Shown here one piece after another: positions 1 to 64,000 of a stretch of DNA of 64,000 nt (positions are counted from its first letter, which is position 1; each line of letters starts with the position of its first letter). The notes under the pieces are model-generated. The model saw nothing but the letters and a program-made list of their open reading frames with translations. It made no database searches and was not told the DNA's origin. This DNA comes from Hyphomonadaceae bacterium (GTDB lineage: Bacteria; Pseudomonadota; Alphaproteobacteria; Caulobacterales; Aquidulcibacteraceae), in NCBI GenBank assembly GCA_022841905.1, contig JALHQO010000009.1, positions 1 to 64,000 on the forward strand, given 5' to 3'. The translations under genes were made by a program, and so were the position numbers.

Positions 1-1196
1 CCACCGACAGGAGCGGTAAAGATTTCATCGCCGCCAACGGCGAGCATGAAGCGGCATACCACGTCGAGCGAGCGGGCCCAATCGCCGTGGCGGCCGCGAA
101 TGGTTTCCAGTGCAGCAGCCCGGATGGCTTCGAGTTCCGGCGCGTCGGAAAGTGCAAAGTCGAGATTTTCGGCCAGGCAGGTCGCGGTCGGCGGCGAGAC
201 CAGGCTGTTGATACGGTCGCGCAATAGCCAAGTGTTAGCGTCGTTCTGATTGGCGACAACGATGGCGCCACAGCCCATCATCTCGAACGGCAAATAGGAC
301 GGGTGCTTCGTCATCATCAGCGCCAGGCCGGCATGACAACTGCGATAAAGATCGCCAGTTTGGGCATAGGGCAACATGCCGATACTGCGAACGACGCCGT
401 GCAAACCGTACTCCGCCGGCTGCCACTGGGCGCCGGCGCACACGATCTCAATCGCATCTCCGCGCCGTTCCTTCAGAAGCTTGAGCGCGTTCGCCGCAAG
501 TTCGAAGCAATTCCGGGGCACGCCCGGGCGGGCGTAGTAAAACAGGCGCCGCGGCGATCCCGGGCGCAGGGACTCGTCGGGATAGAAGATGCTGGTGTCG
601 ATGCAGGGATCCAGCACGACGGCGCGCCCGCCATACGTGTTTTCGTAGATGTCTTTGAGCGATTGCGTGTTGGCGATGCCATAGAACCCAAAGCGGTAGG
701 TGAGCTCCGCCTGCGCGTAAGTGCTGCCGGCAGGATAGAAGAGCGGCTCGAAATCCTGCACCAAGTAGAACTTGAGCCCAGCATTCTTGACGCCGAGCAA
801 GACGTAAGCGGTCGTCCACAACGTCGCGACGGAATAGTCCGCGAACGGCACGTTGGCGGTCGCCGTCGGCGTATCCAGCGCAATAACGCTCGATCCACTG
901 AGCGAAGCGAAGGTCGACCCAATGCTTTCGCGCGTGCGGCTCGTGTCTGTCGGCCCGCAGATCAAGAAGCGGCTGGCAATGCCAAACTCGCGCTGCATGT
1001 GGTCGGCAAGCCGGAAGATCGTCATCAAGCCGCCGTAGAACGGGTTGTCGAACACCGGCAGGTACCAATTGCAGACGCGGTCTGAAACGACGGGTGCGAG
1101 CCGCTCGGGGTATTGTTGACGGCGCGCCAAGTCCTCGGCGCTGGCATCCGTGCATTGCGCGAGAATAAGAGCGTCGTGGGTGTAGCGGCTCCACAT
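1..1196 (-). CDS. Glycosyltransferase, WsaF/GT4-like (partial, C-terminus beyond window)
   Basis: An open frame of 398 codons runs from an ATG at 1196 leftward off the window edge without a stop. I translated it directly. It reads as a GT-B glycosyltransferase resembling the WsaF-type rhamnan or capsule transferases: an N-terminal stretch containing NWYLPVFDNPFYGG, a middle part with KFYLVQDFEPLFYPAG, and a C-terminal nucleotide-sugar half with RRLFYYARPG and a late FEMMGCGAIVVANQN segment, typical of the donor-binding lobe. The start lies one base after the stop of the sulfotransferase-glycosyltransferase gene (TAG-T-ATG), so it is the next gene of the rhamnose operon. It probably adds a sugar, perhaps rhamnose, to the exported polysaccharide; the acceptor and linkage are not visible. 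Very arginine-rich frames on this stretch are shadows. Confidence 0.8.
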   Translation of the reverse strand, partial: MWSRYTHDALILAQCTDASAEDLARRQQYPERLAPVVSDRVCNWYLPVFDNPFYGGLMTIFRLADHMQREFGIASRFLICGPTDTSRTRESIGSTFASLSGSSVIALDTPTATANVPFADYSVATLWTTAYVLLGVKNAGLKFYLVQDFEPLFYPAGSTYAQAELTYRFGFYGIANTQSLKDIYENTYGGRAVVLDPCIDTSIFYPDESLRPGSPRRLFYYARPGVPRNCFELAANALKLLKERRGDAIEIVCAGAQWQPAEYGLHGVVRSIGMLPYAQTGDLYRSCHAGLALMMTKHPSYLPFEMMGCGAIVVANQNDANTWLLRDRINSLVSPPTATCLAENLDFALSDAPELEAIRAAALETIRGRHGDWARSLDVVCRFMLAVGGDEIFTAPVG

Positions 1197-1197
1197 A

Positions 1198-4100
1198 CTA
1201 CCCTCGCCCGCCTTTCAGCTTGAGCGGCGATACAGACACGAAAGCGGGATGGAAATTAGGATCGTCGCGGAAGGTGTCGTCCCAATAAGGCTGCACGTCC
1301 TTTTCGTTGAGCGCGCGCGTCGCCCGCGCGCGCGGATTGACGAGACCGCGCTTGCCGCTTCGCGCAATTTCTGCGCAGCGACGAATGAAGACGTCTTGCC
1401 ATGGCAGATGCTTATCTCGGTTTTCGTCGCCGCCCCATTCGCTGCGTCGCACGACGGCGAGATGCGGCGCGACTGCCGTGACATTACGGAACCAGAGCGG
1501 CCCGCCGAACCAGCCCCATTGATAGAGTGGCGACCGCGAGAAAAGCGGCGCACTCGTCCCGCTGGCGCCGACGACACGGCCTGCCTCGATCACTTCGCTA
1601 TCGCGCGTCAGCAGCAAGCTGCCGGCAAAGCTGATGTCCTCATAACCCTGAACCCAACCGGCCAAATCCATCAGCCAAGCATCGCTGATGGCATCCACTT
1701 CACCGCTCACAAACGCGATCACGGATGACGCCCCAGATGCGGCGGCGGCAAGCATGGCTGCAGTGCGCTCAGCCTCGCTGACATAGTTGAACAGACGGGG
1801 CTTCAGGCCGGCAACATCGCCGCCAGTGTATGCGGTCGACGACACGATGCTGACCGACGACGTCCACGACGCGAACAGATCCTTATCGGCGCTGAGCCAT
1901 GCCGCGAGATCGCGCTGGCGCGGATCACAGATGACGATATCGACGCAAGGGCTGGACGGCTTCGCCCAGTGCAGACGAAACCCACTCTCCTGATCTTCGG
2001 TGACGTGCGCGCGCAGACCGAGGCGCGCGACGCGTTCTTTGATCGTGCGGAATTGCGCTGACACGGCATAGGGCTTGGCGGCGATGCCAGTGGCCGTGGA
2101 GGTCGGGAGCAGTCGCCAGTGATAGTGGACGCCCGGAACGCGGACGACCTCACCGCCATTTTCGATCACACGCAGGAACAGGTCCCAATCCTGAGCGCCA
2201 TCCGTCTCGGGGCGCCAGCCGCCGATCCGTTCTACGACGGCGCGGCGCATGACATTGAAGTGGGTCAGGTAATTCACGGAGAACATCATCTCCGGACTCC
2301 AAGCCGGCTTGAACAACGGATTGAGCCGCTGCGTGCCGTGCTCGTCGATGCAATCCTTGTCGCCGTAGAAGAAATCCGCCTTGGGGTTGGCCATGGATGC
2401 GCGCGCCATGTCGTAAAGGGCCCAAGGCGTGAGCTCGTCGTCATGATCGAGCAGACCGATAAACTCTCCGCGCGAGATGGCGAAGGCGGCGTTCGAGTTG
2501 CCGGAAATACCCTGGTTTTCGTTCAACCGGATCGGACGAATGCGCTCGTCGGCAACGGCGAAATCATAGAGCAGCTTCCAGTTTTCTTCGTTCTCCATAT
2601 CCGCATAAGCGATGCAGAGTTCCCAGTTCGGGTAGGTTTGCTGCCGTACGGAGTTTACCGTCGCCGCCAACACCGAGCTAGGGACTTTATAGACCGGGAC
2701 GATGATGCTGATCAGTGGGCCATTCGCCTTGCACTCGGCGTCTTGTCGCTGCGCCTCTAGCCGCCCAGCCGAAGGCTCGTGCGCGCTGATCCACTCGGCA
2801 TAATCTGGAGAGGCAGCCACGCGTTGCGAAATCGGCGCCTCCGGCGAGGCGTCAGGTGAAGACCCCGGCGGCGGCGATACACGCACAACCGGCGCCATCG
2901 CGCCGCCGCCGCGCAGGCGACGGTACGTGCGCTCGGCGAAGCGAAGCATGCCGCCCAGCAGCTTCGCTTGCGGCGAGGAAACGGGCGCGAGGCGCTTGCG
3001 AGCGCGGTTCAGCAGGCGGCCAAGACGGGCGCCATATGTCGATGCTTCGGCGCGATGTTCGCTTAGCTGACGCTCATAGGCAATAACGGCATTTTGCAGA
3101 TCGGCGATCTCAACGCTCTTCTGGGCAATTAGACCCTGCAGAGCGGCGGCTTCCTGGGTGACCTCCAAATCACGCCGGGCTTTCAGATCGTGGTCCGCAG
3201 CGCGCGCTGCTTCGAGTTCAGCTAACTGCTTTTGATGCAGCGCCACCTGCGCCGCTTTCGCCTCCAAATGCTGGCCGAGCAATTGTGCGGCGCGTGAAGC
3301 TTCGTCTAAGCGCGACTGCAGCGACCGGTTGGCCGCCGCCAAGCTGTCGCGGGCCTGAGCGACGGTTTCGAGCTCACCGCGCAAGGCGGCCATCTCGCGG
3401 TCAGTTTCAACGATATGAGCGCGCAGCGCCCGCTCCTGTTCCTCGAGCTGACCCGCGCGGTGCGCGGCGCCTTCGTAAGCGGTGCGCGCTTCGCCCACCT
3501 GCCCGATCAGATATTCGACATGGACGGCGTGACGCGCATCAGCATCGCGCAGCATCTGACGAATGACTGGCGCCGCATCGTCGAACTTCATGCGCACTGC
3601 ATCAAGTGTGGAGAGTGCGGCCGGCGCGTTTGAGTTCTTTGCCAGCACCAACAGCGCCTCATAAGCGTCGCTTACCCAATGTCGCAACAGAGGATCGAAG
3701 AGCAATTGCTCGGCTGACGACCAATGATGACGATGCTCACGCCGCAGGAAACTGCCGATGCGGCCTTCGACATCTGGAATGGCGTGCGGCCACTGCAGCG
3801 CAAGATCGTCGGTAACCTTGGCCAACGCGCCCGACCAATCGCTCAAGAGGTCGTCATACGTGACGATCGAGCGGGCGCGGCCGCGCGTAGCGGCTTCCGC
3901 GTCCAGCATGTGACGGAGCCAAAGCAGTGCGGCGGCGCCGCGCGACATGCCGTTGCGTGTCTCCAGCGACTGCGCAACTTCCAGCGGCGAGCGCACCACC
4001 AAGACGCAGCGGCTGTCGTAGGCGGCGCTTTCAGTGGCCTCGATGAACAACTCGGCGAAGCGACAGATGCGCGGATCCTTCGCCACGATAAGCGCATCGC

Positions 4101-4458
4101 CGCCATACTCTGACTTGATCAGGCTGGTGATCTCGTCCTTGGCTGCCTGACGCCAGGCCCAGGGCTGCGCGTTCAAATCCAACGGCATCCAATCGTCCCA
4201 AGCGCTGTTCAGCGCGCCGAGAAGACGATCGTGGCACGCGACCAAACGCTCGGACTCCCAATGGCCGGTTTCATTGCCGACGCCGTCACTCATGAGATGC
4301 TCGGGCAATTTGGCGCCGGCGATGCTCAAGACGCGCGTTAGCGCGCTCGTGCCGGACCGATGCATACCGAGTACAAGCACGCAGACCGGGTGAGTTGCGT
4401 GCGCATAACGCGTGCGCGTTACGTCGGGAGTCTCTGAGGGGAGGTCGCCGTATTCCAT
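1198..4458 (-). CDS. Sulfotransferase-glycosyltransferase (GT2) fusion protein, 1086 aa
   Basis: This is a multidomain protein. Residues about 25-290 are a PAPS-dependent sulfotransferase-like domain, with the 5'-phosphosulfate loop GMHRSGTS at 31-38 and later VVRSPLEVAQSL. A long Ala/Glu/Arg-rich coiled coil follows (about 310-470), then a basic linker. Next comes a GT-A family 2 glycosyltransferase with ISIIVPVYKVP, the metal-binding motif LLDHDDEL, and QDWDLFLRV near the catalytic base. The last 300 residues look like a second, divergent GT2-like region. I chose ATG 4458 because a frame from 4677 would overlap rfbA with non-conserved sequence; ATG 4458 has only a weak AAGAGA ribosome site. 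The gene sits 86 bp after rfbA and is followed at once by another glycosyltransferase. It probably both extends and sulfates a surface glycan. Domain calls are from motifs only. Confidence 0.85.
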   Translation of the reverse strand: MEYGDLPSETPDVTRTRYAHATHPVCVLVLGMHRSGTSALTRVLSIAGAKLPEHLMSDGVGNETGHWESERLVACHDRLLGALNSAWDDWMPLDLNAQPWAWRQAAKDEITSLIKSEYGGDALIVAKDPRICRFAELFIEATESAAYDSRCVLVVRSPLEVAQSLETRNGMSRGAAALLWLRHMLDAEAATRGRARSIVTYDDLLSDWSGALAKVTDDLALQWPHAIPDVEGRIGSFLRREHRHHWSSAEQLLFDPLLRHWVSDAYEALLVLAKNSNAPAALSTLDAVRMKFDDAAPVIRQMLRDADARHAVHVEYLIGQVGEARTAYEGAAHRAGQLEEQERALRAHIVETDREMAALRGELETVAQARDSLAAANRSLQSRLDEASRAAQLLGQHLEAKAAQVALHQKQLAELEAARAADHDLKARRDLEVTQEAAALQGLIAQKSVEIADLQNAVIAYERQLSEHRAEASTYGARLGRLLNRARKRLAPVSSPQAKLLGGMLRFAERTYRRLRGGGAMAPVVRVSPPPGSSPDASPEAPISQRVAASPDYAEWISAHEPSAGRLEAQRQDAECKANGPLISIIVPVYKVPSSVLAATVNSVRQQTYPNWELCIAYADMENEENWKLLYDFAVADERIRPIRLNENQGISGNSNAAFAISRGEFIGLLDHDDELTPWALYDMARASMANPKADFFYGDKDCIDEHGTQRLNPLFKPAWSPEMMFSVNYLTHFNVMRRAVVERIGGWRPETDGAQDWDLFLRVIENGGEVVRVPGVHYHWRLLPTSTATGIAAKPYAVSAQFRTIKERVARLGLRAHVTEDQESGFRLHWAKPSSPCVDIVICDPRQRDLAAWLSADKDLFASWTSSVSIVSSTAYTGGDVAGLKPRLFNYVSEAERTAAMLAAAASGASSVIAFVSGEVDAISDAWLMDLAGWVQGYEDISFAGSLLLTRDSEVIEAGRVVGASGTSAPLFSRSPLYQWGWFGGPLWFRNVTAVAPHLAVVRRSEWGGDENRDKHLPWQDVFIRRCAEIARSGKRGLVNPRARATRALNEKDVQPYWDDTFRDDPNFHPAFVSVSPLKLKGGRG

Positions 4459-4544
4459 CGGGCCCGGCGTCTCTTTCTGTGACGGGTAGCGTTCCCAGGT
4501 ATTTTGGCTGCGTGACGCCCTAACGGCAAGCACGCGAAACGCTG

Positions 4545-5423
4545 TTAGCCCGCCTCGCCCTCGTGGGCGATGCGTTGGAGATAAGTTCCGTAGGTGGATT
4601 TGGCCAAACGGTCGCCCAGCACCAGTAATTGCGCCCGGTCGATAAAGCCCATGCGGTAGGCGACCTCCTCCGGACACGCGATTTTGAGGCCCTGACGCTT
4701 TTCGAGCGTGCGGACGAATTCCGCTGCCTCCAAAAGCGAATCTGGGGTGCCGGTATCAAGCCAAGCGACGCCGCGGCCGAGGCGCTCGACGCTCAGTTCA
4801 CCGCGTTCGAGATAGAGCCGATTGAGATCGGTAATCTCTAACTCGCCGCGCGGCGACGGCTTCAGCGAGCGCGCCATCTCCGTCACCCGGCTGTCGTAAA
4901 AATAAAGACCGGTGACAGCCCAGTTGGATTTTGGCTTGGCCGGTTTTTCTTCGATTGAGAGCGCTTTCCCGGCGGCGTCGAACGCAACGACGCCGAAGCG
5001 TTCGGGATCAGCAACTTGATACGCGAACACGGTCGCGCCCGTTGGGGCGCGAACCACGTGCGCGAGCTGATCGACCATGCCGTGGCCGTAGAAAATGTTG
5101 TCGCCAAGAACGAGCGAGGCGGCATCGCCGTCGAGGAAGCGCTCGCCGATCAGGAACGCTTGCGCGATACCGGCGGGGGTCGGCTGCTCGGCATAACTGA
5201 AGCGCACGCCCCATTCGTCGCCGCTGCCGAGCAGGCGCTCGAAATGCGGCAAGTCAGTCGGCGTCGAGATGATCAGGATATCACGGATGCCCGACAGCAT
5301 CAGCGTGCTGATCGGATAATAGATCAGTGGCTTATCATAGACCGGCGCCATCTGTTTCGAAACGGCGAGCGTCATCGGATAAAGGCGCGTGCCGGAGCCG
5401 CCAGCCAGAACGATACCCTTCAT
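4545..5423 (-). CDS. rfbA: Glucose-1-phosphate thymidylyltransferase RfbA
   Basis: This enzyme makes dTDP-glucose from dTTP and glucose-1-phosphate, the first step of dTDP-L-rhamnose synthesis in the cytoplasm. The 292-residue length is normal for the family. The N-terminus has the nucleotidyltransferase signature [11 protein letters not shown], followed by [15 protein letters not shown], the [10 protein letters not shown] segment and [21 protein letters not shown], all typical of RmlA. The start ATG overlaps the stop of rfbD (ATGA), showing translational coupling. The order on this strand is rfbC, rfbB, rfbD, rfbA, then glycosyltransferases, as in rhamnose-containing polysaccharide operons. 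Identity is very secure; which polymer uses the rhamnose is inferred. Confidence 0.97.
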
Positions 5424-6298
5424 CCTACACTCCAGCCGCTCGCGGCGATTTCATCCAGACAATCCGACAACGCGTCGGGCCATAGCCGCAACCGCACGCC
5501 ATAGTCGGCAGCGAGCTTATCGCAGTTCAGGCGAGAGTTCGCTGGCCGACGCGCGCGCGTCGGATAATCAGCTGTGGTGATGCGTTTTACCGCAGCACTT
5601 GGGCCGCCACGAATAGCAGCGCCGGCAAAAGTGGCTGCGGCGAAATCGGCCCAGACGGTCTCGCCTTGGCCGGCGCAATGATAGATGCCGAACGCTGTAG
5701 GCTTGGCGGCGATGGTAAGCGCCGCGTCCGCGAGATCGTCCGCATAGGTCGGCGCGCCATGTTGGTCGGCCACAACACTGATCTCGTCGCGCGTCGACGC
5801 CAAACGCAGCATGGTGCGCACGAAGTTTTGCCCGGCGCTGTCATACACCCACGCCGTCCGCAGAACGATAGCGCGTGGATTGGCGGCCAGCACGCGCTCC
5901 TCGCCTTCGCGCTTGGAGGCGCCATAGACGCTGGCCGGCGCGGTGGGGTCGGCTTCAACGTAGGGCGCTTCCTTATCGCCGGCGAAAACATAATCCGTGG
6001 AGAAGTGGATCAGCGGCGCGCCAAGTTCGGCGGCGACGGCGGCGATACGTGCGGGCGCCTCGCTGTTCAAGAGGTATGCCCGATCGCGATCGTCCTCGGC
6101 TTTATCGACGGCAGTGTAAGCGGCAGCGTTGATAATGACGGACGGGCGGCGCGCACGGATTGCTTCCTCGGCCAACGCGGGCGCCTCAAGATCAAGCTCC
6201 GGCCGCCCGAGCGCTTCAACCGCGATGCCACGCGCCGCAGCGCGGCGCACCAGTGCGCGCGCGACCTGGCCGCTCCGCCCGATGACCAGAAGACTCAT
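5420..6298 (-). CDS. rfbD: dTDP-4-dehydrorhamnose reductase RfbD
   Basis: This NADPH-dependent short-chain reductase carries out the final step to dTDP-L-rhamnose. The protein is 292 residues. The nucleotide-binding N-terminus [16 protein letters not shown], the [14 protein letters not shown] motif, FSTDYVFAG and the YGASKREGE catalytic segment (Tyr-X3-Lys) identify RmlD. I start it at ATG 6298, which overlaps the rfbB stop as ATGA; a longer frame to 6355 adds 19 arginine-rich residues inside rfbB and is unlikely. The 3' end overlaps rfbA in the same way. It acts with the neighbouring rfbA, rfbB and rfbC in one pathway. Confidence 0.97.
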
Positions 6299-7347
6299 GT
6301 CTTCAACAGGCCCTGGCGCGCCACGCCCACGCCAGCGGCGCGCAACGGCCCCCACCAGTGCTCATTGTCGAGGTACCAGCGCACCGTGCGCTCCATGCCG
6401 GTCTCGAACGTCTCTCGCGCGCGCCAACCCAACTCTGTTTCAAGCCGCGTTGCGTCGATGGCGTAGCGATGATCGTGCCCGGGCCGATCGGCGACGAAGG
6501 TGATGAGATCGCGATGCGTGCTTTGCTTCGGCGCCATTGCATCGAGCAGGTCGCAGATGCGATGGACGACGTCGATGTTCATGCGCTCATTGCGGCCGCC
6601 GACATTATAGCTGCGACCAGGCGCCCCCTTCTCCGCGATCAGGCAAAGCGCGGCGACGTGATCGTCCACGTAAAGCCAGTCGCGCACATTCGTGCCGTCG
6701 CCATAGACAGGCAGCGCCTTGCCATCGAGAGCGTTGAGAATGGTGAGCGGGATCAGCTTTTCCGGCAGGTGGTAGGGCCCGTAATTATTCGAGCAATTGC
6801 TGATCACCACCGGCAAGCCATAGGTGTGAAACCAAGCGCTCGCCAAATGGTCGGCGCCCGCTTTGCTGGCGGAATAAGGGGAGCGCGGATCGTAAGGCGT
6901 GTCCTCCCGGAATAAGCCCTCATCGCCGAGCGAACCAAACACTTCGTCCGTCGAAATGTGCACGACCCGGAAGGCATCGCGCGCCTCGCCTTTCAGGCCG
7001 AGCCAATGCTGGCGTGCGCACTCCAACACATTGAAGGTCCCGACCAGATTGGTCTCGATGAACGCCGCCGCATGCGTAATCGAACGATCGACGTGACTCT
7101 CAGCGGCAAGATGGAAGACGAGATCGGGTTGGTGCTTAGCGAAAACCGCCGCCAGCGCGGCGCGGTCGCAAATGTCCACCTGTGCAAACGCATAGCCGTC
7201 CGCGTCCGACACCGGCGCCAGCGATGAAAGATTGCCGGCATAGGTGAGCTTATCGACGACAACCGCTCGCCAGCCGAGCCCGCCGATGACGTGACGCGCG
7301 AGGGCGGACCCGATGAAACCCGCTCCGCCGGTGATCAAAGCCTTCAT
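6295..7347 (-). CDS. rfbB: dTDP-glucose 4,6-dehydratase RfbB
   Basis: This NAD-dependent dehydratase converts dTDP-glucose to dTDP-4-keto-6-deoxyglucose, step two of rhamnose synthesis. The 350-residue protein begins with the Rossmann motif [14 protein letters not shown]. It carries [22 protein letters not shown] and [11 protein letters not shown] (catalytic Tyr-X3-Lys), then [18 protein letters not shown] and RDWLYVDDH, all hallmark RmlB segments. Its end overlaps rfbD by ATGA, and it starts 10 bp after the rfbC stop. Nothing is missing among the catalytic motifs. Confidence 0.97.
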
Positions 7348-7357
7348 TGCGCGCCCA

Positions 7358-7909
7358 CTAGAAATAGTCTTCGAGCGCGGCGAGGCACGGAAAGTCGCGG
7401 TCGCGATCGACGATCGTCACGTCCACTGCTGTTGGGCCCCAGTCGATGCCGATCGCTGGATCGTTCCACACCAGACCGCGCTCGTGCTCCCGGCTGTAGA
7501 AGTCGCTCACCTTGTAGAGCACCTCAGTATCCGGCTCGAGCGTCAGAAAGCCGTGCGCGAAACCTTTCGGTACAAAAATCTGGGCGCCGTTCTCGGCGCT
7601 GAGCAGCGCGGAAACCCATTGCCCATAGGTCGGCGAGGCGCGCCGCAAATCGACAGCAACGTCGAGCACCGATCCGCGCAGCACGCGCAGGAGCTTATCC
7701 TGAGCCTTCGGGGGAGTCTGAAAATGCATGCCGCGCATCGTGCCCTTGAAACGCGACAAGGACTGATTGTCCTGCACGAAAGTCACGCCGCCCAGCGCCT
7801 CCTCCAGCGCTGCGGCGTTGAACGTCTCGCTGAACCAGCCGCGATCGTCGGCGAAACGGCGCGGCGTGTAGGTCCAGACATCGGGAATAGCGAGGCGCGT
7901 GACGGTCAT
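7358..7909 (-). CDS. rfbC: dTDP-4-dehydrorhamnose 3,5-epimerase RfbC
   Basis: This enzyme epimerises C3 and C5 of dTDP-4-keto-6-deoxyglucose, step three of dTDP-L-rhamnose synthesis. The 183-residue cupin protein shows [11 protein letters not shown] near the N-terminus, the catalytic histidine in GTMRGMHFQ (about residue 62), the core [13 protein letters not shown] and [13 protein letters not shown]. The active-site tyrosine segment [10 protein letters not shown] is followed by GLVWNDP. Length and motifs are standard for RmlC. It lies four bases after the ABC exporter ATPase gene, which links rhamnose supply and glycan export in one transcription unit. Confidence 0.97.
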
Positions 7910-7913
7910 CGGT

Positions 7914-8684
7914 TCAGGCCACCGCGTCGAGAGGCGGGCGCTGCTCGCTGTACGCTTTCCATACTTCGGCCGGGGCGCCCATCATCACTGGCTTGCCACT
8001 CTCCAGCCAAAGCGCCGAGGTGCACAGCTGCGAGGCGATGCCGGGCGAGTGCGTCGCGAGCACGAGGATCTTCGTCCGCGCGAATAATTCTTGGACGCGC
8101 TTTGCGGCTTTATCGACAAAGTGAAGGTCGCCGGCGCCGATCACCTCATCCACAACCAGAATGTCGCGTTCAACACTCGTCGCCAGCGCAAATAGCAGCC
8201 GCACCACCATGCCGCTCGAGTAGGAGCGCACCGGCAGATTCATGAAGTCGCCCAGTTCGGTGAACTCGGCGACATCGTCCAAGAGATTCTTGCGTTGTGA
8301 TTTCCGCACGCCGAGCAACCGCCCGATCACTTCGACATTCTCGGCGCCGGTCTTGTCGAGATCGAGGCCCGCGCCTGGATTGATGATGGCCGCGCGCGAT
8401 CCGGTGATGATGCAGCGGCCCGCATCTGGCAGAAGGAGACCGGCGCAAAGCTTCAAGAGGGTGGTTTTGCCCGAACCGTTGCGGCCGACGACGGCGAGCC
8501 GATCGCCCTCTTTCAGTTGCAGGCTCAACCCACGAAGCGCTTCAACCACCGGGACGTTGCCGACGTCGCGCGCAACGCGGCCGAACGATGCACGATTGGC
8601 GGCGTAGCTCAGCAAGGAGCGATGACGCACTGTCGCGTAGATCGGGTAGTGGACGGAAACGTCTGTGAGCGAGATCTGCGTCAT
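7914..8684 (-). CDS. ABC polysaccharide exporter, ATP-binding subunit (Wzt/KpsT-like)
   Basis: This is the cytoplasmic ATPase that powers export of a finished polysaccharide through the inner membrane with the adjacent permease. The 256-residue protein has Walker A GRNGSGKT (about 67-74), a Q-loop region, the signature YSSGM, Walker B ILVVDEV and the switch histidine in VLATHS. The N-terminus (SLTDVSVHYPIYATVRHRS) is typical of the O-antigen/capsule/teichoic subclass. It stops soon after the ATPase core and lacks the C-terminal glycan-binding domain of many Wzt proteins, so export probably does not depend on recognition of a terminal cap. It is coupled to the permease, which ends 4 bp upstream. 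Confidence 0.93.
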   Translation of the reverse strand: MTQISLTDVSVHYPIYATVRHRSLLSYAANRASFGRVARDVGNVPVVEALRGLSLQLKEGDRLAVVGRNGSGKTTLLKLCAGLLLPDAGRCIITGSRAAIINPGAGLDLDKTGAENVEVIGRLLGVRKSQRKNLLDDVAEFTELGDFMNLPVRSYSSGMVVRLLFALATSVERDILVVDEVIGAGDLHFVDKAAKRVQELFARTKILVLATHSPGIASQLCTSALWLESGKPVMMGAPAEVWKAYSEQRPPLDAVA

Positions 8685-8688
8685 GCCA

Positions 8689-9477
8689 TCAAAGCCAGTG
8701 ATAGAGGCGGCGGCGTCCGATCACGAACGCAGCAAAGCCGATGCAGAACAACGTCACCGCGCCAATCGAGGTGCCAAGCCAGATTTCTGGCGCGACCTCC
8801 TGCTGCAACAGCGGCGCGCGGAGAATTTCCAGATAATAGTAGAACGGATTGAACTGAACGATCCATTGATTGATCGGCAATTGATCGGCGCGCCACACCA
8901 CTGGCGACATCAACATCAGAAAGCCGGCGGAAACGCCCATCGCCGGCTGCAAATCCCGGTACCGCGCGCCGACCACCGCGACCAACATGCCGACGCCGAC
9001 GCCGGCTATCAAAACAATCGCCAGGGCGGGCACAGCCAACAACATTTGCGCACTCGGCGCGATGTTGAGCGCGACCATCACGACGAACAAGATAAGCAAG
9101 TGGTGGAGGAAGGTCAGTACGTAGCCGAACGCACGCCGCCAGATGTGCATCAGCCAGGGCAGTTCGTAACTCTCGATCACGCCCTTGGCGCTGACGAAGG
9201 CCGTCGGCATGTCGCTTAGGAATTGTGACAGAAGCGTCCAGACAGGGAAGCCGACGGCAAGGTAGATCAGGTAGGTCCGCGGATCGGCCCCGAACAATCC
9301 AGAGAATACGATGGCAAAGCCAGCGACCATCGCGGCCTGCCCGATCGTGATCCAGAGGGGACCCAGAACCGTGCGCCGGTAGCGGCCGTGGACGTCGTCC
9401 ATGGCCAGCCAAGCCGCCAGCGGCGCGCGCGCAATCGATCCGCCAAGATCCTGCAATGAGACAGACAGACTGCTCAA
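8689..9477 (-). CDS. ABC-2 type polysaccharide export permease (Wzm/KpsM-like), TTG start
   Basis: This is the inner-membrane half of the glycan exporter, about 262 residues with roughly six hydrophobic segments. Recognition rests on the cytoplasmic entry motif GRYRRTVLGPLWITIGQ and on QLPINQWIVQFNPFYYYLEILR, characteristic of the ABC-2 export permease family. The frame is open as far as 9711, but the extra N-terminus is arginine/tryptophan-rich and unlike the family. The best start is TTG 9477, preceded by GGAGG at five bases. It is the first gene of the leftward operon that includes rhamnose synthesis. The 232 bp to the divergent DUF2793 gene should hold both promoters. Confidence 0.88.
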   Translation of the reverse strand: MSSLSVSLQDLGGSIARAPLAAWLAMDDVHGRYRRTVLGPLWITIGQAAMVAGFAIVFSGLFGADPRTYLIYLAVGFPVWTLLSQFLSDMPTAFVSAKGVIESYELPWLMHIWRRAFGYVLTFLHHLLILFVVMVALNIAPSAQMLLAVPALAIVLIAGVGVGMLVAVVGARYRDLQPAMGVSAGFLMLMSPVVWRADQLPINQWIVQFNPFYYYLEILRAPLLQQEVAPEIWLGTSIGAVTLFCIGFAAFVIGRRRLYHWL

Positions 9478-9709
9478 ACCGCCCTCCGGCGACCGTCTTA
9501 CCAGCCAACACCATCGCGCACTACCAGCCCAGATTGCGCGCGTCAGTGGGGAACCGCTGTTCCCCGCCGCCTTGCGACAATGAGCGCCGCCTCGCGCCAG
9601 GGCCTTGAACGCAGCTGCAGCCCAGTCCCCTTCGATTGTGGGGATAAACCGGCGCCAATCCGACAGAGCTGCCACCCGCTCTAGCATGGGGCTCATCCAG
9701 GAGACCCCC

Positions 9710-10717
9710 ATGTCGGACTCGACTCGACTTCAATTGACCTACCTCGCCGCCGCCCAAGCGCAGAAACATGTCAGCGTGAACGAGAGCCTGCGCAGGCTCG
9801 ACGCCTTAGTGCAGCTTTCGGCCAAATCGCGCTTCACCGCCGCTCAACCCGCCTCACCCGCGGATGGCGACATATACATGCTGCCGTCCGGCAAAACCGG
9901 CGCCGATTGGGGCGCGATGGCAGACGGCGCACTCGCTTACTATCGCGACGGGGCCTGGGAAGAGCTGACGCCCAAGCATGGCTGGCGCTGCTACATTGAG
10001 GACGAAGACGCGCTCATGGCCCGCGGCGCCAGCGCCTGGGTCTCGATCGGCGCGGCCGCGGAGCGCAGCCTGATCTTCACCCCTGGCGGCGACGGCGTCG
10101 TTTCGGTCTACCGTATCGACACGCCGCGCGTGCAGAACCCCCGCACCGCCACCATCAGCTCAGTCAGCGGCGACGAGATCACTTTGAGCGCCGCCGTCGC
10201 CGACACGTTCTTCGGCGCCATCATGGCAGGCGTATCCTATTTGCGCATCTGGAACACGTCCAAGACGCCCGCCGAGCCGGCCTGGGTCAAGTCCGCGCCA
10301 ACAGCGGACAAGCTCGAAGTGCTCGACGCAGCCGCTCTGAGCGGTTGGGCCGGTGGCGAGACGGTGCAGATCGGCGATCCAACCAGCGTCACGCCGAACA
10401 ATTTCATCGCGCTCGACATTTCGCCCATGATGCAGACCGTGCTCGGCCGGGTGTTTCGACAGGCCGGGCTTGTATGCAAGGTGGCGGCGAACGGGGTCGG
10501 AACGCAAAGCATTCTGTCGCTTTCCGAAGCCGGCGTGAGCGGCGCGCATCAACCGACACGCAGCCTGCTCGACGGCTCGATCATGACGACGCAGACGATC
10601 ATTCCAAGCTCGGTCCAATCGCCGATTTCGAACTCAAACTTGTTGTTCGTGCAGGAATTGGCCCCCGGCGCGGCGGCGGGTGTCGCAGTGGTGAGCGTCC
10701 AGGCCGTGCTGGTATAA
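9710..10717 (+). CDS. DUF2793-family protein (phage/GTA tail-associated-like)
   Basis: This 335-residue protein begins with MSDSTRLQLTYLAAAQAQKH, followed by SVNESLRRLDALVQL and the DGDIYMLPSGKTGADWG and YYRDGAWEELTPKHGWRCY segments. I recognise these as the DUF2793 domain, which occurs in prophage and gene-transfer-agent tail regions and also singly in alphaproteobacterial genomes. The C-terminal 170 residues are beta-rich and low in charge, perhaps a carbohydrate- or surface-binding fold. I chose ATG 9710 for its AGGAGA at a five-base spacing; the frame is open upstream to 9605. No other phage genes accompany it. It stands divergent from the exporter operon, so a role in the cell surface or as a receptor-binding protein is possible but unproven. 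Confidence 0.7.
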   Translation: MSDSTRLQLTYLAAAQAQKHVSVNESLRRLDALVQLSAKSRFTAAQPASPADGDIYMLPSGKTGADWGAMADGALAYYRDGAWEELTPKHGWRCYIEDEDALMARGASAWVSIGAAAERSLIFTPGGDGVVSVYRIDTPRVQNPRTATISSVSGDEITLSAAVADTFFGAIMAGVSYLRIWNTSKTPAEPAWVKSAPTADKLEVLDAAALSGWAGGETVQIGDPTSVTPNNFIALDISPMMQTVLGRVFRQAGLVCKVAANGVGTQSILSLSEAGVSGAHQPTRSLLDGSIMTTQTIIPSSVQSPISNSNLLFVQELAPGAAAGVAVVSVQAVLV

Positions 10718-10761
10718 GCGAATGCGATTGCCGGCTGAACGCCTTCCGCTATTGATACGAA

Positions 10762-11491
10762 ATGAGCTTTTTTGAGCAGCATGATCGCTTCTTTCAGAGC
10801 AGCATCGTCGGCGCTTGGCCGCTGCGCTTAGCGTTGCGCCACCTCGCCATTATCGAAACGAACGCGCGCTGCATTGCCGGGGCCCGCGTGCTCGATCTGG
10901 CGAGCCATGACGGACGATGGTCGTTGGCGGCGCTCAATGCCGGTGCAGCGCACGTCACCGGCGTCGAGGCGCGGCCCGATCTTGTCGCCGCCGCGAACGC
11001 AAATTTCGAGCACTACGGCGTGGCGCGCGATCGCTACGACTTCGTCGTCGGCGACCTCAACCATCAACTCCAGGCGCCCGGCGCGTTCGATGTCGTGGCT
11101 GTGCCTCGGCTATTTCTATCACACACTCAACCACCTCGCACTCTGGCAATATATCGCCTCGACCAACGCCCAGCACGTTATCCTCGATGGCGAGGTGGCG
11201 CCCGGTGAGGACATGATCATCCGCGTTGTCACCGAAGACATCAGCGCGCACGCCAATGGCACCAGCGCTGCTGGCGTGCTCAACGGCCAGATGCTTGTCG
11301 GACGCCCGACCACCTCGGTGTTAGGCGCAATGCTCCGCCATTTTGGCTATGACTGCACGTTCTTCGATTGGGCCACATTGCTTCGAGAACGTGGCGTGGC
11401 GTTCGATCAGTCCGTGCAATCTGCTACCAATCCCGTTGGCGATTACGGAGTCGGGCGACGCGCCACCGCGCTCGGCGTGCGCGTCGACTAG
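10762..11491 (+). pseudogene. SAM-dependent methyltransferase, frameshifted
   Basis: The first frame (from ATG 10762) encodes a class I methyltransferase start: GARVLDLASHDGRWSLAAL (SAM-binding motif I), then VTGVEARPDLVAAA and YDFVVGD. It continues to GAFDVV near 11097 and then turns into unrelated, quickly ending sequence. The next frame picks up exactly there with LCLGYFYHTLNHLALWQYI and continues to a stop at 11491. Removing one G at about 11096-11098 joins them into one protein of about 242 residues. Either the gene is broken, or it is a recoding or sequencing artefact. It ends tail to tail with the sulfotransferase at a shared CTAG. Methylation of a glycan residue is a guess from the context. 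Confidence 0.75.
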
Positions 11492-12252
11492 CCGGCCATC
11501 ATCGGTTCGGCATAGTGAGGATCGCGCCAGTCAGCTAAATCGAGGCCAGTTTGCGCCTCAATGGCAGGGTACCCAGGCGCATAGATCGCTTCCAAATATC
11601 GACGATCAGCATCGAGCATCGGATCGCCCAAGCGGGATTCAACCGGCGTTATGTACGCACTCTCAATCGAGGCATTCCGCAATCCGAGGAAGGCGAACAG
11701 CCGAGCCAACTCCGCTGCGCTATCGCGAAACATGTTATCGGTGCGAAAGAAATGACTCTGCGCGCGCGGGAACAAGCCGATGAGACGCGCAAGCTGCTGA
11801 TCGTAGAAGCCGCGCTCGACATAGGAGAAGACGCGGTGGACGCCATTGGGCGCGCCAGACACCCGATCGCGCCCAGCGCGGATCGCATCTGAGAAGCTTA
11901 TCGCCTCCGCCCCCCGAGCGACCTCCATGCGCCAATGCGAATAGGCACGGAAAGCGGGGTGGCGCAGACCGACGATAATCTTAGCTGCAGGATTGTAGGC
12001 GCGCAGCCGCTCTAAGGCGTTGGGCCAGTAAGTGTAGATAGGCGTCGCTTCGCCACGCGTTCGTGTGTCGCTAGCGTCATAAGCAGCGTGCAGGCGTCCG
12101 AAGTCCGGCGCGGACCAGTCGACGCTCTCATCGTCGAAGAAATGCACCTCCTTCTCGCGCGCCATGGCGATCTCGGGGTGCTGGCGCAGCATGGCGTCAA
12201 GCGCGGTTGTCCCGCCCTTCTGAACACCGGCCACGAAAAAGTCGACGCGCAT
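11488..12252 (-). CDS. Sulfotransferase domain protein
   Basis: This 254-residue protein transfers sulfate from PAPS. The N-terminal strand and phosphosulfate loop read FFVAGVQKGGTTAL, followed by KEVHFFDDE (the conserved EKEVHFFD region). The 3'-phosphate-binding stretch is KIIVGLRHPAFRAYSHW, with the Arg and Ser expected of the family, and SYVERGFYDQQL comes later. The profile resembles bacterial carbohydrate sulfotransferases and the heparan N-deacetylase/sulfotransferase type. AGGAGGAG lies immediately before the ATG, unusually close, but no other start keeps the first strand. It is divergent from a sulfatase gene 38 bp away and near cysDNC, which would supply PAPS. Confidence 0.9.
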   Translation of the reverse strand: MRVDFFVAGVQKGGTTALDAMLRQHPEIAMAREKEVHFFDDESVDWSAPDFGRLHAAYDASDTRTRGEATPIYTYWPNALERLRAYNPAAKIIVGLRHPAFRAYSHWRMEVARGAEAISFSDAIRAGRDRVSGAPNGVHRVFSYVERGFYDQQLARLIGLFPRAQSHFFRTDNMFRDSAAELARLFAFLGLRNASIESAYITPVESRLGDPMLDADRRYLEAIYAPGYPAIEAQTGLDLADWRDPHYAEPMMAG

Positions 12253-12290
12253 CTCCTCCTGCCGGTCCCGTTAGTGTAGCACAGCGCCTA

Positions 12291-13649
12291 ATGTCGCCGC
12301 CGAACATCCTATTCATTGTGCTCGACGATTTGAATGCTTGGATTGGCGCGCTCGGGCGTCATCCGCAAGCGCAGACGCCGCATATCGATGCACTGGCGCG
12401 CCGCGGCGTGCTGTTCGAGAAGGCCTATTGCAGCGCGCCGTATTGCAATGCCAGCCGCATGGGCCTGTTTACTGGCCAGCTGCCGTCAACGCTGGGCATC
12501 TATGACAACGAGCCGTTCTGGGCGAACTCTGCACGTCCGCCAGTCTTTATCGAGCGTTTGCGCCAAGCGGGTTATCGCAGCTTCGGCGCCGGCAAGGTCT
12601 TTCACGGCGTCTTCGACTATGCGAGCGCCGGCGCGAGCGGCGCGCGCCAAGCAGCGTGGATCGAAGTCGAAAACCGCGCCGCTATTTGGGATGCCTACGC
12701 TGACAGCACGGCCGAGCCGCTGCCGCTTAACCGACCGCTGAATCGGCTGTTCGATTTCAGCGCCTTCGACCAAGTGCCGCCGATGTATCGCCACTTCGAC
12801 TGGGGGCCACTGCCGGCGGAGAGCGAGGACGCGACTCCCGATGCCGGTGTCGCGCACGCCGTGTCGAAATATCTGGCACAAACCACTGGGCCGTTCTTCT
12901 GCGCCGCAGGCATCTACAAGCCGCATCTGCCCTGGCACGCGCCGCAACGATTTTTCGATCTCTACGACCGCGACACAATCATCTTGCCGGAAGTGCGCGA
13001 CGACGATCTCGACGACGTGCCGCCGATCGGGCGGCAATGGGCGCTCGATCCTCCGGACCATGAATTGGTGACATCACGCGGCGTCTGGCGCGACGCGGTG
13101 CGTGGGTATCTGGCGTGTGTGAGCTACGCCGATCACATTGTCGGCCAGATCGTCGCCGCACTCGACGCTTCGCCAGCGCGCGATAACACCGCCATCATCC
13201 TCTGCGGCGACAACGGCTTTCACCTCGGCGAGAAGCTGCACTGGCGCAAGTTCGCGCTGTGGGAAGAAGCCACACGCGTGCCGTTGATCGTCGTGCCGCC
13301 CGGCGGCGCAAGCGGCGTGCGCGTACGCGAGCCGGTTAGCTTGATTGATATCTGCCCGACCGTGCTCGATCTCGCGGGCATTGCCGCGCCGGATGGCGAA
13401 GCATCGAACCTGATGCCGTTTGTCTCTAACGCCGACGCCAAGCGTGCACAGCCAGTGATCACGACTTGGCTGAAAGGCAACCATTCGCTGCGCGATATGC
13501 GCTATCGCTACACACGCTATTCCGACGGCGGCGAGGAACTCTACGATCACGCCGCCGATCCTTACGAATGGACCAATCTCGCAAGCCAGCAACGCGACCT
13601 GTGCCGCCGCTTTTCAGCGGCGATCGATGCGCAATGCGGTGCGGGCTAA
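12291..13649 (+). CDS. Type I sulfatase, iduronate-2-sulfatase-like, without signal peptide
   Basis: The 452-residue protein has the metal-binding start NILFIVLDDLNAW (Asp12, Asp13). The formylglycine site is CNASR, with Cys52 to be modified. Further motifs are AGKVFHG, GIYKPHLPWHAPQ and CGDNGFHLGEKLHWRKFALWEE. These are close to iduronate-2-sulfatase/choline sulfatase-type enzymes that hydrolyse sulfate esters. I start it at ATG 12291; the 28 upstream residues in frame are basic and not a signal. There is therefore no evident export signal, although most sulfatases of this class are periplasmic. Activation needs a formylglycine-generating enzyme, which is not in the window. It may edit or recycle sulfated intermediates made by the neighbouring sulfotransferases. 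Confidence 0.9.
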   Translation: MSPPNILFIVLDDLNAWIGALGRHPQAQTPHIDALARRGVLFEKAYCSAPYCNASRMGLFTGQLPSTLGIYDNEPFWANSARPPVFIERLRQAGYRSFGAGKVFHGVFDYASAGASGARQAAWIEVENRAAIWDAYADSTAEPLPLNRPLNRLFDFSAFDQVPPMYRHFDWGPLPAESEDATPDAGVAHAVSKYLAQTTGPFFCAAGIYKPHLPWHAPQRFFDLYDRDTIILPEVRDDDLDDVPPIGRQWALDPPDHELVTSRGVWRDAVRGYLACVSYADHIVGQIVAALDASPARDNTAIILCGDNGFHLGEKLHWRKFALWEEATRVPLIVVPPGGASGVRVREPVSLIDICPTVLDLAGIAAPDGEASNLMPFVSNADAKRAQPVITTWLKGNHSLRDMRYRYTRYSDGGEELYDHAADPYEWTNLASQQRDLCRRFSAAIDAQCGAG

Positions 13650-13655
13650 ACGCGC

Positions 13656-14672
13656 GTGACCGCCGCCACCATCATCGTGGTCACCTACAACAGCGCTCGC
13701 TGGTTCGCACGCCAACGCGCCGCGTTAGAGGCGCAAACGAACAACGACTGGCGGCTCGTCATCGTCGACAACGCGTCGGCGCTGGATCAGCGGCCCAAGC
13801 CTGGCGATTTTCCGAGCGCTGAAATTGTTCAAAGCGAAGTCAATCTTGGTTTCGCTGCGGCCAATAATATGGCTGCGCACGAGGCGGACACACCGTTTCT
13901 CGTCTTGCTCAATCCCGACGCCTTCCCCGAGCCCGATTGGATGGCGCAGCTGCTCGCCTTTGCAGAGCGCTATCCTGACGTCGCCGCAATTGGATCGACA
14001 CAGCGCGCTGACGTCCCAGGCGTGCTCGACGGCACAGGCGATGTGTTGCACGCCAGCGGCCTCGCTTATCGTTCCAACCATCGCAAGCGTGCCGCAGTGC
14101 CTGCGCTGGGAGAAACATTTTCAGCGTGCGCCGCCGCGATGTTGATACGCCGCGAAGCCTTCGAGCGCGTGGGCGGCTTCGATGAACGATATTCGTCCTA
14201 CTTCGAAGACGTGGACCTCGGCTTTCGGTTGCGGCTGGCGGGTGAGCGCATTCTGCAATCGCCGGACGCGATCGTGACGCATGTCGGCGGCGGCGCAGGC
14301 GGCGGGACGGCGCAGGCGCATTTTCTGGGCGCGCGCAACCGGGTTTGGACGTTCGTGAAGTGCATGCCGGCGCTGCTATTCTGGCCGCTTTTGCCATTTC
14401 ACGCGCTGGCGTGTGCGGCGGCGGCGACGGTTTCCCTTTTCGCGGGGCGCGGCCTAGCCGCGTGGCGCGGAACGTTCACAGGATTTTCGAGTATGGGCGC
14501 GATGTGGCCGTCGCGGCGTGCGATCCAGAGCGCACGCGTTGCAAGCACTGCCGACATCGCACGCGCGCTCGCGTGGAGCCCGCTCATCTTCTTCGGCCGT
14601 CGTCCAGTCATTCGACAGCTAGCGTCGCGCTCGCATCGGCAAGATCAGCTGCAGAAGCCCACCGGCGACTGA
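13656..14672 (+). CDS. Family 2 glycosyltransferase (rhamnosyltransferase-like)
   Basis: This 338-residue protein starts at GTG 13656, six bases after the sulfatase stop. It shows ATIIVVTYNSARWF, VDNAS, the VNLGFAAANN motif, the DXD-like LLNPDAFPEPDW, and GGFDERYSSYFEDVDLGFRLR, the usual ED-motif of GT2 rhamnosyl/galactofuranosyl-type enzymes. A hydrophobic C-terminal region (LLFWPLLPFHALACAAAATV) could anchor it to the membrane. The last 54 bp overlap the end of an opposing glycosyltransferase gene. The sugar it transfers is not deducible; rhamnose is plausible given the neighbouring rfb genes. Confidence 0.92.
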   Translation: MTAATIIVVTYNSARWFARQRAALEAQTNNDWRLVIVDNASALDQRPKPGDFPSAEIVQSEVNLGFAAANNMAAHEADTPFLVLLNPDAFPEPDWMAQLLAFAERYPDVAAIGSTQRADVPGVLDGTGDVLHASGLAYRSNHRKRAAVPALGETFSACAAAMLIRREAFERVGGFDERYSSYFEDVDLGFRLRLAGERILQSPDAIVTHVGGGAGGGTAQAHFLGARNRVWTFVKCMPALLFWPLLPFHALACAAAATVSLFAGRGLAAWRGTFTGFSSMGAMWPSRRAIQSARVASTADIARALAWSPLIFFGRRPVIRQLASRSHRQDQLQKPTGD

Positions 14673-15467
14673 CGCCAGCACGCGATCGATTGGCGAGCGT
14701 GCGAATTTGGCGAAGTAGCGGGCAAAGCCGCGCGCCTTGTGGCGCTCGACCTCAACGGCCGGCACATCGGCAGTTGAGCGTACGTGCACACCGTGAGGGC
14801 CAGGCGCGAACAGAACCGGCCAGCCAGCGTCCTCCGCGCGCCGGCAGAGATCGACATCTTCGACATGCACAAAATAGCTTTCGTCAAAGCCACCGAGCGC
14901 AAAAAAGTCGGCGCGGCGGATGCACATGAGCGCGCCGCTGACGGCGCTGACTCGGATAGGCGCAGACGGCAACGGATCGCGGTGGCGGTTGAAGTCGCGG
15001 AACACCGGCGAGAGCCCCTCCAGGCTCGACAAGCCAGTGAAGCTCACCAGCGCCCGCCAGAGTGTGAGGCGTTCGCGCCGCGCGCCGCGTTCGGGGCGGC
15101 CCTTAGCGTCGCGCAGGTCACCGCCAACGATGGCCGGCGGCGGCGCACCCGCTAGGGCGGCAAGCAAGCTGGGTGCGGCGTCGGCGGCGAACGCGACGTC
15201 CGGATTTAGGAAGATCAGCGCCTCGCTGGCGGCAGCGCGTGCGCCTAGATTGCAGGCGGCGGCGAAGCCGATATTGCCCTGCCCGCGCAGAATACGTGCG
15301 TTCGCGTGCGCGGCGGTGAAAGCATCGAGCGCAGCGGACTCGGCGGCTGCGTTGCCGTTATCGACGATGATGACTTCATCGAGCCCATGCGCCTCAGCGA
15401 CCGAGGCAAGGCACGCCGCAAGTGCAGGCCCGGTGCGAAAGCTGACGATGATGGCGCAGGCGCGCAA
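14619..15467 (-). CDS. Family 2 glycosyltransferase
   Basis: This 282-residue GT-A enzyme shows the motifs CAIIVSFRTGPAL, VIIVDNGN, GNIGFAAACNLGAR, LIFLNPDV and GGFDESYFVHVEDVDLCRR. They are the same arrangement as in the converging gene at 13656-14672, so the two are probably distant paralogues. It ends with a short hydrophobic stretch, GGLLQLILPM. Its 3' end overlaps the opposing gene by 54 bp, an unusual convergent overlap in which both C-termini are coded by the same DNA. It likely adds a residue to the surface polysaccharide. Confidence 0.92.
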   Translation of the reverse strand: MRACAIIVSFRTGPALAACLASVAEAHGLDEVIIVDNGNAAAESAALDAFTAAHANARILRGQGNIGFAAACNLGARAAASEALIFLNPDVAFAADAAPSLLAALAGAPPPAIVGGDLRDAKGRPERGARRERLTLWRALVSFTGLSSLEGLSPVFRDFNRHRDPLPSAPIRVSAVSGALMCIRRADFFALGGFDESYFVHVEDVDLCRRAEDAGWPVLFAPGPHGVHVRSTADVPAVEVERHKARGFARYFAKFARSPIDRVLASVAGGLLQLILPMRARR

Positions 15468-15508
15468 ACCTGAATCCTAGCTCCGCCGAACCGCGGCCCC
15501 AAAATGCG

Positions 15509-15534
15509 TCGAGCGCCGCTTGCGCGACGCTCGA
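15509..15534 (-). terminator. Probable intrinsic terminator
   Basis: On the minus strand TCGAGCG (15534-15528) pairs with CGCTCGA (15515-15509) across a 12-base loop, and CGCATTTT follows. It lies 27 bp after the stop of the small membrane protein gene at 15561-16100. The T-run is short, so efficiency is uncertain. Confidence 0.4.
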
Positions 15535-15560
15535 TCAACTCGATGCAGTTTCAACGCGCT

Positions 15561-16100
15561 TTAGCGCGAGAGCAGCAGCTCTGCGAGTTCGAGGTGCGAG
15601 TCGACGTAATTCAACGGCTCGGAGTCGGCGCTGATATAGCTGACAGCGGTGGTGCTCACTTCGATCGGCGCAGCGAACGCGACATCCATGCTCGTCGTCG
15701 GGCGCAGGCCCGCGCCGACCTGCGACACGCCGGGCATCGGCGAGAACGTCACCGCGCCGTTGGTCAGCGCGATCGAGCGGATGTGTTCAATTCTGTCTTC
15801 GGTCGCAGCGCGCGTGATCTCAAGCGACGCTGTCGTGCGCGCGAGCTGGCTGCGGATGGTTTCGAGTTCGACTGTCGAGAGCGGCGCCGGGAACGCCGGC
15901 AGACGCGCATACGGATCTTCAGCCGACGACGCATTCGCATCGCTGCCGAAACCAGAGGCCAAGCTGGTCCCGATCATGCCGCCAAAACCGGCCGGCGAGA
16001 AAATGGTCACGGCGAGCACCGTCGCAGCGACGCCGGTCAGACCGGATTTCACCACCGTGTCCCGGATCTCACGACCGTAATCAGCTGGCTTGTCGGACAT
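15561..16100 (-). CDS. Small single-pass membrane protein, function unknown
   Basis: This 179-residue protein is not recognised. Residues about 18-45 are a hydrophobic, Gly/Ala-rich membrane segment (SGLTGVAATVLAVTIF). A charged helical stretch, VELETIRSQLARTT with RAATEDRIEHIRS, comes next, and the C-terminal 70 residues are beta-like (GAVTFSPMPGVSQVG and onward). The helical part resembles the small protein at 24403-24687 (IxxQLA, then RAxTxD), suggesting a small paralogous family. It is divergent from the O-antigen ligase-type gene and could be an accessory of polysaccharide polymerisation, for which there is no direct evidence. Confidence 0.75.
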   Translation of the reverse strand: MSDKPADYGREIRDTVVKSGLTGVAATVLAVTIFSPAGFGGMIGTSLASGFGSDANASSAEDPYARLPAFPAPLSTVELETIRSQLARTTASLEITRAATEDRIEHIRSIALTNGAVTFSPMPGVSQVGAGLRPTTSMDVAFAAPIEVSTTAVSYISADSEPLNYVDSHLELAELLLSR

Positions 16101-16268
16101 TAATCGCTCCCACGCCCCAGGCGCGCCACCCGTAAGGGTCCCCTATACGCGCCAGAAGGGTAACAAACCCTAAAACTCGCTTGGCGCCAAGCGCTTATCA
16201 ACCTTACCCGGTAACGATGCTGAAATGTTGCTTACGCAACGGGCGGCCTCTGCAATAAAGCGCCGCAG

Positions 16269-17462
16269 ATGAAATTGGCTCGACCAGACCCCGGCGTCAT
16301 GGCGCTGGCGGTACTCTTTGCACTCATGCCGGCTTTTGCCGTGGGCGGCGTGATGGGCCTGCCTGTGCTGGTGACGTTGGCGGGCTGGGCTGGGCTGCGG
16401 CTCTCGCTGTTTCGAGCGCTCACGGAAAAACGCCTCATCTTCATCGGGTTACTGGCCATATTCGTCGCATGGCTTGCCATTACCAGCTTGTGGTCGCCTG
16501 GCCCGGCGCTGCGCCAATCGCTCATGCTTGCGAGCCTCATCGTCACAGGCGTGGTCGTCGCCACAATTGCCAGCGGCGTTGGCGCCCGTATCGCCCTCGC
16601 AGGCTCTATCGCGACCGTCGCCGTTTTGGTCATCCTGCTCACGATTGAGGCGACGACACCCCTACTGCTCAACCAGGCGGCCCAACCGCACGAGCCGGCC
16701 GGCGAACTGCTCCGCAACCTGATGCGGGCCAACTCGTTTTTGGTCACCATGGTCTCGGGGGCGACCGGGGCGTTGCTGCTGCTGGGCGGGCGGATTTGGG
16801 TTGCCGCCGCTGTGGTCATGGGCGGCGCGGTGGCGGTGCTCTCGGCGCAGTTCGGGCAAAACGCCAATGCCGTCGCCTTCGCCGCCGGGTTGATCGCCTT
16901 CGCCGCCGGGTACGCCGCGCCCCGTTTGGCGCTTTGGGCGGCGACCGGCGGCTTGGCGCTCTGGCTGCTGGCCGCACCTGTTCTGACCCCGCTGCTCCTA
17001 TCGAACCCTGCCCTTGTCGATGCGCTGCCGCTCTCCTGGGCCATGCGCGAGGGCATGTGGGCCTACACGATCGACCGCATCTGGGAGCAGCCGCTCTTCG
17101 GCCACGGCCTCGAAGCCTCCCGCACCGTGCATGAGATCATCTATGTGCGCGGCATGGAGGCCGATGCGATGACCAACCATCCGCATAACGCCAGCCTGCA
17201 GATCTGGTTCGAACTCGGCGCCGTCGGGGCGCTAATCGGCGTGGCTTTGCTGCTTGTCGGCGGGCGCTGGCTGACGCGCGCTTATGGTGAACGGCGCATC
17301 GCAGCGGCGGCGGCGTGCGGCACGCTCGCGGCAGCCGGCGTGATCGCCAATGTAAGCTTCAGCGCTTGGGCGGAGTGGTGGGTGGTGACCCTATTTGTCG
17401 CGGCGGGCGTTGTCGGCGCGATTGGCGCGCAGGAAAAGCCCGCGAAACGCGCGTTCAGTTGA
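16269..17462 (+). CDS. O-antigen ligase/polymerase family membrane protein
   Basis: This 397-residue integral membrane protein has about ten to twelve hydrophobic segments. A large loop near the C-terminus contains RIWEQPLFGHGLEA and then NHPHNASLQIWFELGAVGALIG. The HPHN segment and its following helix are characteristic of the Wzy_C/WaaL family, which join or polymerise glycans carried on undecaprenyl phosphate at the periplasmic face. Whether it is a ligase, a polymerase or an exopolysaccharide polymerase cannot be decided from sequence. It heads a rightward set with the UDP-glucuronate epimerase (33 bp gap) and cysD-cysNC. The 168 bp before it must hold its promoter and that of the divergent membrane protein. 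Confidence 0.88.
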   Translation: MKLARPDPGVMALAVLFALMPAFAVGGVMGLPVLVTLAGWAGLRLSLFRALTEKRLIFIGLLAIFVAWLAITSLWSPGPALRQSLMLASLIVTGVVVATIASGVGARIALAGSIATVAVLVILLTIEATTPLLLNQAAQPHEPAGELLRNLMRANSFLVTMVSGATGALLLLGGRIWVAAAVVMGGAVAVLSAQFGQNANAVAFAAGLIAFAAGYAAPRLALWAATGGLALWLLAAPVLTPLLLSNPALVDALPLSWAMREGMWAYTIDRIWEQPLFGHGLEASRTVHEIIYVRGMEADAMTNHPHNASLQIWFELGAVGALIGVALLLVGGRWLTRAYGERRIAAAAACGTLAAAGVIANVSFSAWAEWWVVTLFVAAGVVGAIGAQEKPAKRAFS

Positions 17463-17495
17463 TTTTGGCGGCTTCGGCGCATATCGAACGCACAT

Positions 17496-18509
17496 ATGAC
17501 CGCCCCCATCCTCGTTACCGGCGCCGCTGGCTTCATCGGCTTCCACTTGGCTGAGCGCCTGCTCCGCCAAGGCCGCACCGTGGTCGGCATCGACAATTTG
17601 AACGACTATTACGATGTGAACCTGAAGCGCGCGCGACTTGAAGCGCTCAGCGCTTATCCAGCCTTCAGCTTCGCCGAGATTGATTTAGCAGACATGGCGG
17701 CGCTCAAGGCGCTGTTCGACACGCATAAGTTCGACCTAGTGCACAATCTCGCGGCGCAAGCCGGCGTGCGATACTCGCTACAGAACCCACACGCTTACGT
17801 GCGCTCGAACCTCGATGGCTTCGTCAACATTCTCGAATGCTGCCGCCATGGCGGCGTGAAGCATCTGGTGTTTGCGTCGTCCAGCTCCGTCTATGGCGCG
17901 GTGACGAAGATGCCGTTCTCGGTGCACCAGAACGTCGATCACCCGGTCAGCCTCTATGCGGCGACCAAGAAAGCCAACGAGCTGCTGGCGCATTCATATG
18001 CGCACCTCTACCGGCTGCCGGTGACGGGGCTGCGTTTCTTTACGGTCTATGGACCTTGGGGCCGGCCGGACATGGCAGTCTATCTCTTCACCAAGGCCAT
18101 CCTCGCTGGCCAGCCGATCGACGTTTACAACAATGGCGAGATGCAGCGCGATTTTACTTATGTCGACGATATCGTCGAGGCCGTCGCGCGCGTGGGCGAG
18201 CAACCAGCTGCAGTCAATCCGGATTGGGACAGCCAAAATCCGGATTCCGCCACATCGAACGCACCGTACCGCATCTACAATATCGGCAACAACGCGCCGG
18301 TGAAGCTGATGCGGCTGATCGAAGTGATCGAACAAGCGACCGGCAAGACCGCGATCAAGAATTTCATGCCGATCCAGCCCGGCGATGTGCCGGCAACCTA
18401 TGCCGATGTAGACGACCTCGTGCGCGACGTCGGATTTGCGCCTAAGACACCAATCGAGGTTGGCATTGGCCGCTTCGTCGATTGGTACCGGAGCTATCAT
18501 GGCGTCTGA
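17496..18509 (+). CDS. UDP-glucuronate 4-epimerase-like NAD-dependent epimerase
   Basis: This 337-residue extended SDR enzyme has the Rossmann motif [14 protein letters not shown], then [16 protein letters not shown], which is diagnostic of the CapI/LpsL uronate epimerases. [12 protein letters not shown] and FASSSSVYG follow, with the catalytic [19 protein letters not shown] and [14 protein letters not shown]. It interconverts UDP-glucuronate and UDP-galacturonate, giving galacturonate for a surface glycan. Its last 11 bp overlap the cysD start, so acidic-sugar and PAPS supply are translationally linked. The UDP-glucose dehydrogenase needed upstream is not in the window; galU is at 24.9 kb. 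Confidence 0.92.
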
Positions 18510-19404
18510 GGCGCGCCTCACGCACTTACAAACGCTCGAAGCCGAGAGCATCCACATCCTGCGCGAAGCGGCGGCTGAAACGCAGCGGCCGGTGATGCTC
18601 TATTCCATGGGCAAAGACAGTAACGTGCTGCTGCACCTGGCGAAGAAGGCGTTCTTCCCGGGCGCACTGCCGTTTCCGCTGCTGCATGTCGATACGACCT
18701 GGAAGTTCCGCGACATGTACGCGATGCGCGACAAGGTGGCAGCGGCGCATGAGATGATCGTCTATCGCAATCCGGATGCGGTGGCGAAGGGCGTCAATCC
18801 GTTCGACCATGGCTCGGAAGCGCACACGAACGCTTGGAAAACCGAAGGCTTACGGCGCGCGCTGAGCGAGAACGGGTTCGACGCCGCCATCGGCGGCGCG
18901 CGGCGCGATGAGGAGAAGAGCCGCGCCAAGGAGCGCATTTTCTCCCTGCGCTCGGAACATCAACGGTGGGATCCAAAAACCCAGCGGCCTGAGTTGTGGA
19001 GCCTCTACAATACGCGCAAGCGCGCCGGCGAAAGCTTCCGCGTCTTCCCGCTTTCGAATTGGACCGAGCTTGATGTCTGGCACTACATCGAGGCGGAGAA
19101 GATCGAGGTCGTGCCGCTCTATTTCTCGGCGGAGCGAAAAGTCGTCGCACGCAGCGGCACGTGGTTGATGGCCGATGACGAGCGCATGCGGCTGGAGAAG
19201 GGCGAGAAAATCGAAACGCGGCGCGTGCGTTTTCGCACGCTCGGCTGTTACCCGCTGTCCGGCGCCGTAGAGAGCGAAGCGGCGAATGTCAGCGACATCA
19301 TCCGCGAGATCGAAAGTTCGCGCGCGAGCGAGCGGCAAGGCCGCTTGATCGACGCCGATACGCCCTCCTCCATGGAGAAGAAGAAGCAAGAGGGCTATTT
19401 CTGA
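18499..19404 (+). CDS. cysD: Sulfate adenylyltransferase subunit 2
   Basis: This is the small PP-loop subunit of ATP sulfurylase, 301 residues, which forms APS from ATP and sulfate together with the CysN part of the next gene. It starts with [21 protein letters not shown]. The ATP-binding PP-loop is [13 protein letters not shown] (about residue 36), followed by [28 protein letters not shown] and [14 protein letters not shown]. All are canonical CysD/NodP signatures. ATG 18499 lies inside the epimerase end. The gene stops in TGATG overlap with cysNC. Its place within a polysaccharide locus rather than a cysteine operon suggests PAPS for sulfation, as with nodPQ; it could equally serve general sulfate assimilation. 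Confidence 0.96.
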
Positions 19405-21251
19405 TGGCCCGCGAGAAGACGCTTCTGCGCCTGGTGGCGTGCGGCTCCGTCGATGACGGCAAGTCGACCTTGATCGGCCGGCTGCTGCACGATCTCGGCA
19501 CGATCCCGGATGATCAGCTGGAAGCTTTAGCGCGCGACTCCAAGAACGTGGGCACCCGTGGCGGTGAGCTGGACTACGCGCTGCTCGTGGACGGCCTAAT
19601 GGCTGAGCGCGAGCAAGGCATCACCATCGACGTCGCCTATCGCTACTTCGCCACCGACACATGCAAATTCATTGTCGCCGACGCGCCGGGCCATGCGCAG
19701 TACACACGCAACATGGTGACGGCGGCGTCGAACGCGGATGTCGCCATCTTGCTGATCGACGCGCGCAAGGGGATGCTGACGCAGACGCGACGGCATGGCT
19801 TTGTGCTTTCGCTGATGGGCGTGAAGCAGGTTGTGCTGGCCATCACCAAGATGGATCTGATCGGCTACGAACGGGCCGCTTACGACAAGATCGTTGCCGA
19901 TTTCGTGGCGATCGCTGGCGGACTCGATCTGCCGCGCCTTGCTGCGATCCCCGTCTCCGGCGTCAGCGGCGACAACATCGCGTCGCGGAGCGCGGCGACC
20001 TCTTGGTACGACGGGCCGACTTTGATCGAGTTACTCGAAGGCGCCGAGCCGCGCGATGCGTTTCGACGCGATCAACCTTTGCGCATGGCGGTGCAGAGCG
20101 TGGCGCGGCCGAACCAGGATTTTCGCGGCTTCGCTGGGCGCTTGAGCGCGGGCAGCGTGAAGCCGGGCGACACGGTGCGCGTGCTGCCGTCAGGGCGCAC
20201 CGCGAATGTAGCGCGGATCGTTACGGCGGATGGCGAGCTGAAACGCGCGGTGGCGGGCCAATCGGTGACGCTGACGCTGGATGCCGAGATCGACTGCTCG
20301 CGCGGCGATGTGATCGCGGCGGCGGATGCGCCTTGCGAAATCGCCGATCAGTTCCAGGCGACGATCATCTGGATGAGCGACACGCCGCTCTATCCCGGTC
20401 GTCGCTACGCTTTGAAGATCGGCGCCGCGACCGCAAACGCCACGATCACCGACATTCGCCACGGCATCGATATCGAGACCTTCGAGCCGACGCCGGCGCG
20501 TCAGATTGAGAGCAATGGCATTGCGGTTTGCAATGTCAGCCTCGACCGCGCCATCCCGTTCGACGCGTTCGAGCAGAACCGAGAGACGGGCGGCTTCATT
20601 CTGATCGATCCGGAGACGAACGAGACGGCCGGCGCCGGGCTCATCCATTTCGCGCTGCGGCGTTCACAGAACGTGCACTGGCAAGCGCTTGAGATCGATC
20701 GCGACGCACACGCCGCAATCAAAGGTCAGCGCCCGGCCATCCTCTGGTTCACCGGCCTTTCCGGCGCCGGCAAATCGACCATCGCCAACATGGTGGAGAA
20801 GAAACTCCACGCCATGGGCCGCCACACCGTGATGCTCGACGGCGACAATTTACGCCACGGCCTCAACCGCGATCTCGGCTTCACGCAAGCCGACCGCGTC
20901 GAAAACATTCGCCGCGTCGCCGAGGTGGCGAAGCTAATGGCGGACGCGGGCCTGATCGTGCTCGTCTCGTTCATCTCCCCCTTCCGCGCCGAACGTGAAA
21001 TGGCGCGCAAACTCGCGCATGAGGGCGAGTTCTTCGAGATTTTCATCGACGCGCCGCTAGCGGTCGCGGAAGCGCGCGATGTGAAGGGCCTCTACAAGAA
21101 AGCGCGCGCTGGCGAGCTGAAGAACTTCACCGGGATAGACTCTCCATACGAGCCGCCGGAGAAGCCGGAGATCCGCATTGATGCCGCCGCGATGTCGCCG
21201 GCGGATGCGGCTGAGAAGATCGTGGCTGTGATTAGCGCAGCTCCCCGCTGA
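19404..21251 (+). CDS. cysNC: Bifunctional sulfate adenylyltransferase subunit 1 / adenylylsulfate kinase
   Basis: The 615-residue fusion couples APS formation to PAPS formation. The CysN GTPase half has [17 protein letters not shown] (G1), [20 protein letters not shown], the G3 motif [14 protein letters not shown] and ITKMDL, with EF-Tu-like beta domains after residue 220. The APS kinase half starts near residue 440, with P-loop GLSGAGKST at about 450 and [26 protein letters not shown] and [13 protein letters not shown]. This NodQ-type arrangement delivers PAPS, the sulfate donor for the two sulfotransferases in this locus. It ends near a REP-like hairpin at 21268. Confidence 0.97.
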
Positions 21252-21267
21252 TCACGCAACTCTCGCC

Positions 21268-21305
21268 GTTCCGGGTTCATCGCTACCCGATGCCCCGGAA
21301 TGACG
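21268..21305. repeat. REP-like palindromic element
   Basis: TTCCGGG at 21269-21275 pairs with CCCGGAA at 21294-21300, with an inner CATCG/CGATG stem. Read on the other strand it gives the familiar GTCATTCCGGGGC...CCCGGAA pattern of dispersed alphaproteobacterial repeats. It sits 17 bp after the cysNC stop and may serve as a transcript-end structure. Confidence 0.55.
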
Positions 21306-21342
21306 GATGTCTGCTCGCCGCCCAAGCTGAAGAAGACGCCAA

Positions 21343-21516
21343 CTAGGAAGTTGTCCTTTTTGATTTCCAGTGGACCAACCAACCCACGAGCGCCGCGACC
21401 ACAGCAACCACAACCAGTGGCCAGAAGGCGTCAGTGCCGTCCACGCCTCGCAACGACCAGCCCAAAGCGAAAGCGCCTAAAGCGAGAGTGAGAAATGGGA
21501 CGGTGCGGCTTTTCAT
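21343..21516 (-). CDS. Small two-helix membrane protein, unknown
   Basis: This 57-residue protein begins MKSRTVPFLTLALGAFALGW and has a second hydrophobic stretch, FWPLVVVAVVAALVGWLV, before a basic end (HWKSKRTTS). Two membrane helices with a short polar turn are evident; there is no recognisable family. I used ATG 21516 because the 12 residues before it are basic and unlikely to belong. It lies between cysNC and tkt on the opposite strand from cysNC. The coding signal is only moderate. Confidence 0.5.
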   Translation of the reverse strand: MKSRTVPFLTLALGAFALGWSLRGVDGTDAFWPLVVVAVVAALVGWLVHWKSKRTTS

Positions 21517-21590
21517 GCCGCTGATTGTTATTCTGATCGACGCGCGCCGCAAGGAGTGGTTGTCCGCTGGTGGCGAAATGCGGCGGCCCC

Positions 21591-23582
21591 CTACAGCAAA
21601 TCCTTAACCGCCTCAGCGATCGCTTCAGCCGTAATGCCAAAATGCGCGTACGCATCCTTCGCTGGCGCTGAAGTTCCGAACGTGCTCATGCCCACGAACG
21701 CATCGAGCCCGAACGCTTCGAACCAGCCCTGCCCGATGGCGGCTTCGCAGCCGATTTTGACTTCGTCGTCGTCGCCGCAGACGGCGTCTTGGTAGGCGTC
21801 GTCTTGCAGTTCGAAAAGCTCGAAGCACGGCGCGGAGACAACGCGCGTGGGGATGCCTTCGGCTTGCAGCAGCTCGCGCGCCTTGACCGCGAGCCCGACT
21901 TCCGAGCCGGTAGCGAAGATCGCGACGCGGCTTTCGCCGCCTTCGGCCGGCAGCAATTCGTAAGCGCCGCGCACGCTCATGTTTTCGCTGGCGTCAGTGC
22001 GTAGCGCCGGCGTGGCTTGGCGCGAGAGCGCCAGGATGCTTGGAGCGTCTTCAGTGAGCAGCGCCGCTTGCCAGCACTCGGCGGCTTCGACCGCATCGGC
22101 GGGGCGGAAGACCATCAGGTTGGGGATCGCGCGCAAGGCGGCGATCTGTTCCACCGGCTGGTGCGTCGGGCCGTCTTCGCCGAGGCCGATGGAATCGTGC
22201 GTCATCACGTGGATGACGCGGATGCCCATGAGCGCGCCGAGGCGGATGGCGGGGCGCGAATAGTCGGCGAAGCTCAGAAACGTGCCGCCATACGGGATGA
22301 CGCCGCCATGCAGCGCCATGCCGTTCATCGCCGCCGCCATGCCATGTTCGCGGATGCCATAGCGCACATAACGGCCAGCGCGGTTCTCCGGGGTGAAATC
22401 CGTCGAGCCTTTCGCCAGCGTGTTGTTCGAACCGGTGAGATCGGCCGAGCCGCCGAGCAATTCGGGGCACGCTTCGAACATCGCGTCGATGGCGTGGCCC
22501 GATGCGGCGCGCGTCGCGAGCGATGGTTTCTCGCTCGCCATTTTCGCCGCATGCATGCCAAGCGCTGCAATCGCCGCGTCCACATTAGCGCCGCTCATCG
22601 CGGCGGCGAAAGCGTCGCGCTGGGCGTGACGCTTCAAGCCGCTGGCCCACGCTTCGCGTTTGGCCGCGCCGCGCGCGCCGATTTTGCGCCAGGCGTTCAG
22701 GATGTTGTCTGGGATTTCAAATGGCCCATGCGCCCAGCCGAGCTTGGCTTTCGTGACAACGATTTCTTCCGCACCAAGCGGTTCGCCATGCGCCTTGGAC
22801 GTGCCGGCTTTTTTCGGCGAGCCGAAACCGATGGTCGTCCTGCAAGCAATCAGCACTGGCTTGTCGGACGCTATCGCCGCGGCGAAGGCTTTTTCGACGG
22901 AGGTCATGTCGTGCCCGTCGCACGAGAGCACGTTCCATTGGCTCGCGGCGAAGCGCGCTTTTTGGTCCGTGTTATCCGAGAGCGAGACCGCGCCATCAAT
23001 CGAGATCGAGTTGTCGTCCCAGATCACGATCAGCTTGTTGAGCTTCTGGCGTCCCGCGAGCGCGATGGCCTCCTGGCTGATGCCTTCCATGAGGCAGCCG
23101 TCGCCGGCGATGACCCAAGTGCGGTGATCGACGAGATCATCGCCGAACCGCGCATTGAGATGCGCCTCCGCCATCGCCATGCCGACAGCGTTAGCGAGGC
23201 CCTGCCCGAGCGGGCCAGTGGTCGTCTCGATGCCGGAGGCGAGGAAGTTTTCCGGGTGACCGGCCGTCTTCGAGCCAAGCTGACGGAAGCGCTTGATCTC
23301 ATCGAGCGTCATATCGGCATAGCCGGTGAGATAGAGCAGCGCGTAGAGCAGCATCGAGCCGTGACCGGCGGAGAGCACGAAGCGGTCGCGGTCGGCCCAG
23401 TTCGGTTCGCTGGGGTCGTATTTCAGAAATTTCGAGAACAGCACGGTCGCAGCGTCGGCCATGCCCATCGGCATGCCGGGGTGACCGGACTTGGCCTGCT
23501 CCACCGCGTCCATCGCCAGGGCCCTGATGGCGTTGGCGAGGTCTTGCGCGGGAACGCCTTCGATCTGTTCGCTGTTGCTCAT
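21591..23582 (-). CDS. tkt: Transketolase
   Basis: Transketolase is a thiamine diphosphate enzyme of the pentose phosphate and Calvin pathways that moves two-carbon units between sugar phosphates. The 663-residue protein has the usual order. The TPP-binding domain has [41 protein letters not shown] and [18 protein letters not shown]. The pyrimidine domain has [36 protein letters not shown] and FRPADAVEA. It is divergent from the transaldolase-like gene, with 107 bp between starts for both promoters. A 557-codon open frame antisense to it is a composition artefact. Confidence 0.97.
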
Positions 23583-23689
23583 GAGGTATCCTTGTCCAGG
23601 GTGTGTAGCGCCGATTCGGGCGCTTTGCCTGGACTGACCATTTCGCTATCAGCGCAGACCGCCTGCGGGAATGCGGCAGGGAGCATTTG

Positions 23690-24343
23690 ATGCAGATTTT
23701 CATCGATACCGCGGACGCCAAGGAGCTGGCCGCGCTCGCTGAGACCGGCCTGGTCGACGGCGTCACCACCAACCCCTCGCTGATCGCCAAATCTGGCGGC
23801 GACTTCTTCGAGACGCTGAAGGCGATTTGCGCCGCTGTGCCGGGTCCGGTCAGCGCTGAGGTGGTGGCGCAGGACGCTGCGACGATGCTGAAAGAAGGAC
23901 GCAAGTTGCGTGGACTGGCCGACAACATCGTCGTGAAGCTGCCGCTGACCGTCGAGGGCTTGAAGGCGTGCAAGACACTCGAGGAGGAAGGCCATCCCTG
24001 CAACGTGACTTTATGCTTCTCCGCCGTTCAGGCGCTGCTCGCGGCCAAGGCCGGCGCGACGTTCATCTCGCCCTTCCTCGGCCGGCTCGACGATAACGGC
24101 CAAGACGGCATGCAGCTGATCCGCGAAATCCGCGCCATCTATGACAATTACGAGTATCCGACGCAGATCCTCGCCGCCTCGATCCGCTCAGCCAATCATG
24201 TGAAAGACGCCGCCATCGCGGGCGCCGATTGCGCGACAATCCCCCCGGCTGTGTTCAAGAGCCTCTACAAGCACATCCTCACGGACGCTGGATTGGAGGC
24301 GTTCACGAAGGACTGGAAATCGACGGGGCAGTCGATCCTCTAG
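23690..24343 (+). CDS. Transaldolase / fructose-6-phosphate aldolase (short TalC/Fsa type)
   Basis: This 217-residue (beta-alpha)8 enzyme begins [16 protein letters not shown]. It carries [16 protein letters not shown], the Schiff-base lysine in [30 protein letters not shown] and SPFLGRLDD, as in the small transaldolase (MipB/TalC) group. It moves a dihydroxyacetone unit between sugar phosphates, complementing the divergent transketolase. Fsa and transaldolase activity cannot be told apart here; given tkt next door, transaldolase is more likely. ATG 23690 follows GGGAG by a normal gap. Confidence 0.93.
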
Positions 24344-24352
24344 GCCCAAACG

Positions 24353-24378
24353 AAAAGAGCGCGCTCCGCAGAGCGCGC
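24353..24378 (-). terminator. Intrinsic terminator of the small protein gene at 24403
   Basis: A perfect 8-bp stem (GCGCGCTC and GAGCGCGC, 24359-24378) with a CGCA loop is followed on the minus strand by TCTTTT. It lies 24 bp after the minus-strand gene and just after the transaldolase-like gene on the plus strand. It may stop both, but the plus side lacks a T-run. Confidence 0.65.
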
Positions 24379-24402
24379 CCTTCGAAAACTGGTGTTGAGT
24401 GC

Positions 24403-24687
24403 TTAGCGCGCGAGGCGCTGCAGCATGACCACTTCGTCGCTGGTGGAGGCGCGCATGTCTGACATCAGGCGGTCAGCCTCAGCCAATTGCGCTTCAATGG
24501 CGGCGACATCGAGCGGCTCGATGGCGGGCTGGCGCTGCTCGATCGTTGCGGCGAAGGCGTCGCGCACCGAAAGGCCGCCCTTCATCGCGATCGGCGCGAC
24601 GAGACCGACAAGCAGCATCGCGCTGACGCCGGCAGCAAAGCTGCCCACGACCATGCGACGGATGGCTTGCGTTTGAGACGACGACAT
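24403..24687 (-). CDS. Small single-pass membrane protein, unknown
   Basis: This 94-residue protein starts MSSSQTQAIRRMVVG and has one membrane helix, SFAAGVSAMLLVGLVAPIA. The remaining 50 residues form an amphipathic helix (DVAAIEAQLAEADRLMSDM, then RASTSDEVVMLQRLA). The helix recalls the protein at 15561-16100. ATG 24687 was chosen over a longer frame to 24747. It has its own hairpin terminator downstream, which supports expression. Function is unknown. Confidence 0.6.
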   Translation of the reverse strand: MSSSQTQAIRRMVVGSFAAGVSAMLLVGLVAPIAMKGGLSVRDAFAATIEQRQPAIEPLDVAAIEAQLAEADRLMSDMRASTSDEVVMLQRLAR

Positions 24688-24961
24688 TTCGGAAAATCTC
24701 CCGGACCGGAAGCGCGGTCTGTTAACAAAAGGTTGCCAGGATGGCAAACCCTACTTTGCGGCGCCGAAGAGAATTCGTCCGTGACAACCGTCACGTCTCC
24801 GAACACCCCACACACCGACTTTCGCGGCTTGACCCAGATCGTAACCGATAATCCTGAATTCAAGCCGAATCTGACGTTCACTGCCTGTTGCGAGGGCGCC
24901 CTGCATCGGCTCTAACCAGTGCCCGGCACGCTCGTGCTGCGGCGCGGCAAAAAGGAACACA

Positions 24962-25855
24962 ATGGCTAGCGTTCCAGGCTCTCACCGACCGCTACGGAAA
25001 GCGGTACTCCCGGTCGCCGGATTCGGTACCCGAGTGCTGCCAGCGACCAAAGTTATCCCAAAAGAGCTGCTCCCCGTCTTCGACAAGCCGGCGCTTCAGT
25101 ACGTCGTCGACGAAGCAATCGCCGCCGGCATCGAGCACATAGTCTTCGTCACGGGGCGTAATAAGGGCGCGATCGAGGACTATTTCGATCGCGCGTATGA
25201 ACTCGAAGTAACACTCGAAGCGAAGAAAAAGGAAACCGAGCTTAACGAGGTGCGAAGCCCGATCCGCGCAGCAGGGTCGATGAGCTTCGTGCGCCAGCAA
25301 GCAGCGCTCGGGCTTGGACACGCGGTCTGGTGCGCGCGCGACATTGTCGGAGACGAGCCGTTCGCGGTGATGCTGCCTGACATGCTGATGATGGCTGAGC
25401 CTGGTTGCTTGAAGCAGATGGTGGACGCCTACAATCGCGTTGGCGGCAATCTGATCGCGGTGGAGCCGACCGGTACGCCGGAGCGCTATGGCGTGATCAC
25501 GCCCGAGAGCCGCGATGGGCGGCTGATCAAGATGAAGGGCATGGTCGAAAAGCCCAAGCGCGAGGAAGCGCCGTCGAACCTGTTTATCAGCGGCCGCTAC
25601 ATCCTGCAGCCGGAGATTTTCGCGCTGCTCGAAAGCCAGGGCCCCGGCGCGGGCAACGAGATTCAGCTGACCGACTCGATGGCGCGGCTGATGCAATCGC
25701 AAACCTTCCACGCCTACGAATACGAAGGCCGCACCTACGATTGTGGCGACAAAATCGGCTATTTACAGGCCTTCGCGGCATACGCGCTGGCGCACGATCA
25801 ATACGGCGAGCAAGCGGCGGAAACGCTGAGAGCGCTGCTGGCCGATAAGGGCTGA
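24962..25855 (+). CDS. galU: UTP-glucose-1-phosphate uridylyltransferase
   Basis: GalU makes UDP-glucose, precursor of UDP-glucuronate and many glycans. The 297-residue protein has KAVLPVAGFGTRVLPATK, PKELLPVFDKPALQYVVDEA, the QQAALGLGHAVWCA segment, FAVMLPDMLM and MVEKPKREEAPSNLFISGRY, all standard. ATG 24962 has AAAAAGGAA just upstream. The 274 bp before it contain a perfect GTGAC-AACC-GTCAC inverted repeat at 24781-24794 that could be an operator. It overlaps pgl by TGATG. Its product would feed the UDP-uronate epimerase at 17.5 kb. Confidence 0.97.
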   Translation: MASVPGSHRPLRKAVLPVAGFGTRVLPATKVIPKELLPVFDKPALQYVVDEAIAAGIEHIVFVTGRNKGAIEDYFDRAYELEVTLEAKKKETELNEVRSPIRAAGSMSFVRQQAALGLGHAVWCARDIVGDEPFAVMLPDMLMMAEPGCLKQMVDAYNRVGGNLIAVEPTGTPERYGVITPESRDGRLIKMKGMVEKPKREEAPSNLFISGRYILQPEIFALLESQGPGAGNEIQLTDSMARLMQSQTFHAYEYEGRTYDCGDKIGYLQAFAAYALAHDQYGEQAAETLRALLADKG

Positions 25856-26535
25856 TGCTCAAACTCACCAAGTTCGACACGCGCGAGGCGCTGATGCAGG
25901 GCGCCGCCCAGCATCTGGCCGATGCGTTGACCGACGCGATTGGGCGCCGTGGCGCTGCATGCGCCGTGCTCTCCGGCGGCGGCACTCCGGCGCCCGCTTA
26001 TCGCGCGCTGGCCGCGCTGCCGTTGGAATGGCCGAAAATCACGTTCGGACTGGTGGACGAGCGTTTCGTGCCGCTCTCCAACCCCGCATCGAACGAAAGC
26101 ATGATCGCGACCACGCTGGCGCCGGCGTTTGCGGCAGGAGCACAGCTTAAACCGATGTACTTCGCCGCGGACACCGTCGAGCGAGCGGCGGACTTCGCCG
26201 ACGTGCTCTACGAACACCTCCACATCGACATCGCCCTGATGGGAATGGGCGCGGATGGACACACGGCGTCCTGGTTTGCCGGGTCGGCGGACGCAGCGCT
26301 TGATCCAGCAACCACACGTTCGGTGATCGCCGTGCACGCGCCGCAGGCGCAAGGCAGCGCCGAGCGCCTGACGTTGACGCGCAAGGCGGTCGCGCGCGCC
26401 GGGCGGCTTTTGCTACTCATTACTGGTACCGACAAACTCGCCCGGCTTGAGCAGGCGCTGACCCAGCAAGACGCCCCGGCAGCCGCACTCTTTGCGCCCG
26501 GCATGCCCCCGGTTGAGGTGTTCTGGGCCGCCTGA
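25855..26535 (+). CDS. pgl: 6-phosphogluconolactonase
   Basis: This enzyme hydrolyses 6-phosphogluconolactone in the oxidative pentose phosphate and Entner-Doudoroff pathways. The 226-residue protein shows CAVLSGGGTPAPAYRALA, the ITFGLVDERFVP motif, SNESMIATTL and ALMGMGADGHTASWFAGS, the DevB/Pgl signature. It is translationally coupled to galU (TGATG). Together with tkt and the transaldolase-like gene it forms a sugar-phosphate group, but zwf and edd are not in the window. Confidence 0.95.
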   Translation: MLKLTKFDTREALMQGAAQHLADALTDAIGRRGAACAVLSGGGTPAPAYRALAALPLEWPKITFGLVDERFVPLSNPASNESMIATTLAPAFAAGAQLKPMYFAADTVERAADFADVLYEHLHIDIALMGMGADGHTASWFAGSADAALDPATTRSVIAVHAPQAQGSAERLTLTRKAVARAGRLLLLITGTDKLARLEQALTQQDAPAAALFAPGMPPVEVFWAA

Positions 26536-26561
26536 CACGCCTCACAGCGGCTCCCGATTGC

Positions 26562-26582
26562 TAATGACACCGGTGTCTGTTA
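26562..26582. promoter_or_regulatory. Palindromic operator (LacI/GntR-type) before hydratase-TRAP operon
   Basis: The perfect 12-bp palindrome GACACCGGTGTC (26566-26577) is framed by TAAT and GTTA to give a near-symmetric 21-mer. It lies 46 bp before the hydratase GTG. Palindromes with central CCGG and TGACA half-sites are typical operators of LacI-family sugar regulators in Proteobacteria. The regulator gene is not in the window. Confidence 0.6.
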
Positions 26583-26622
26583 GGCATCACGCAGACCGGC
26601 CCGAAGCCGGCGGGAGGCAGAG

Positions 26623-27444
26623 GTGTCCGGCGTAATCAGCTCTACGCGTGCCATCGCTGACGCCTTCGTGGCCGCGCGCCAGGAGGCGCGACCGCTCGAC
26701 CGCTTTCCAGGCGAGCAGCCCCACGACCTCGCCACCAGCTACAAAATCCAGGACGAGGCCATTGCGCTTTGGCCTGACGAAGTGGCCGGCTGGAAAATCG
26801 GCCGCGTGCAGCCGCCGCAGGTCGCAAGCCTGGGCGCTGATCGCCTCGCCGGGCCGATCTTTCGGCGCAATGTCTGGGTCGCCAATGGTGTGGCGGTGGA
26901 TTTTCCGGTGTTCGACCGCGGCTTTGCAGCGGTGGAAGCCGAGTACGTTTTCCGCATCGGCAAGGACGCGCCGGCCGACAAGCTCGACTGGACCGTCGAT
27001 GAAGCATCGGCGTTGATCGAGACGATGCATGTCGGCGTGGAGACCGCAGGCAGCCCGCTCGCCAACATCAACGATCTTGGCGCCACCGTCGTCGTCGCCG
27101 ATTTCGGCAACAACCATGGCCTCATCCTCGGGCCGGAAGTGCCGAACTGGCGCGCGAAACTGGCGCAAGGCGTGACCTGCGAGACCTTCATCGAAGACAA
27201 ATCCGTCGGCGCTGGCGGCGCAAGCGACGCGCCTGACGGCCCGCTCGATGCGCTGCTCTTCCTAGTTCGCCACCTTGCCGAGCGGGGAAAACCGCTGCGC
27301 GCCGGGCAATTGGTCTCCACCGGCGCCGTCACCGGCGTGCACGACATCCGCATCGGCCAGCATTCGCGCGTGAGCTTCAACGGCTCGGGCGATATCCTCT
27401 GCACGGCCGTGAAAGCGGCGGCGAGCGGGCGAGGCTTCTCATGA
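26623..27444 (+). CDS. 2-keto-4-pentenoate hydratase / fumarylacetoacetate hydrolase-family enzyme
   Basis: This 273-residue protein starts at GTG 26623 with GGGAGG upstream. It has YKIQDEAIALWPDEVAGWKIG, GPIFRRNVW, VEAEYVFRIG (metal-binding Glu-X-Glu) and MHVGVETAGSPLANINDLGA. The end, GQLVSTGAVTGVHDIRIGQ, is typical of the MhpD/FAH superfamily, which hydrates or cleaves 2-keto acids. It overlaps the TRAP binding-protein gene by four bases, so it probably acts on the imported compound or its breakdown product. A sugar-acid-derived 2-keto-3-deoxy acid is a reasonable substrate, by inference only. Confidence 0.88.
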   Translation: MSGVISSTRAIADAFVAARQEARPLDRFPGEQPHDLATSYKIQDEAIALWPDEVAGWKIGRVQPPQVASLGADRLAGPIFRRNVWVANGVAVDFPVFDRGFAAVEAEYVFRIGKDAPADKLDWTVDEASALIETMHVGVETAGSPLANINDLGATVVVADFGNNHGLILGPEVPNWRAKLAQGVTCETFIEDKSVGAGGASDAPDGPLDALLFLVRHLAERGKPLRAGQLVSTGAVTGVHDIRIGQHSRVSFNGSGDILCTAVKAAASGRGFS

Positions 27445-28430
27445 TTACGCGGCGGGCGCTGGCGGCGACAGGCGGCCTTGCTCTTGCCGGCGCTGGCGTA
27501 GCGTTCGCACAGCAGCACAGCGCGGGCGCCGCCATCACCGCCGTCGATGTGCACCCGAGCGATTATCCCACCGTTGAAGCCGTGCGCTGGATGGGGAATG
27601 AAATTTCGCGCGAGACCGATGGGCGGATCAACTTCCGGCTCTATCCATCAGGCCAACTTGGCTCCGAGACAGACACTGTCAATCTCGCGCGCTTTCAAGT
27701 GCTCGATATCGCCCGCGTCTATCTCGGCGCCGTCAACAACATGTTCCCGGCGACGCAGCCCTTGGCGCTGCCTTACGTCTTTCGCGATGAAGCGCATATG
27801 CGCAGCGTCTGCGACGGCGCGATCGGGCGCGAGATCTTGGCGGCCTTCGAACGGCGCGGCTTGATTGGTCTCGCCTTCTACGATTCCGGCATGCGCTCAA
27901 TCTACAATGCGCGAGGCCCCATCCATACGCCCGATGACATGCGCGGTCTCAAAGTCCGCGTGCCGCGCGCCGACATCTTCATGGAAATGCTCGACGCAAT
28001 GGGCGCCAACTCAACGCCGATCCCCTTCGGGGAAGTGTTCACCGGCCTGCAAACGCATCTGATTGATGCGGCGGAGAACAATTGGGCGACGTTCCAATCG
28101 ACGCGGCAATACGAGGTGGCGCGCTACTGGTCGCAGACCGACCATTGCTGCGCTCCTGAAGCGCTGCTGATGTCGAAAGCGCGCTACGATGCGCTCGCGC
28201 GCATCGACCAAGATCTCTTCCGCGCCAAGGCAGCGGAATCCGTCGCCATCATGCGGGGTCTCTGGGATACGAAGCAGGCCGCTGCGCGCCAAACGGTGCT
28301 CGACGCGGGCGTGAACTACAACGAGGCAGACAAGGACGCCTTCCGCCGCGCCGTCGAGCCGATGAAGCGCCGCTGGCTGGCCAACGAAAACATCGCGAAC
28401 ACCATCCGGCGCATCGACGCGCACGCATAA
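27441..28430 (+). CDS. dctP: TRAP transporter solute-binding protein (DctP family, sugar-acid type)
   Basis: This periplasmic receptor has 329 residues and a Tat/Sec-like signal (MITRRALAATGGLALAGAG, cut near AFA-QQ). Family motifs are FRLYPSGQLGSETDTVN and then GLKVRVPRADIFMEMLDAMG. The stretch PIPFGEVFTGLQTHLIDAAE precedes NNWATFQSTRQYEVARYWS. The Arg of KVRVP normally binds a carboxylate. The ENNW-STR-YEVA pattern is what I associate with uronate/aldonate binders rather than C4-dicarboxylate binders. It works with the two following membrane genes using the sodium or proton gradient. Confidence 0.93.
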   Translation: MITRRALAATGGLALAGAGVAFAQQHSAGAAITAVDVHPSDYPTVEAVRWMGNEISRETDGRINFRLYPSGQLGSETDTVNLARFQVLDIARVYLGAVNNMFPATQPLALPYVFRDEAHMRSVCDGAIGREILAAFERRGLIGLAFYDSGMRSIYNARGPIHTPDDMRGLKVRVPRADIFMEMLDAMGANSTPIPFGEVFTGLQTHLIDAAENNWATFQSTRQYEVARYWSQTDHCCAPEALLMSKARYDALARIDQDLFRAKAAESVAIMRGLWDTKQAAARQTVLDAGVNYNEADKDAFRRAVEPMKRRWLANENIANTIRRIDAHA

Positions 28431-28468
28431 CGATCGCCGAACGGCGGCACGAAGAACGTGGGGAGGAC

Positions 28469-28963
28469 ATGGCTCAATCCAGCGCTTTGGGCGCCGCCTT
28501 CGGCGCGCTCGCCAGGCTCACCATCATCGTCGCGGGCACGTGCCTATGCGTGCTCGTGCTGGTGTTGGCCTGGCAAGTTATCGGCCGCTATGCGCTGAAC
28601 GATTCACCGGGCTGGACCGAGCCAGTCGCGCTGACGCTGATGAGCGTCGCCGCCCTCTTCGGCGCCGCGGTCGCGGTCCGGCGCGAAAGCCATTTCAACT
28701 TTCCGACTTTGGTCGAGATGTCGCCGCCGCCGGTACGCGCCTTTTTAAAACTCTTGGCGCGCCTGATCGCGCTCGTCTTTGGCGCGGCGCTCGCTTGGTA
28801 TGGCGGCCTGCTCATGCTCGACAGCTGGAATGTGCCAATGGCTGGCGCGCCGCTGCCTGAGGGCATTTCCTATATCGGCCTCTGCCTCGGCGGCGGCCTG
28901 ATCGCACTCTTCGCGCTCGAGCGTCTCATCGCAGGTGACTATCTGGCCGAGGAGCACGCCTGA
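28469..28963 (+). CDS. dctQ: TRAP transporter small permease subunit
   Basis: This 164-residue protein has four membrane helices. The DctQ pattern is clear: VLVLAWQVIGRYALNDSPGW, then TEPVALTLMSVAALFGAAV and RRESHFNFP. It begins after a strong GGGGAGGAC ribosome site. It pairs with the large permease, whose ATG shares a base with its stop (TGATG), and delivers the ligand of the DctP protein encoded 38 bp upstream. Confidence 0.93.
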   Translation: MAQSSALGAAFGALARLTIIVAGTCLCVLVLVLAWQVIGRYALNDSPGWTEPVALTLMSVAALFGAAVAVRRESHFNFPTLVEMSPPPVRAFLKLLARLIALVFGAALAWYGGLLMLDSWNVPMAGAPLPEGISYIGLCLGGGLIALFALERLIAGDYLAEEHA

Positions 28964-30243
28964 TGGAAATCGCGGTCCTCTTCGGCGCTTTCGCGCTGCT
29001 TCTTATCCTTGGCGTACCGGTGGCGTTCGCGATCGCTGCCGCAACTGTCGCAACGCTCGTCTATCTTGGCATTCCGCCAATCGTCGTGGTCCAGCAAGTC
29101 GGCTCGGGCTTCAACAAAGTCTCGCTGCTAGCGATTCCGCTCTTCATCTTCGCCGGCGAATTGATGCTGCGTGGCGGCATATCGGAGCGGCTGATCTCGC
29201 TTGCCTCCTCGCTCGTCGGCCATTTGCGTGGCGGCTTGGGGCAAGTCAGCGTCGTCGCCTCGACCTTATTCGGCGGCGTTTCCGGTTCGGCGTTGGCCGA
29301 CGTCTCCGCCATCGGCTCGACTATGATCCCGCAAATGGAAAAGCGCGGCTTCTCCAAGGATTACGCCGTCGACGTCACGGTTTCGGCGGCATTGGTGGCG
29401 CTGCTTTTGCCGCCGTCGCACAATCTCATTCTCTATTCCGCCATCGCAGGCGGCGGCGTTTCGATTGCGGACCTATTCGCAGCGGGCATAGTGCCAGCGC
29501 TCCTGCTCGCGCTTTCAATCATGCTCGCGGCCTACTTTTTGGCGCGCGCGCGCAAGTACCCGACCGAGCCCTTCCCCGGCTTCGGCGCGATCGGCGTCCG
29601 CCTGATCGCGGCCATTCCAGGCCTTCTGCTTATTTTCGTGATCTTCGGCGGCATCCGCGCCGGCATCTTCACAGCGGTGGAAAGCGCGTCGGTCGCGGTG
29701 CTCTATGCGCTCGCTGTCACCTTCCTGGTCTATCGCGGCATGGGGATGAACGCCTTCTTTGGCGCCGTCGCGCACGCGGCGCGCTCTTCGGGCGCGGTGC
29801 TGTTCGTGATCGGCGCGGCTGGCGCGTTCGGTTGGCTGATGGCCTATCTCGAAATCCCGGCCATGGCGGTTGAGGCGCTGCAGGCCGTCACCGACGAAAA
29901 GGTGCTGGTGCTGCTGATGATCCTGGGCGTGCTGCTGGTGCTGGGCACGTTCATGGATCTCGCCCCGATGATCATCATTTGCACGCCGATCTTCCTGCCG
30001 GTCGCGCGCGCTTATGAGGTCGCGCCACTGCATTTCGGCGTGATCCTAGTGCTGGCTGCGGGCATCGGGCTTATCACACCGCCGGTAGGATCGGTGCTGT
30101 TCGTCGGCTCGGCGATCGGGCGGATCACCGTGGCGGAGGCGATGAAGTCGATCTGGCCGTTCTATCTGGCCGCGATCACCGTGCTCTTGCTGGTGACGTT
30201 CATCCCGGCGCTGTCGCTGACGCTGCCAGCAATCTGGCGCTAA
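28963..30243 (+). CDS. dctM: TRAP transporter large permease subunit
   Basis: This 426-residue integral membrane protein has about twelve to thirteen helices and forms the transport channel. Recognisable DctM segments are LLAIPLFIFAGELMLRGGIS, GVSGSALADVSAIGSTMIPQ, the LLPPSHNLILYS turn, and GIGLITPPVGSVLFVG near the end. It completes the DctPQM importer started at 27441. The gene ends one base before the stop of the opposing UbiA-family gene, with no intergenic sequence between them. Confidence 0.95.
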   Translation: MEIAVLFGAFALLLILGVPVAFAIAAATVATLVYLGIPPIVVVQQVGSGFNKVSLLAIPLFIFAGELMLRGGISERLISLASSLVGHLRGGLGQVSVVASTLFGGVSGSALADVSAIGSTMIPQMEKRGFSKDYAVDVTVSAALVALLLPPSHNLILYSAIAGGGVSIADLFAAGIVPALLLALSIMLAAYFLARARKYPTEPFPGFGAIGVRLIAAIPGLLLIFVIFGGIRAGIFTAVESASVAVLYALAVTFLVYRGMGMNAFFGAVAHAARSSGAVLFVIGAAGAFGWLMAYLEIPAMAVEALQAVTDEKVLVLLMILGVLLVLGTFMDLAPMIIICTPIFLPVARAYEVAPLHFGVILVLAAGIGLITPPVGSVLFVGSAIGRITVAEAMKSIWPFYLAAITVLLLVTFIPALSLTLPAIWR

Positions 30244-31713
30244 CTACTGCGCGATCGCCAGCGGCTCCAGCAACACTGCGCCCGCAAGGCCGGCGGCTGC
30301 GATGGCGCCGAGAATCCACGACACGCGGTCTCGGAACGCCCAGACCAGCGGGTCGTCGTGCACCTTGCCGCGCTCGGTCAACAACCAGACACGGCAGAAC
30401 CAATACATAACGCTCGCCGGCAACAGCCACAGCAAAAGCGGCCAGCGATAGTGCGAGGCCGTCGCGATATCGCTCTGGATGTAGAGCGCGAGCACGAGGC
30501 AAGAAAGAAAGCCCGAAGCGACGCCCATCATCTTCAGGATCGAGCCATCGGTGGCGCGATAGCCGCGCCGGCTCAAGCCAACGCCGCCGCCGACTGCGGC
30601 CGTATCCACTTCCGTCACGCGCTTGCAGAGCGCCAAGCTGAAGAAGAAAAAGCCGCAGAAGGCGAGCAGCCAAGACGACGCCAGAAAACCAGTCGCCACG
30701 CCGCCGAGCACAACGCGAATGATATAAAGGCCCGCCAGCGTGAAGACGTCGGCGATCTGCTTGGTCTTCAGCCAGAAGGTGTAGAACGCATTCGCGATCA
30801 TATAGGCCGCGACGAGCCACAGCGCGCCGACGAGCGCGCCGAGTAACAGGCCGCCAGCTGCAAGCAGCGCAGAGATCGGCAAACCGACCATCGGCGACAG
30901 AGCACCGCTCGCAAATGGCCGCGTGCGTTTGCGATGGTGACGACGATCGGCGTCGATGTCGCTGGCGTCGTTGATCAGATAGATGCTCGACGCCGCAAAG
31001 CTCATGGCGAAGAAGGCGATGAAGGCGTTGATCCAAGCGCTCTGGTCGAACCAGCCTTGCCCCACCAGCATCGGCACGAAGACGAGCACGTTCTTCGCCC
31101 ATTGCTGCGGGCGAATGGCTTTGATGAGCGCCTTCACCATGCCGCCCTGCGGCGGCACCGTGTGCTCAACCTCGAACTCACGCCCAGCGCGACGCGCAAG
31201 CCCGGCGCTGGCGTTGACGACCACGGCCGCCTTGGCAGCGCGCCAAACTCTCAGGTCAGCGCTCTCATTGCCTGCATAGACGAAGCCGTCTGGAAACGCC
31301 GCGCGCAGCGCCTCGGCTTTGCGGCGGGATTTGAGATTGATGGTTTCATCCGAAGCGAAGACGCGGTCGAACAGGCCGACATGCTGGGCGACCCGCTCGG
31401 CGTCGCGCTGATTCGAGGCGGTGGCTAGCACGATCGTGCGCCCGGCGGCGCGTTCGGCGGCGAGCCATTCCAGGAAAGCCGGCTCATATGGCAACAGACC
31501 CGGATCGCACGGCGCCGCTTGGGCCAGTTGCGCCTTGGCGTAAGCACGCCCGCGCATCAGCCAACCCAACAGGGTAAACACCCGGAGCGGCGACGCAGCC
31601 ACGTAGCGCAACATCGCTTCGACAAAGAGATCGCCGCGGATCAGCGTGCCGTCGAGGTCGACGGCGAGCGGAAGCCCGGCGTCGCGCGCGCGCACTGCTC
31701 CAAGCCCTGACAT
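30244..31713 (-). CDS. HAD phosphatase-UbiA prenyltransferase fusion
   Basis: This 489-residue two-domain protein opens with a HAD-type phosphatase domain: VDLDGTLIRGDL (nucleophile Asp19), VLATASNQRDAERVA, and a late YAGNESADLRVWRAA. From about residue 200 an eight- to nine-helix UbiA domain follows, with IRPQQWAKNVLVFVPML, the polyprenyl-binding motif NDASDIDADRRHH, then RTRPFASGALS. This layout fits enzymes that transfer phosphoribose to polyprenyl phosphate and then remove the phosphate. Those are the two steps that make polyprenyl-phosphate ribose/arabinose donors and are encoded separately in mycobacteria. That suggests a lipid-linked pentose donor for a cell-envelope glycan. Another aromatic or lipid acceptor cannot be excluded. 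Confidence 0.85.
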   Translation of the reverse strand: MSGLGAVRARDAGLPLAVDLDGTLIRGDLFVEAMLRYVAASPLRVFTLLGWLMRGRAYAKAQLAQAAPCDPGLLPYEPAFLEWLAAERAAGRTIVLATASNQRDAERVAQHVGLFDRVFASDETINLKSRRKAEALRAAFPDGFVYAGNESADLRVWRAAKAAVVVNASAGLARRAGREFEVEHTVPPQGGMVKALIKAIRPQQWAKNVLVFVPMLVGQGWFDQSAWINAFIAFFAMSFAASSIYLINDASDIDADRRHHRKRTRPFASGALSPMVGLPISALLAAGGLLLGALVGALWLVAAYMIANAFYTFWLKTKQIADVFTLAGLYIIRVVLGGVATGFLASSWLLAFCGFFFFSLALCKRVTEVDTAAVGGGVGLSRRGYRATDGSILKMMGVASGFLSCLVLALYIQSDIATASHYRWPLLLWLLPASVMYWFCRVWLLTERGKVHDDPLVWAFRDRVSWILGAIAAAGLAGAVLLEPLAIAQ

Positions 31714-32001
31714 CGCTTCTCACCCTTTCGCCGAGCCTTCTCAGTATCGACGCGCCGTGCAAGGAGCAATCCAACACGCCGCGACGGCGTGCCGAACGGG
31801 CAAAACGTGGTGAATTTTCATACGCTGCGGGAATGGAGCTGCGGCGGCATCAACCCAACAGCGCTTCGGCGCCAGTTTGTGAGGCGCCATGACCGGCGAA
31901 GACGTCGGCGGAGCCGCCGCAGCACTCAGAATAAACCGTAGGCACAAAAGCAACTGGCGTTAGGTTCGCGCGTTGCCCAGTGTCCATGTTCTGGAGGCAC
32001 A
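31714..32001. other. Divergent intergenic region
   Basis: This 288-bp spacer lies between the starts of the HAD-UbiA gene (leftward) and the transglutaminase-like gene (rightward). It should contain both promoters. I see no convincing small gene, RNA or clear promoter hexamers; CTGGAGGCACA just before 32002 is the ribosome site of the rightward gene. Confidence 0.5.
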
Positions 32002-32805
32002 ATGCGCATTCGAGCCGGCTTTGACATCACCTACGAATGCCCCGCGCCGGCATCGGCTGTCCTCACGCTAAACGTCCATCCAAGCCGCCGCGACGATCTG
32101 CTGACGCCCGACACGCTGAGCAACGATCGCGGCGCGGCGATGGGGCAGTATCTCGACTCCTTCGGAAACATCTGCATCCGCGTGTTGTTGCCGGCGGGTT
32201 CGACCACTTTTTCCAGCGACTTTCTCATCAAGGATACGGGCCTGCCCGACCGGGTTCTCCCGGACGCCAAACTCACAACAGTTGAGGCTCTGCCGGATGA
32301 TGTGATGCTCTATCTGTTGGGCAGCCGCTATTGCGAGACCGATCGCATGAGTGAATTCGCGTGGTCGATGTTCGGCAGCACGCCGCCGGGATGGGCGCGG
32401 GTTCAGCGCATCGTCGACTACACGCACGATCGCATCAAGTTCGGCTATCCGCACGCGCGCGCCACACGCACTGCCTGGGAAGCGCACGAAGAAGGCTTGG
32501 GCGTCTGCCGCGATTTCGCACATCTCGCGGTCACCTTGTGCCGCTGCATGAGCGTGCCAGCGCGCTATTGCACCGGCTATCTGGGCGACATCGGAATCCC
32601 GCCCGTCGATGCGCCGATGGATTTCAGCGCATGGTTCGAAGCCTATCTCGATGGCGAGTGGCACACCTTCGACGCGCGCCACAACACGCCCCGTATCGGC
32701 CGCATCCTCATCGCCCGCGGACGCGATGCCACAGATACGGCGATCGCCACCACCTATGGCACGGCCAATCTGACGGGCTTTAAGGTGGTAACGGACGAGG
32801 TCTAG
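32002..32805 (+). CDS. Transglutaminase-like cysteine peptidase family protein
   Basis: This 267-residue protein has an N-terminal beta domain (IRAGFDITYECPAP) and a transglutaminase core. The nucleophile Cys is in GLGVCRDFAHLAV, followed by RCMSVPARYCTGYLGD, and the catalytic His and Asp region is EWHTFDARHNTPRIGRILIA. Such bacterial proteins are usually peptidases or amidases rather than cross-linkers. It has no signal peptide. Its stop shares a CTAG with the stop of the opposing oxidoreductase. Confidence 0.88.
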   Translation: MRIRAGFDITYECPAPASAVLTLNVHPSRRDDLLTPDTLSNDRGAAMGQYLDSFGNICIRVLLPAGSTTFSSDFLIKDTGLPDRVLPDAKLTTVEALPDDVMLYLLGSRYCETDRMSEFAWSMFGSTPPGWARVQRIVDYTHDRIKFGYPHARATRTAWEAHEEGLGVCRDFAHLAVTLCRCMSVPARYCTGYLGDIGIPPVDAPMDFSAWFEAYLDGEWHTFDARHNTPRIGRILIARGRDATDTAIATTYGTANLTGFKVVTDEV

Positions 32806-34034
32806 CGTTCGTCTTGTTGTCCGAACGCTCGATATGGATCGAAGCACGATACATCAGGATCATCTTCGCCACGTATCAGAGCTCTGACCATCTCCGAGCC
32901 TAGCGCTGCGAAAGTCACGCCATTGCCGCCATAACCATAAGCCAGCAAAACGCGAGCCATAGTCTGGGCGCGGCCAATGGCCGGCAGCCCATCCGGCGAA
33001 CCGCCGAATGTGGCCGCCCATGCGCAATCGAATTGGATGTCGTCACGTTGCAGCATCAATGCCGCCTTCGCCGCGAGAACGGCCTGCTTCTCCGGTATCA
33101 AGGCGTCACGCTTCATCGCATCGACGAAATCCTCGTCCTCGCCGCCGACGATGATGCGGCCGTCCGTGGTTGCGCGCGCATAAAGGTACGGGTCCGATGA
33201 TTCCCAGATCAACGCGTTTTCGCACCATGCCGGCGCTTCGCCCGGCTTGCTCGCAATGGCGTAGCTCGATGAAAGCGAAAAGGCTTCGGGCAAAAACAAC
33301 CTAGCCGCCTCATAACCGGTGGCCAGCACCACATGCTTTGCCCTGATGTCGGCGCCGTTCTCGCAGTGGACGCGGACACCTTCTGGCGCCAGCTCAAGAC
33401 GCTCAACTTCATACGGATAGCACAGCTTCGCGCCCGCGCTGCGCGCTGCTTTGATCATGCCCAAGGTTAAAGCGACCGGATCGACCTCGAAGCTGCCGCT
33501 CGAGAGCAGTCCATCACGAGGCGCAATGTCGAACCGCTCACCAAGCGTAGCCGCCTCCATAAACTCAGAAGGCAATCCCGCGGAGACACGCGCTGCCGCT
33601 TCTTGCTTCAGTGAATCGGGGTCGAGCACGTCGCCGGCGAGATAAAGCTCCGGACGAGCCCGCCAGCCGCAGTCAAGCGTGAGTGTCGCGATCCGATGAT
33701 TCAACAACTCGACAGCACTGAACACGCGCCGCCAACGCCGCATCGCTTCTTCCACACCAATCGCGCGCGCCAAGTGTGTCAACGGAACGTCGGCGCCCCA
33801 CATGACGAGCGCGGTCGAAGCCGCGGTCGCGCCAGTTGACGACGCGCGCCGATCCAGCAGCGTGACGTCAAACCCCTCCGCCGCGAGGCGTTGAGATACC
33901 AACGCACCCATGACACCGGCGCCGATGATGACGACATCGCACGACTGCGGCAGCTGATCCGGCTCGTATTGGCTTGGCGCCTCGCGCCAACAATTGCGCC
34001 CGCCGCGTAGATCAAGTCGCTCCGCGAGGTTCAT
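32802..34034 (-). CDS. FAD-dependent oxidoreductase (DAO family)
   Basis: This 410-residue protein has the FAD-binding VVIIGAGVMGALVSQRLAAE with its acidic end TLLDRR, a substrate domain of the D-amino-acid oxidase/glycine oxidase type, VVLATGYEAARLFLP, and the C-terminal GLPAIGRAQTMARVLLAYGY. It resembles gamma-glutamylputrescine oxidase-like enzymes (start LDLRGGRNCWREAP), but the substrate cannot be assigned. It follows the catalase gene by two bases; an oxidase makes hydrogen peroxide, so co-transcription with catalase makes sense. Confidence 0.88.
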   Translation of the reverse strand: MNLAERLDLRGGRNCWREAPSQYEPDQLPQSCDVVIIGAGVMGALVSQRLAAEGFDVTLLDRRASSTGATAASTALVMWGADVPLTHLARAIGVEEAMRRWRRVFSAVELLNHRIATLTLDCGWRARPELYLAGDVLDPDSLKQEAAARVSAGLPSEFMEAATLGERFDIAPRDGLLSSGSFEVDPVALTLGMIKAARSAGAKLCYPYEVERLELAPEGVRVHCENGADIRAKHVVLATGYEAARLFLPEAFSLSSSYAIASKPGEAPAWCENALIWESSDPYLYARATTDGRIIVGGEDEDFVDAMKRDALIPEKQAVLAAKAALMLQRDDIQFDCAWAATFGGSPDGLPAIGRAQTMARVLLAYGYGGNGVTFAALGSEMVRALIRGEDDPDVSCFDPYRAFGQQDER

Positions 34035-34036
34035 GC

Positions 34037-36133
34037 CTAAGCCAGCGTACGGAGGTTCGGCTCACGCTCAAAGAACCGCTGGCTCGCCGCCTCAATGAAC
34101 GCGTCATCCAGTCCCGTCACACCCTCATCAGGCTCCACACCGGCCTTGTCGAGCAACGCTTGTGCGCCCTCGCTCGCGCCAATCGCCTTGAGATGCCCGA
34201 ACGCGTCCATGACAAACTGAACCGCTGCCGCTTCTTTCGTCATCAGGTCAGCAGCTTCAGCCGACAGCACGATCGCAACGGCATCGAAAAGCACGGAGGG
34301 CGAGCCCGCCAACTGACCGTCAGCTACCCGCATCTTGCCACCCTTGAGCTTGGCGCCGCCCACCTTGGGCGCGATCACGAATGGCTTGGCCTTGGCGGCG
34401 GTGACGGCATCGACGACGGCATCGAGGTCGACGCCATCCGTTCCGTCCGCGATCACAATGCCGACGCAGCGGCCTTCGAGCGAGTCGTGTTGGCGAGGCC
34501 CATGAATGATCCGTAGCGCCGGCGACAGATCAAGGTCCTGCGGCTGCACTGCCGCAGCCGATGCGGCGGGCACGGCCATCGCCAAACCATCGGCGACGCG
34601 CGCGGCCAGGTCCGGATCAACGTTCACCAGATTTGCGAGCACGCGCTTTCGCACATGAACCAAGCTCACTCTAGACAGCTCGAAAACGAGAGCTGACGCC
34701 AAGTGCGCTTGTTCGGCTTCGTGGAGCGATCGGAAGAAGAGCCGCGCCTGGCTGTAGTGATCGGCGAAGCTTTCGGCCCGCAAGCGCAGTTTGTCGCCAG
34801 ATTGGTTGGCTATGTCCTGCGTCTCAAACGTTCGAAATCCGCGCGCGGTCGATTCTCTCGGGCCCGTGAGTTCGCCAGCCTCATTCAAGCTGTTCGGCTC
34901 GTAATTGGCTCGCCCTTTGGGAAGGCCCATCTGCATCATGCCGTCGCGCTGAAAGTTCATCATCGGACACTTCGGCGCGTTGATCGGGAGCTGATGGAAA
35001 TTCGACGTGCCGAGACGGCTCTTTTGGGTGTCGAGATAGGAAAACAGTCTGCCTTGCAGCAGCGGGTCATTTGTGAAGTCGATGCCCGGGACGATGTTCG
35101 CGGGGCAATAGGCGGCCTGTTCGGTTTCCGCGAAAAAGTTGTCCGGCCAGCGATCGAGCACCATCCGCCCAACCATGCGTAACGGCACGACCTCTTCGGG
35201 AATGATCTTTGTCGGATCGAGCACGTCGAACTCGAAGGATTCCGCGAACTCTTCGTCAAACACTTGCAGGCCCAACTCCCATTCCGGGAAGTCGCCCCGC
35301 TCGATCCGCTCGAACAAATCGCGGCGCTGATAGTCTTGATCGGCGCCGGCGATCTTCACCGCTTCATCCCAAATGGTCGATTGCAAGCCGAGCTTGGGCT
35401 TCCAATGGAATTTGACGAAGCTCGATTTGCCCTTCGCATTGACCATGCGGAACGTGTGAACGCCGAAGCCTTCCATCGTCGCGAACGAGCGCGGGATCGT
35501 GCGGTCTGACATCGCCCACATGATCATGTGAGTCGATTCCGGCATCAGGGATATAAAGTCCCAAAACGTGTCGTGCGCGCTTGCAGCTTGCGGATAACCG
35601 CGATCGGCTTCCATCTTCACAGCGTGAACCAGATCGGGAAATTTGATGGCGTCCTGGATAAAAAAGACCGGGATGTTGTTGCCGACGAGATCCCAATTGC
35701 CCTCTTGCGTGTAGAACTTCACGGCAAAGCCGCGCACGTCGCGGGGTGTATCGATCGAACCGGCGCCACCCGCCACGGTTGAGAAACGCGTGAACAGCGG
35801 CGTCTTCTCACCGGCGCGTTGAAACAGGTCCGCTTTGGTGATGTCGGCCAAAGACTCATAGAGTTCGAAATAGCCGTGCGCCGCCGAGCCGCGCGCGTGG
35901 ACGATACGCTCGGGAATGCGCTCGTGATCGAAGTGAAAGATTTTCTCGCGGAGAACAAAGTCTTCCAACAACACCGGGCCGCGGTCGCCAGATTTGAGTT
36001 GGTTTTGATTGTCGCTGACCGGAATGCCCTGATTGGTGGTCAAGCGCGCGTCGGCATCGGCTTTCGCCGGGGCGTTTTGGTGGAGTTCGTCGCCCGCGCC
36101 GCGGTCGGTTCCAAAGGTCTTTTGCGTCGGCAT
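34037..36133 (-). CDS. katE: Large-subunit catalase (HPII/KatE type)
   Basis: This 698-residue haem catalase decomposes hydrogen peroxide. Distal-side motifs are [20 protein letters not shown] and [11 protein letters not shown], then [17 protein letters not shown]. The proximal haem ligand region is [20 protein letters not shown], followed by [18 protein letters not shown] with the ligand tyrosine. After residue about 540 comes the flavodoxin/class I glutamine-amidotransferase-like domain seen in large catalases ([19 protein letters not shown]). The length agrees with clade II catalases. A GC-rich 146-bp leader precedes it. Confidence 0.95.
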
Positions 36134-36222
36134 AGCGGTCCTCTAAAGGCGCGCTTCGCGCCAAATGGTGCGCACGCCAATGCCCGGAGGCCGCTTCGGT
36201 TCCGTTGACGCTCGGAGAGCCG

Positions 36223-36246
36223 CTTACTCTGAGCGAAGTGAGTAAG
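36223..36246. other. Stem-loop downstream of PP2C gene / upstream of catalase
   Basis: CTTACTC (36223-36229) pairs with GAGTAAG (36240-36246) around a 10-base loop. There is no T-run, so it is a weak terminator candidate or an operator in the catalase leader. Confidence 0.3.
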
Positions 36247-36279
36247 AGCCGACAAAACGTGCAGGGCTCGGATAGTCGT

Positions 36280-37047
36280 TTAGCCCGACGCTTCGGCGGC
36301 GATCAGTACGACCGAGATATTGTCGCGGCCGCCAGCTGCTAGGGCCTGATCGACGAGACTTTGCGCCGCCCACTCTAAGGGCGCGCGGCGGACGATTTCG
36401 CTGATGCTTCGATCGCCAACCGAGCCGGACAAGCCATCGGAGCACAGAAGAAAGCGATCTCCCGGCAGGATGGCGCCGCATTCAGCATCGAGACTGATCG
36501 TCGGCTGAACGCCCACAGCGCGCGTAATGATGTTGGCCTTCGGGTGCACAGCGGCTTCGGCCGGCGAAAGCGCGCCCGCATCGACCATCTCTTGCACCAT
36601 GCTGTGATCGCGCGTGAGGCGCCGGAGCACGCCATTTCTGTAGAGATAAGCGCGGCTGTCGCCGGCCCAGAGGCAAGCGAAGTGGCCGCGGTGCGCCAGA
36701 AGCGCAACAACGGTTGAGCCCATGGTCCCGTTTTCGGATTCAGCGAACAGCGCAGCACTCACCTCGCCCATGGTGCGGTTGACGTTGTCACGAAACGCGT
36801 AGGCAGAGCCGAAGGACTTGACGGTCGCGAGCGCATCGACAATTCGCGTGCTGGCGACATCGCCGCGTTCGTGCCCGCCCATGCCATCAGCAACCGCCCA
36901 CAGACCGGCATCGGGACGATTGAGACAGGCATCTTCGTTCAGCGTGCGCACGTGGCCAACATGGCTTCGCGCGACAGACAGAAATTTCAGGCCGGCAAGG
37001 TGCTCGACGCGGCCAGGCCCATCAGCTGCAAGAAGAGATGCGCTCAC
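36280..37047 (-). CDS. PP2C-type Ser/Thr protein phosphatase (PppA/Stp-like)
   Basis: This 255-residue metal-dependent phosphatase removes phosphate from Ser/Thr residues. All PP2C motifs are present: NEDACL (Asp39), VADGMGGHERGDVAS (Asp54, Gly55), GSTVVALL, CLWAGDSRAYLYRNG, RDHSMVQEMVDAG, LLCSDGLSG and GGRDNISVVLI. It is cytoplasmic, with no membrane segment. Its ATG overlaps the FHA gene stop (ATGA) and it ends the five-gene operon. It should reverse phosphorylation by the kinase encoded two genes upstream, as PppA reverses PpkA in type VI secretion control. Confidence 0.94.
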   Translation of the reverse strand: MSASLLAADGPGRVEHLAGLKFLSVARSHVGHVRTLNEDACLNRPDAGLWAVADGMGGHERGDVASTRIVDALATVKSFGSAYAFRDNVNRTMGEVSAALFAESENGTMGSTVVALLAHRGHFACLWAGDSRAYLYRNGVLRRLTRDHSMVQEMVDAGALSPAEAAVHPKANIITRAVGVQPTISLDAECGAILPGDRFLLCSDGLSGSVGDRSISEIVRRAPLEWAAQSLVDQALAAGGRDNISVVLIAAEASG

Positions 37048-38099
37048 GATAGGGTGCTCAATCCATCGAGCTTGCGAACGTGGCGCTCATAACCGGTTTT
37101 GAACGCGCGGTTGATGACGCTTTGCGCGTTCTCGCGGGCGTCAGCCACCAGACTGGCGTGGCGCTTCTGGAATGCGCGCCAGCACGCCTCGCCTTTCAGC
37201 AGAACGGTATGGCCCTTTGCTTCTTCCTCAACGCCAGAGGGGCTCAGCCCCTCGAAGGCAGCGGCGACCGCGGCACGTGAACCGGCCATCAGACACAAGA
37301 GATGCTTCTTCAAGTCCTGGAATGAGGCGTTCACAGCCGCGCCGCCAGACAAAAACGGCGCATTGCCCGAGCGCAGCAGATCGACCGCGACGCGATGGGG
37401 GTCGGCCCATTTGAATGGATTGTTTTCGGTCGCCGACACACGTGTGCGATTCATTTCGTACTCTGATTTGAGCGAAGTGCGCTCGCCCATGAGATCGGCA
37501 AGCCCCAGCACGGCTTGGCGATAAACCTGGCCGGCGCGACGCATCACGTCGGCCGGGTCCTCGCCTGCAAACACTGAAGGATCGAGTCCGGCGCCTTCGC
37601 AGAAGGCTTCCAACAGCGCCGCGTCCGGTAGCGGCGCGCGCGTCGGCGTAGCCGGGGACGGCCGCTCCCAATTGTCGATGACCACGAAGTCCGCCGCGGA
37701 AAGTACAGGTTCGCGTAACATCGGCGAATGGAACGGCGCATCGATGGAGCCGCCTTGCGATTCGACGCGATCGTTCGCAGGCGCCATCGCGAAATCGACG
37801 GTGATCATGAACTGGCCGAGATGAATGGCGTCATCGGCCTCCAGCAATGTCTCCACGTCGCGCGGCAGGCGCCGCCGTTCTTGGCCGACGAAGACACCGT
37901 TAGCGCTCAAGTCACGCACGTGAACGCCGGCATCGCTGACGCGTAGCGCGCAATGACGGCGCGAGAGTTCGCAAGCAACGTCCTCGATCAGCCAATCAAC
38001 GCCAGGATCGCGCCCGATCTCCACAACGCCGGCGGCAAGGGCCCGCGTCTCGATGGGCCGGAACGGATCGGCGGCGTGAAACAGTCTTAGAGTGACCAT
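37044..38099 (-). CDS. FHA-domain protein with TagH-like C-terminus
   Basis: This 351-residue protein has an N-terminal FHA domain (about 5-100) with the phosphothreonine-binding residues in VEIGRDPG (Gly29, Arg30), ELSRRHC (Ser46, His49) and LSANGVFV. The middle is acidic and proline-rich. The C-terminal 150 residues (ENNPFKWADPHRVAVDLL to NAQSVINRAFKTGYERH) match the TagH/ImpI C-terminal domain, which I know from type VI secretion clusters. It should read threonine phosphorylation made by the neighbouring kinase. It overlaps the kinase end by 13 bp. No type VI structural gene is present here. Confidence 0.88.
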   Translation of the reverse strand: MVTLRLFHAADPFRPIETRALAAGVVEIGRDPGVDWLIEDVACELSRRHCALRVSDAGVHVRDLSANGVFVGQERRRLPRDVETLLEADDAIHLGQFMITVDFAMAPANDRVESQGGSIDAPFHSPMLREPVLSAADFVVIDNWERPSPATPTRAPLPDAALLEAFCEGAGLDPSVFAGEDPADVMRRAGQVYRQAVLGLADLMGERTSLKSEYEMNRTRVSATENNPFKWADPHRVAVDLLRSGNAPFLSGGAAVNASFQDLKKHLLCLMAGSRAAVAAAFEGLSPSGVEEEAKGHTVLLKGEACWRAFQKRHASLVADARENAQSVINRAFKTGYERHVRKLDGLSTLS

Positions 38100-39805
38100 T
38101 CTTGTCCCCGTTGCTCGTCTTGCGGCGCCGCACTTTCATTGGCCGGCGCGAGAATGGTGGTTACGTTCAAGTTCGCCGGCCGCACGAAGCCGCCCGCTTC
38201 CATCCGTTTGTGCATGGCGACCATCAAGGCGTTGAACGCCTCAAAAAGATCGCCGAACTCGTCGCGTCGTTGGTGTGAGATGCGGAAGTCGAGATCGCCG
38301 CCTGCCGCATCGCGGAGCGCGAGGCGAAGCTGACGCACCGGCCCCAATATCCATTTGGTTGCGGCGATGGTGAGGCCAGCGACCAGGACAAGCGTGAGCA
38401 GGCCAAGCCCGATCATCATGATGCGCGAGATCAAAGCGGCTTGGTCGAGCGCGGTGCGCAGAACGCTGACTTCCACTGCGCCGACGTGATGGCCGGCGTA
38501 CTCGATGGGGCGGGTGAAGCGGAAACTCTGCGCACCGTCCGAGGTGCGCATCGTCGTTACGGTCACTTCGGTCGACCCGCTTTCGATGCGCCGGCCGGTT
38601 GGCTCCAAATAGCGCGCGCCGACGAGATCGGGTGTGCTGGCGGCCTGGATGACGCCTTCATGGTCCACGATCAGCATTTGCGTGACGTTTGGATCTTCGG
38701 CAGCGGCCATGACGAAGGCGCGCGTGGGCAACCAGTCGCGCTGTTCAGGCGGCAGGCCGATGTTTTCCGCTGCGGTCAACGCCGCATTGCTGGCGACGAA
38801 TGAGGCGATCGAGGCGCCGGAGGTGAGCGCCACCTGCTCCATCGCCGCATATTGGCGGTCCAGAACGAAGCCGATTCCGAGCGCCAGCACGGCGGCGGTG
38901 ATTGCGGTGGTGAGCAGCGCTGCACGCGCCGGCAGCGGCAACCGACGCTTGCCGCCATCGGCCTGAGTGTTCTCGAACGCCGCCTTCTCGCGCTGCAGCG
39001 CTTCCAACAACGCCGCGCCACTGGCGAAGCGCTTCTCCGAACGCTTCGACAGAAGCTTTTCGATGATGAAACGGAGACCGGCCGGGCATTCCGGCGAGAC
39101 CTGGATCGGCGCGGGGTCCTGTTGCGTGATCTGCAGCGCCAGCGTCGCAGCGCTTGCGCCGTTAAAAGCCGGACCGCCAGTGATCAATTCGTAGAGCAGC
39201 GCGCCGACGGAAAACAAATCAGATCGCCCATCGAGTTCGCGGCCGAGCGCCTGTTCGGGGCTCATGTAACGCGGCGTGCCAACAACCTGGCCGATTTGCG
39301 TGCGCACCATTTCGGCCGCTTGCGTTTCGGTGCACTGCTCGATGCGCGCTATGCCGAAGTCGAGAATCTTGAGCGTGCGGCCATCCTTGCCGAGCATGAT
39401 GTTGGACGGCTTTATATCGCGGTGAACGATGCCCTGGGCGTGCGCGTAACGCAGCGCTTCCGCCAGCTGGCAGCCAATGTCGATCACCTCGCCGATCGGG
39501 AACTGACCCTTTTGCTCCGCGATCTGATCGAGCGGAGCGCCATCGAGCAATTCCATGGCGATGTAGGGGAAGCCCTCGATCTCGCCGACGTCATAAATGG
39601 TGACAATGTTGGGATGCGACAGCGCGCCGGCGGCGCGCGCCTCCCGCAAAAAGCGCGAGGCAAACTGTGCATTTCGGCAATACTCGCGCTTCAGCACCTT
39701 GATCGCGAGCACGCGATTGATGCCGGGATCATAGGCGCGATAGACATTGGCCATTGCGCCCTGTCCGATCCGCGCCTGGATCTGGTATCTGCCGACGAGC
39801 TTCAT
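38087..39805 (-). CDS. Transmembrane Ser/Thr protein kinase with extracytoplasmic sensor and C-terminal HAMP
   Basis: In this 572-residue protein, residues 7-265 are a complete Hanks-type kinase. It has the glycine loop GQGAMANVYRAY, Lys36 in LAIKVLKR, catalytic loop IVHRDIKPSN (Asp130), DFGIAR (Asp149) and TPRYMSPEQAL. A membrane helix (about 292-313) leads to a 140-residue Cache-like outer domain (NVTQMLIVDHEGVIQAAS, then YLEPTGRRIESGSTEV). A second helix (about 462-484) and a HAMP domain (ATKWILGPVRQLRLALRDAA, EFGDLFEAFNALM) follow, with a short tail. HAMP domains normally feed a histidine kinase or cyclase placed after them; here the output kinase is at the other end. The gene is flush with the LysM gene stop. 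Confidence 0.92.
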   Translation of the reverse strand: MKLVGRYQIQARIGQGAMANVYRAYDPGINRVLAIKVLKREYCRNAQFASRFLREARAAGALSHPNIVTIYDVGEIEGFPYIAMELLDGAPLDQIAEQKGQFPIGEVIDIGCQLAEALRYAHAQGIVHRDIKPSNIMLGKDGRTLKILDFGIARIEQCTETQAAEMVRTQIGQVVGTPRYMSPEQALGRELDGRSDLFSVGALLYELITGGPAFNGASAATLALQITQQDPAPIQVSPECPAGLRFIIEKLLSKRSEKRFASGAALLEALQREKAAFENTQADGGKRRLPLPARAALLTTAITAAVLALGIGFVLDRQYAAMEQVALTSGASIASFVASNAALTAAENIGLPPEQRDWLPTRAFVMAAAEDPNVTQMLIVDHEGVIQAASTPDLVGARYLEPTGRRIESGSTEVTVTTMRTSDGAQSFRFTRPIEYAGHHVGAVEVSVLRTALDQAALISRIMMIGLGLLTLVLVAGLTIAATKWILGPVRQLRLALRDAAGGDLDFRISHQRRDEFGDLFEAFNALMVAMHKRMEAGGFVRPANLNVTTILAPANESAAPQDEQRGQEWSL

Positions 39806-40525
39806 CTAGTTGGCTCCGCCCAACGAAGCTTGCAGCCGCACCGCCCGATCAAGGTCGCGCTGTATGGCCGGATTGCTGGCGTCGAGGGCCCGGGCTTGGC
39901 GCAGCAAAGCCACCGCGCGATCGACGTTGCCGCCGTTCAAGTGCTGCAACCCTTGTAGGCGCAGCTCATTGGCGCGGCTGGCGTTGGCGCTGGGCGTGGA
40001 CGCCAGCGGCTGTGTTGGTCTGGGCGTTGCCGGAGACTCGGCGCCTGCCGATGGCGCGGACGCTACGGAGACGCCCTGGCGCCGCGGGATCATCAGCGTC
40101 TGCCCAGCCGAGAGTTGGTTCGGCGCATCGAGATCGTTGTAGCGAGCGAGAGCGTAAAAGAGCAGCGAGTCGCCGAGAAAGCGCTGGGCGATCTCCGACA
40201 TCGTCTCACCCTGGCGAACGGTGTAAGCGCGCGCCGTTCCTCCGCCCAACACTTCAGCCGGATCGCCATTGATCTGCTCCAGCAAGCGTGAAGCGGAGCG
40301 CAGATTGGGCTGCTCCTCGAGCGCCGCCTCGAGTTCAGCTTCGGCGCGGCGCGCGTCGCCCTCGCCGAGCAACTCGATGGCGACACGCACCCGCTCGCGC
40401 GGCGCGAGATCGGGGGTCACTGACGACGAGTTGGGCAACACATTGCCGATGTCGGGCATGTGCGAGCATGCGCTGGCGAGCATGGCCGCAAGCGCGGCCG
40501 CCATAACGCGGAATGGCCGTATCAC
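39806..40525 (-). CDS. LysM-domain lipoprotein with TPR-like repeats
   Basis: This 239-residue protein starts at GTG 40525, which overlaps the EAL gene stop (GTGA) and has AAGGAGA at eight bases. A lipoprotein signal ends at LASAC (Cys20), so the protein is anchored in a membrane facing the periplasm. Residues 40-90 resemble a TPR pair (RVAIELLGEGDARRAEAELE). A LysM peptidoglycan-binding domain occupies about 100-143 (YTVRQGETMSEIAQRFLGD and NQLSAGQTLMIP). After a Ser/Pro/Ala linker, a final TPR (LQGLQHLNGGNVDRAVALL) closes the protein. It could report cell-wall status to the kinase encoded next; that is inferred from position. Confidence 0.85.
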   Translation of the reverse strand: MIRPFRVMAAALAAMLASACSHMPDIGNVLPNSSSVTPDLAPRERVRVAIELLGEGDARRAEAELEAALEEQPNLRSASRLLEQINGDPAEVLGGGTARAYTVRQGETMSEIAQRFLGDSLLFYALARYNDLDAPNQLSAGQTLMIPRRQGVSVASAPSAGAESPATPRPTQPLASTPSANASRANELRLQGLQHLNGGNVDRAVALLRQARALDASNPAIQRDLDRAVRLQASLGGAN

Positions 40526-42210
40526 GAGAGACGTCTCCTTAATTCTTCTTGTTGACGGCGCACGGGCGAACCAAGACGCGCCGTCCACTCCGGGTCGGAA
40601 ATCGCTTTCAGAAAGTCGCCCGCGACAAGCGGGCGCGAGAAAAAGTAGCCCTGGAAGGTCGAGCAACCGAGCGCGTGCAAGGTCTCCACCTCTTCGAAGC
40701 GCTCAACCCCTTCGGCAAGCACGGCGAGTTCGAGCCCCGCCGTCAGATCGATGAGCGCTTTGCAGATGGTGCGGCTATCGGCGCGCTGATCGACATAAGA
40801 AACAAACTCGCGATCGATCTTCAGCTTCTGGAACGGCAAGCGACGCAGATAGGCCAAGCTCGAATAACCGCTACCGAAATCGTCTATCGCCAGACTAAAA
40901 CCAGCCGCGCGCAATTGTTCGAACATGGCGTGCGTGCGCGCCGCGTCTTCCATGGCGGCGGTTTCGGTCAATTCGAGTTCGAGTTGCGAGGGCTTCAGGC
41001 CATGCGAGGCCACCATCCGTTTCAGCGCGCTGACCAGCGAGCTATCGCGAAGCTGGTGCGCCGAAATGTTCACCGCCACCTTGAGATCATTGTGGCCGGC
41101 GTCGCCCCACTCGCGCAGCTGGCGGCAGGCGGCGTTGACGGTCCAAAGACCGATCTCATGCACCAGTCCGCTGTCCTCAAGGATCGGCACGATTTGGGTC
41201 GGCGAGATCATCACGTTGCTGGCGTTGCGCCAGCGCAGCAGCGCCTCGGCCCCGACGACGCGCCCCATCGCGAGATCGACGATGGGCTGATATTGGAGTG
41301 TTAGTTCGTTGCGCCGGATTGCGTGACGGAGATCCTGCTCGAGCGAAAAGCGCCGCCGCGCGACTTGTGGTGAAGGCCTGGCGAAGAAGGCGATCGCGCC
41401 CTCGGCCGTGCGCTGCGGCCGCGCCAGCGAGACGAAGGCGCGGTTCAAGAGATTGGCGGGCTCATCGGCATCGGCCGGATAGAGTGCAGCGCCCAGCTGA
41501 ATGTCGGGCGTGACCGTCGCCTCATTATCTTCGATATCGCGCATCAGCGCGTAGCCGATCGCTTCCAGTTCGGCCTGCGCTGCTTTCGTGTCCGTCCCCG
41601 CGCCAAACCAAACAGCAAAGCAGTCGCGGTCGACATGCGCGAGCGGACGGCCTGCACCGACAGAACCAGTAAAGCGCGCGGCAGTCGCCGCCAGAATACG
41701 ATCGGCGGCATCGACATCGAAGGCGACGATCTGATCGTAGTTCGCCAGACGGACTAGGCCCAGCAGAGCCGGCGTCGCGCAGAAAGCCAGATCCTGTGAA
41801 ACCGTCTCAAAGAAAACTTCCCGCCTTGGCAACCCGGAGACCGGGTGGCGCTGCGCCTGTTTGTCGAGCGCCTCTAGCCGAGCTGTGATGATCTGGAAGT
41901 TGGCGATGATCTGGCGATGATCATCAGACGTCGCGCTACGACCGGAATCTTGTTCTCGGACTTGACGATCAAGCATGCTTGCGATCGCAGCGATCGGCCG
42001 CAGCGAACGCACCAGGCCGATAAAACTGAGCAGCGTCACGCCGAGCGCCAGCGCCGCCAGCGGACGCGGCCCTTCTAGGGTCGCGCTCACATAGAGCAAC
42101 GCCAAGAGCGGAAAGAGCGAGGCCAGAACGGCGTAGGTGAGCGCGCGCGCGCAGACGCCGCGCGGCAGTAGCCGCGTCATCGTTTGCAGGCTGCTTGCCA
42201 ACGCACCCAT
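40522..42210 (-). CDS. c-di-GMP phosphodiesterase: EAL domain with degenerate GGDEF, membrane-bound
   Basis: In this 562-residue protein, two adjacent membrane helices (about 25-70) are followed by a coil and a degenerate GGDEF domain (about 120-275). The active loop there reads HVDRDCFAVWF instead of GGDEF, so no cyclase activity is expected. The EAL domain (about 290-545) is intact: EALLRW (Glu322), AVNISAHQL, ELTETAAM, IDDFGSGYSSL, KIDREFV, AEGVE and QGYFFSRPL. It should hydrolyse c-di-GMP. It is the first gene of the operon with the LysM lipoprotein, kinase, FHA and phosphatase genes. An inverted repeat sits directly before its ATG. Confidence 0.92.
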   Translation of the reverse strand: MGALASSLQTMTRLLPRGVCARALTYAVLASLFPLLALLYVSATLEGPRPLAALALGVTLLSFIGLVRSLRPIAAIASMLDRQVREQDSGRSATSDDHRQIIANFQIITARLEALDKQAQRHPVSGLPRREVFFETVSQDLAFCATPALLGLVRLANYDQIVAFDVDAADRILAATAARFTGSVGAGRPLAHVDRDCFAVWFGAGTDTKAAQAELEAIGYALMRDIEDNEATVTPDIQLGAALYPADADEPANLLNRAFVSLARPQRTAEGAIAFFARPSPQVARRRFSLEQDLRHAIRRNELTLQYQPIVDLAMGRVVGAEALLRWRNASNVMISPTQIVPILEDSGLVHEIGLWTVNAACRQLREWGDAGHNDLKVAVNISAHQLRDSSLVSALKRMVASHGLKPSQLELELTETAAMEDAARTHAMFEQLRAAGFSLAIDDFGSGYSSLAYLRRLPFQKLKIDREFVSYVDQRADSRTICKALIDLTAGLELAVLAEGVERFEEVETLHALGCSTFQGYFFSRPLVAGDFLKAISDPEWTARLGSPVRRQQEELRRRLS

Positions 42211-42240
42211 ACCAAACCCAGCTCCAAGCCCGAGTTTGGT
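42211..42240 (-). promoter_or_regulatory. Inverted repeat abutting the EAL gene start codon
   Basis: ACCAAAC at 42211-42217 and GTTTGGT at 42234-42240 form a perfect 7-bp repeat separated by 16 bases. The repeat touches the ATG at 42210. The only ribosome-site candidate (GGAG) lies in the loop. It could be an RNA hairpin that affects initiation or a repressor site. Confidence 0.4.
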
Positions 42241-42542
42241 TTACGACACGCTTCGCTTAATCCGCGTAAAGCAGCGTGATTAGCGTTTAGTGGATATGGA
42301 ACTTTTTGGCTCAAAAGCGGCAGTTTGATACCGTGCAAGCGCGGCTGATCGGAAAAACAGCGCGACGGTAGAGCGTACTGACAGCTACGGATTTAGCGGA
42401 TGTACGCTTCTCCAGGGCGCTGTTCACGGCATGCAACCTCGGCCCCCACTCCGCGTTCACAAGCGTCAGGAGCGGTCGATATGGGTGAGCACGGCGCTAT
42501 AGTGGAATCGGCATATCTCTCGATCGCGCCGCGTGATCGCAC
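42241..42542. other. Intergenic region between divergent EAL operon and glycosyltransferase
   Basis: These 302 bp are more AT-rich than their surroundings near 42240-42340 and should hold the promoters of both divergent units. I find no gene, RNA or strong repeat. TTGAT-ACCG-TGCAA at 42329 is a poor FNR-type half-match and I do not call it. Confidence 0.4.
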
Positions 42543-43631
42543 ATGAAAATCGCTCAGATCGCGCCGCTGGCCGAGCGCTGCCCGCCGCTGCTTTATGGCG
42601 GAACGGAGCGTGTTGTCTCCTATCTCACCGAGGAACTGGTCGATCAGGGCCACGACGTCACCTTGTTCGCCAGCGGCGATTCCATCACTGCAGCGGAACT
42701 CGATCCGTGCTCGGCCCTCGCGCTTCGGCTCAGCCCGAACGTGGTGGACGCCCTTCCGCATCACATGATCATGTTGGAGAAGGTGGCACGCCGTGCGCAC
42801 GAGTTCGATGTCCTGCATTTTCACATCGACCTCATGCACGCACCGGTCGTTCGTGACTTCGCGCATCGTACTCTGACAACGCTGCATGGGCGGCTCGACT
42901 TGCCCGACCTGCAGCCCTTTTACGCGGCGTTTCCGAATTTGCCGCTAGTCTCGATTTCCCACGCTCAACGGCTGCCGATGCCGCCGGTGAATTGGGTGGG
43001 CAACGTTTATCACGGCCTGCCGCGCGACTTGCTGAACTTTAGCGCCGCCCCGGCGGGCGATTACCTTGCCTTCCTCGGACGCATTTCGCCCGAGAAGCGG
43101 CCCGATCGCGCCATCGAGATCGCGGCGGGCGCGGGATTGCCGCTCAAGATTGCCGCCAAGATCGACAGAGTCGATCAAGCCTATTGGGATGAGCAAATCG
43201 CGCCGCTCGTTCACGCGCACCCTAATATCGAGTATGTGGGTGAGATCGGCGAGCAGCAGAAATCCGCATTCCTCGGCGCTGCTCGTGCACTTCTCTTCCC
43301 CATCGATTGGGAAGAGCCCTTTGGCCTCGTCATGATCGAGGCGATGGCGTGTGGGACGCCAGTGATCGCCTTCGGCAGAGGCTCAGTGCCGGAAGTCATC
43401 GATGACGGAGTGACCGGTTTCGTCGTCAGCAGCGTCGATGAGGCGATCGAGGCTATCAAGAAGCTCGATCATCTGGATCGCACACGCGTACGCGCTCGGT
43501 TCGAAGAGCGCTTTACGGTGGAACGCATGGCGCGCGACTATGTCGAGATTTATGCGCGACTGAGCACCGCCGCAGCCACGCCGGACTTCATCTCCTGTGC
43601 CGGGCGCGCGCCGGAACAGCTCGCCATCTAG
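42543..43631 (+). CDS. Family 4 glycosyltransferase
   Basis: This 362-residue GT-B enzyme starts with KIAQIAPLAERCPPLLYGGT, has VLHFHIDLMHAPV and the donor lobe FLGRISPEKRPDRAIEIA. The GT4 signature region follows: LFPIDWEEPFGLVMIEAMAC, then GTPVIAFGRGSVPEVIDDG, with the EX7E motif. It is related to glycosyltransferases found beside amylo-alpha-1,6-glucosidase-like genes in soil alphaproteobacteria; the pair may make or trim a small glucoside, which is inferred. The glucosidase gene begins 13 bp later. Confidence 0.9.
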   Translation: MKIAQIAPLAERCPPLLYGGTERVVSYLTEELVDQGHDVTLFASGDSITAAELDPCSALALRLSPNVVDALPHHMIMLEKVARRAHEFDVLHFHIDLMHAPVVRDFAHRTLTTLHGRLDLPDLQPFYAAFPNLPLVSISHAQRLPMPPVNWVGNVYHGLPRDLLNFSAAPAGDYLAFLGRISPEKRPDRAIEIAAGAGLPLKIAAKIDRVDQAYWDEQIAPLVHAHPNIEYVGEIGEQQKSAFLGAARALLFPIDWEEPFGLVMIEAMACGTPVIAFGRGSVPEVIDDGVTGFVVSSVDEAIEAIKKLDHLDRTRVRARFEERFTVERMARDYVEIYARLSTAAATPDFISCAGRAPEQLAI

Positions 43632-43644
43632 TCCGGAGACGCGA

Positions 43645-45831
43645 TTGACCGCCACAGCACACGCGCAGGAGGAAGTCGTCGCTGACGGCGGCCCCATCAT
43701 GATTCCGGCCCAGACATCGCTCCAGGAAAAGCGGCCGCGCGCGCTCAAGCATGGCGACACATTCGCGGTTTATGACCCCAACGGAGACATCCTCGCCGGC
43801 CCCGGAAGCGCCGAAGGCCTGTTCCACGCTGACACCCGCTATTTATCGCTGCTGCAACTCTCCTTGAATGGCGTGCGGCCGATGCTGCTCAGCTCCGGCC
43901 TGCGCGACGATAACGCGGCCTTGATCTGCGACCTCTCCAATCCCGATCTGTATGATGCCGCCGGTCATTGCTTGCTGAAGCACGATCAGCTTCACATCCG
44001 CCGCGTGCGCGTGCTCTGGGAAGCGACGGCGTTCGAACGCATCGCCGTCAAGAATTTCGCCGCGACCGCGCTCCGCATACGCCTCTCTATCGCGTTTGCA
44101 GCGGACTTCGCCGACATCTTCGAGGTGCGCGGCGCAACGCGTGAGCGCCGCGGGCGCAACGAGCTTGAGAAAGTAGGCGCAGATACCGTCACGCTGTGTT
44201 ACACCGGTCTCGATGAGCGCCTGCGCGAAACGCACTTACAGTTTGAGCCCACGCCCTCGTCGCTCACAGCGCGCTTGGCCGAGTACGTCATCGACCTGGC
44301 GCCCGGGCAGACGACGGCGGTGTTCCTAAATGTGGGCTGCGATACGCCGCCAACCACACAAGGGGCACGGCGCGCCTTCTTCCGCGCATTTCTGAGCGCA
44401 CGCCGCGCGCTGCGCGCCTCGTCATCGCAAGCGGCCTCCATCACCACCTCCAACCAGATTCACAACGAAGCGGTGCGGCGCAGCGTCGCCGACCTTTATA
44501 TGCTGTGCACGCAAACGCCGGAGGGGCTTTATCCCTACGCCGGCATACCCTGGTTCAGCACCGCGTTCGGCCGCGACGCCATCATCACCGCGCTTCAGAC
44601 CTTGTGGTTCGACCCGGAGATCGCGCGCGGCGTGTTAGGCCACTTGGCCGCCAATCAAGCGACCGAGATCGATGAACGCGCCGACGCCGAGCCCGGCAAA
44701 ATTCTCCACGAATTGCGCCGCGGCGAGATGGCGGAGTTGGGAGAAGTGCCGTTCCGCCGCTATTATGGCAGCGTCGATTCCACGCCACTCTTTGTGACGC
44801 TCGCCGGCGCCTATCTGGAGCGCACCGACGACATCGAGACGCTGCGCCGGCTGTGGCCCAACATTCAGGCGGCGCTCATCTGGATCGAAGTGTATGGCGA
44901 TCGCGATCGCGACGGCTTCGTCGAGTACTACCGCCAAACCGATCAAGGCCTTGCCAATCAGGGCTGGAAGGATAGCCACGACTCGATCTCGCACGCCGAT
45001 GGGGCGCTAGCGGCTGGCCCGATCGCATTGGTGGAGGTGCAGGCTTATGTCTATGCCGCCTGGCGCGCCGCGGCAGAGATCGCCCGCCGACTGGACGATG
45101 ACGAGCGCGCACGTGATTTCGATTATCGCGCCGAGGCATTACAGAAACGCTTCGATCAAGAATTCTACGACGAGGCCCTCGGCACTTACGTGCTGGCTCT
45201 CGATGGCGACAAGCGCCCCTGCCGCGTGCGCACCTCCAATGCGGGCCACGCCTTGTTCGCCGGCATCGCACTGCCCGAGCGCGCGGAGACGGTGGCGGCG
45301 ACGCTGATGGCCTCCTTCTCCGGATTTGGCATACGCACGCTCGCAACCTCGGAAGCGCGCTATAATCCGATGAGTTATCACAACGGATCAATCTGGCCGC
45401 ACGACAACGCGCTCATCGCCGCTGGTTTCAACCGGTACGGACTCCGGCAACATGCAGCGCGCATTTTTGAGGGCTTGTTCGACGCTTCAACCCACATGGA
45501 TCTCCGCCGCCTGCCCGAGCTGTTTTGCGGCTTCCCCCGTCAGCGCGGCGCCGGCCCCGTATTCTATCCCGTCGCGTGCTCGCCGCAGGCATGGGCGACG
45601 GCGGCGCCGATCCTGATGTTGCAATCGTGCCTGGGCTTAGGAATCGATCCACGCGGCAAACGCATCAGCTTCGACCGGCCAACCCTGCCAGCCTTCCTCG
45701 ACGACGTCGTCCTGCGCGGCCTTTCGGTTGGGAGCGAGAGGGTAGACGTCTCGCTCATGCGCTCCGGCGCCGACGTGCTCGTACAAGTCATCAAGCGCTC
45801 AGGCGACATCGAAGTCGTAACGACGGCTTAG
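43645..45831 (+). CDS. Glycogen-debranching/amylo-alpha-1,6-glucosidase-like protein, TTG start
   Basis: This 728-residue protein has an N-terminal debranching-enzyme beta domain (YDPNGDILAGPGSAEGLFHA, DTRYLSLLQLSLNG). A C-terminal (alpha/alpha)6 glucosidase domain follows, with YAGIPWFSTAFGRDAIITAL, HADGALAAGPIALVEVQAYV and MSYHNGSIWPHDNALIAAG. The WFSTAFGRD and NGSIWPHDN segments carry likely catalytic acids. Its length and layout match bacterial proteins annotated as amylo-alpha-1,6-glucosidase. I favour TTG 43645, which has GGAGA upstream, over ATG 43699. The substrate may be glycogen-like or the product of the preceding transferase. Confidence 0.88.
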   Translation: MTATAHAQEEVVADGGPIMIPAQTSLQEKRPRALKHGDTFAVYDPNGDILAGPGSAEGLFHADTRYLSLLQLSLNGVRPMLLSSGLRDDNAALICDLSNPDLYDAAGHCLLKHDQLHIRRVRVLWEATAFERIAVKNFAATALRIRLSIAFAADFADIFEVRGATRERRGRNELEKVGADTVTLCYTGLDERLRETHLQFEPTPSSLTARLAEYVIDLAPGQTTAVFLNVGCDTPPTTQGARRAFFRAFLSARRALRASSSQAASITTSNQIHNEAVRRSVADLYMLCTQTPEGLYPYAGIPWFSTAFGRDAIITALQTLWFDPEIARGVLGHLAANQATEIDERADAEPGKILHELRRGEMAELGEVPFRRYYGSVDSTPLFVTLAGAYLERTDDIETLRRLWPNIQAALIWIEVYGDRDRDGFVEYYRQTDQGLANQGWKDSHDSISHADGALAAGPIALVEVQAYVYAAWRAAAEIARRLDDDERARDFDYRAEALQKRFDQEFYDEALGTYVLALDGDKRPCRVRTSNAGHALFAGIALPERAETVAATLMASFSGFGIRTLATSEARYNPMSYHNGSIWPHDNALIAAGFNRYGLRQHAARIFEGLFDASTHMDLRRLPELFCGFPRQRGAGPVFYPVACSPQAWATAAPILMLQSCLGLGIDPRGKRISFDRPTLPAFLDDVVLRGLSVGSERVDVSLMRSGADVLVQVIKRSGDIEVVTTA

Positions 45832-45980
45832 GGGGCCCCTGCTCCTGCGCGGCGAAGCGATAGCCGACGACTTGGCTGTAGCGATAGTCCAAGCAGTCCG
45901 CGGCTGTCCGACGATTGGAGGAAACGCCTATCACCAGGGACGCGAGAATGGTGGTGGTGACAGTCGCGAGCGGACCGGTC

Positions 45981-46162
45981 TCTGCGGGAAATTCCCTGGT
46001 ATTCCCTGCAAACGTTTATCCATGCAGGGACTTTTTTCGCCGCAGGGCTCCGAAATCCACCGACGGCGCCGCCAAACCCCGTTGTTTCCCGGCTTTCCTT
46101 GGACGTTGGTCCAAAAAGACCGAATTTCATGCAGGGAAATTGAAATGGCCCTGCAGGGAAAT
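45981..46162. repeat. Cluster of short TGCAGGGAAAT-type repeats
   Basis: Variants of TGCAGGGAAAT occur at least five times in 180 bp, in both orientations. They include CTGCGGGAAATTCCCTGG at 45982, ATTCCCTGCA at 46001, CATGCAGGGA at 46021, CATGCAGGGAAATT from 46129 and CTGCAGGGAAAT at 46151-46162. The stretch has no credible gene although all frames stay fairly open. It may be a decayed repeat array or part of an element boundary. Confidence 0.55.
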
Positions 46163-46323
46163 GAGTGACGCGAAGCTGGGGCGCGTCGCGCGCACTGAGA
46201 TCGCTGTTTGCGTAGAACAGTGCGGCTGAACGCAGATACGCACCTCAATTTTCTTTCCCGCGCCTCAGCCGCGTGGGGCTTGATGCGGCGCGTCGTGATA
46301 GCCAACTCGGTAGGGTCAAGCGC

Positions 46324-46473
46324 CTCTGTGGCGCCGGATGCATAGGCTGGCGGCGCGATGCCCTGGTCGCAATCTCCGGCAGGGCCGAATGGCCTGCAGC
46401 TCTGTGGTGCGCGCGTGATGAGTGCTATGCGGTGGGCGCGATGCCCTCCCGCAGGCGCGGTTGGCGCGATGCC
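46324..46473. repeat. Degenerate tandem-like repeats with GGCGCGATGCC
   Basis: The 11-mer GGCGCGATGCC appears three times (46352, 46435, 46463), and CTCTGTGG twice (46324, 46400), giving an imperfect unit of roughly 76-83 bp. No gene is evident from 46163 to 46590. The block leads into the hairpin and the methyltransferase gene. Confidence 0.45.
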
Positions 46474-46590
46474 GCCGCGGGCGCCAGGGCGGCCTTCGCG
46501 TCGCTAGCCGAGTTGAGTACCCCGGGTGGACGAGCGCAGCGATTGCCTCGTTTGATCCGAAGGCGCCCGCGATGGGGCCTGGCCGCTCCC

Positions 46591-46651
46591 TCGTTTTCAA
46601 ATCCAACCCCAAGCGACCCGCCCATGCGGGCTGCGTCGCGTTTTGAAACGA
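46591..46651 (+). promoter_or_regulatory. Nested hairpin in the leader of the ParB-methyltransferase gene
   Basis: TCGTTTTCAAA (46591-46601) and TTTTGAAACGA (46641-46651) form an imperfect outer stem. Inside it are GCGAC/GTCGC (46613-46617, 46635-46639) and CCCG/CGGG around CCCATG. The ribosome site AAGGAG starts at the foot of the outer stem, 12 bp before the GTG. It could control translation or be a methylase-autoregulation site. Confidence 0.45.
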
Positions 46652-46662
46652 AGGAGCCCACT

Positions 46663-47931
46663 GTGGCCTACGCTATCGAACACGCGCCCGTGCGCGCGCT
46701 GAAACCCTATGCGCGCAACGCGCGCACTCACTCCAAGCGCCAAATCGAGCAAATCGCTCGGTCGATCGAACGCTTCGGCTTTACCAACCCGGTGCTGGTC
46801 GATGACGATCTGATAATCATCGCCGGCCATGGCCGGGTCGAAGCCGCCAAACTGCTTGGCCTCGACAACGTGCCGATACTTCGGCTTTCGCACCTGAGCG
46901 AGGCCGACAAACGCGCCTACATAGTGGCCGACAACCGGCTCGCCGAGTTGGCTGGCTGGAATAAGGAAATTTTGGCGATCGAGCTGCAAGGCCTGATCGA
47001 CTTGAATTTCGAGGTCGAGCTCACAGGCTTCGCCACCGCTGAAATCGACCTCATCCTCGACGAAGCGGCCGATGCCAACCCAAGCTCTAACCGCGACCCT
47101 GTTGACGAGGTCCCTGCCCCGCCAAACGAAGCGGTGACGCAGCCAGGCGATGTATGGCGGCTTGGTCGTCACAGCTTGCTGTGCGGCGATGCTCGCGACC
47201 CCAGCGCCTATGCGACCTTGATGGCCGGCGAAGCGGCTGATGTCGTGTTCACCGATCCACCTTACAATGTGCCGATCGACGGGTTCGTTGGCGGCAACGG
47301 CAAAGCCGAACGCCGCGAGTTTGCGATGGCGTCGGGTGAGATGTCGGAAGCCCAGTTCGAGGCTTTCCTCGAAACGACGTTAGGCGCAGCGGCAAGTGTT
47401 ACGCGCGACGGGGCTATCTTGTTCGTGTGCATGGACTGGCGCCACATGCGCGAGTTGTTAAGCGCTGGCCTTGTTGTGTTCGACGAACTGAAAAACGTCT
47501 GCGTTTGGGCCAAAACCAATGGCGGCATGGGTTCGTTGTATCGAAGCCAGCACGAACTTGTGTTCGTGTTTAAGCGTGGCAAGGGCGCCCATTGCAACAC
47601 TGTCGAACTCGGCAGGTTTGGGCGCAACCGCACCAACGTGTGGTCCTATGCCGGGGTGAATGCGTTCGGCCAGCAGCGCGACGCCGAGCTGGCCATGCAC
47701 CCCACTGTTAAACCGGTGGCGCTTGTCGAAGATGCGATCAAAGACGTCAGCCGCCGCGGCGACGTCGTGCTCGACCCGTTCGGTGGTTCGGGCTCGACTT
47801 TAATAGCCGCCGAGCGCTGTGGCCGCAGTGCGCGCCTAATCGAAATCGACCCGCTCTACTGCGACGTCATCGTGAAACGCTACGAGGCCTACACTGGTAA
47901 AGTCGCGTCATTGGCGGGGGCGCAATCATGA
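46663..47931 (+). CDS. ParB/sulfiredoxin-domain DNA methyltransferase
   Basis: This 422-residue protein starts at GTG 46663 behind AAGGAG. Residues 5-95 are a ParB N-terminal-like domain (LKPYARNARTHSKRQIEQIA, IIAGHGRVEAAKLLGL, YIVADNRLAELAGW). Residues about 165-415 are an N4-cytosine/N6-adenine DNA methylase with the catalytic FTDPPYNVPIDG (DPPY at 198-201), WAKTNGGMGSLYRSQHELV, MHPTVKPVALVEDAI and the SAM-binding DVVLDPFGGSGSTLIAAE. The fusion is common in prophages and integrated islands of alphaproteobacteria. No cognate restriction gene is nearby. It is coupled by ATGA to the DUF5681 gene. Confidence 0.93.
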   Translation: MAYAIEHAPVRALKPYARNARTHSKRQIEQIARSIERFGFTNPVLVDDDLIIIAGHGRVEAAKLLGLDNVPILRLSHLSEADKRAYIVADNRLAELAGWNKEILAIELQGLIDLNFEVELTGFATAEIDLILDEAADANPSSNRDPVDEVPAPPNEAVTQPGDVWRLGRHSLLCGDARDPSAYATLMAGEAADVVFTDPPYNVPIDGFVGGNGKAERREFAMASGEMSEAQFEAFLETTLGAAASVTRDGAILFVCMDWRHMRELLSAGLVVFDELKNVCVWAKTNGGMGSLYRSQHELVFVFKRGKGAHCNTVELGRFGRNRTNVWSYAGVNAFGQQRDAELAMHPTVKPVALVEDAIKDVSRRGDVVLDPFGGSGSTLIAAERCGRSARLIEIDPLYCDVIVKRYEAYTGKVASLAGAQS

Positions 47932-48485
47932 CCGGCCAAAACGACGACGACGACGATGGCGGCGGGGGCTACTGCAAGCCGCCGAAGAAGCACCAATTCA
48001 AAAAGGGCCAATCGGGCTGCCCCAGTGGCGGCCACAGAAAGCGCCGCCTGAACAAACTCGAGCGCAAGGAAAAAGAGGCTGAAAAACTCAAAGAGAGACA
48101 AAAGGCGCTTGAGGATATCGTCCAGCAGGTCGCGTCTGAAGACCAAGTGGTGCGCACCAAACGCGGGCCCGTCAAAATGGCGAACAAGGAAATTGTGGTT
48201 CGCAAAATCTTCCAGCGCGCCATGAGAGAAGACGCCGACGACAAAGACCTGCGCCGATGCATCGCGCTGCTCGACAAGGTGGGCATGCTGAAGCCAACAG
48301 TGCAAGCACCGGCCGGCGGTGGCGTTTTGGTGATTTATTCGCCGATGCAATTAGCCGAATGGGAAGCGGCGACCGAGGGCCAGCTACTTTCGATCGATCC
48401 GCTCGAAGGCATCCCCGGCACCGAAGGCATCTTCGACAAGCCTTATGCGCGCGAGCGCAGGCCGCCTGACGACGATCTCGACTAA
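47928..48485 (+). CDS. DUF5681-domain protein
   Basis: This 185-residue protein begins with an acidic run and then KPPKKHQFKKGQSGCPSGGH, the hallmark of DUF5681. This short basic motif of unknown function is usually found beside ParB-type methylases in phage-like regions. A highly charged coiled coil follows (LNKLERKEKEAEKLKERQKA), then a helical part (ANKEIVVRKIFQRAMREDAD) and a disordered acidic tail. Some relatives lie next to terminase genes; none is seen here. It shares ATGA with the methyltransferase, so the two probably function together. Confidence 0.8.
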   Translation: MTGQNDDDDDGGGGYCKPPKKHQFKKGQSGCPSGGHRKRRLNKLERKEKEAEKLKERQKALEDIVQQVASEDQVVRTKRGPVKMANKEIVVRKIFQRAMREDADDKDLRRCIALLDKVGMLKPTVQAPAGGGVLVIYSPMQLAEWEAATEGQLLSIDPLEGIPGTEGIFDKPYARERRPPDDDLD

Positions 48486-48787
48486 GCATGCAAGCGCGCG
48501 GGCGGGCGGCCTAACGGCCCGCTCGCGGGCTCATCTGCAATAGTAAGCGACAAATCCGACGGCCTCTACAAAGGTTGGCTAAGGCTCAAGCAATGTGTGG
48601 GGCGCCAGCTTCAGCGCTTTGGCGAGCCCTCAGATCGCGTCGACGACATCTACGCGCTTGAGCTTCAACCCGCGCTCGCCGCACTCTCGGGACTACTTTA
48701 TGTCGAGTGGGGATCTGGCATGCGATCGTGGGTGCAGCACGCCGCCCGGCAAGACAAAGCTGTGATCGAGCTGTGCCGACGATCCAT
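48486..48787. other. Non-coding or decayed sequence after DUF5681 gene
   Basis: This stretch has a GC-rich partial stem (GGCC-TAAC-GGCC near 48507-48518) that could end the DUF5681 transcript. An open frame carries residues such as GLYKGWLRLKQCVGRQLQRF and ends at 48791. Its only start is GTG 48597, giving 64 residues, while the frame is open back to 48486 without a start codon. It may be a gene remnant; I do not assign a function. Confidence 0.3.
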
Positions 48788-48801
48788 TTGATCATCATCA
48801 A
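48788..48801. promoter_or_regulatory. FNR/FixK-type binding box, distal, upstream of nrdJ
   Basis: TTGAT-CATC-ATCAA is a perfect match to the FNR/FixK consensus TTGAT-N4-ATCAA. It lies 223 bp before the nrdJ ATG and 91 bp from a second box, and is probably bound under low oxygen. Confidence 0.75.
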
Positions 48802-48878
48802 GAGAGATCGCAACGCTTTCGACGCTGTTGCGAGTCATAGAAACACCAGCGCTCGGCACGCTATCTGCGTCGCCTCGA

Positions 48879-48892
48879 TTGACGACTATCAA
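48879..48892. promoter_or_regulatory. FNR/FixK-type binding box, proximal, upstream of nrdJ
   Basis: TTGAC-GACT-ATCAA is a one-base variant of the consensus, of the same TTGAC type as the box beside the Crp/Fnr gene. It is centred 132 bp before the nrdJ ATG. At the usual -41.5 position it would imply a leader of about 90 nt. Confidence 0.7.
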
Positions 48893-49017
48893 GTCGCGAA
48901 CCGACAAATGCCAACATCTGCGCTGCGTTGTCGCGTGACCCCGCAATTTACCTCTCCATTACGAGAGACTCACCGAGAGTAGTCGTCGATGCAGCGAATG
49001 CACGTATGGAGAATGCA

Positions 49018-51237
49018 ATGCCGTTCGACGCCACCATCTCCGCGGAAATTTGGAACGCCAAATACCGCTTCCTCAACGAGGGCCGTGAAGGTGATGCGGA
49101 TGTTGAGGCTACATGGTCGCGCGTCGCCTCTGCTATCGCCGACGCTGAGCTTGGGCCTGGACGACAGCGCTGGCGCGAGAAGTTTCATGAGGCGCTGATA
49201 GATTTCCAGTTCTTGCCCGCGGGCAGGATTATCGCGGGCGCCGGCACCGGCCGAGCGGTGACCCTGTTCAACTGCTTTGTCATGGGCACGATCCCGGACA
49301 ATCTCGACGGCATCTTCGAGCATCTGCGGGAAGCGGCGCTGACGATGCAGCAAGGCGGCGGCGTCGGCATGGACTTCTCAACCATTCGACCGGCAGGCGC
49401 GCCAGTGCGGGGCGTCGGCGCAAAGGCCTCCGGTCCACTTTCCTTCATGGATGCCTGGGACGCCATGTGCCGGACGGTTATGTCTGCAGGCCAGCGTCGC
49501 GGCGCTATGATGGCCTGCCTACGCATCGATCATCCGGACATCGAAGACTTTATTGACGCCAAGCGCGACGCGACACGACTGCGCAATTTCAATGTATCCG
49601 CGTTGGTGACCGATTCCTTTATGGCCGCGCTCACGGCAGACCAGGATTGGCCATTGCAGTTCAACGGCGAGATTTATCGCACTGTGCGAGCGCGCGATCT
49701 CTGGGCGCGACTGATGCGAGCGACCTATGACGTTGCAGAACCAGGCGTCATTTTCATCGACCGCGTGAACGCCTCTAACAACCTAGCTTATTGTGAAACC
49801 GTCTCGGCCACCAATCCTTGCGGGGAGCAACCATTGCCGCCCTATGGCGCGTGTCTGCTCGGTTCAATCAACCTCTCTCGATTGGTTGAGACTCCATTTG
49901 AACCCAACGCGCGGATAGATGAAGCGCGACTGGCTGATCTCACAACCACAGCCGTTCGTTTCTTGGACAACGTGATCGACGTCTCGCGCTACCCACTGCG
50001 CGAGCAGGAGGAAGAGGCCAAGGCCAAACGGCGCATTGGCCTCGGCATCACAGGGCTGGCCGATGCGCTGATCTTCTGCAACGCGCGTTATGGAGCAGCC
50101 GACGGTGTGGCGCTCACGCGCCGATGGCTCGACACGATCCGGACAGCCGCCTACCGCGCCTCTGCTGAACTTGCCGCGGAGAAAGGCTCTTTCCCCGCCT
50201 ATGAACAGGCCATTCTTGATCGTCCTACCCCAGCGTCGCTCGACGCCGAGACGCGAGCGATGATCGCAGAACACGGCTTGCGCAACGGCTGCCTCACCAC
50301 AATCGCGCCGACCGGCACTATTTCGCTCTTGGCCGGCAATACTTCATCCGGCATCGAGCCCGTCTTTGCCTTCTCGTACCAACGCCGTGTGCGCCAACCC
50401 GACAATTCCTTCGTTGAAGAACCGGTTCAAGACTACGCGCTGACGCTCTGGAAGAAACTTAAGGGGGATGCCCTTCCTCCAGATCATAGCTTCGTCAGCG
50501 CCCAAACACTGACGCCTGCGGATCACCTGGCAATGCAGGCCGTGGCACAGGAATACATCGACAGCTCCATCTCCAAGACGGTTAATTGCCCAGAAGACAT
50601 TTCGTTCGAGGATTTTGCCGACGTCTACAGCAAAGCGTACAACCTCGGCTGCAAGGGCTGCACGACCTATCGGCCGAACGCGGTGACCGGCTCAATTCTC
50701 TCTGTCGCGAAACCTAGCGACGCGGAAACCACAGGCACCGACACAAGGCTGATGAATCTCACCCCACGGCCCGACGCGTTGATTGGCTCTACCTACAAGA
50801 TCAAATGGCCCGAGAGCGAGCACGCACTCTACGTTACGATCAATGACATCGAGGAAGACGGCAAGCGCCGGCCTTTCGAGATTTTCATCAACTCGAAAAA
50901 CATGGAGCACTATGCTTGGACACTAGCGCTGACCCGCATGATCTCAGCTGTGTTCCGGCGCGGCGGCGATGTCTCGTTCGTCGCTGAAGAGCTGAAAGCT
51001 GTGTTTGATCCGCGCGGCGGCGCCTGGCTTGGCGGGCGCTATGTGCCTTCTCTGCTCGCCGCCATAGGCGACGTCATCCAGCGCCACCTCGACAGCGATA
51101 CGATCAAGACCGTTGTCGCCCATGAGCCTAGGCCGCAGACGAAACCGCGAGGTTGCCCAAAGTGCGGCGCAGCCGCGCTGATCCGCGCCGAGGGATGCGA
51201 CAAATGCCTGGATTGCGGCTATTCGAAGTGTTCGTAA
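49018..51237 (+). CDS. nrdJ: Adenosylcobalamin-dependent (class II) ribonucleoside-diphosphate reductase
   Basis: This enzyme reduces ribonucleotides to deoxyribonucleotides using vitamin B12, independent of oxygen. The 739-residue protein has the first redox Cys in NCFVMGTIPDNL, MQQGGGVGMDFSTIRP, and the catalytic loop NPCGEQPLPPYGACLLGSIN. It also has IAPTGTISLLAGNTSSGIEP and YNLGCKGCTTYRPN. A C-terminal Zn-ribbon/redox tail (GCPKCGAAA...GCDKCLDCGYSKC) closes it. ATG 49018 has GGAGA at six bases; an ATG at 49006 is possible. Two FNR/FixK-type boxes precede it, fitting DNA synthesis during anaerobic growth with the neighbouring nitrate reductase. No cobalamin riboswitch is visible upstream. 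Confidence 0.95.
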   Translation: MPFDATISAEIWNAKYRFLNEGREGDADVEATWSRVASAIADAELGPGRQRWREKFHEALIDFQFLPAGRIIAGAGTGRAVTLFNCFVMGTIPDNLDGIFEHLREAALTMQQGGGVGMDFSTIRPAGAPVRGVGAKASGPLSFMDAWDAMCRTVMSAGQRRGAMMACLRIDHPDIEDFIDAKRDATRLRNFNVSALVTDSFMAALTADQDWPLQFNGEIYRTVRARDLWARLMRATYDVAEPGVIFIDRVNASNNLAYCETVSATNPCGEQPLPPYGACLLGSINLSRLVETPFEPNARIDEARLADLTTTAVRFLDNVIDVSRYPLREQEEEAKAKRRIGLGITGLADALIFCNARYGAADGVALTRRWLDTIRTAAYRASAELAAEKGSFPAYEQAILDRPTPASLDAETRAMIAEHGLRNGCLTTIAPTGTISLLAGNTSSGIEPVFAFSYQRRVRQPDNSFVEEPVQDYALTLWKKLKGDALPPDHSFVSAQTLTPADHLAMQAVAQEYIDSSISKTVNCPEDISFEDFADVYSKAYNLGCKGCTTYRPNAVTGSILSVAKPSDAETTGTDTRLMNLTPRPDALIGSTYKIKWPESEHALYVTINDIEEDGKRRPFEIFINSKNMEHYAWTLALTRMISAVFRRGGDVSFVAEELKAVFDPRGGAWLGGRYVPSLLAAIGDVIQRHLDSDTIKTVVAHEPRPQTKPRGCPKCGAAALIRAEGCDKCLDCGYSKCS

Positions 51238-51239
51238 TG

Positions 51240-51785
51240 CTAATTGTCCGGCGCCGTCACGCGACGGCGCCGGGCAATTAGGCGCTGGCTCAGCGCCCGG
51301 AGATCTTCGGCATCGAAGCGACGACGCGCCAACGGCACGACAACCGCATTCTCCAATGTCAGATGACGCATCTCGTGCTTGGCGAAGGCGGCTAACGCTT
51401 CCGCACCACCTTCAATGGAGTGCGGCGGCTTCCTTATAATGAGGCAGGCGTTGAGCACGTCGCGCACCCGAACGGACAGCGCCTTGTCCTCGGCATGCTC
51501 AGAGGTCAGGCGGTCGAGCACGTCCTCCACAAGATCTTCCGGCAGGCATCGCTGCCGGAGCATCGGGAAAAAATCTTCCTCTTCGTCGATCACATGCAAC
51601 GTGAGATCGAAGCGTATGAAATCGAGCAACGCTGTGATGACAGCCGCGTCAAACTCCGTTGCGTCAGAAAGGCGCTCAAGGGCCCTGCACATGCGCCGAT
51701 GGTTGAGATGCTCGGCCAAGATAAATTCAATCGGATCGTGCGGCGTGGGACGGCGCGCGCCGTCGTCACGCAGGCTGGGGGTCAT
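51240..51785 (-). CDS. Hemerythrin HHE-domain protein
   Basis: This 181-residue four-helix di-iron protein shows HDPIEFILAEHLNHRRMCRA, LTLHVIDEEEDFFPMLRQR, TSEHAEDKAL and KHEMRHLTLENAVVVPLARR. These give the histidines and acidic residues expected for oxygen or NO binding. It is the last gene of the nar operon, coupled by ATGA to the 99-residue gene before it. A role in NO or oxygen sensing or iron-sulfur repair during nitrate respiration is likely. Its last 13 codons lie within a large inverted repeat shared with the nrdJ 3' end. Confidence 0.88.
   Translation of the reverse strand: MTPSLRDDGARRPTPHDPIEFILAEHLNHRRMCRALERLSDATEFDAAVITALLDFIRFDLTLHVIDEEEDFFPMLRQRCLPEDLVEDVLDRLTSEHAEDKALSVRVRDVLNACLIIRKPPHSIEGGAEALAAFAKHEMRHLTLENAVVVPLARRRFDAEDLRALSQRLIARRRRVTAPDN
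51241..51280. terminator. Large inverted repeat, likely bidirectional terminator
   Basis: An 18-bp arm (51241-51258) pairs with 51263-51280 around the loop ACGC, with a single G-T type mismatch. The end of each arm carries TAATT/AATTA, so both directions finish in a short A/T run. It lies between convergent nrdJ and hemerythrin genes and overlaps the last codons of the latter. Confidence 0.75.
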
Positions 51786-52081
51786 AGCGCACTCTCCATT
51801 TGGAGACGAAAGGTAGTGACCTTCGATACGCAGGCAGCCCCTGGATCCTTGGCGTCGCGCAGCGCCGAAACCAGGTCAGCCCAAGTCTCTTCATCGGCTT
51901 CCGACATGAAATCAGAAACCGCGATGCGAACGAATTGAGCCAAGGTCTCGCCACGGAGATTGGCCTCGCGTTGAAGCTCTTGCTCAAGCCGCGCGTCTTC
52001 GGTGCTCAGCCAAGACTGCAACTCGGCGCTAGAGGTTTGGCCGAGCGACAAGAGCTCGCCAAGCTGCATCGCGCGGCTCAT
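51782..52081 (-). CDS. Small cytoplasmic protein of the nar operon, unknown
   Basis: This 99-residue protein starts at ATG 52081, overlapping the PPIase stop (ATGA), and ends in ATGA overlap with the hemerythrin gene. It is largely helical: MQLGELLSLGQTSSAELQSW, then RLEQELQREANLRGETLAQF and SEADEETWADLVSAL. There is no signal, membrane helix or cysteine cluster. I do not recognise the family. The tight coupling on both sides argues that it is real and serves nitrate reduction or its assembly. Confidence 0.72.
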   Translation of the reverse strand: MSRAMQLGELLSLGQTSSAELQSWLSTEDARLEQELQREANLRGETLAQFVRIAVSDFMSEADEETWADLVSALRDAKDPGAACVSKVTTFRLQMESAL

Positions 52082-52962
52082 GCCTTTGATCCCAAAGAAA
52101 GCGAGAGCCCCTCGATCTGAGCCGACGCCGCAAGCGCCGCCACATAGCGAGCCGAGGAAGCCGCCCACGCACGTGTGCGCAATGATCCCTTGATGAAAGC
52201 CTTGACGACTTCGAACGGGAGTTCCTTCGCCGCGCTGTGCTGATCGAGACGAATGACGTGCCAGCCATGGCAGGTGCGAACTGGCTTCGCACCGATCTCA
52301 CCGGGACTAAGATCCATCAAGGCGCGCTCAAGATCATCGGCCAAGTCGCCGCGCTGGAGCTGACCGAGCGCACCGCCCTGCTCTGCAGTTGGACAAGCCG
52401 AGCATGCGCGCGCCCACTCGGCGAACGGCTCTCCCGCGCCGATGGCTTTGATGGCGGCGGCAGCGCTTTCATAAGCGGCGACCCAGGCCGCCTCTCCCTC
52501 ATGTTCGGCGGCAAACAGGATGTGGGATGCTTCGTAGAGTTCGGGCGCGGCGAACTGCGACGCAGCGCCTTCGTAGACGCGTCTGCACTCAGCGTCGCTT
52601 GGCTCGACCGGAGCAACTTCAAGCTCGAGGACTTGCCGGACAAGCGCCTCCTCATCGGTTTCTTCGCGCCCGTGCGCATCTCGCAGAGGCGCCGGCTGCA
52701 ATGCCAGCGCGCGAGCCCGCATCAAGAGCAGCTCACGAATGACCAACGCGCGCGCGGCTGCCGCGCGAGCCTCAGGGCCGGACGCGGCGTCATGGTTCTG
52801 CGCCTCTCGTGCAATCGCCGTCTCCGGTATTGCAACTCCGTTCACGAACACCGGCGGGGCGTTGGCTGGACGACGAGCCGCAGGAACCGGCCCATGACTG
52901 CAACCAGAAAACGCCTCAGTTGAGGGTTCATCCTGTGCGGTCTGTATGAGGTTATGTTTCAT
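52078..52962 (-). CDS. Parvulin-type peptidyl-prolyl isomerase (NifM-like) of nar operon
   Basis: This 294-residue protein has an N-terminal helical part (ARALVIRELLLMRARALAL) and the parvulin rotamase domain: YEASHILFAAEHEGEAAW, WARACSACPTAEQGGALGQL, then RGDLADDLERALMDLSPGEI and TCHGWHVIRLDQ. There is no signal peptide, so it should act in the cytoplasm. PPIases of this type commonly follow narI in denitrifiers and are thought to help nitrate reductase maturation. ATG 52962 overlaps the narI stop. The two Cys in the rotamase loop (CSACP) are noteworthy. Confidence 0.88.
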   Translation of the reverse strand: MKHNLIQTAQDEPSTEAFSGCSHGPVPAARRPANAPPVFVNGVAIPETAIAREAQNHDAASGPEARAAAARALVIRELLLMRARALALQPAPLRDAHGREETDEEALVRQVLELEVAPVEPSDAECRRVYEGAASQFAAPELYEASHILFAAEHEGEAAWVAAYESAAAAIKAIGAGEPFAEWARACSACPTAEQGGALGQLQRGDLADDLERALMDLSPGEIGAKPVRTCHGWHVIRLDQHSAAKELPFEVVKAFIKGSLRTRAWAASSARYVAALAASAQIEGLSLSLGSKA

Positions 52963-53666
52963 CGCCCGCCCTGCCCTGCCGCCAGGCGCTTCGAACGCAC
53001 GATCTGCCACCCACGGCGGTTGAGATACCAAATTGGTGCGGACAGCATGTGGACCAGCCGCGTAAAGGGAAAGACCAAGAGGATCGTTAGGCCCAATGTG
53101 AGGTGCGCCTTGAAGATCCAGTGCGCATCGGCCACGTACTCCGCCGCGCCGGCTCGGAACGTGAAGATGCCTTGCGCCCAGTACATGAACTTGATCATCT
53201 CGCCGCCGTCACGGTGCTCCAACGAGATCGGGATGGTGGCGAGACCGAGACAGAGTTGCGCCAACAACAGCGCGAGTATCGCGGTGTCGCCAAAGCTGGA
53301 CGTCGCGCGAATGCGCGCATCAAAGACGCGCCTATGCAGGAGCAACACACCACCAACGAGGCACATTGCGCCGGCGAGGCCGCCTGCCACGATCGCAAGC
53401 ATCTGCTTGGCGCTGTGCGACACCCCAAGAGCGTCCCACACTGCGATCGGTGTCAGCAAACCGACGAAGTGCCCAGCAAAGATCGCGAGGATGCCTAGAT
53501 GGAAGAGGATTGAGCCAAGAACGAGCTGCTTTCGGCGCAGCAATTGCGACGATCCCGTGCGCCACGTGTACTGTTCGCGGTCAAAGCGCAGCACTGAGCC
53601 GATCACCAAAACCGCTAGCGCTATGTACGGGTAGAACCCGAATAGTGCCTGATTGAGCCAATCCAT
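52959..53666 (-). CDS. narI: Respiratory nitrate reductase gamma subunit (cytochrome b)
   Basis: NarI anchors NarGH to the membrane and passes quinol electrons to them. The 235-residue protein begins MDWLNQALFGFYPYIALAVL, has five membrane helices, and carries the haem-ligand histidines in FHLGILAIFAGHFVGLLTP and near the end in HWIFKAHLTLGL and RLVHMLSAPIWYLNRRGWQ. ATG 53666 was chosen; the frame upstream to 53873 is unrelated. Normally narI follows narJ directly, but here it lies 10 bp after an outer-membrane barrel gene. Confidence 0.95.
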   Translation of the reverse strand: MDWLNQALFGFYPYIALAVLVIGSVLRFDREQYTWRTGSSQLLRRKQLVLGSILFHLGILAIFAGHFVGLLTPIAVWDALGVSHSAKQMLAIVAGGLAGAMCLVGGVLLLHRRVFDARIRATSSFGDTAILALLLAQLCLGLATIPISLEHRDGGEMIKFMYWAQGIFTFRAGAAEYVADAHWIFKAHLTLGLTILLVFPFTRLVHMLSAPIWYLNRRGWQIVRSKRLAAGQGGR

Positions 53667-53676
53667 GGCGCGCCCC

Positions 53677-54894
53677 TCAGAGTCGATATTCGACCGCGAA
53701 CCAAATCTTGGTACGGTCTGCAAAACGCGGATCCTCGCCCTCGAACATTGCCGCCCTGGCCTCAAGCGAAACACGCTCGTTGAGGGTGAAACGAGCAGAC
53801 GCATCAAATTCGGAACCAAAATCGGCACCGCCGCTATCGTCGGTGAAGTCATGCGCGACGACGGTGAACACAACAGGCTGCTGCGCCGGCCAAGGCAGTG
53901 TCGCGTATGAGACGCCTGCGTAGAGGTCGCGGACGCCGTCAGGCGGCGTCGCTAGAAAGACATCCGCCCAGCCTTGAAAGGCGTGCAACGTCGCCAACGG
54001 CGTGGAGAAGCCGCGAACGTCATCGCCTTCGAGACGCTCGCCGCCAAGACTCACGGTCCATCGGTCGCGACGAACAGCAAGTTCGCCATGCTGATAGCCG
54101 AGGTCAAAACCCGCACTGTTACCGCGGTAGTCGCTCTGCGTCGCGGCTTCCAAAGTCACGCGAGGACGAAAGGCGCCCGCCTGCCATTCATTGGACCACC
54201 GCAGACCGTAAGTTTGGCTCGATTGCGCTGGGGCATTCTGGAAGTCGAGCAATAGGCCATACGCACTGAGGCGTCCGACCGGCAGATCGAGATCAGCCTG
54301 CACTATGTGAGAGTCGCTATCCCACTCACCCTGAGCGCTGTCGTCACCAAAGATTCGGCGAATGTTGTCGATGTAGACGTAGGTGAAGGCGGCATGCTCA
54401 AACGGCCGCGCTTCAACTCGAAGTGCGTCGAACGTCTGCTCGTTTTGACGGAAGCCCGCATTGCCAACGAAGCGCGCATTGTTGAGGACGACGCGCTGGC
54501 GCCCCGCCACGACACGCCGGCCGTGCTCACCCGCCCATGTTACTTGCAGCCGATTGAGCTCGAACGTTTCAGGATCTGGCACGGTGGCGAACCCCGAGTT
54601 GCCGTTCACCGTATCGTTGAAATCATCCGTCAGCTGGGCCACGCCCTCGACCTCGCCGAGGAACTTGAAACCGTTGAACGCCCGCGTTTCGTAACCAAAG
54701 CGCGTGCGGAGGGTCAGCGCGTCGGCATCATTTAGCCCATCCTGCGAAACGCTCTCGTAGCGCAGACGGGCATCAACGATCCAATCACCCGCCGCCTGCG
54801 CCTGGGCTGAGGCCGACAAGGGCGCCGCCCAACAAGCGCCGAAGGCGCCAAGCGCAATCGTAAGAACACGCAACGGCTGTTGTACTGCGCTCAT
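53677..54894 (-). CDS. Outer-membrane beta-barrel protein (alginate-export/porin-like) within nar operon
   Basis: This 405-residue protein has a signal peptide (VLTIALGAFGACWAAPLSAS, cut near AQA). The rest is made of alternating strands with many Asp/Asn/Arg turns and no cysteines in the mature part: RLRYESVSQDGLNDADALTL, RTRFGYETRAF, RLQVTWAGEHGRRVVAGRQR and so on, ending in FAVEYRL. The terminal aromatic/Leu strand fits an outer-membrane barrel. It resembles the alginate export (AlgE-like) family. Its ATG overlaps the narJ stop (ATGA). It may conduct nitrate or nitrite across the outer membrane. Confidence 0.8.
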   Translation of the reverse strand: MSAVQQPLRVLTIALGAFGACWAAPLSASAQAQAAGDWIVDARLRYESVSQDGLNDADALTLRTRFGYETRAFNGFKFLGEVEGVAQLTDDFNDTVNGNSGFATVPDPETFELNRLQVTWAGEHGRRVVAGRQRVVLNNARFVGNAGFRQNEQTFDALRVEARPFEHAAFTYVYIDNIRRIFGDDSAQGEWDSDSHIVQADLDLPVGRLSAYGLLLDFQNAPAQSSQTYGLRWSNEWQAGAFRPRVTLEAATQSDYRGNSAGFDLGYQHGELAVRRDRWTVSLGGERLEGDDVRGFSTPLATLHAFQGWADVFLATPPDGVRDLYAGVSYATLPWPAQQPVVFTVVAHDFTDDSGGADFGSEFDASARFTLNERVSLEARAAMFEGEDPRFADRTKIWFAVEYRL

Positions 54895-55574
54895 TGACTA
54901 GCCTCCCCCATGCGCGCGACTGCCGCGGTAGCCTTGGGGCAGCCAACTTGATCTGGTCCAAACGTCACCTGCTCTTCCGCCCAAGCTCGATCGAGCGCCT
55001 CGAGATCATCGGGATCATCGTCCGGTTCCTGTAGCAAAGCGGTGACCGCTGCGGCGTTCCGCTTCGTTTCGACCAGCGCCACCAAGATGTCGAACACGCG
55101 CGCGTACGGGGACCGGCGCTTTTTCAAACGCTCTCGCAATGCCTCCAGGACATGCGCGGCTTCACCGAGCAGCGCCGCTGCTTCATCGGTCGGCAGCATC
55201 GACAGAAACTCGAGAAATACCGGGAGATGATCCGGCAACTCTTTCGCGGTCAGCTCAAGACCGCGCGAGGAATAGAGCCTCAGCAGCTCCACCATGGCCT
55301 GGCCGCGGTCGCGACTTTCGCCGTGGACGTGCTCGTAAAGTTGGAGTGACAAGGAGCGCGTGCGATCAAACAGATCGACGTAACGCGCTTGCGCCTCATA
55401 GAGGTCTTGCTGCGAGAGCTCGAAGGCCAGCGAAGTCAGCCGGCGCACCAGGCCCGCGGGCGCCAGCCGCTCGCCGTCGAGCGCCTCGATGGCCGCCGGC
55501 ATCAGCGCCGCGGTTTCGGCGGTGGGGTAGCTCAGCAGCACCGAGAGCGCGCGATAGGTTTGCGCCATGCTCAA
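54891..55574 (-). CDS. narJ: Nitrate reductase molybdenum cofactor assembly chaperone
   Basis: NarJ binds NarG and helps insert the molybdenum cofactor and target the enzyme. The 227-residue helical protein starts MAQTYRALSVLLSYPTAE. It has AQARYVDLFDRTRSLSLQLY, EHVHGESRDRGQAMVELLRL and ELPDHLPVFLEFLSML, the standard TorD/NarJ motifs. It overlaps narH by ATGA and the barrel gene by ATGA. Nothing unusual is seen in the protein itself. Confidence 0.96.
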   Translation of the reverse strand: MSMAQTYRALSVLLSYPTAETAALMPAAIEALDGERLAPAGLVRRLTSLAFELSQQDLYEAQARYVDLFDRTRSLSLQLYEHVHGESRDRGQAMVELLRLYSSRGLELTAKELPDHLPVFLEFLSMLPTDEAAALLGEAAHVLEALRERLKKRRSPYARVFDILVALVETKRNAAAVTALLQEPDDDPDDLEALDRAWAEEQVTFGPDQVGCPKATAAVARMGEASQ

Positions 55575-57091
55575 ATCTCCATGGGGTTCTTGGCCCGGCT
55601 GTTCTTGGTCTTGCCAAACAAGCCGAGCTCGGTGCGGCCGCCCGACGCTTCATTGCCGAAACTGAAACCGCAGGCGCCACGGATGCCCAAAGCGTCCTCG
55701 GCGCCTTCGCGATGCGATGTCGGGATCACGAAACGATCTTCGTAATTCGCGATCGCCATGATCTGGTACATGTCCTCGATCTGCGCCGCGACTAAACCCA
55801 CGCGCTCCGCAACCGCATGATCGATCACGCCGTCAATCGACTTCGAGCGCATGAACGAACGCATCGCTAGCATGCGCTCGAGCGCTTCAATGATCGGAGG
55901 CTCCTCACCCGCGGTGAGCATATTGGCCAAATATTTCACCGGGATCCGCAACGAGCGCACATCCGGCATGACGCCGTCGTGCTCGATCGCACCCATCGAC
56001 GCCGCCGATTGAATCGGCGACAGCGGCGGCACGTACCAGACCATTGGCAGCGTGCGATATTCAGGATGCAGCGGAAACGCGACCTTCCACTCCATCGCCA
56101 TTTTGTAGACCGGGCTCTTCCGCGCCGCTTCAATCCATGCTTCCGGCACCCCGTCAGCACGTGCTTGCGCGATCACTACCGGATCGTTCGGATCCAAGAA
56201 AACCTTGAGCTGTGCTTCGTAGAGATCCTTTTCATCGACGCTGGCGGCTTCCTCGATGCGATCCGCGTCGTAGAGGATTACTCCCAGATAGCGGATGCGC
56301 CCGACACAGGTTTCAGAGCAAACCGTAGGCTGTCCCACCTCGATGCGTGGATAGCAGAACGTGCACTTCTCGGATTTCCCACTCGACCAATTGTAGTAGA
56401 TTTTTTTGTAGGGACATGCGGACACGCACATGCGCCAGCCGCGGCATTTGTCCTGATCGATCAGGACAATGCCATCCTCTTCGCGCTTGTAGATGGCGCC
56501 CGATGGGCAGGCCGCGACGCAAGTCGGGTTGAGACAGTGCTCGCACAGGCGCGGCAGATACATCATGAAGGTGTTTTCAAATTGCCCGTAGATGTCCTTC
56601 TGCACTTTGTCGAAGTTCACATCCTTGGATCGCTTTGAGAACTCGCCGCCGAGAATCTCCTCCCAGTTCGGGCCCCACTCGATCTTTTCCATGCGCTGAC
56701 CAGTGATCTGCGAGCGCGGCCGCGCGGTTGGAAACGCCTGCATCTCCGGCGCGGTCTGCAAGTGCGCGTAATCGAAGTCGAACGGCTCGTAATAATCGTC
56801 GATCTCAGGCAAATCTGGGTTGGCGAAGATCTTCGCCAGGATCCGCCACTTCGGGCCCATAAGAGGTTGGATCTTTCCGCCCCGCGACCGCTCCCAGCCA
56901 CCATTCCACCGCTTTTGGTTTTCCCATTCGCGCGGATAGCCAACGCCGGGCTTCGTCTCGACGTTGTTGAACCAGGCGTATTCAACGCCTTCGCGGCTGG
57001 TCCAAACATTCTTGCAGGTGACTGAGCACGTATGGCAACCGATGCACTTGTCGAGGTTGAGCACCATGCCGATTTGAGCGCGAACCTTCAT
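55571..57091 (-). CDS. narH: Respiratory nitrate reductase beta subunit
   Basis: NarH carries electrons from NarI haem to NarG through one 3Fe-4S and three 4Fe-4S clusters. The 506-residue protein shows CIGCHTCSVTCKNVW near the N-terminus, CEHCLNPTCVAACPSG, and CRGWRMCVSACPYKKIYYN. The Trp within CRGWRMC marks the 3Fe-4S cluster as in E. coli. CTFCYPRIEVGQPTVCSETC follows. ATG 57091 overlaps the narG stop. The order narG-narH-narJ is standard. Confidence 0.97.
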   Translation of the reverse strand: MKVRAQIGMVLNLDKCIGCHTCSVTCKNVWTSREGVEYAWFNNVETKPGVGYPREWENQKRWNGGWERSRGGKIQPLMGPKWRILAKIFANPDLPEIDDYYEPFDFDYAHLQTAPEMQAFPTARPRSQITGQRMEKIEWGPNWEEILGGEFSKRSKDVNFDKVQKDIYGQFENTFMMYLPRLCEHCLNPTCVAACPSGAIYKREEDGIVLIDQDKCRGWRMCVSACPYKKIYYNWSSGKSEKCTFCYPRIEVGQPTVCSETCVGRIRYLGVILYDADRIEEAASVDEKDLYEAQLKVFLDPNDPVVIAQARADGVPEAWIEAARKSPVYKMAMEWKVAFPLHPEYRTLPMVWYVPPLSPIQSAASMGAIEHDGVMPDVRSLRIPVKYLANMLTAGEEPPIIEALERMLAMRSFMRSKSIDGVIDHAVAERVGLVAAQIEDMYQIMAIANYEDRFVIPTSHREGAEDALGIRGACGFSFGNEASGGRTELGLFGKTKNSRAKNPMEI

Positions 57092-60000
57092 TGGCCCGCC
57101 CCCACTTCGGCGAGCGGCTTGTCCAGCCAATCCACTTTGTCCATCTTTCGCACGATGACAAACTCATCGCGGTTTGAACCGACCGTTCCGTAATAATTGA
57201 ACCCATAGGCCAGCTGGGCGTAACCACCGATCATGTGCGTTGGCTTCAACACCGTGCGTGTCACTGAGTTGTGGATGCCGCCGCGATGCCCGGTCATCTC
57301 CGAACCGGGTGTGTTCACGATCTTCTCTTGCGCGTGGTACATGAAGACCGTGCCTTCACGGATACGCTGAGAAACGACAGCACGCGCGGTCAGCGCGCCG
57401 TTTGAGTTGAACGCCTCGATCCAATCATTGTCCTTGATCCCCGCGCGGCCAGCGTCCTTCTCTGAAAGCCACACCACTGGCCCGCCGCGATTGAGCGTCA
57501 GCATCAGCAGATTGTCCGAATAGGTAGAGTGGATGCCCCACTTCTGGTGCGGGGTGATGAAGTTAAGCGTGATCTCTTTTTCGCCGTTCGAGCGGAACTT
57601 GTGCGCCAACCCTGTGGTCTTGAGATCAATCGGCGGCTTGTAGACGCACAGACCCTCGCCGAAGGCACGCATCCAGAGGTGATCTTGGTAAAGCTGCTGG
57701 CGCCCTGTCAGCGTACGCCATGGGATCAGCTCATGTACGTTGGTATAGCCAGCATTGTAGCAAACCTTCTCGCTCTCGATGCCGGACCAGATCGGCGAAG
57801 AGATGATCTTACGCGGCTGCGCCACCACATCGCGGAAGCGGATCTTCTCGTCTTCCTTCGGCAGCGCCAGGTGTGCGTGCTCGCGCCCGGTCTGCTTTTC
57901 CAAGGACTGCCACGCCTTCACGGCAACTTCGCCGTTCGTTTCTGGCGCAAGCATGAGAATGGTCTCACAAGCGTCGATGTCGGTTTCAATCTTCGCCGAG
58001 CCCTTCGTTGGCCCGTCGTGCACCACGCCATTGAGCGCTTTCAAATGCTCGATTTCGTGGTCGGTGTTCCACCCCAGGCCCTTGCCGCCATTGCCGGCTT
58101 TTCCCATTAGCGGACCAAGCGAAGTAAAGCGGCGATAGACGTTCGGGTAGTCGCGCTCAATCACTGTAATCTGCGGTCCCGTCTTGCCGGGGATCAGCTC
58201 GCAATCACCCTTCCACCAATCCTCTACGTCGAAGGGCTGCGCCATTTCGCCGGCGGTATCGTGCTGGATCGGCGTCAGAACAACGTCCTTCTCAACGCCA
58301 AGAATTTCAGGGCAAACTTCTGAGAACGCCTTGGCGATGGCCTTGAAGATTTCCCAGTCCGATTTGCACTCCCAGACCGGATCGATCGCCGCAGTTAGCG
58401 GATGGATGAACGGGTGCATGTCGGAAGTGTTGAGATCGTTCTTCTCATACCAGGTTGCTGTGGGCAGGATGACGTCGGAATACACAGCCGTCGTCGACAT
58501 GCGGAAGTCGATCGTGACAAGCAGGTCGAGCTTTCCTTCCGGCGCCTCGTCGCGCCATTTCACGTCCACAGGCTTGCGTCGGCCGGTAGAGCCCAGATCT
58601 TTGCCGAGCACGCCGTTTGTCGTCCCAAGCAGATGCTTCAGAAAATATTCGTGGCCCTTGCCTGATGAACCCAGCAAATTCGAGCGCCACACAAACATGT
58701 TGCGCGGCCAATTGTCTGGGTGATCCGGGTCCATGCAACTCATCTCGAGCCGCTTGGCCTTCAATTCGCGCACAGCATAATCGCGCGGATCGATACCCTC
58801 GCGCTCGGCGGCTTTCGCCACTTCCAGCGGATTGGTCTTGAGCGCTGGCGCTGACGGCAACCACCCCATCCGCTCGGCCTTGGCGTTATAGTCGATGAAA
58901 GTCGCGCCCCAATCGCCATCCGGCGCGGTGGGCGAGAGAATTTCCTTCACATCCAGCGTTTCGTAACGCCATTGATCGGAATGCGCGTAGAAGAAGCTGG
59001 TGGAGTTCTGTTGGCGCGGCGGACGCGCCCAGTCAGTCGCAAAAGCCAGCGGCGCCCAGCCGGTCTGCGGCCGCAACTTTTCCTGTCCAACATAGTGCGA
59101 CCAGCCACCGCCAGATTGACCGATGCAGCCGCACATCGCGAGGAGGTTGATGACCCCGCGATAGTTCATGTCCATGTGATACCAATGGTTCATCGCCGCA
59201 CCGATGATCACCATGGACTTGCCGTTGGTCTTTTCCGCATTAGTCGCAAAACCACGCGCCACGGCAATGATCTGATTGCGCGGGACAGTCGTCACCGCTT
59301 CCGCCCAAGCTGGCGTATAGGGCTCGATGTCGTCATAACTCGACGGCATGTGCTCGCCGCCGAAGCCCTGGTCGACACCATAGTTGGCGAGCATCAGATC
59401 GTAGACGGAGGCAACCAGCGCCTCGCCGTCCTTCAACATCATGCGCTTTGCCGGAATGCGGCGCATCAGCGTGTCTGGGTGGTCGGTGGAGGCAAACCCG
59501 TTCGATGCGGTGTTGGCAAAGTAGGGAAACAGCACCTCGGCGACTTCGTCATGCGCGCCCTTGAGTCCAACGCGTAATTTCACCGGCGCGCCATCCGCCT
59601 TCTTCTCTTCCAAATTCCACTTGCCCTGTTCACCCCACCGGAACCCGATCGAACCCGTCGGCACAACCGGATTGCCGGTCGCCTCATCAATGCCGATTGT
59701 CTTCCAGTCGGGATTGTTGCCTTCGCCCAAGCCATCGACGAAGTCGGAAGCGCGCACCAGACGATCGGGCACGTACCGACCATCCTTTTTCACAAGACGC
59801 ACGAGCAGCGGCATGTCGGTGTAACGACGGACGTAATCCTGAAAGTAAGGCACCTGACGGTCGCGATGGTACTCGCTCAGCACCACGTGCCCCATCGCCA
59901 TTGCGAGTGCGGCGTCTGTGCCCTGCTTCACCGAGATCCACAGGTCGGCGAACTTCGAGGCTTCGGAATAGTCCGGACAGATGACGACAGACTTCGCGCC

Positions 60001-60819
60001 TTTGTAGCGCACCTCCGTGTAGAAATGCGCGTCGGGCGTACGCGTCTGCGGCACGTTGGAGCCCCAGACTAAAATGAAACCAGAATTGTACCAGTCCGCG
60101 GATTCCGGCACGTCGGTTTGCTCGCCCCAAGTCTGCGGCGAAGCCGGCGGCAGGTCGCAGTACCAATCGTAAAACGAGCCGCAGGCGCCGCCAATCAATT
60201 GCAGATAACGAGCGCCCGCCGCGTAGGAGATCATCGACATGGCCGGGATCGGCGAGAAACCAAACACCCGATCCGGGCCGTGCTTCCTTACGGTGTAGGC
60301 GTTGGCGGCGCCGATTAGCTCAGTGACCTCGTCCCAGGCAGCGCGCACCAAGCCACCGCCGCCGCGAATGGAGGTGTAGGATTTGCGTTTGGTTGGGTCC
60401 TCGACGATCGACGCCCAAGCCTGGACGGGCGACATTGTTTTACGCGCTTCGCGCCACATCTTCATAAGGCGACCGCGCACGAGCGGATATTTCACGCGAT
60501 TGCCGGAATAGAGATACCAGGAATAACTCGCACCGCGTGCGCAGCCACGCGGTTCATGATTTGGCAAATCCGGTCGCGTCCGCGGATAATCTGTCTGCTG
60601 CGTCTCCCAGGTGACGATGCCACCCTTGACGTAGATCTTCCACGAACAAGAGCCCGTGCAGTTCACACCATGCGTTGAACGAACGATTTTGTCGTGCTGC
60701 CACCGGCGCCGATAGGCTTCCTCCCAAGAGCGATCCTCGTCGTTCATGACGCCGTGCCCTTCTGAATAGAGCTCGGTCTTCCGCGTGAAGAAGGCGAGGC
60801 GATCGAGTGTATGGCTCAT
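57088..60819 (-). CDS. narG: Respiratory nitrate reductase alpha subunit
   Basis: NarG is the cytoplasmic catalytic subunit, a bis-MGD molybdoenzyme reducing nitrate to nitrite. The 1243-residue protein has the FS0 cluster ligands His50, Cys54, Cys58 (STHGVNCTGSCSW) and Cys93 (RGCARG). The molybdenum ligand is Asp222 in DWYCDLPPASPQTWGEQTD. Cofactor-binding stretches include WYHMDMNYRGVINLLAMCGC and GQSGGGW. The size agrees with E. coli NarG. The gene starts 12 bp after narK and ends in ATGA overlap with narH. The FNR/FixK box before narK should control it. Confidence 0.98.
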   Translation of the reverse strand: MSHTLDRLAFFTRKTELYSEGHGVMNDEDRSWEEAYRRRWQHDKIVRSTHGVNCTGSCSWKIYVKGGIVTWETQQTDYPRTRPDLPNHEPRGCARGASYSWYLYSGNRVKYPLVRGRLMKMWREARKTMSPVQAWASIVEDPTKRKSYTSIRGGGGLVRAAWDEVTELIGAANAYTVRKHGPDRVFGFSPIPAMSMISYAAGARYLQLIGGACGSFYDWYCDLPPASPQTWGEQTDVPESADWYNSGFILVWGSNVPQTRTPDAHFYTEVRYKGAKSVVICPDYSEASKFADLWISVKQGTDAALAMAMGHVVLSEYHRDRQVPYFQDYVRRYTDMPLLVRLVKKDGRYVPDRLVRASDFVDGLGEGNNPDWKTIGIDEATGNPVVPTGSIGFRWGEQGKWNLEEKKADGAPVKLRVGLKGAHDEVAEVLFPYFANTASNGFASTDHPDTLMRRIPAKRMMLKDGEALVASVYDLMLANYGVDQGFGGEHMPSSYDDIEPYTPAWAEAVTTVPRNQIIAVARGFATNAEKTNGKSMVIIGAAMNHWYHMDMNYRGVINLLAMCGCIGQSGGGWSHYVGQEKLRPQTGWAPLAFATDWARPPRQQNSTSFFYAHSDQWRYETLDVKEILSPTAPDGDWGATFIDYNAKAERMGWLPSAPALKTNPLEVAKAAEREGIDPRDYAVRELKAKRLEMSCMDPDHPDNWPRNMFVWRSNLLGSSGKGHEYFLKHLLGTTNGVLGKDLGSTGRRKPVDVKWRDEAPEGKLDLLVTIDFRMSTTAVYSDVILPTATWYEKNDLNTSDMHPFIHPLTAAIDPVWECKSDWEIFKAIAKAFSEVCPEILGVEKDVVLTPIQHDTAGEMAQPFDVEDWWKGDCELIPGKTGPQITVIERDYPNVYRRFTSLGPLMGKAGNGGKGLGWNTDHEIEHLKALNGVVHDGPTKGSAKIETDIDACETILMLAPETNGEVAVKAWQSLEKQTGREHAHLALPKEDEKIRFRDVVAQPRKIISSPIWSGIESEKVCYNAGYTNVHELIPWRTLTGRQQLYQDHLWMRAFGEGLCVYKPPIDLKTTGLAHKFRSNGEKEITLNFITPHQKWGIHSTYSDNLLMLTLNRGGPVVWLSEKDAGRAGIKDNDWIEAFNSNGALTARAVVSQRIREGTVFMYHAQEKIVNTPGSEMTGHRGGIHNSVTRTVLKPTHMIGGYAQLAYGFNYYGTVGSNRDEFVIVRKMDKVDWLDKPLAEVGAGQ

Positions 60820-60831
60820 GTCAATTGCCCC

Positions 60832-63579
60832 TCAATTCGCAGACGCTTTGACAGCTGAAACAGCTGATGCGCGCTTGTTCTCAACGTCGAACAACACCCC
60901 GCCGGGTCGCGCATAGACGAACCAGGTGATGGCAAGGCACGACACATAGAAGACGAGAAACCCGACCAACGCCGCGTTGGCGTTTCCGGAAGCCGCGAGC
61001 GACATGCCGAAGCTCTTAGGAATAAAGAACGCGCCGTAGGCGGCGATTGCTGAGGTAAAGCCCGTAATGGCGGCGGATTCCTTCTCCGCCTGCTTCAACT
61101 GCTCAGCGGGAGACGCACCCGGAGAGAGCCGCGCAATCTCCTTCCGCATGATGGCCGGTATCATTTGGAAGGTGGATGCGTTGCCCACTCCGCTCGCAAA
61201 GAAGAGCAGAATGAAGCAAGCGAAGAAGCCCGTGAACGCGCCAGGCGCGTCTTTGTTGGCGAGGAAGTACATGACGCCGATGGTGCCGAGCATCATGCCG
61301 ACGAACACCACGAGGGTCACGCGCGCACCGCCAAAGCGATCTGAAACCCAGCCTGTTAAAGAGCGCGACAGCGCGCCGACCAGCGGGCCAAGAAACGCGA
61401 TTTGCAGAACGTTCACATCTGGGAATTGCGTGCTGGTGAGCAGCGGAAACGCAGCAGAAAAGCCAATGAAAGAACCGAACGTGCCGATGTAGAGCCAGCA
61501 CATGATCCAATTGTGGGTGCGGGTAAAGATGACCGATTGTTCGGTGAAAGACGCCTTTGCCGTCGACAGATCATTCATCCCGAACCAAGCCATGAACGCT
61601 GAGGCGACGATGAACGGCACCCAGATGAAGCCGGCGTTCTGCATGAACAACGTGTCGCCTGTCGTGGTGGTCTGGCCCCCACCGCCAAACGATCCAAAGA
61701 CGGCGGCTGTGATGGCGAGCGGAACCAGGAACTGCATCGCGCTTACGCCGAGGTTGCCGAGACCCGCATTGAGTGCGAGAGCGTTACCCTTCTCTGAGCG
61801 CGGGTAGAAGAAACCGATGTTTGACATTGACGACGCAAAGTTGCCGCCGCCTAGACCACACAGAAGCGCCAGCCCCAGCATCATCCAGTATGGCGTTTCA
61901 GGGCTCTGCACTGCGAACCCAATGCCGAGTGCAGGCGCCAACAGCGACCACGTGGTCAACGTCGTCCAGAAGCGTCCGCCGAAGATCGGCACCATGAACG
62001 AATAGAATATGCGCAATGTCGCGCCGGAAAGTCCGGGCAACGCGGCGAGCCAGAAAAGTTGGTCTGTGGTGTAATTGAAGCCGATGAGCGGGAGCTTGGC
62101 CACGACGACCGACCAAACCATCCAGACGGCAAACGAAAGGAACAAGGACGGGACCGACAGCCATAGATTACGTGAAGCGATCTTCTTTCCGGTCTCATTC
62201 CAAAACATCGGCTCTTCCGGGCGCCAATCTGCGATGGGGCCAGCCCCACGCGCGCCATGCTGGCCGGGCTTGTGAATTGGCTCCATCTCCGGAAATTGCG
62301 GCAGCGTCTCTAGGATGGCCTCCGCCGCACGGCTCTCCATGCGCTGGATCGCGAAATGCATCCAAAGCAACGCTGCCCCGGCGACAACAAACAACAGCAT
62401 GAAACAGCTGGTCCAGATGCCGGTGAGGTCATTGAGCACGCCGAACGCGATCGGCAACACGAATCCGCCGAGACCGCCAATCATGCCCACCAGGCCGCCA
62501 ACGGCGCCGACGTCCTTCGGATAGTAGACTGGAATGTGCTTATAGACCGCGGCCTTGCCTAAACTCATGAAGAAGCCGAGCACGAATAGGATCACCGTGA
62601 AGGCGACAAGCCCGGTCTCAAGTCGAAAAGCGATTGGTCCGTGAATCCCATCCACGACGTAGGATGTCGGCGGATACGACAGGATGAACGCGGCGGCGAC
62701 GCTTATAAGGAATGTCCAGTACATCACCTGGCGCGCGCCGACGCGATCGGAGAGATATCCACCATAGACACGGAAGAGCGACGCGGGAACCGAGAACGCA
62801 GCGGCCACCATACCGGCCGTCTTTAGGTCGAGGCCGTAGACGCCGACTAAGTAGCGCGGCAACCACAATGCCAGCGCGACAAACGCGCCGAACACGAAGA
62901 AGTAATAGAGCGCGAACCGCCACACCTGGATGTTCTTCAGCGGCGCGAACTGCTCGAGCATCGGTCGCGGCTTCAGCCCCTTGGCGCGCCGCTCCACGAG
63001 TTCTGAATCGTCCTTCGTGAACAGAAAGAACAACACCGCGATCGCGACGAGCCCGACGGCCCAGATCTGCGCCACCGCCTGCCAACCCATGGCGATCAGG
63101 ACAAAGGGCGCCACGAACTTAGTGACGGCGGCGCCCACATTGCCCGCACCGAAAATTCCAAGAGCCGTCCCCTGCTTTTCTGCGCCAAAAAACTTCGACA
63201 CGTAGGTCACGCCGACTGCAAACGTGCCGCCGGCGATGCCCACACCAAGCGCCGCGACAAGAAACTGCGGATAGGTCTCCGCGTATGACAGCAGAAAGGT
63301 CGCGCTGGCGGCGGCCAGCATCACAAGGGGATAAATGACGCGGCCGCCAAACTGGTCAGTCCACACGCCCAGCACGAGGCGGATCAGCGAGCCGGTTAAT
63401 ATCGGGGTGCCAATCAGCAAGCCGAATTGAGTATCCGACAAGCCCAAGTCTTGTTGGATCTGCACTCCGATGATCGAAAAGATTGTCCAAACGGCAAAGC
63501 TCGCAGTGAAGGCGATTGTGCTCAGCCAAAGCGCCGCATCAGCGCCGCGTCGCTTCGTTGCTCCCGTCTGTAGAGACAT
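60832..63579 (-). CDS. narK: Fused NarK1-NarK2 nitrate/nitrite transporter
   Basis: This 915-residue protein is made of two complete major facilitator modules, about 24 helices. The first half (about 15-430) is NarK1-like, with the nitrate signature GIAGGTFAVGVTYVSKFFG and GLVGMIGGLGGFVLP. The second half (about 475-905) is NarK2-like, with GLGGGNFASSMSNIGFFYPR and FASGVGNASTFQMIP. A short hydrophilic linker carries charged and Pro-rich residues. Type 1 members act as nitrate/proton symporters and type 2 as nitrate/nitrite antiporters. Fusions are known from Paracoccus and relatives. It is the first gene of the nar operon, about 75 bp after an FNR-type box. Confidence 0.96.
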   Translation of the reverse strand: MSLQTGATKRRGADAALWLSTIAFTASFAVWTIFSIIGVQIQQDLGLSDTQFGLLIGTPILTGSLIRLVLGVWTDQFGGRVIYPLVMLAAASATFLLSYAETYPQFLVAALGVGIAGGTFAVGVTYVSKFFGAEKQGTALGIFGAGNVGAAVTKFVAPFVLIAMGWQAVAQIWAVGLVAIAVLFFLFTKDDSELVERRAKGLKPRPMLEQFAPLKNIQVWRFALYYFFVFGAFVALALWLPRYLVGVYGLDLKTAGMVAAAFSVPASLFRVYGGYLSDRVGARQVMYWTFLISVAAAFILSYPPTSYVVDGIHGPIAFRLETGLVAFTVILFVLGFFMSLGKAAVYKHIPVYYPKDVGAVGGLVGMIGGLGGFVLPIAFGVLNDLTGIWTSCFMLLFVVAGAALLWMHFAIQRMESRAAEAILETLPQFPEMEPIHKPGQHGARGAGPIADWRPEEPMFWNETGKKIASRNLWLSVPSLFLSFAVWMVWSVVVAKLPLIGFNYTTDQLFWLAALPGLSGATLRIFYSFMVPIFGGRFWTTLTTWSLLAPALGIGFAVQSPETPYWMMLGLALLCGLGGGNFASSMSNIGFFYPRSEKGNALALNAGLGNLGVSAMQFLVPLAITAAVFGSFGGGGQTTTTGDTLFMQNAGFIWVPFIVASAFMAWFGMNDLSTAKASFTEQSVIFTRTHNWIMCWLYIGTFGSFIGFSAAFPLLTSTQFPDVNVLQIAFLGPLVGALSRSLTGWVSDRFGGARVTLVVFVGMMLGTIGVMYFLANKDAPGAFTGFFACFILLFFASGVGNASTFQMIPAIMRKEIARLSPGASPAEQLKQAEKESAAITGFTSAIAAYGAFFIPKSFGMSLAASGNANAALVGFLVFYVSCLAITWFVYARPGGVLFDVENKRASAVSAVKASAN

Positions 63580-63653
63580 ATCGACCCCCGAACACTCGCA
63601 AGACTGAGACGGCCTCGCAGACTTCTAAGAGCGTCAAGTCGGCGTTGGAGCGT

Positions 63654-63667
63654 TTGATGAAGATCAA
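63654..63667. promoter_or_regulatory. FNR/FixK-type binding box before narK
   Basis: TTGAT-GAAG-ATCAA is a perfect consensus site, centred 81 bp before the narK ATG. At the usual -41.5 position the transcript would start near 63619. It likely activates narKGHJ...I under low oxygen. Confidence 0.8.
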
Positions 63668-63796
63668 GCGAGCAGCGCGATCACCAGAAAAATTGCGCGT
63701 TCGGCGTGCGCACGCCGCCAGGATTGATCTTTGTCCGCCTCATGATTTGCGGAATATCAAGCAGTGGGCGTTTTCTGCGACTGCCTCCGCCTTCAA

Positions 63797-63810
63797 TTGA
63801 CTTGTATCAA
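63797..63810. promoter_or_regulatory. FNR/FixK-type binding box before Crp/Fnr-family gene
   Basis: TTGAC-TTGT-ATCAA lies 54 bp before the GTG of the rightward regulator gene. It may mediate autoregulation or control by a superior FnrL/FixK-type regulator. Confidence 0.75.
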
Positions 63811-63864
63811 TTCACTGCGGCCGTGACGGCGCCACAAGACTCCCGCTGCCACCGGGAGAGCGCC

Positions 63865-64000
63865 GTGCGTGCGTGTGACATGGATCGGGTCAAGGGCCTG
63901 CCGCTTTTTGCGGAGATAGCGGCTGACACCTTTCGCGTCGCCACGGCTGGCGCTCATCTGCAGCGCTTCCCTGCTGGGACAATGCTATTGCTTGAGGGTG
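63865..64000 (+). CDS. Crp/Fnr-family regulator (partial, N-terminus only)
   Basis: The frame from GTG 63865 (GGGAGAG at four bases) stays open to the window end. It encodes a start such as DMDRVKGLPLFAEIAADTFR followed by HLQRFPAGTMLLLEG. This is the entry to a cyclic-nucleotide-binding-like domain: the phrase LPLF, then R-FPAGT-LL-EG. ATG 63880 is an alternative start without a good ribosome site. No Cys cluster of the oxygen-sensing FNR type is seen before the domain, so it may be a FixK, NnrR/Dnr-like or Anr-like member. The helix-turn-helix lies outside the window, which leaves DNA specificity untested. Confidence 0.8.
   Translation, partial: MRACDMDRVKGLPLFAEIAADTFRVATAGAHLQRFPAGTMLLLEG

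Follow-up and report, generated by a model that had tools for sequence, protein, structure and literature searches.

The 64,000-nucleotide window analysed here (positions 1 to 64,000 of contig JALHQO010000009.1, assembly GCA_022841905.1, from a Hyphomonadaceae bacterium) contains five tightly packed genes on the minus strand at positions 36280-42210, which encode an EAL protein, a LysM-TPR lipoprotein, a Ser/Thr kinase with HAMP and Cache-like domains, an FHA/T6SS_FHA_C protein and a PP2C-type phosphatase (Table 1). The five genes overlap or abut, as the original prediction had described, and its observation of a coupled five-gene cassette is confirmed.

Gene organization and domain architecture of the cassette

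Table 1. Coordinates and predicted features of the five-gene cassette
Position	Strand	Feature	Length (aa)	Domains and predicted properties
40522..42210	minus	EAL protein	562	Membrane-anchored; degenerate GGDEF and intact EAL domain; predicted c-di-GMP phosphodiesterase
39806..40525	minus	LysM + TPR lipoprotein	239	Length counted from GTG 40525; predicted outer-membrane lipoprotein
38087..39805	minus	Transmembrane Ser/Thr kinase	572	Cytoplasmic PknB-like kinase, periplasmic Cache-like domain, HAMP, disordered cytoplasmic tail
38144..38164	minus	Kinase tail motif		Residues 548-554 (V-T549-T-I-L-A-P); candidate phosphothreonine docking site for the FHA protein
37044..38099	minus	FHA protein, TagH-like	351	FHA domain (aa 27-95) and T6SS_FHA_C helical domain (aa 168-339)
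36280..37047	minus	PP2C-type protein phosphatase	255	

The lipoprotein most likely starts at a GTG codon that overlaps the EAL stop codon as GTGA and is preceded by AAGGAG at 40540-40535, although a longer open reading frame could be read from TTG 40666. The ATG of the kinase directly follows the lipoprotein stop, the FHA gene starts 13 nt inside the kinase gene, and the GTG of the PP2C gene again forms a GTGA overlap with the FHA stop.

Profile searches against Pfam and NCBIfam assigned a domain to each of the five products. The EAL domain scores 246.5 bits (E=3e-73) and is accompanied by a sub-threshold GGDEF; the LysM domain scores 39 bits (cut-off 20.9), and the kinase has Pkinase (167 bits) and HAMP (43 bits) domains. 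The FHA protein matches FHA (PF00498, 40 bits), T6SS_FHA_C (PF20232, 127.5 bits; cut-off 23.7) and TagH (TIGR03354, 183 bits; cut-off 120), but shows no GGDEF or EAL domain. The phosphatase passes the Pfam PP2C cut-off at 52.6 bits, whereas its score for the Stp1/IreP family (NF033484) of 207.6 bits is below the cut-off of 230.

Residue conservation was analyzed over 56 rows, leaving out locus L034, a near-copy of the window's locus, and locus L043, which has a split kinase ORF. The nine EAL catalytic positions (E322, N381, E413, D443, D444, K464, E500, E503 and Q520) are identical in 56 of 56, whereas none of 56 has an intact GGDEF at residues 194-198. The kinase residues K36, D130 and D149 are kept in 56 of 56, and the phosphothreonine-binding residues R30, S46, H49, N67 and G68 of the FHA domain in 55 of 56. 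Of the PP2C metal-ligand residues, D54 and G55 are kept in 56 of 56, D130 in 55, and D204 and D242 in 54. The lipobox Cys of the lipoprotein is present in 56 of 56, followed at +2 by S, A, G or T and never by Asp, which by the sorting rule fits an outer-membrane lipoprotein. Hydropathy analysis showed two hydrophobic segments (18-46 and 49-70) in the EAL protein, and two in the kinase in 56 of 56.

The AlphaFold model of the kinase and the structure model of the FHA protein have a mean pLDDT of 83.6 and 84.9, respectively, with the kinase tail (residues 538-572) below 50. Structural similarity search using Foldseek gave PknB as the best hit of the kinase model; in the 50 rows shown for each model, the FHA model matched FHA-fold chains and the kinase model kinase chains, which revealed nothing about the T6SS_FHA_C domain or the sensor domain.

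Distribution of the cassette and its relation to type VI secretion

A scan of named genomes with the FHA protein yielded 71 alphaproteobacterial loci, 57 of which carry all five genes in this order on one strand, across many genera of Sphingomonadales and Caulobacterales. The flanks are not shared: within 4.5 kb and with crude ORF calls, no flanking family occurs in more than 9 of 56 loci (L034 left out), and no conserved sixth gene was found in these flanks. A tblastn search with Pfam-confirmed TssC, TssK, TssM and TssL queries found nothing in the 57 loci, in the window or in nine further module loci, whereas all five T6SS control loci matched; 49 of the 57 loci hold at least 5 kb upstream and 50 at least 5 kb downstream. 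Neither EAL nor PP2C is indispensable, as two relatives (L012 and L031) have the module without EAL at the locus and without TssC in the genome, and three loci (L057, L074 and L094) show no PP2C even at E<=1. A plasmid search gave one Sphingobium hit covering 96% of the FHA protein at 36% identity, and a search in the genus with the neighboring glycosyltransferase and catalase gave no clear empty site.

The FHA family of the cassette is otherwise nearly a T6SS marker. Among the other Pseudomonadota genomes with PF20232, 68 of 69 have TssC, and the 69th (G572) carries this cassette. By contrast, the window's genome, which is 99.4% complete, has no TssC or TssK match, and within its order 10 of 14 genomes with PF20232 lack both TssC and TssK, whereas 4 have both. 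Of the 71 loci, 50 were tested for TssC in their genomes; 39 of the 46 counted as cassette-type, which include two without a PP2C hit (L057 and L094), have no TssC, and 7 have a TssC match, one of them only a fragment. Henriciella aquimarina LMG 24711 (L040/G175) and Sphingomonas sp. Leaf412 (L058/G316) are examples of strains with the cassette and no TssC match. Several loci of the scan appear to be the same genomes as members of the order-wide set (L034 and G001, L035 and G008, L036 and G017, L040 and G175, L041 and G250, L095 and G211), so that the two sets overlap.

In a quick FHA tree, the cassettes, the EAL-less variant and five T6SS rows (L088, L092, L093, L103 and L140) form one set (value 99) apart from 36 other T6SS rows. 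LysM-type T6SS clusters of Sphingomonas and Caulobacterales (L103/L144, L145, L093/L146 and L088/L147) share the FHA subfamily of the cassette but are embedded among tss genes. The same kinase type, with HAMP, and a LysM-type lipoprotein by the cassette profile are found in L144, L146 and L147; the Pfam LysM cut-off is passed in L146 and was not reached at 1e-5 in L103/L144, L147 being identified by the cassette profile alone. No EAL hit was found at E<=1 in the ten T6SS stretches searched. The T6SS-type rows fall beside Phenylobacterium cassettes in both the FHA and the kinase trees, but a single cassette clade is not rejected (p-AU 0.47; the kinase outgroup branch is very long), which leaves it unresolved whether the cassette arose from T6SS or the reverse. 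A profile comparison of the FHA family with TssK was uninformative.

A candidate phosphothreonine motif in the kinase tail

The alignment of 54 kinases, chosen from the loci in hand plus the window and loci L009, L010, L012, L031 and L033, revealed a near-invariant Thr at column 549 (51 of 54) with I, V or L at +2 (51 of 54) in an otherwise variable stretch. The pattern T.[IVL] occurs in 21 of 23 non-redundant tails, against 8.7 (sd 2.2, maximum 16) in shuffled tails, although the pattern was chosen after seeing the tails; two of the 54 (L012 and L033) lack it. Similar motifs are present in the T6SS-type kinase tails, which read DKTVIEI (L147) and DRTVISP (L146), and at the N-termini of the TssL-position proteins of L145, L103 and L093, in which DRTIIG, DRTMIG and ERTVIR were found. 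The kinase tail motif of the cassette resembles the published ligand of Agrobacterium tumefaciens Fha, the TssL peptide DLPpTVVEI, whose binding is lost in Fha R30A S46A (PMC3953482); the FHA protein of the window has both R30 and S46. However, FHA domains usually also read the +3 position, which is not conserved here, and the published Fha-TssL affinity is weak (0.54-1.58 mM). We regard the conserved Thr as the likely docking site, although docking there is inferred from sequence. In the EAL protein, no Thr outside the EAL domain reaches 95% conservation, which argues against direct docking of the FHA protein on it.

A proposed envelope-to-c-di-GMP circuit and its alternatives

We propose that the five genes encode one membrane signaling circuit built from the threonine-phosphorylation module that otherwise switches on type VI secretion, in which the secretion machine is replaced as output by a c-di-GMP phosphodiesterase. 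In this view, an outer-membrane LysM lipoprotein bound to peptidoglycan and the periplasmic Cache-like domain of the kinase would sense an envelope state, and the kinase would autophosphorylate, including at Thr549 in its disordered tail. The FHA domain would dock on pThr549 and so bring the T6SS_FHA_C domain to the membrane, where it would change the activity or location of the membrane-anchored EAL enzyme and alter local c-di-GMP, whereas PP2C would reset the switch. The analysis itself establishes the gene order, the conservation, the intact active sites, the predicted topology, the tail motif and the independence from T6SS; on the other hand, the signal and any report of peptidoglycan state by the lipoprotein, phosphorylation by the kinase including that of Thr549, FHA docking there, c-di-GMP hydrolysis by the EAL protein and, as the weakest step, control of EAL by the FHA protein are inferred from sequence alone. 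In addition to the conserved order with unshared flanks, the distances of the EAL family follow those of the other four (r 0.80-0.88; permutation maximum 0.25), although correlated distances also arise from plain shared descent. We consider this reading about as likely as not, also in its most far-reaching form, in which a widespread T6SS-independent version of the module in Sphingomonadales and Caulobacterales carries on the kinase's own tail the docking motif found on TssL in T6SS relatives.

The interpretation given in the original prediction is partly supported. The cassette is a real unit that resembles T6SS control, and one condition that had been set to refute it, that homologous cassettes always lie next to tss genes, does not hold. 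However, the suggestion that a link from peptidoglycan state to c-di-GMP through threonine phosphorylation would be new is too strong for the general link, as DgcB of Bdellovibrio bacteriovorus is gated by an FHA domain that reads a phosphothreonine tail (PMC6733907).

Other readings were weighed against this model. The arrow might run the other way, with the EAL protein binding or degrading c-di-GMP as an input that gates the kinase-FHA-phosphatase switch, the real output being an unlinked target elsewhere in the genome. EAL is the first gene and keeps a degenerate GGDEF module that could sense, relatives without EAL at the locus indicate that the core can work without it, and no conserved docking Thr is seen in EAL; yet the nine catalytic positions are kept throughout, more than a pure receptor needs, and EAL is missing from the T6SS-cluster stretches searched, as if it takes the place of another output, so this reading appears doubtful. 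Somewhat less likely still, the operon might merely pair an envelope kinase pathway with a phosphodiesterase so that both are made together, without direct signaling between them. There is no interaction evidence and no conserved candidate phospho-site in EAL, but the same gene order over very diverged genomes with unshared flanks and the co-varying sequence distances argue for a functional unit.

It is very unlikely that the cassette regulates a T6SS encoded elsewhere or is a leftover of one, and for the window this was rejected by the absence of TssC and TssK matches from its genome. The TagH score, the nearest non-cassette relatives of FHA and kinase, which lie in T6SS clusters, and the 7 of 46 cassette genomes with a TssC match speak for it. 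However, most cassette genomes lack TssC, in one genome with both (G310) a separate FHA and a PP2C lie near TssC, and the catalytic and binding residues are under constraint, unlike a relic.

Compared to the PpkA-Fha-PppA pathway, as in the A. tumefaciens Fha-TssL system (PMC3953482), the cassette shares a Hanks-type kinase with intact catalytic residues, an FHA protein with R30 and S46, and a pThr-type motif in a cytoplasmic terminus, and the T6SS relatives found here have the same C-terminal domain family and PP2C. It differs in lacking tss genes at the locus and TssC or TssK matches in its genome, in the added EAL gene, and in placing the candidate motif on the kinase itself rather than on TssL. 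Moreover, the PpkA of Acidovorax citrulli has a kinase, one transmembrane segment and a periplasmic C-terminus (PMC12607579), whereas the kinase here has two hydrophobic segments followed by a HAMP domain and a tail predicted to be cytoplasmic, in addition to a Cache-like sensor. In the TssW-PpkA-Fha axis of A. citrulli, which serves a T6SS, an outer-membrane protein encoded between the kinase and FHA genes acts as a spatial anchor for the kinase; LysM is not mentioned in that description (PMC12607579). DgcB combines FHA and GGDEF (synthesis) in a single protein whose kinase is not identified, whereas the cassette has separate proteins, a linked kinase and phosphatase, and EAL (degradation). 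The individual pieces therefore have precedents, whereas no description of this cassette was found among the titles returned by literature searches of open-licence PubMed Central.

If correct, the model would show a secretion-machine regulator reused as a general envelope signaling circuit, and would give Gram-negative bacteria a defined route from outer-membrane/peptidoglycan state through Ser/Thr phosphorylation to c-di-GMP. The tail motif also turns what the FHA protein reads into a directly testable question. The cassette also warns that an annotation as type VI secretion-associated TagH need not imply a T6SS in these orders.

Organization and distribution of the five-gene cassette

The arrangement described in the original prediction is correct: five genes, encoding an EAL protein, a LysM-TPR lipoprotein, a Ser/Thr kinase, an FHA protein and a PP2C phosphatase, lie on the minus strand with no gap between them. 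The EAL/lipoprotein and FHA/PP2C pairs share GTGA stop-start overlaps; in addition, the ATG of the kinase directly follows the TAG of the lipoprotein, and the FHA gene starts 13 nt inside the kinase gene. The neighbors are a catalase and a FAD oxidoreductase downstream, and a divergent glycosyltransferase and a glycogen-debranching-type enzyme upstream, none of which is a secretion gene. A homologous FAD oxidoreductase lies near the cassette in two species of the genus, but on opposite sides of it. Each domain is supported by Pfam and NCBIfam, and the FHA protein exceeds the cut-off of the TagH model.

Coordinates and sizes of the cassette genes and related features (L numbers denote loci collected in the searches)
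Record	Positions	Strand	Feature
Window	36280-42210	-	five-gene cassette
Window	40522-42210	-	EAL protein with degenerate GGDEF domain, 562 aa
Window	start at GTG 40525	-	LysM-TPR lipoprotein, 239 aa
Window		-	Ser/Thr kinase, 572 aa
Window		-	FHA protein, 351 aa
Window		-	PP2C, 255 aa
Window	32802-34034		FAD oxidoreductase
L011	3930-5141		homologous FAD oxidoreductase
L012	5920-10764		variant module without EAL at the locus
L031	9213-14079		variant module without EAL at the locus
L033 (apparently the same genome as L095)	9834-12363		Hyphomonas cassette
L145	14-1462	-	TssL-position protein, DotU confirmed by Pfam
L103	12925-14355	+	TssL-position protein, by position after TssK and similar N-terminus
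L093	8330-9772	+	TssL-position protein, by position after TssK and similar N-terminus
AP027331.1	973850-974821		cassette-type FHA gene on a Sphingobium replicon

The family PF20232 (T6SS_FHA_C) is rare near the window, being present in 5 of 101 relatives (own genome included) and in 14 of 299 genomes of the order. Of these 14 genomes, four have both TssC and TssK, with TssC on the same contig as the FHA gene, whereas ten have neither. The ten hold the same module: seven genomes (G000, G001, G008, G107, G175, G211 and G250) have the five genes in order, the contig-cut G017 shows the lipoprotein end, kinase, FHA and PP2C, and G067 and G118 have FHA, PP2C, lipoprotein and kinase in another arrangement with no EAL at the locus. 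Such a variant, seen at loci L012 and L031, combines FHA, PP2C and the LysM lipoprotein with an oppositely oriented kinase, and has no EAL at the locus and no TssC in the genome.

A scan of named genomes with a six-sequence FHA alignment gave 75 loci, 71 of which are alphaproteobacterial. Among the 71 loci, 57 have EAL-LysM-kinase-FHA-PP2C in order on one strand. Of the other 14, eight are cut by contig ends (L036, L047, L060, L066, L074, L080, L086 and L101), two (L057 and L094) have no PP2C hit, and four (L088, L092, L093 and L103) are T6SS loci. As the three cassette loci L057, L074 and L094 show no PP2C gene even at a relaxed threshold, the phosphatase may be lost or supplied elsewhere. 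The hosts include Sphingomonas, Sphingopyxis, Sphingobium, Novosphingobium, erythrobacters, Phenylobacterium, Henriciella and Hyphomonas. In a plasmid collection, a cassette-type FHA gene annotated as hypothetical was found on a 1.28 Mb Sphingobium replicon. The distribution is patchy, with full-length cassette-type FHA matches in 10 of 199 genomes of the family of G572 (a genome carrying the cassette, see below), and PF20232 in 4 of 30 genomes examined from the genus of the window. In 56 loci no flanking family recurs in more than 9, so the unit is these five genes.

INDEPENDENCE from type VI secretion and relatives inside T6SS clusters

Across Pseudomonadota, 70 of 398 genomes have PF20232. 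Of the 69 besides the window's own genome, 68 have TssC, and the exception, G572, carries the five-gene cassette. Of 46 named cassette-type genomes tested, 39 have no TssC and 7 do, one of them only as a short fragment. No TssC, TssK, TssM or TssL homologue lies in the 57 cassette loci, the window or nine further module loci, whereas five of five T6SS control loci matched. So the family is nearly a T6SS marker, and this module accounts for the exceptions seen.

In a quick, midpoint-rooted tree of 73 FHA proteins, the cassettes, the EAL-less variant, the four T6SS loci L088, L092, L093 and L103, and the T6SS row L140 form one set supported at 99, apart from 36 other T6SS rows. In the T6SS clusters L103/L144, L146 and L147, a LysM-type lipoprotein and a HAMP kinase lie near tss genes, although the lipoprotein of L103 scored only as TPR in Pfam at 1e-5; no LysM-type lipoprotein was seen in L145, L140 or L141. 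No EAL was found at E<=1 in ten T6SS stretches. The direction of change is not resolved by the trees, as kinases of the T6SS type fall beside Phenylobacterium cassettes, but one clade of cassettes is not rejected (p-AU 0.47).

Active sites, predicted topology and the kinase tail motif

In 56 cassettes, the kinase catalytic residues (K36, D130 and D149) are invariant, and the FHA residues R30, S46, H49, N67 and G68 are found in 55. For PP2C, D54 is in all 56, D130 in 55, and D204 and D242 in 54. The EAL residues E322, N381, E413, D443, D444, K464, E500, E503 and Q520 are in 56 of 56; by contrast, the GGDEF signature is degenerate in 56 of 56, but keeps a frequent Asp-Arg at the signature, as if this domain had another role. 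The lipobox Cys is in 56 of 56 with no Asp at +2, and the kinase has two hydrophobic segments in 56 of 56, which places the Cache-like domain outside, and HAMP and the tail inside. The Cache assignment is weak in the window (17.7 bits, below the cut-off of 28.4); however, sCache_3_2 is matched at E<=0.01 by 33 of 54 kinases. The predicted models have a mean pLDDT of 83.6 for the kinase and 84.9 for the FHA protein.

The kinase tail after HAMP is variable and modelled as disordered (residues 538-572), yet position 549 is Thr in 51 of 54 and the +2 residue is I/V/L in 51 of 54. The pattern T.[IVL], which was chosen after seeing the tails, occurs in 52 of 54 tails against 20.0 expected, and in 21 of 23 non-redundant tails against 8.7 (maximum 16 in 2000 shuffles). 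In Agrobacterium, Fha binds TssL phosphorylated at Thr14 in the peptide DLPpTVVEI, with a Kd of 1.58 mM (0.54 mM for a 20-mer), and R30A S46A abolishes binding of the 8-mer (PMC3953482). The T6SS-type kinase tails read DKTVIEI in L147, DRTVISP in L146 and APETVMLAQ in L144. The TssL-position proteins of L145, L103 and L093 carry one or two [DE]RT[IVM]I motifs in the N-terminus (DRTIIG, DRTMIG and ERTVIR, respectively), the region where A. tumefaciens TssL is phosphorylated. In addition, two Phenylobacterium cassette tails end with DRTIIGGRS, and a Henriciella tail reads AETVVLDE. We infer that the FHA protein docks on the phosphorylated tail of the kinase itself, although the +3 position, usually important for FHA domains, is not conserved, and two of 54 tails (L012 and L033) lack the pattern. 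In the Hyphomonas cassette L033, the FHA protein is also shortened at its C-terminus, possibly a sign of decay.

Inferred circuit and its precedents

The likely circuit would start with an envelope signal received through the lipoprotein and the Cache-like domain, followed by kinase autophosphorylation, FHA docking and action of T6SS_FHA_C on the EAL enzyme, and would be reset by PP2C. Of this scheme, the gene arrangement, the conserved residues and the tail motif are seen directly in the sequences, whereas the signal, autophosphorylation, docking and the action on the predicted EAL enzyme are inferred. The role of the lipoprotein as a kinase anchor is proposed by analogy with TssW (PMC12607579). 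The action on EAL rests on gene linkage, on the absence of EAL in the T6SS stretches searched and on co-varying distances (r 0.80-0.88 with the other four genes), which shared descent also gives. Moreover, no Thr outside the EAL domain of the EAL protein reaches 95% conservation. The reverse direction, with c-di-GMP as the input, and mere co-expression both remain possible, and the original interpretation is only partly supported, the proposed link from peptidoglycan state to c-di-GMP through threonine phosphorylation being inferred only.

Parts and single links of this circuit are already known, namely the PpkA-Fha-PppA pathway, an outer-membrane anchor of the kinase, and FHA-phosphothreonine control of a diguanylate cyclase in Bdellovibrio DgcB (PMC6733907). 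What differs from these precedents is the stand-alone five-gene unit, which was not described in any title listed by our literature searches of open-licence papers. As the relatives inside T6SS clusters show, the same kind of module occurs either with tss genes or with EAL.
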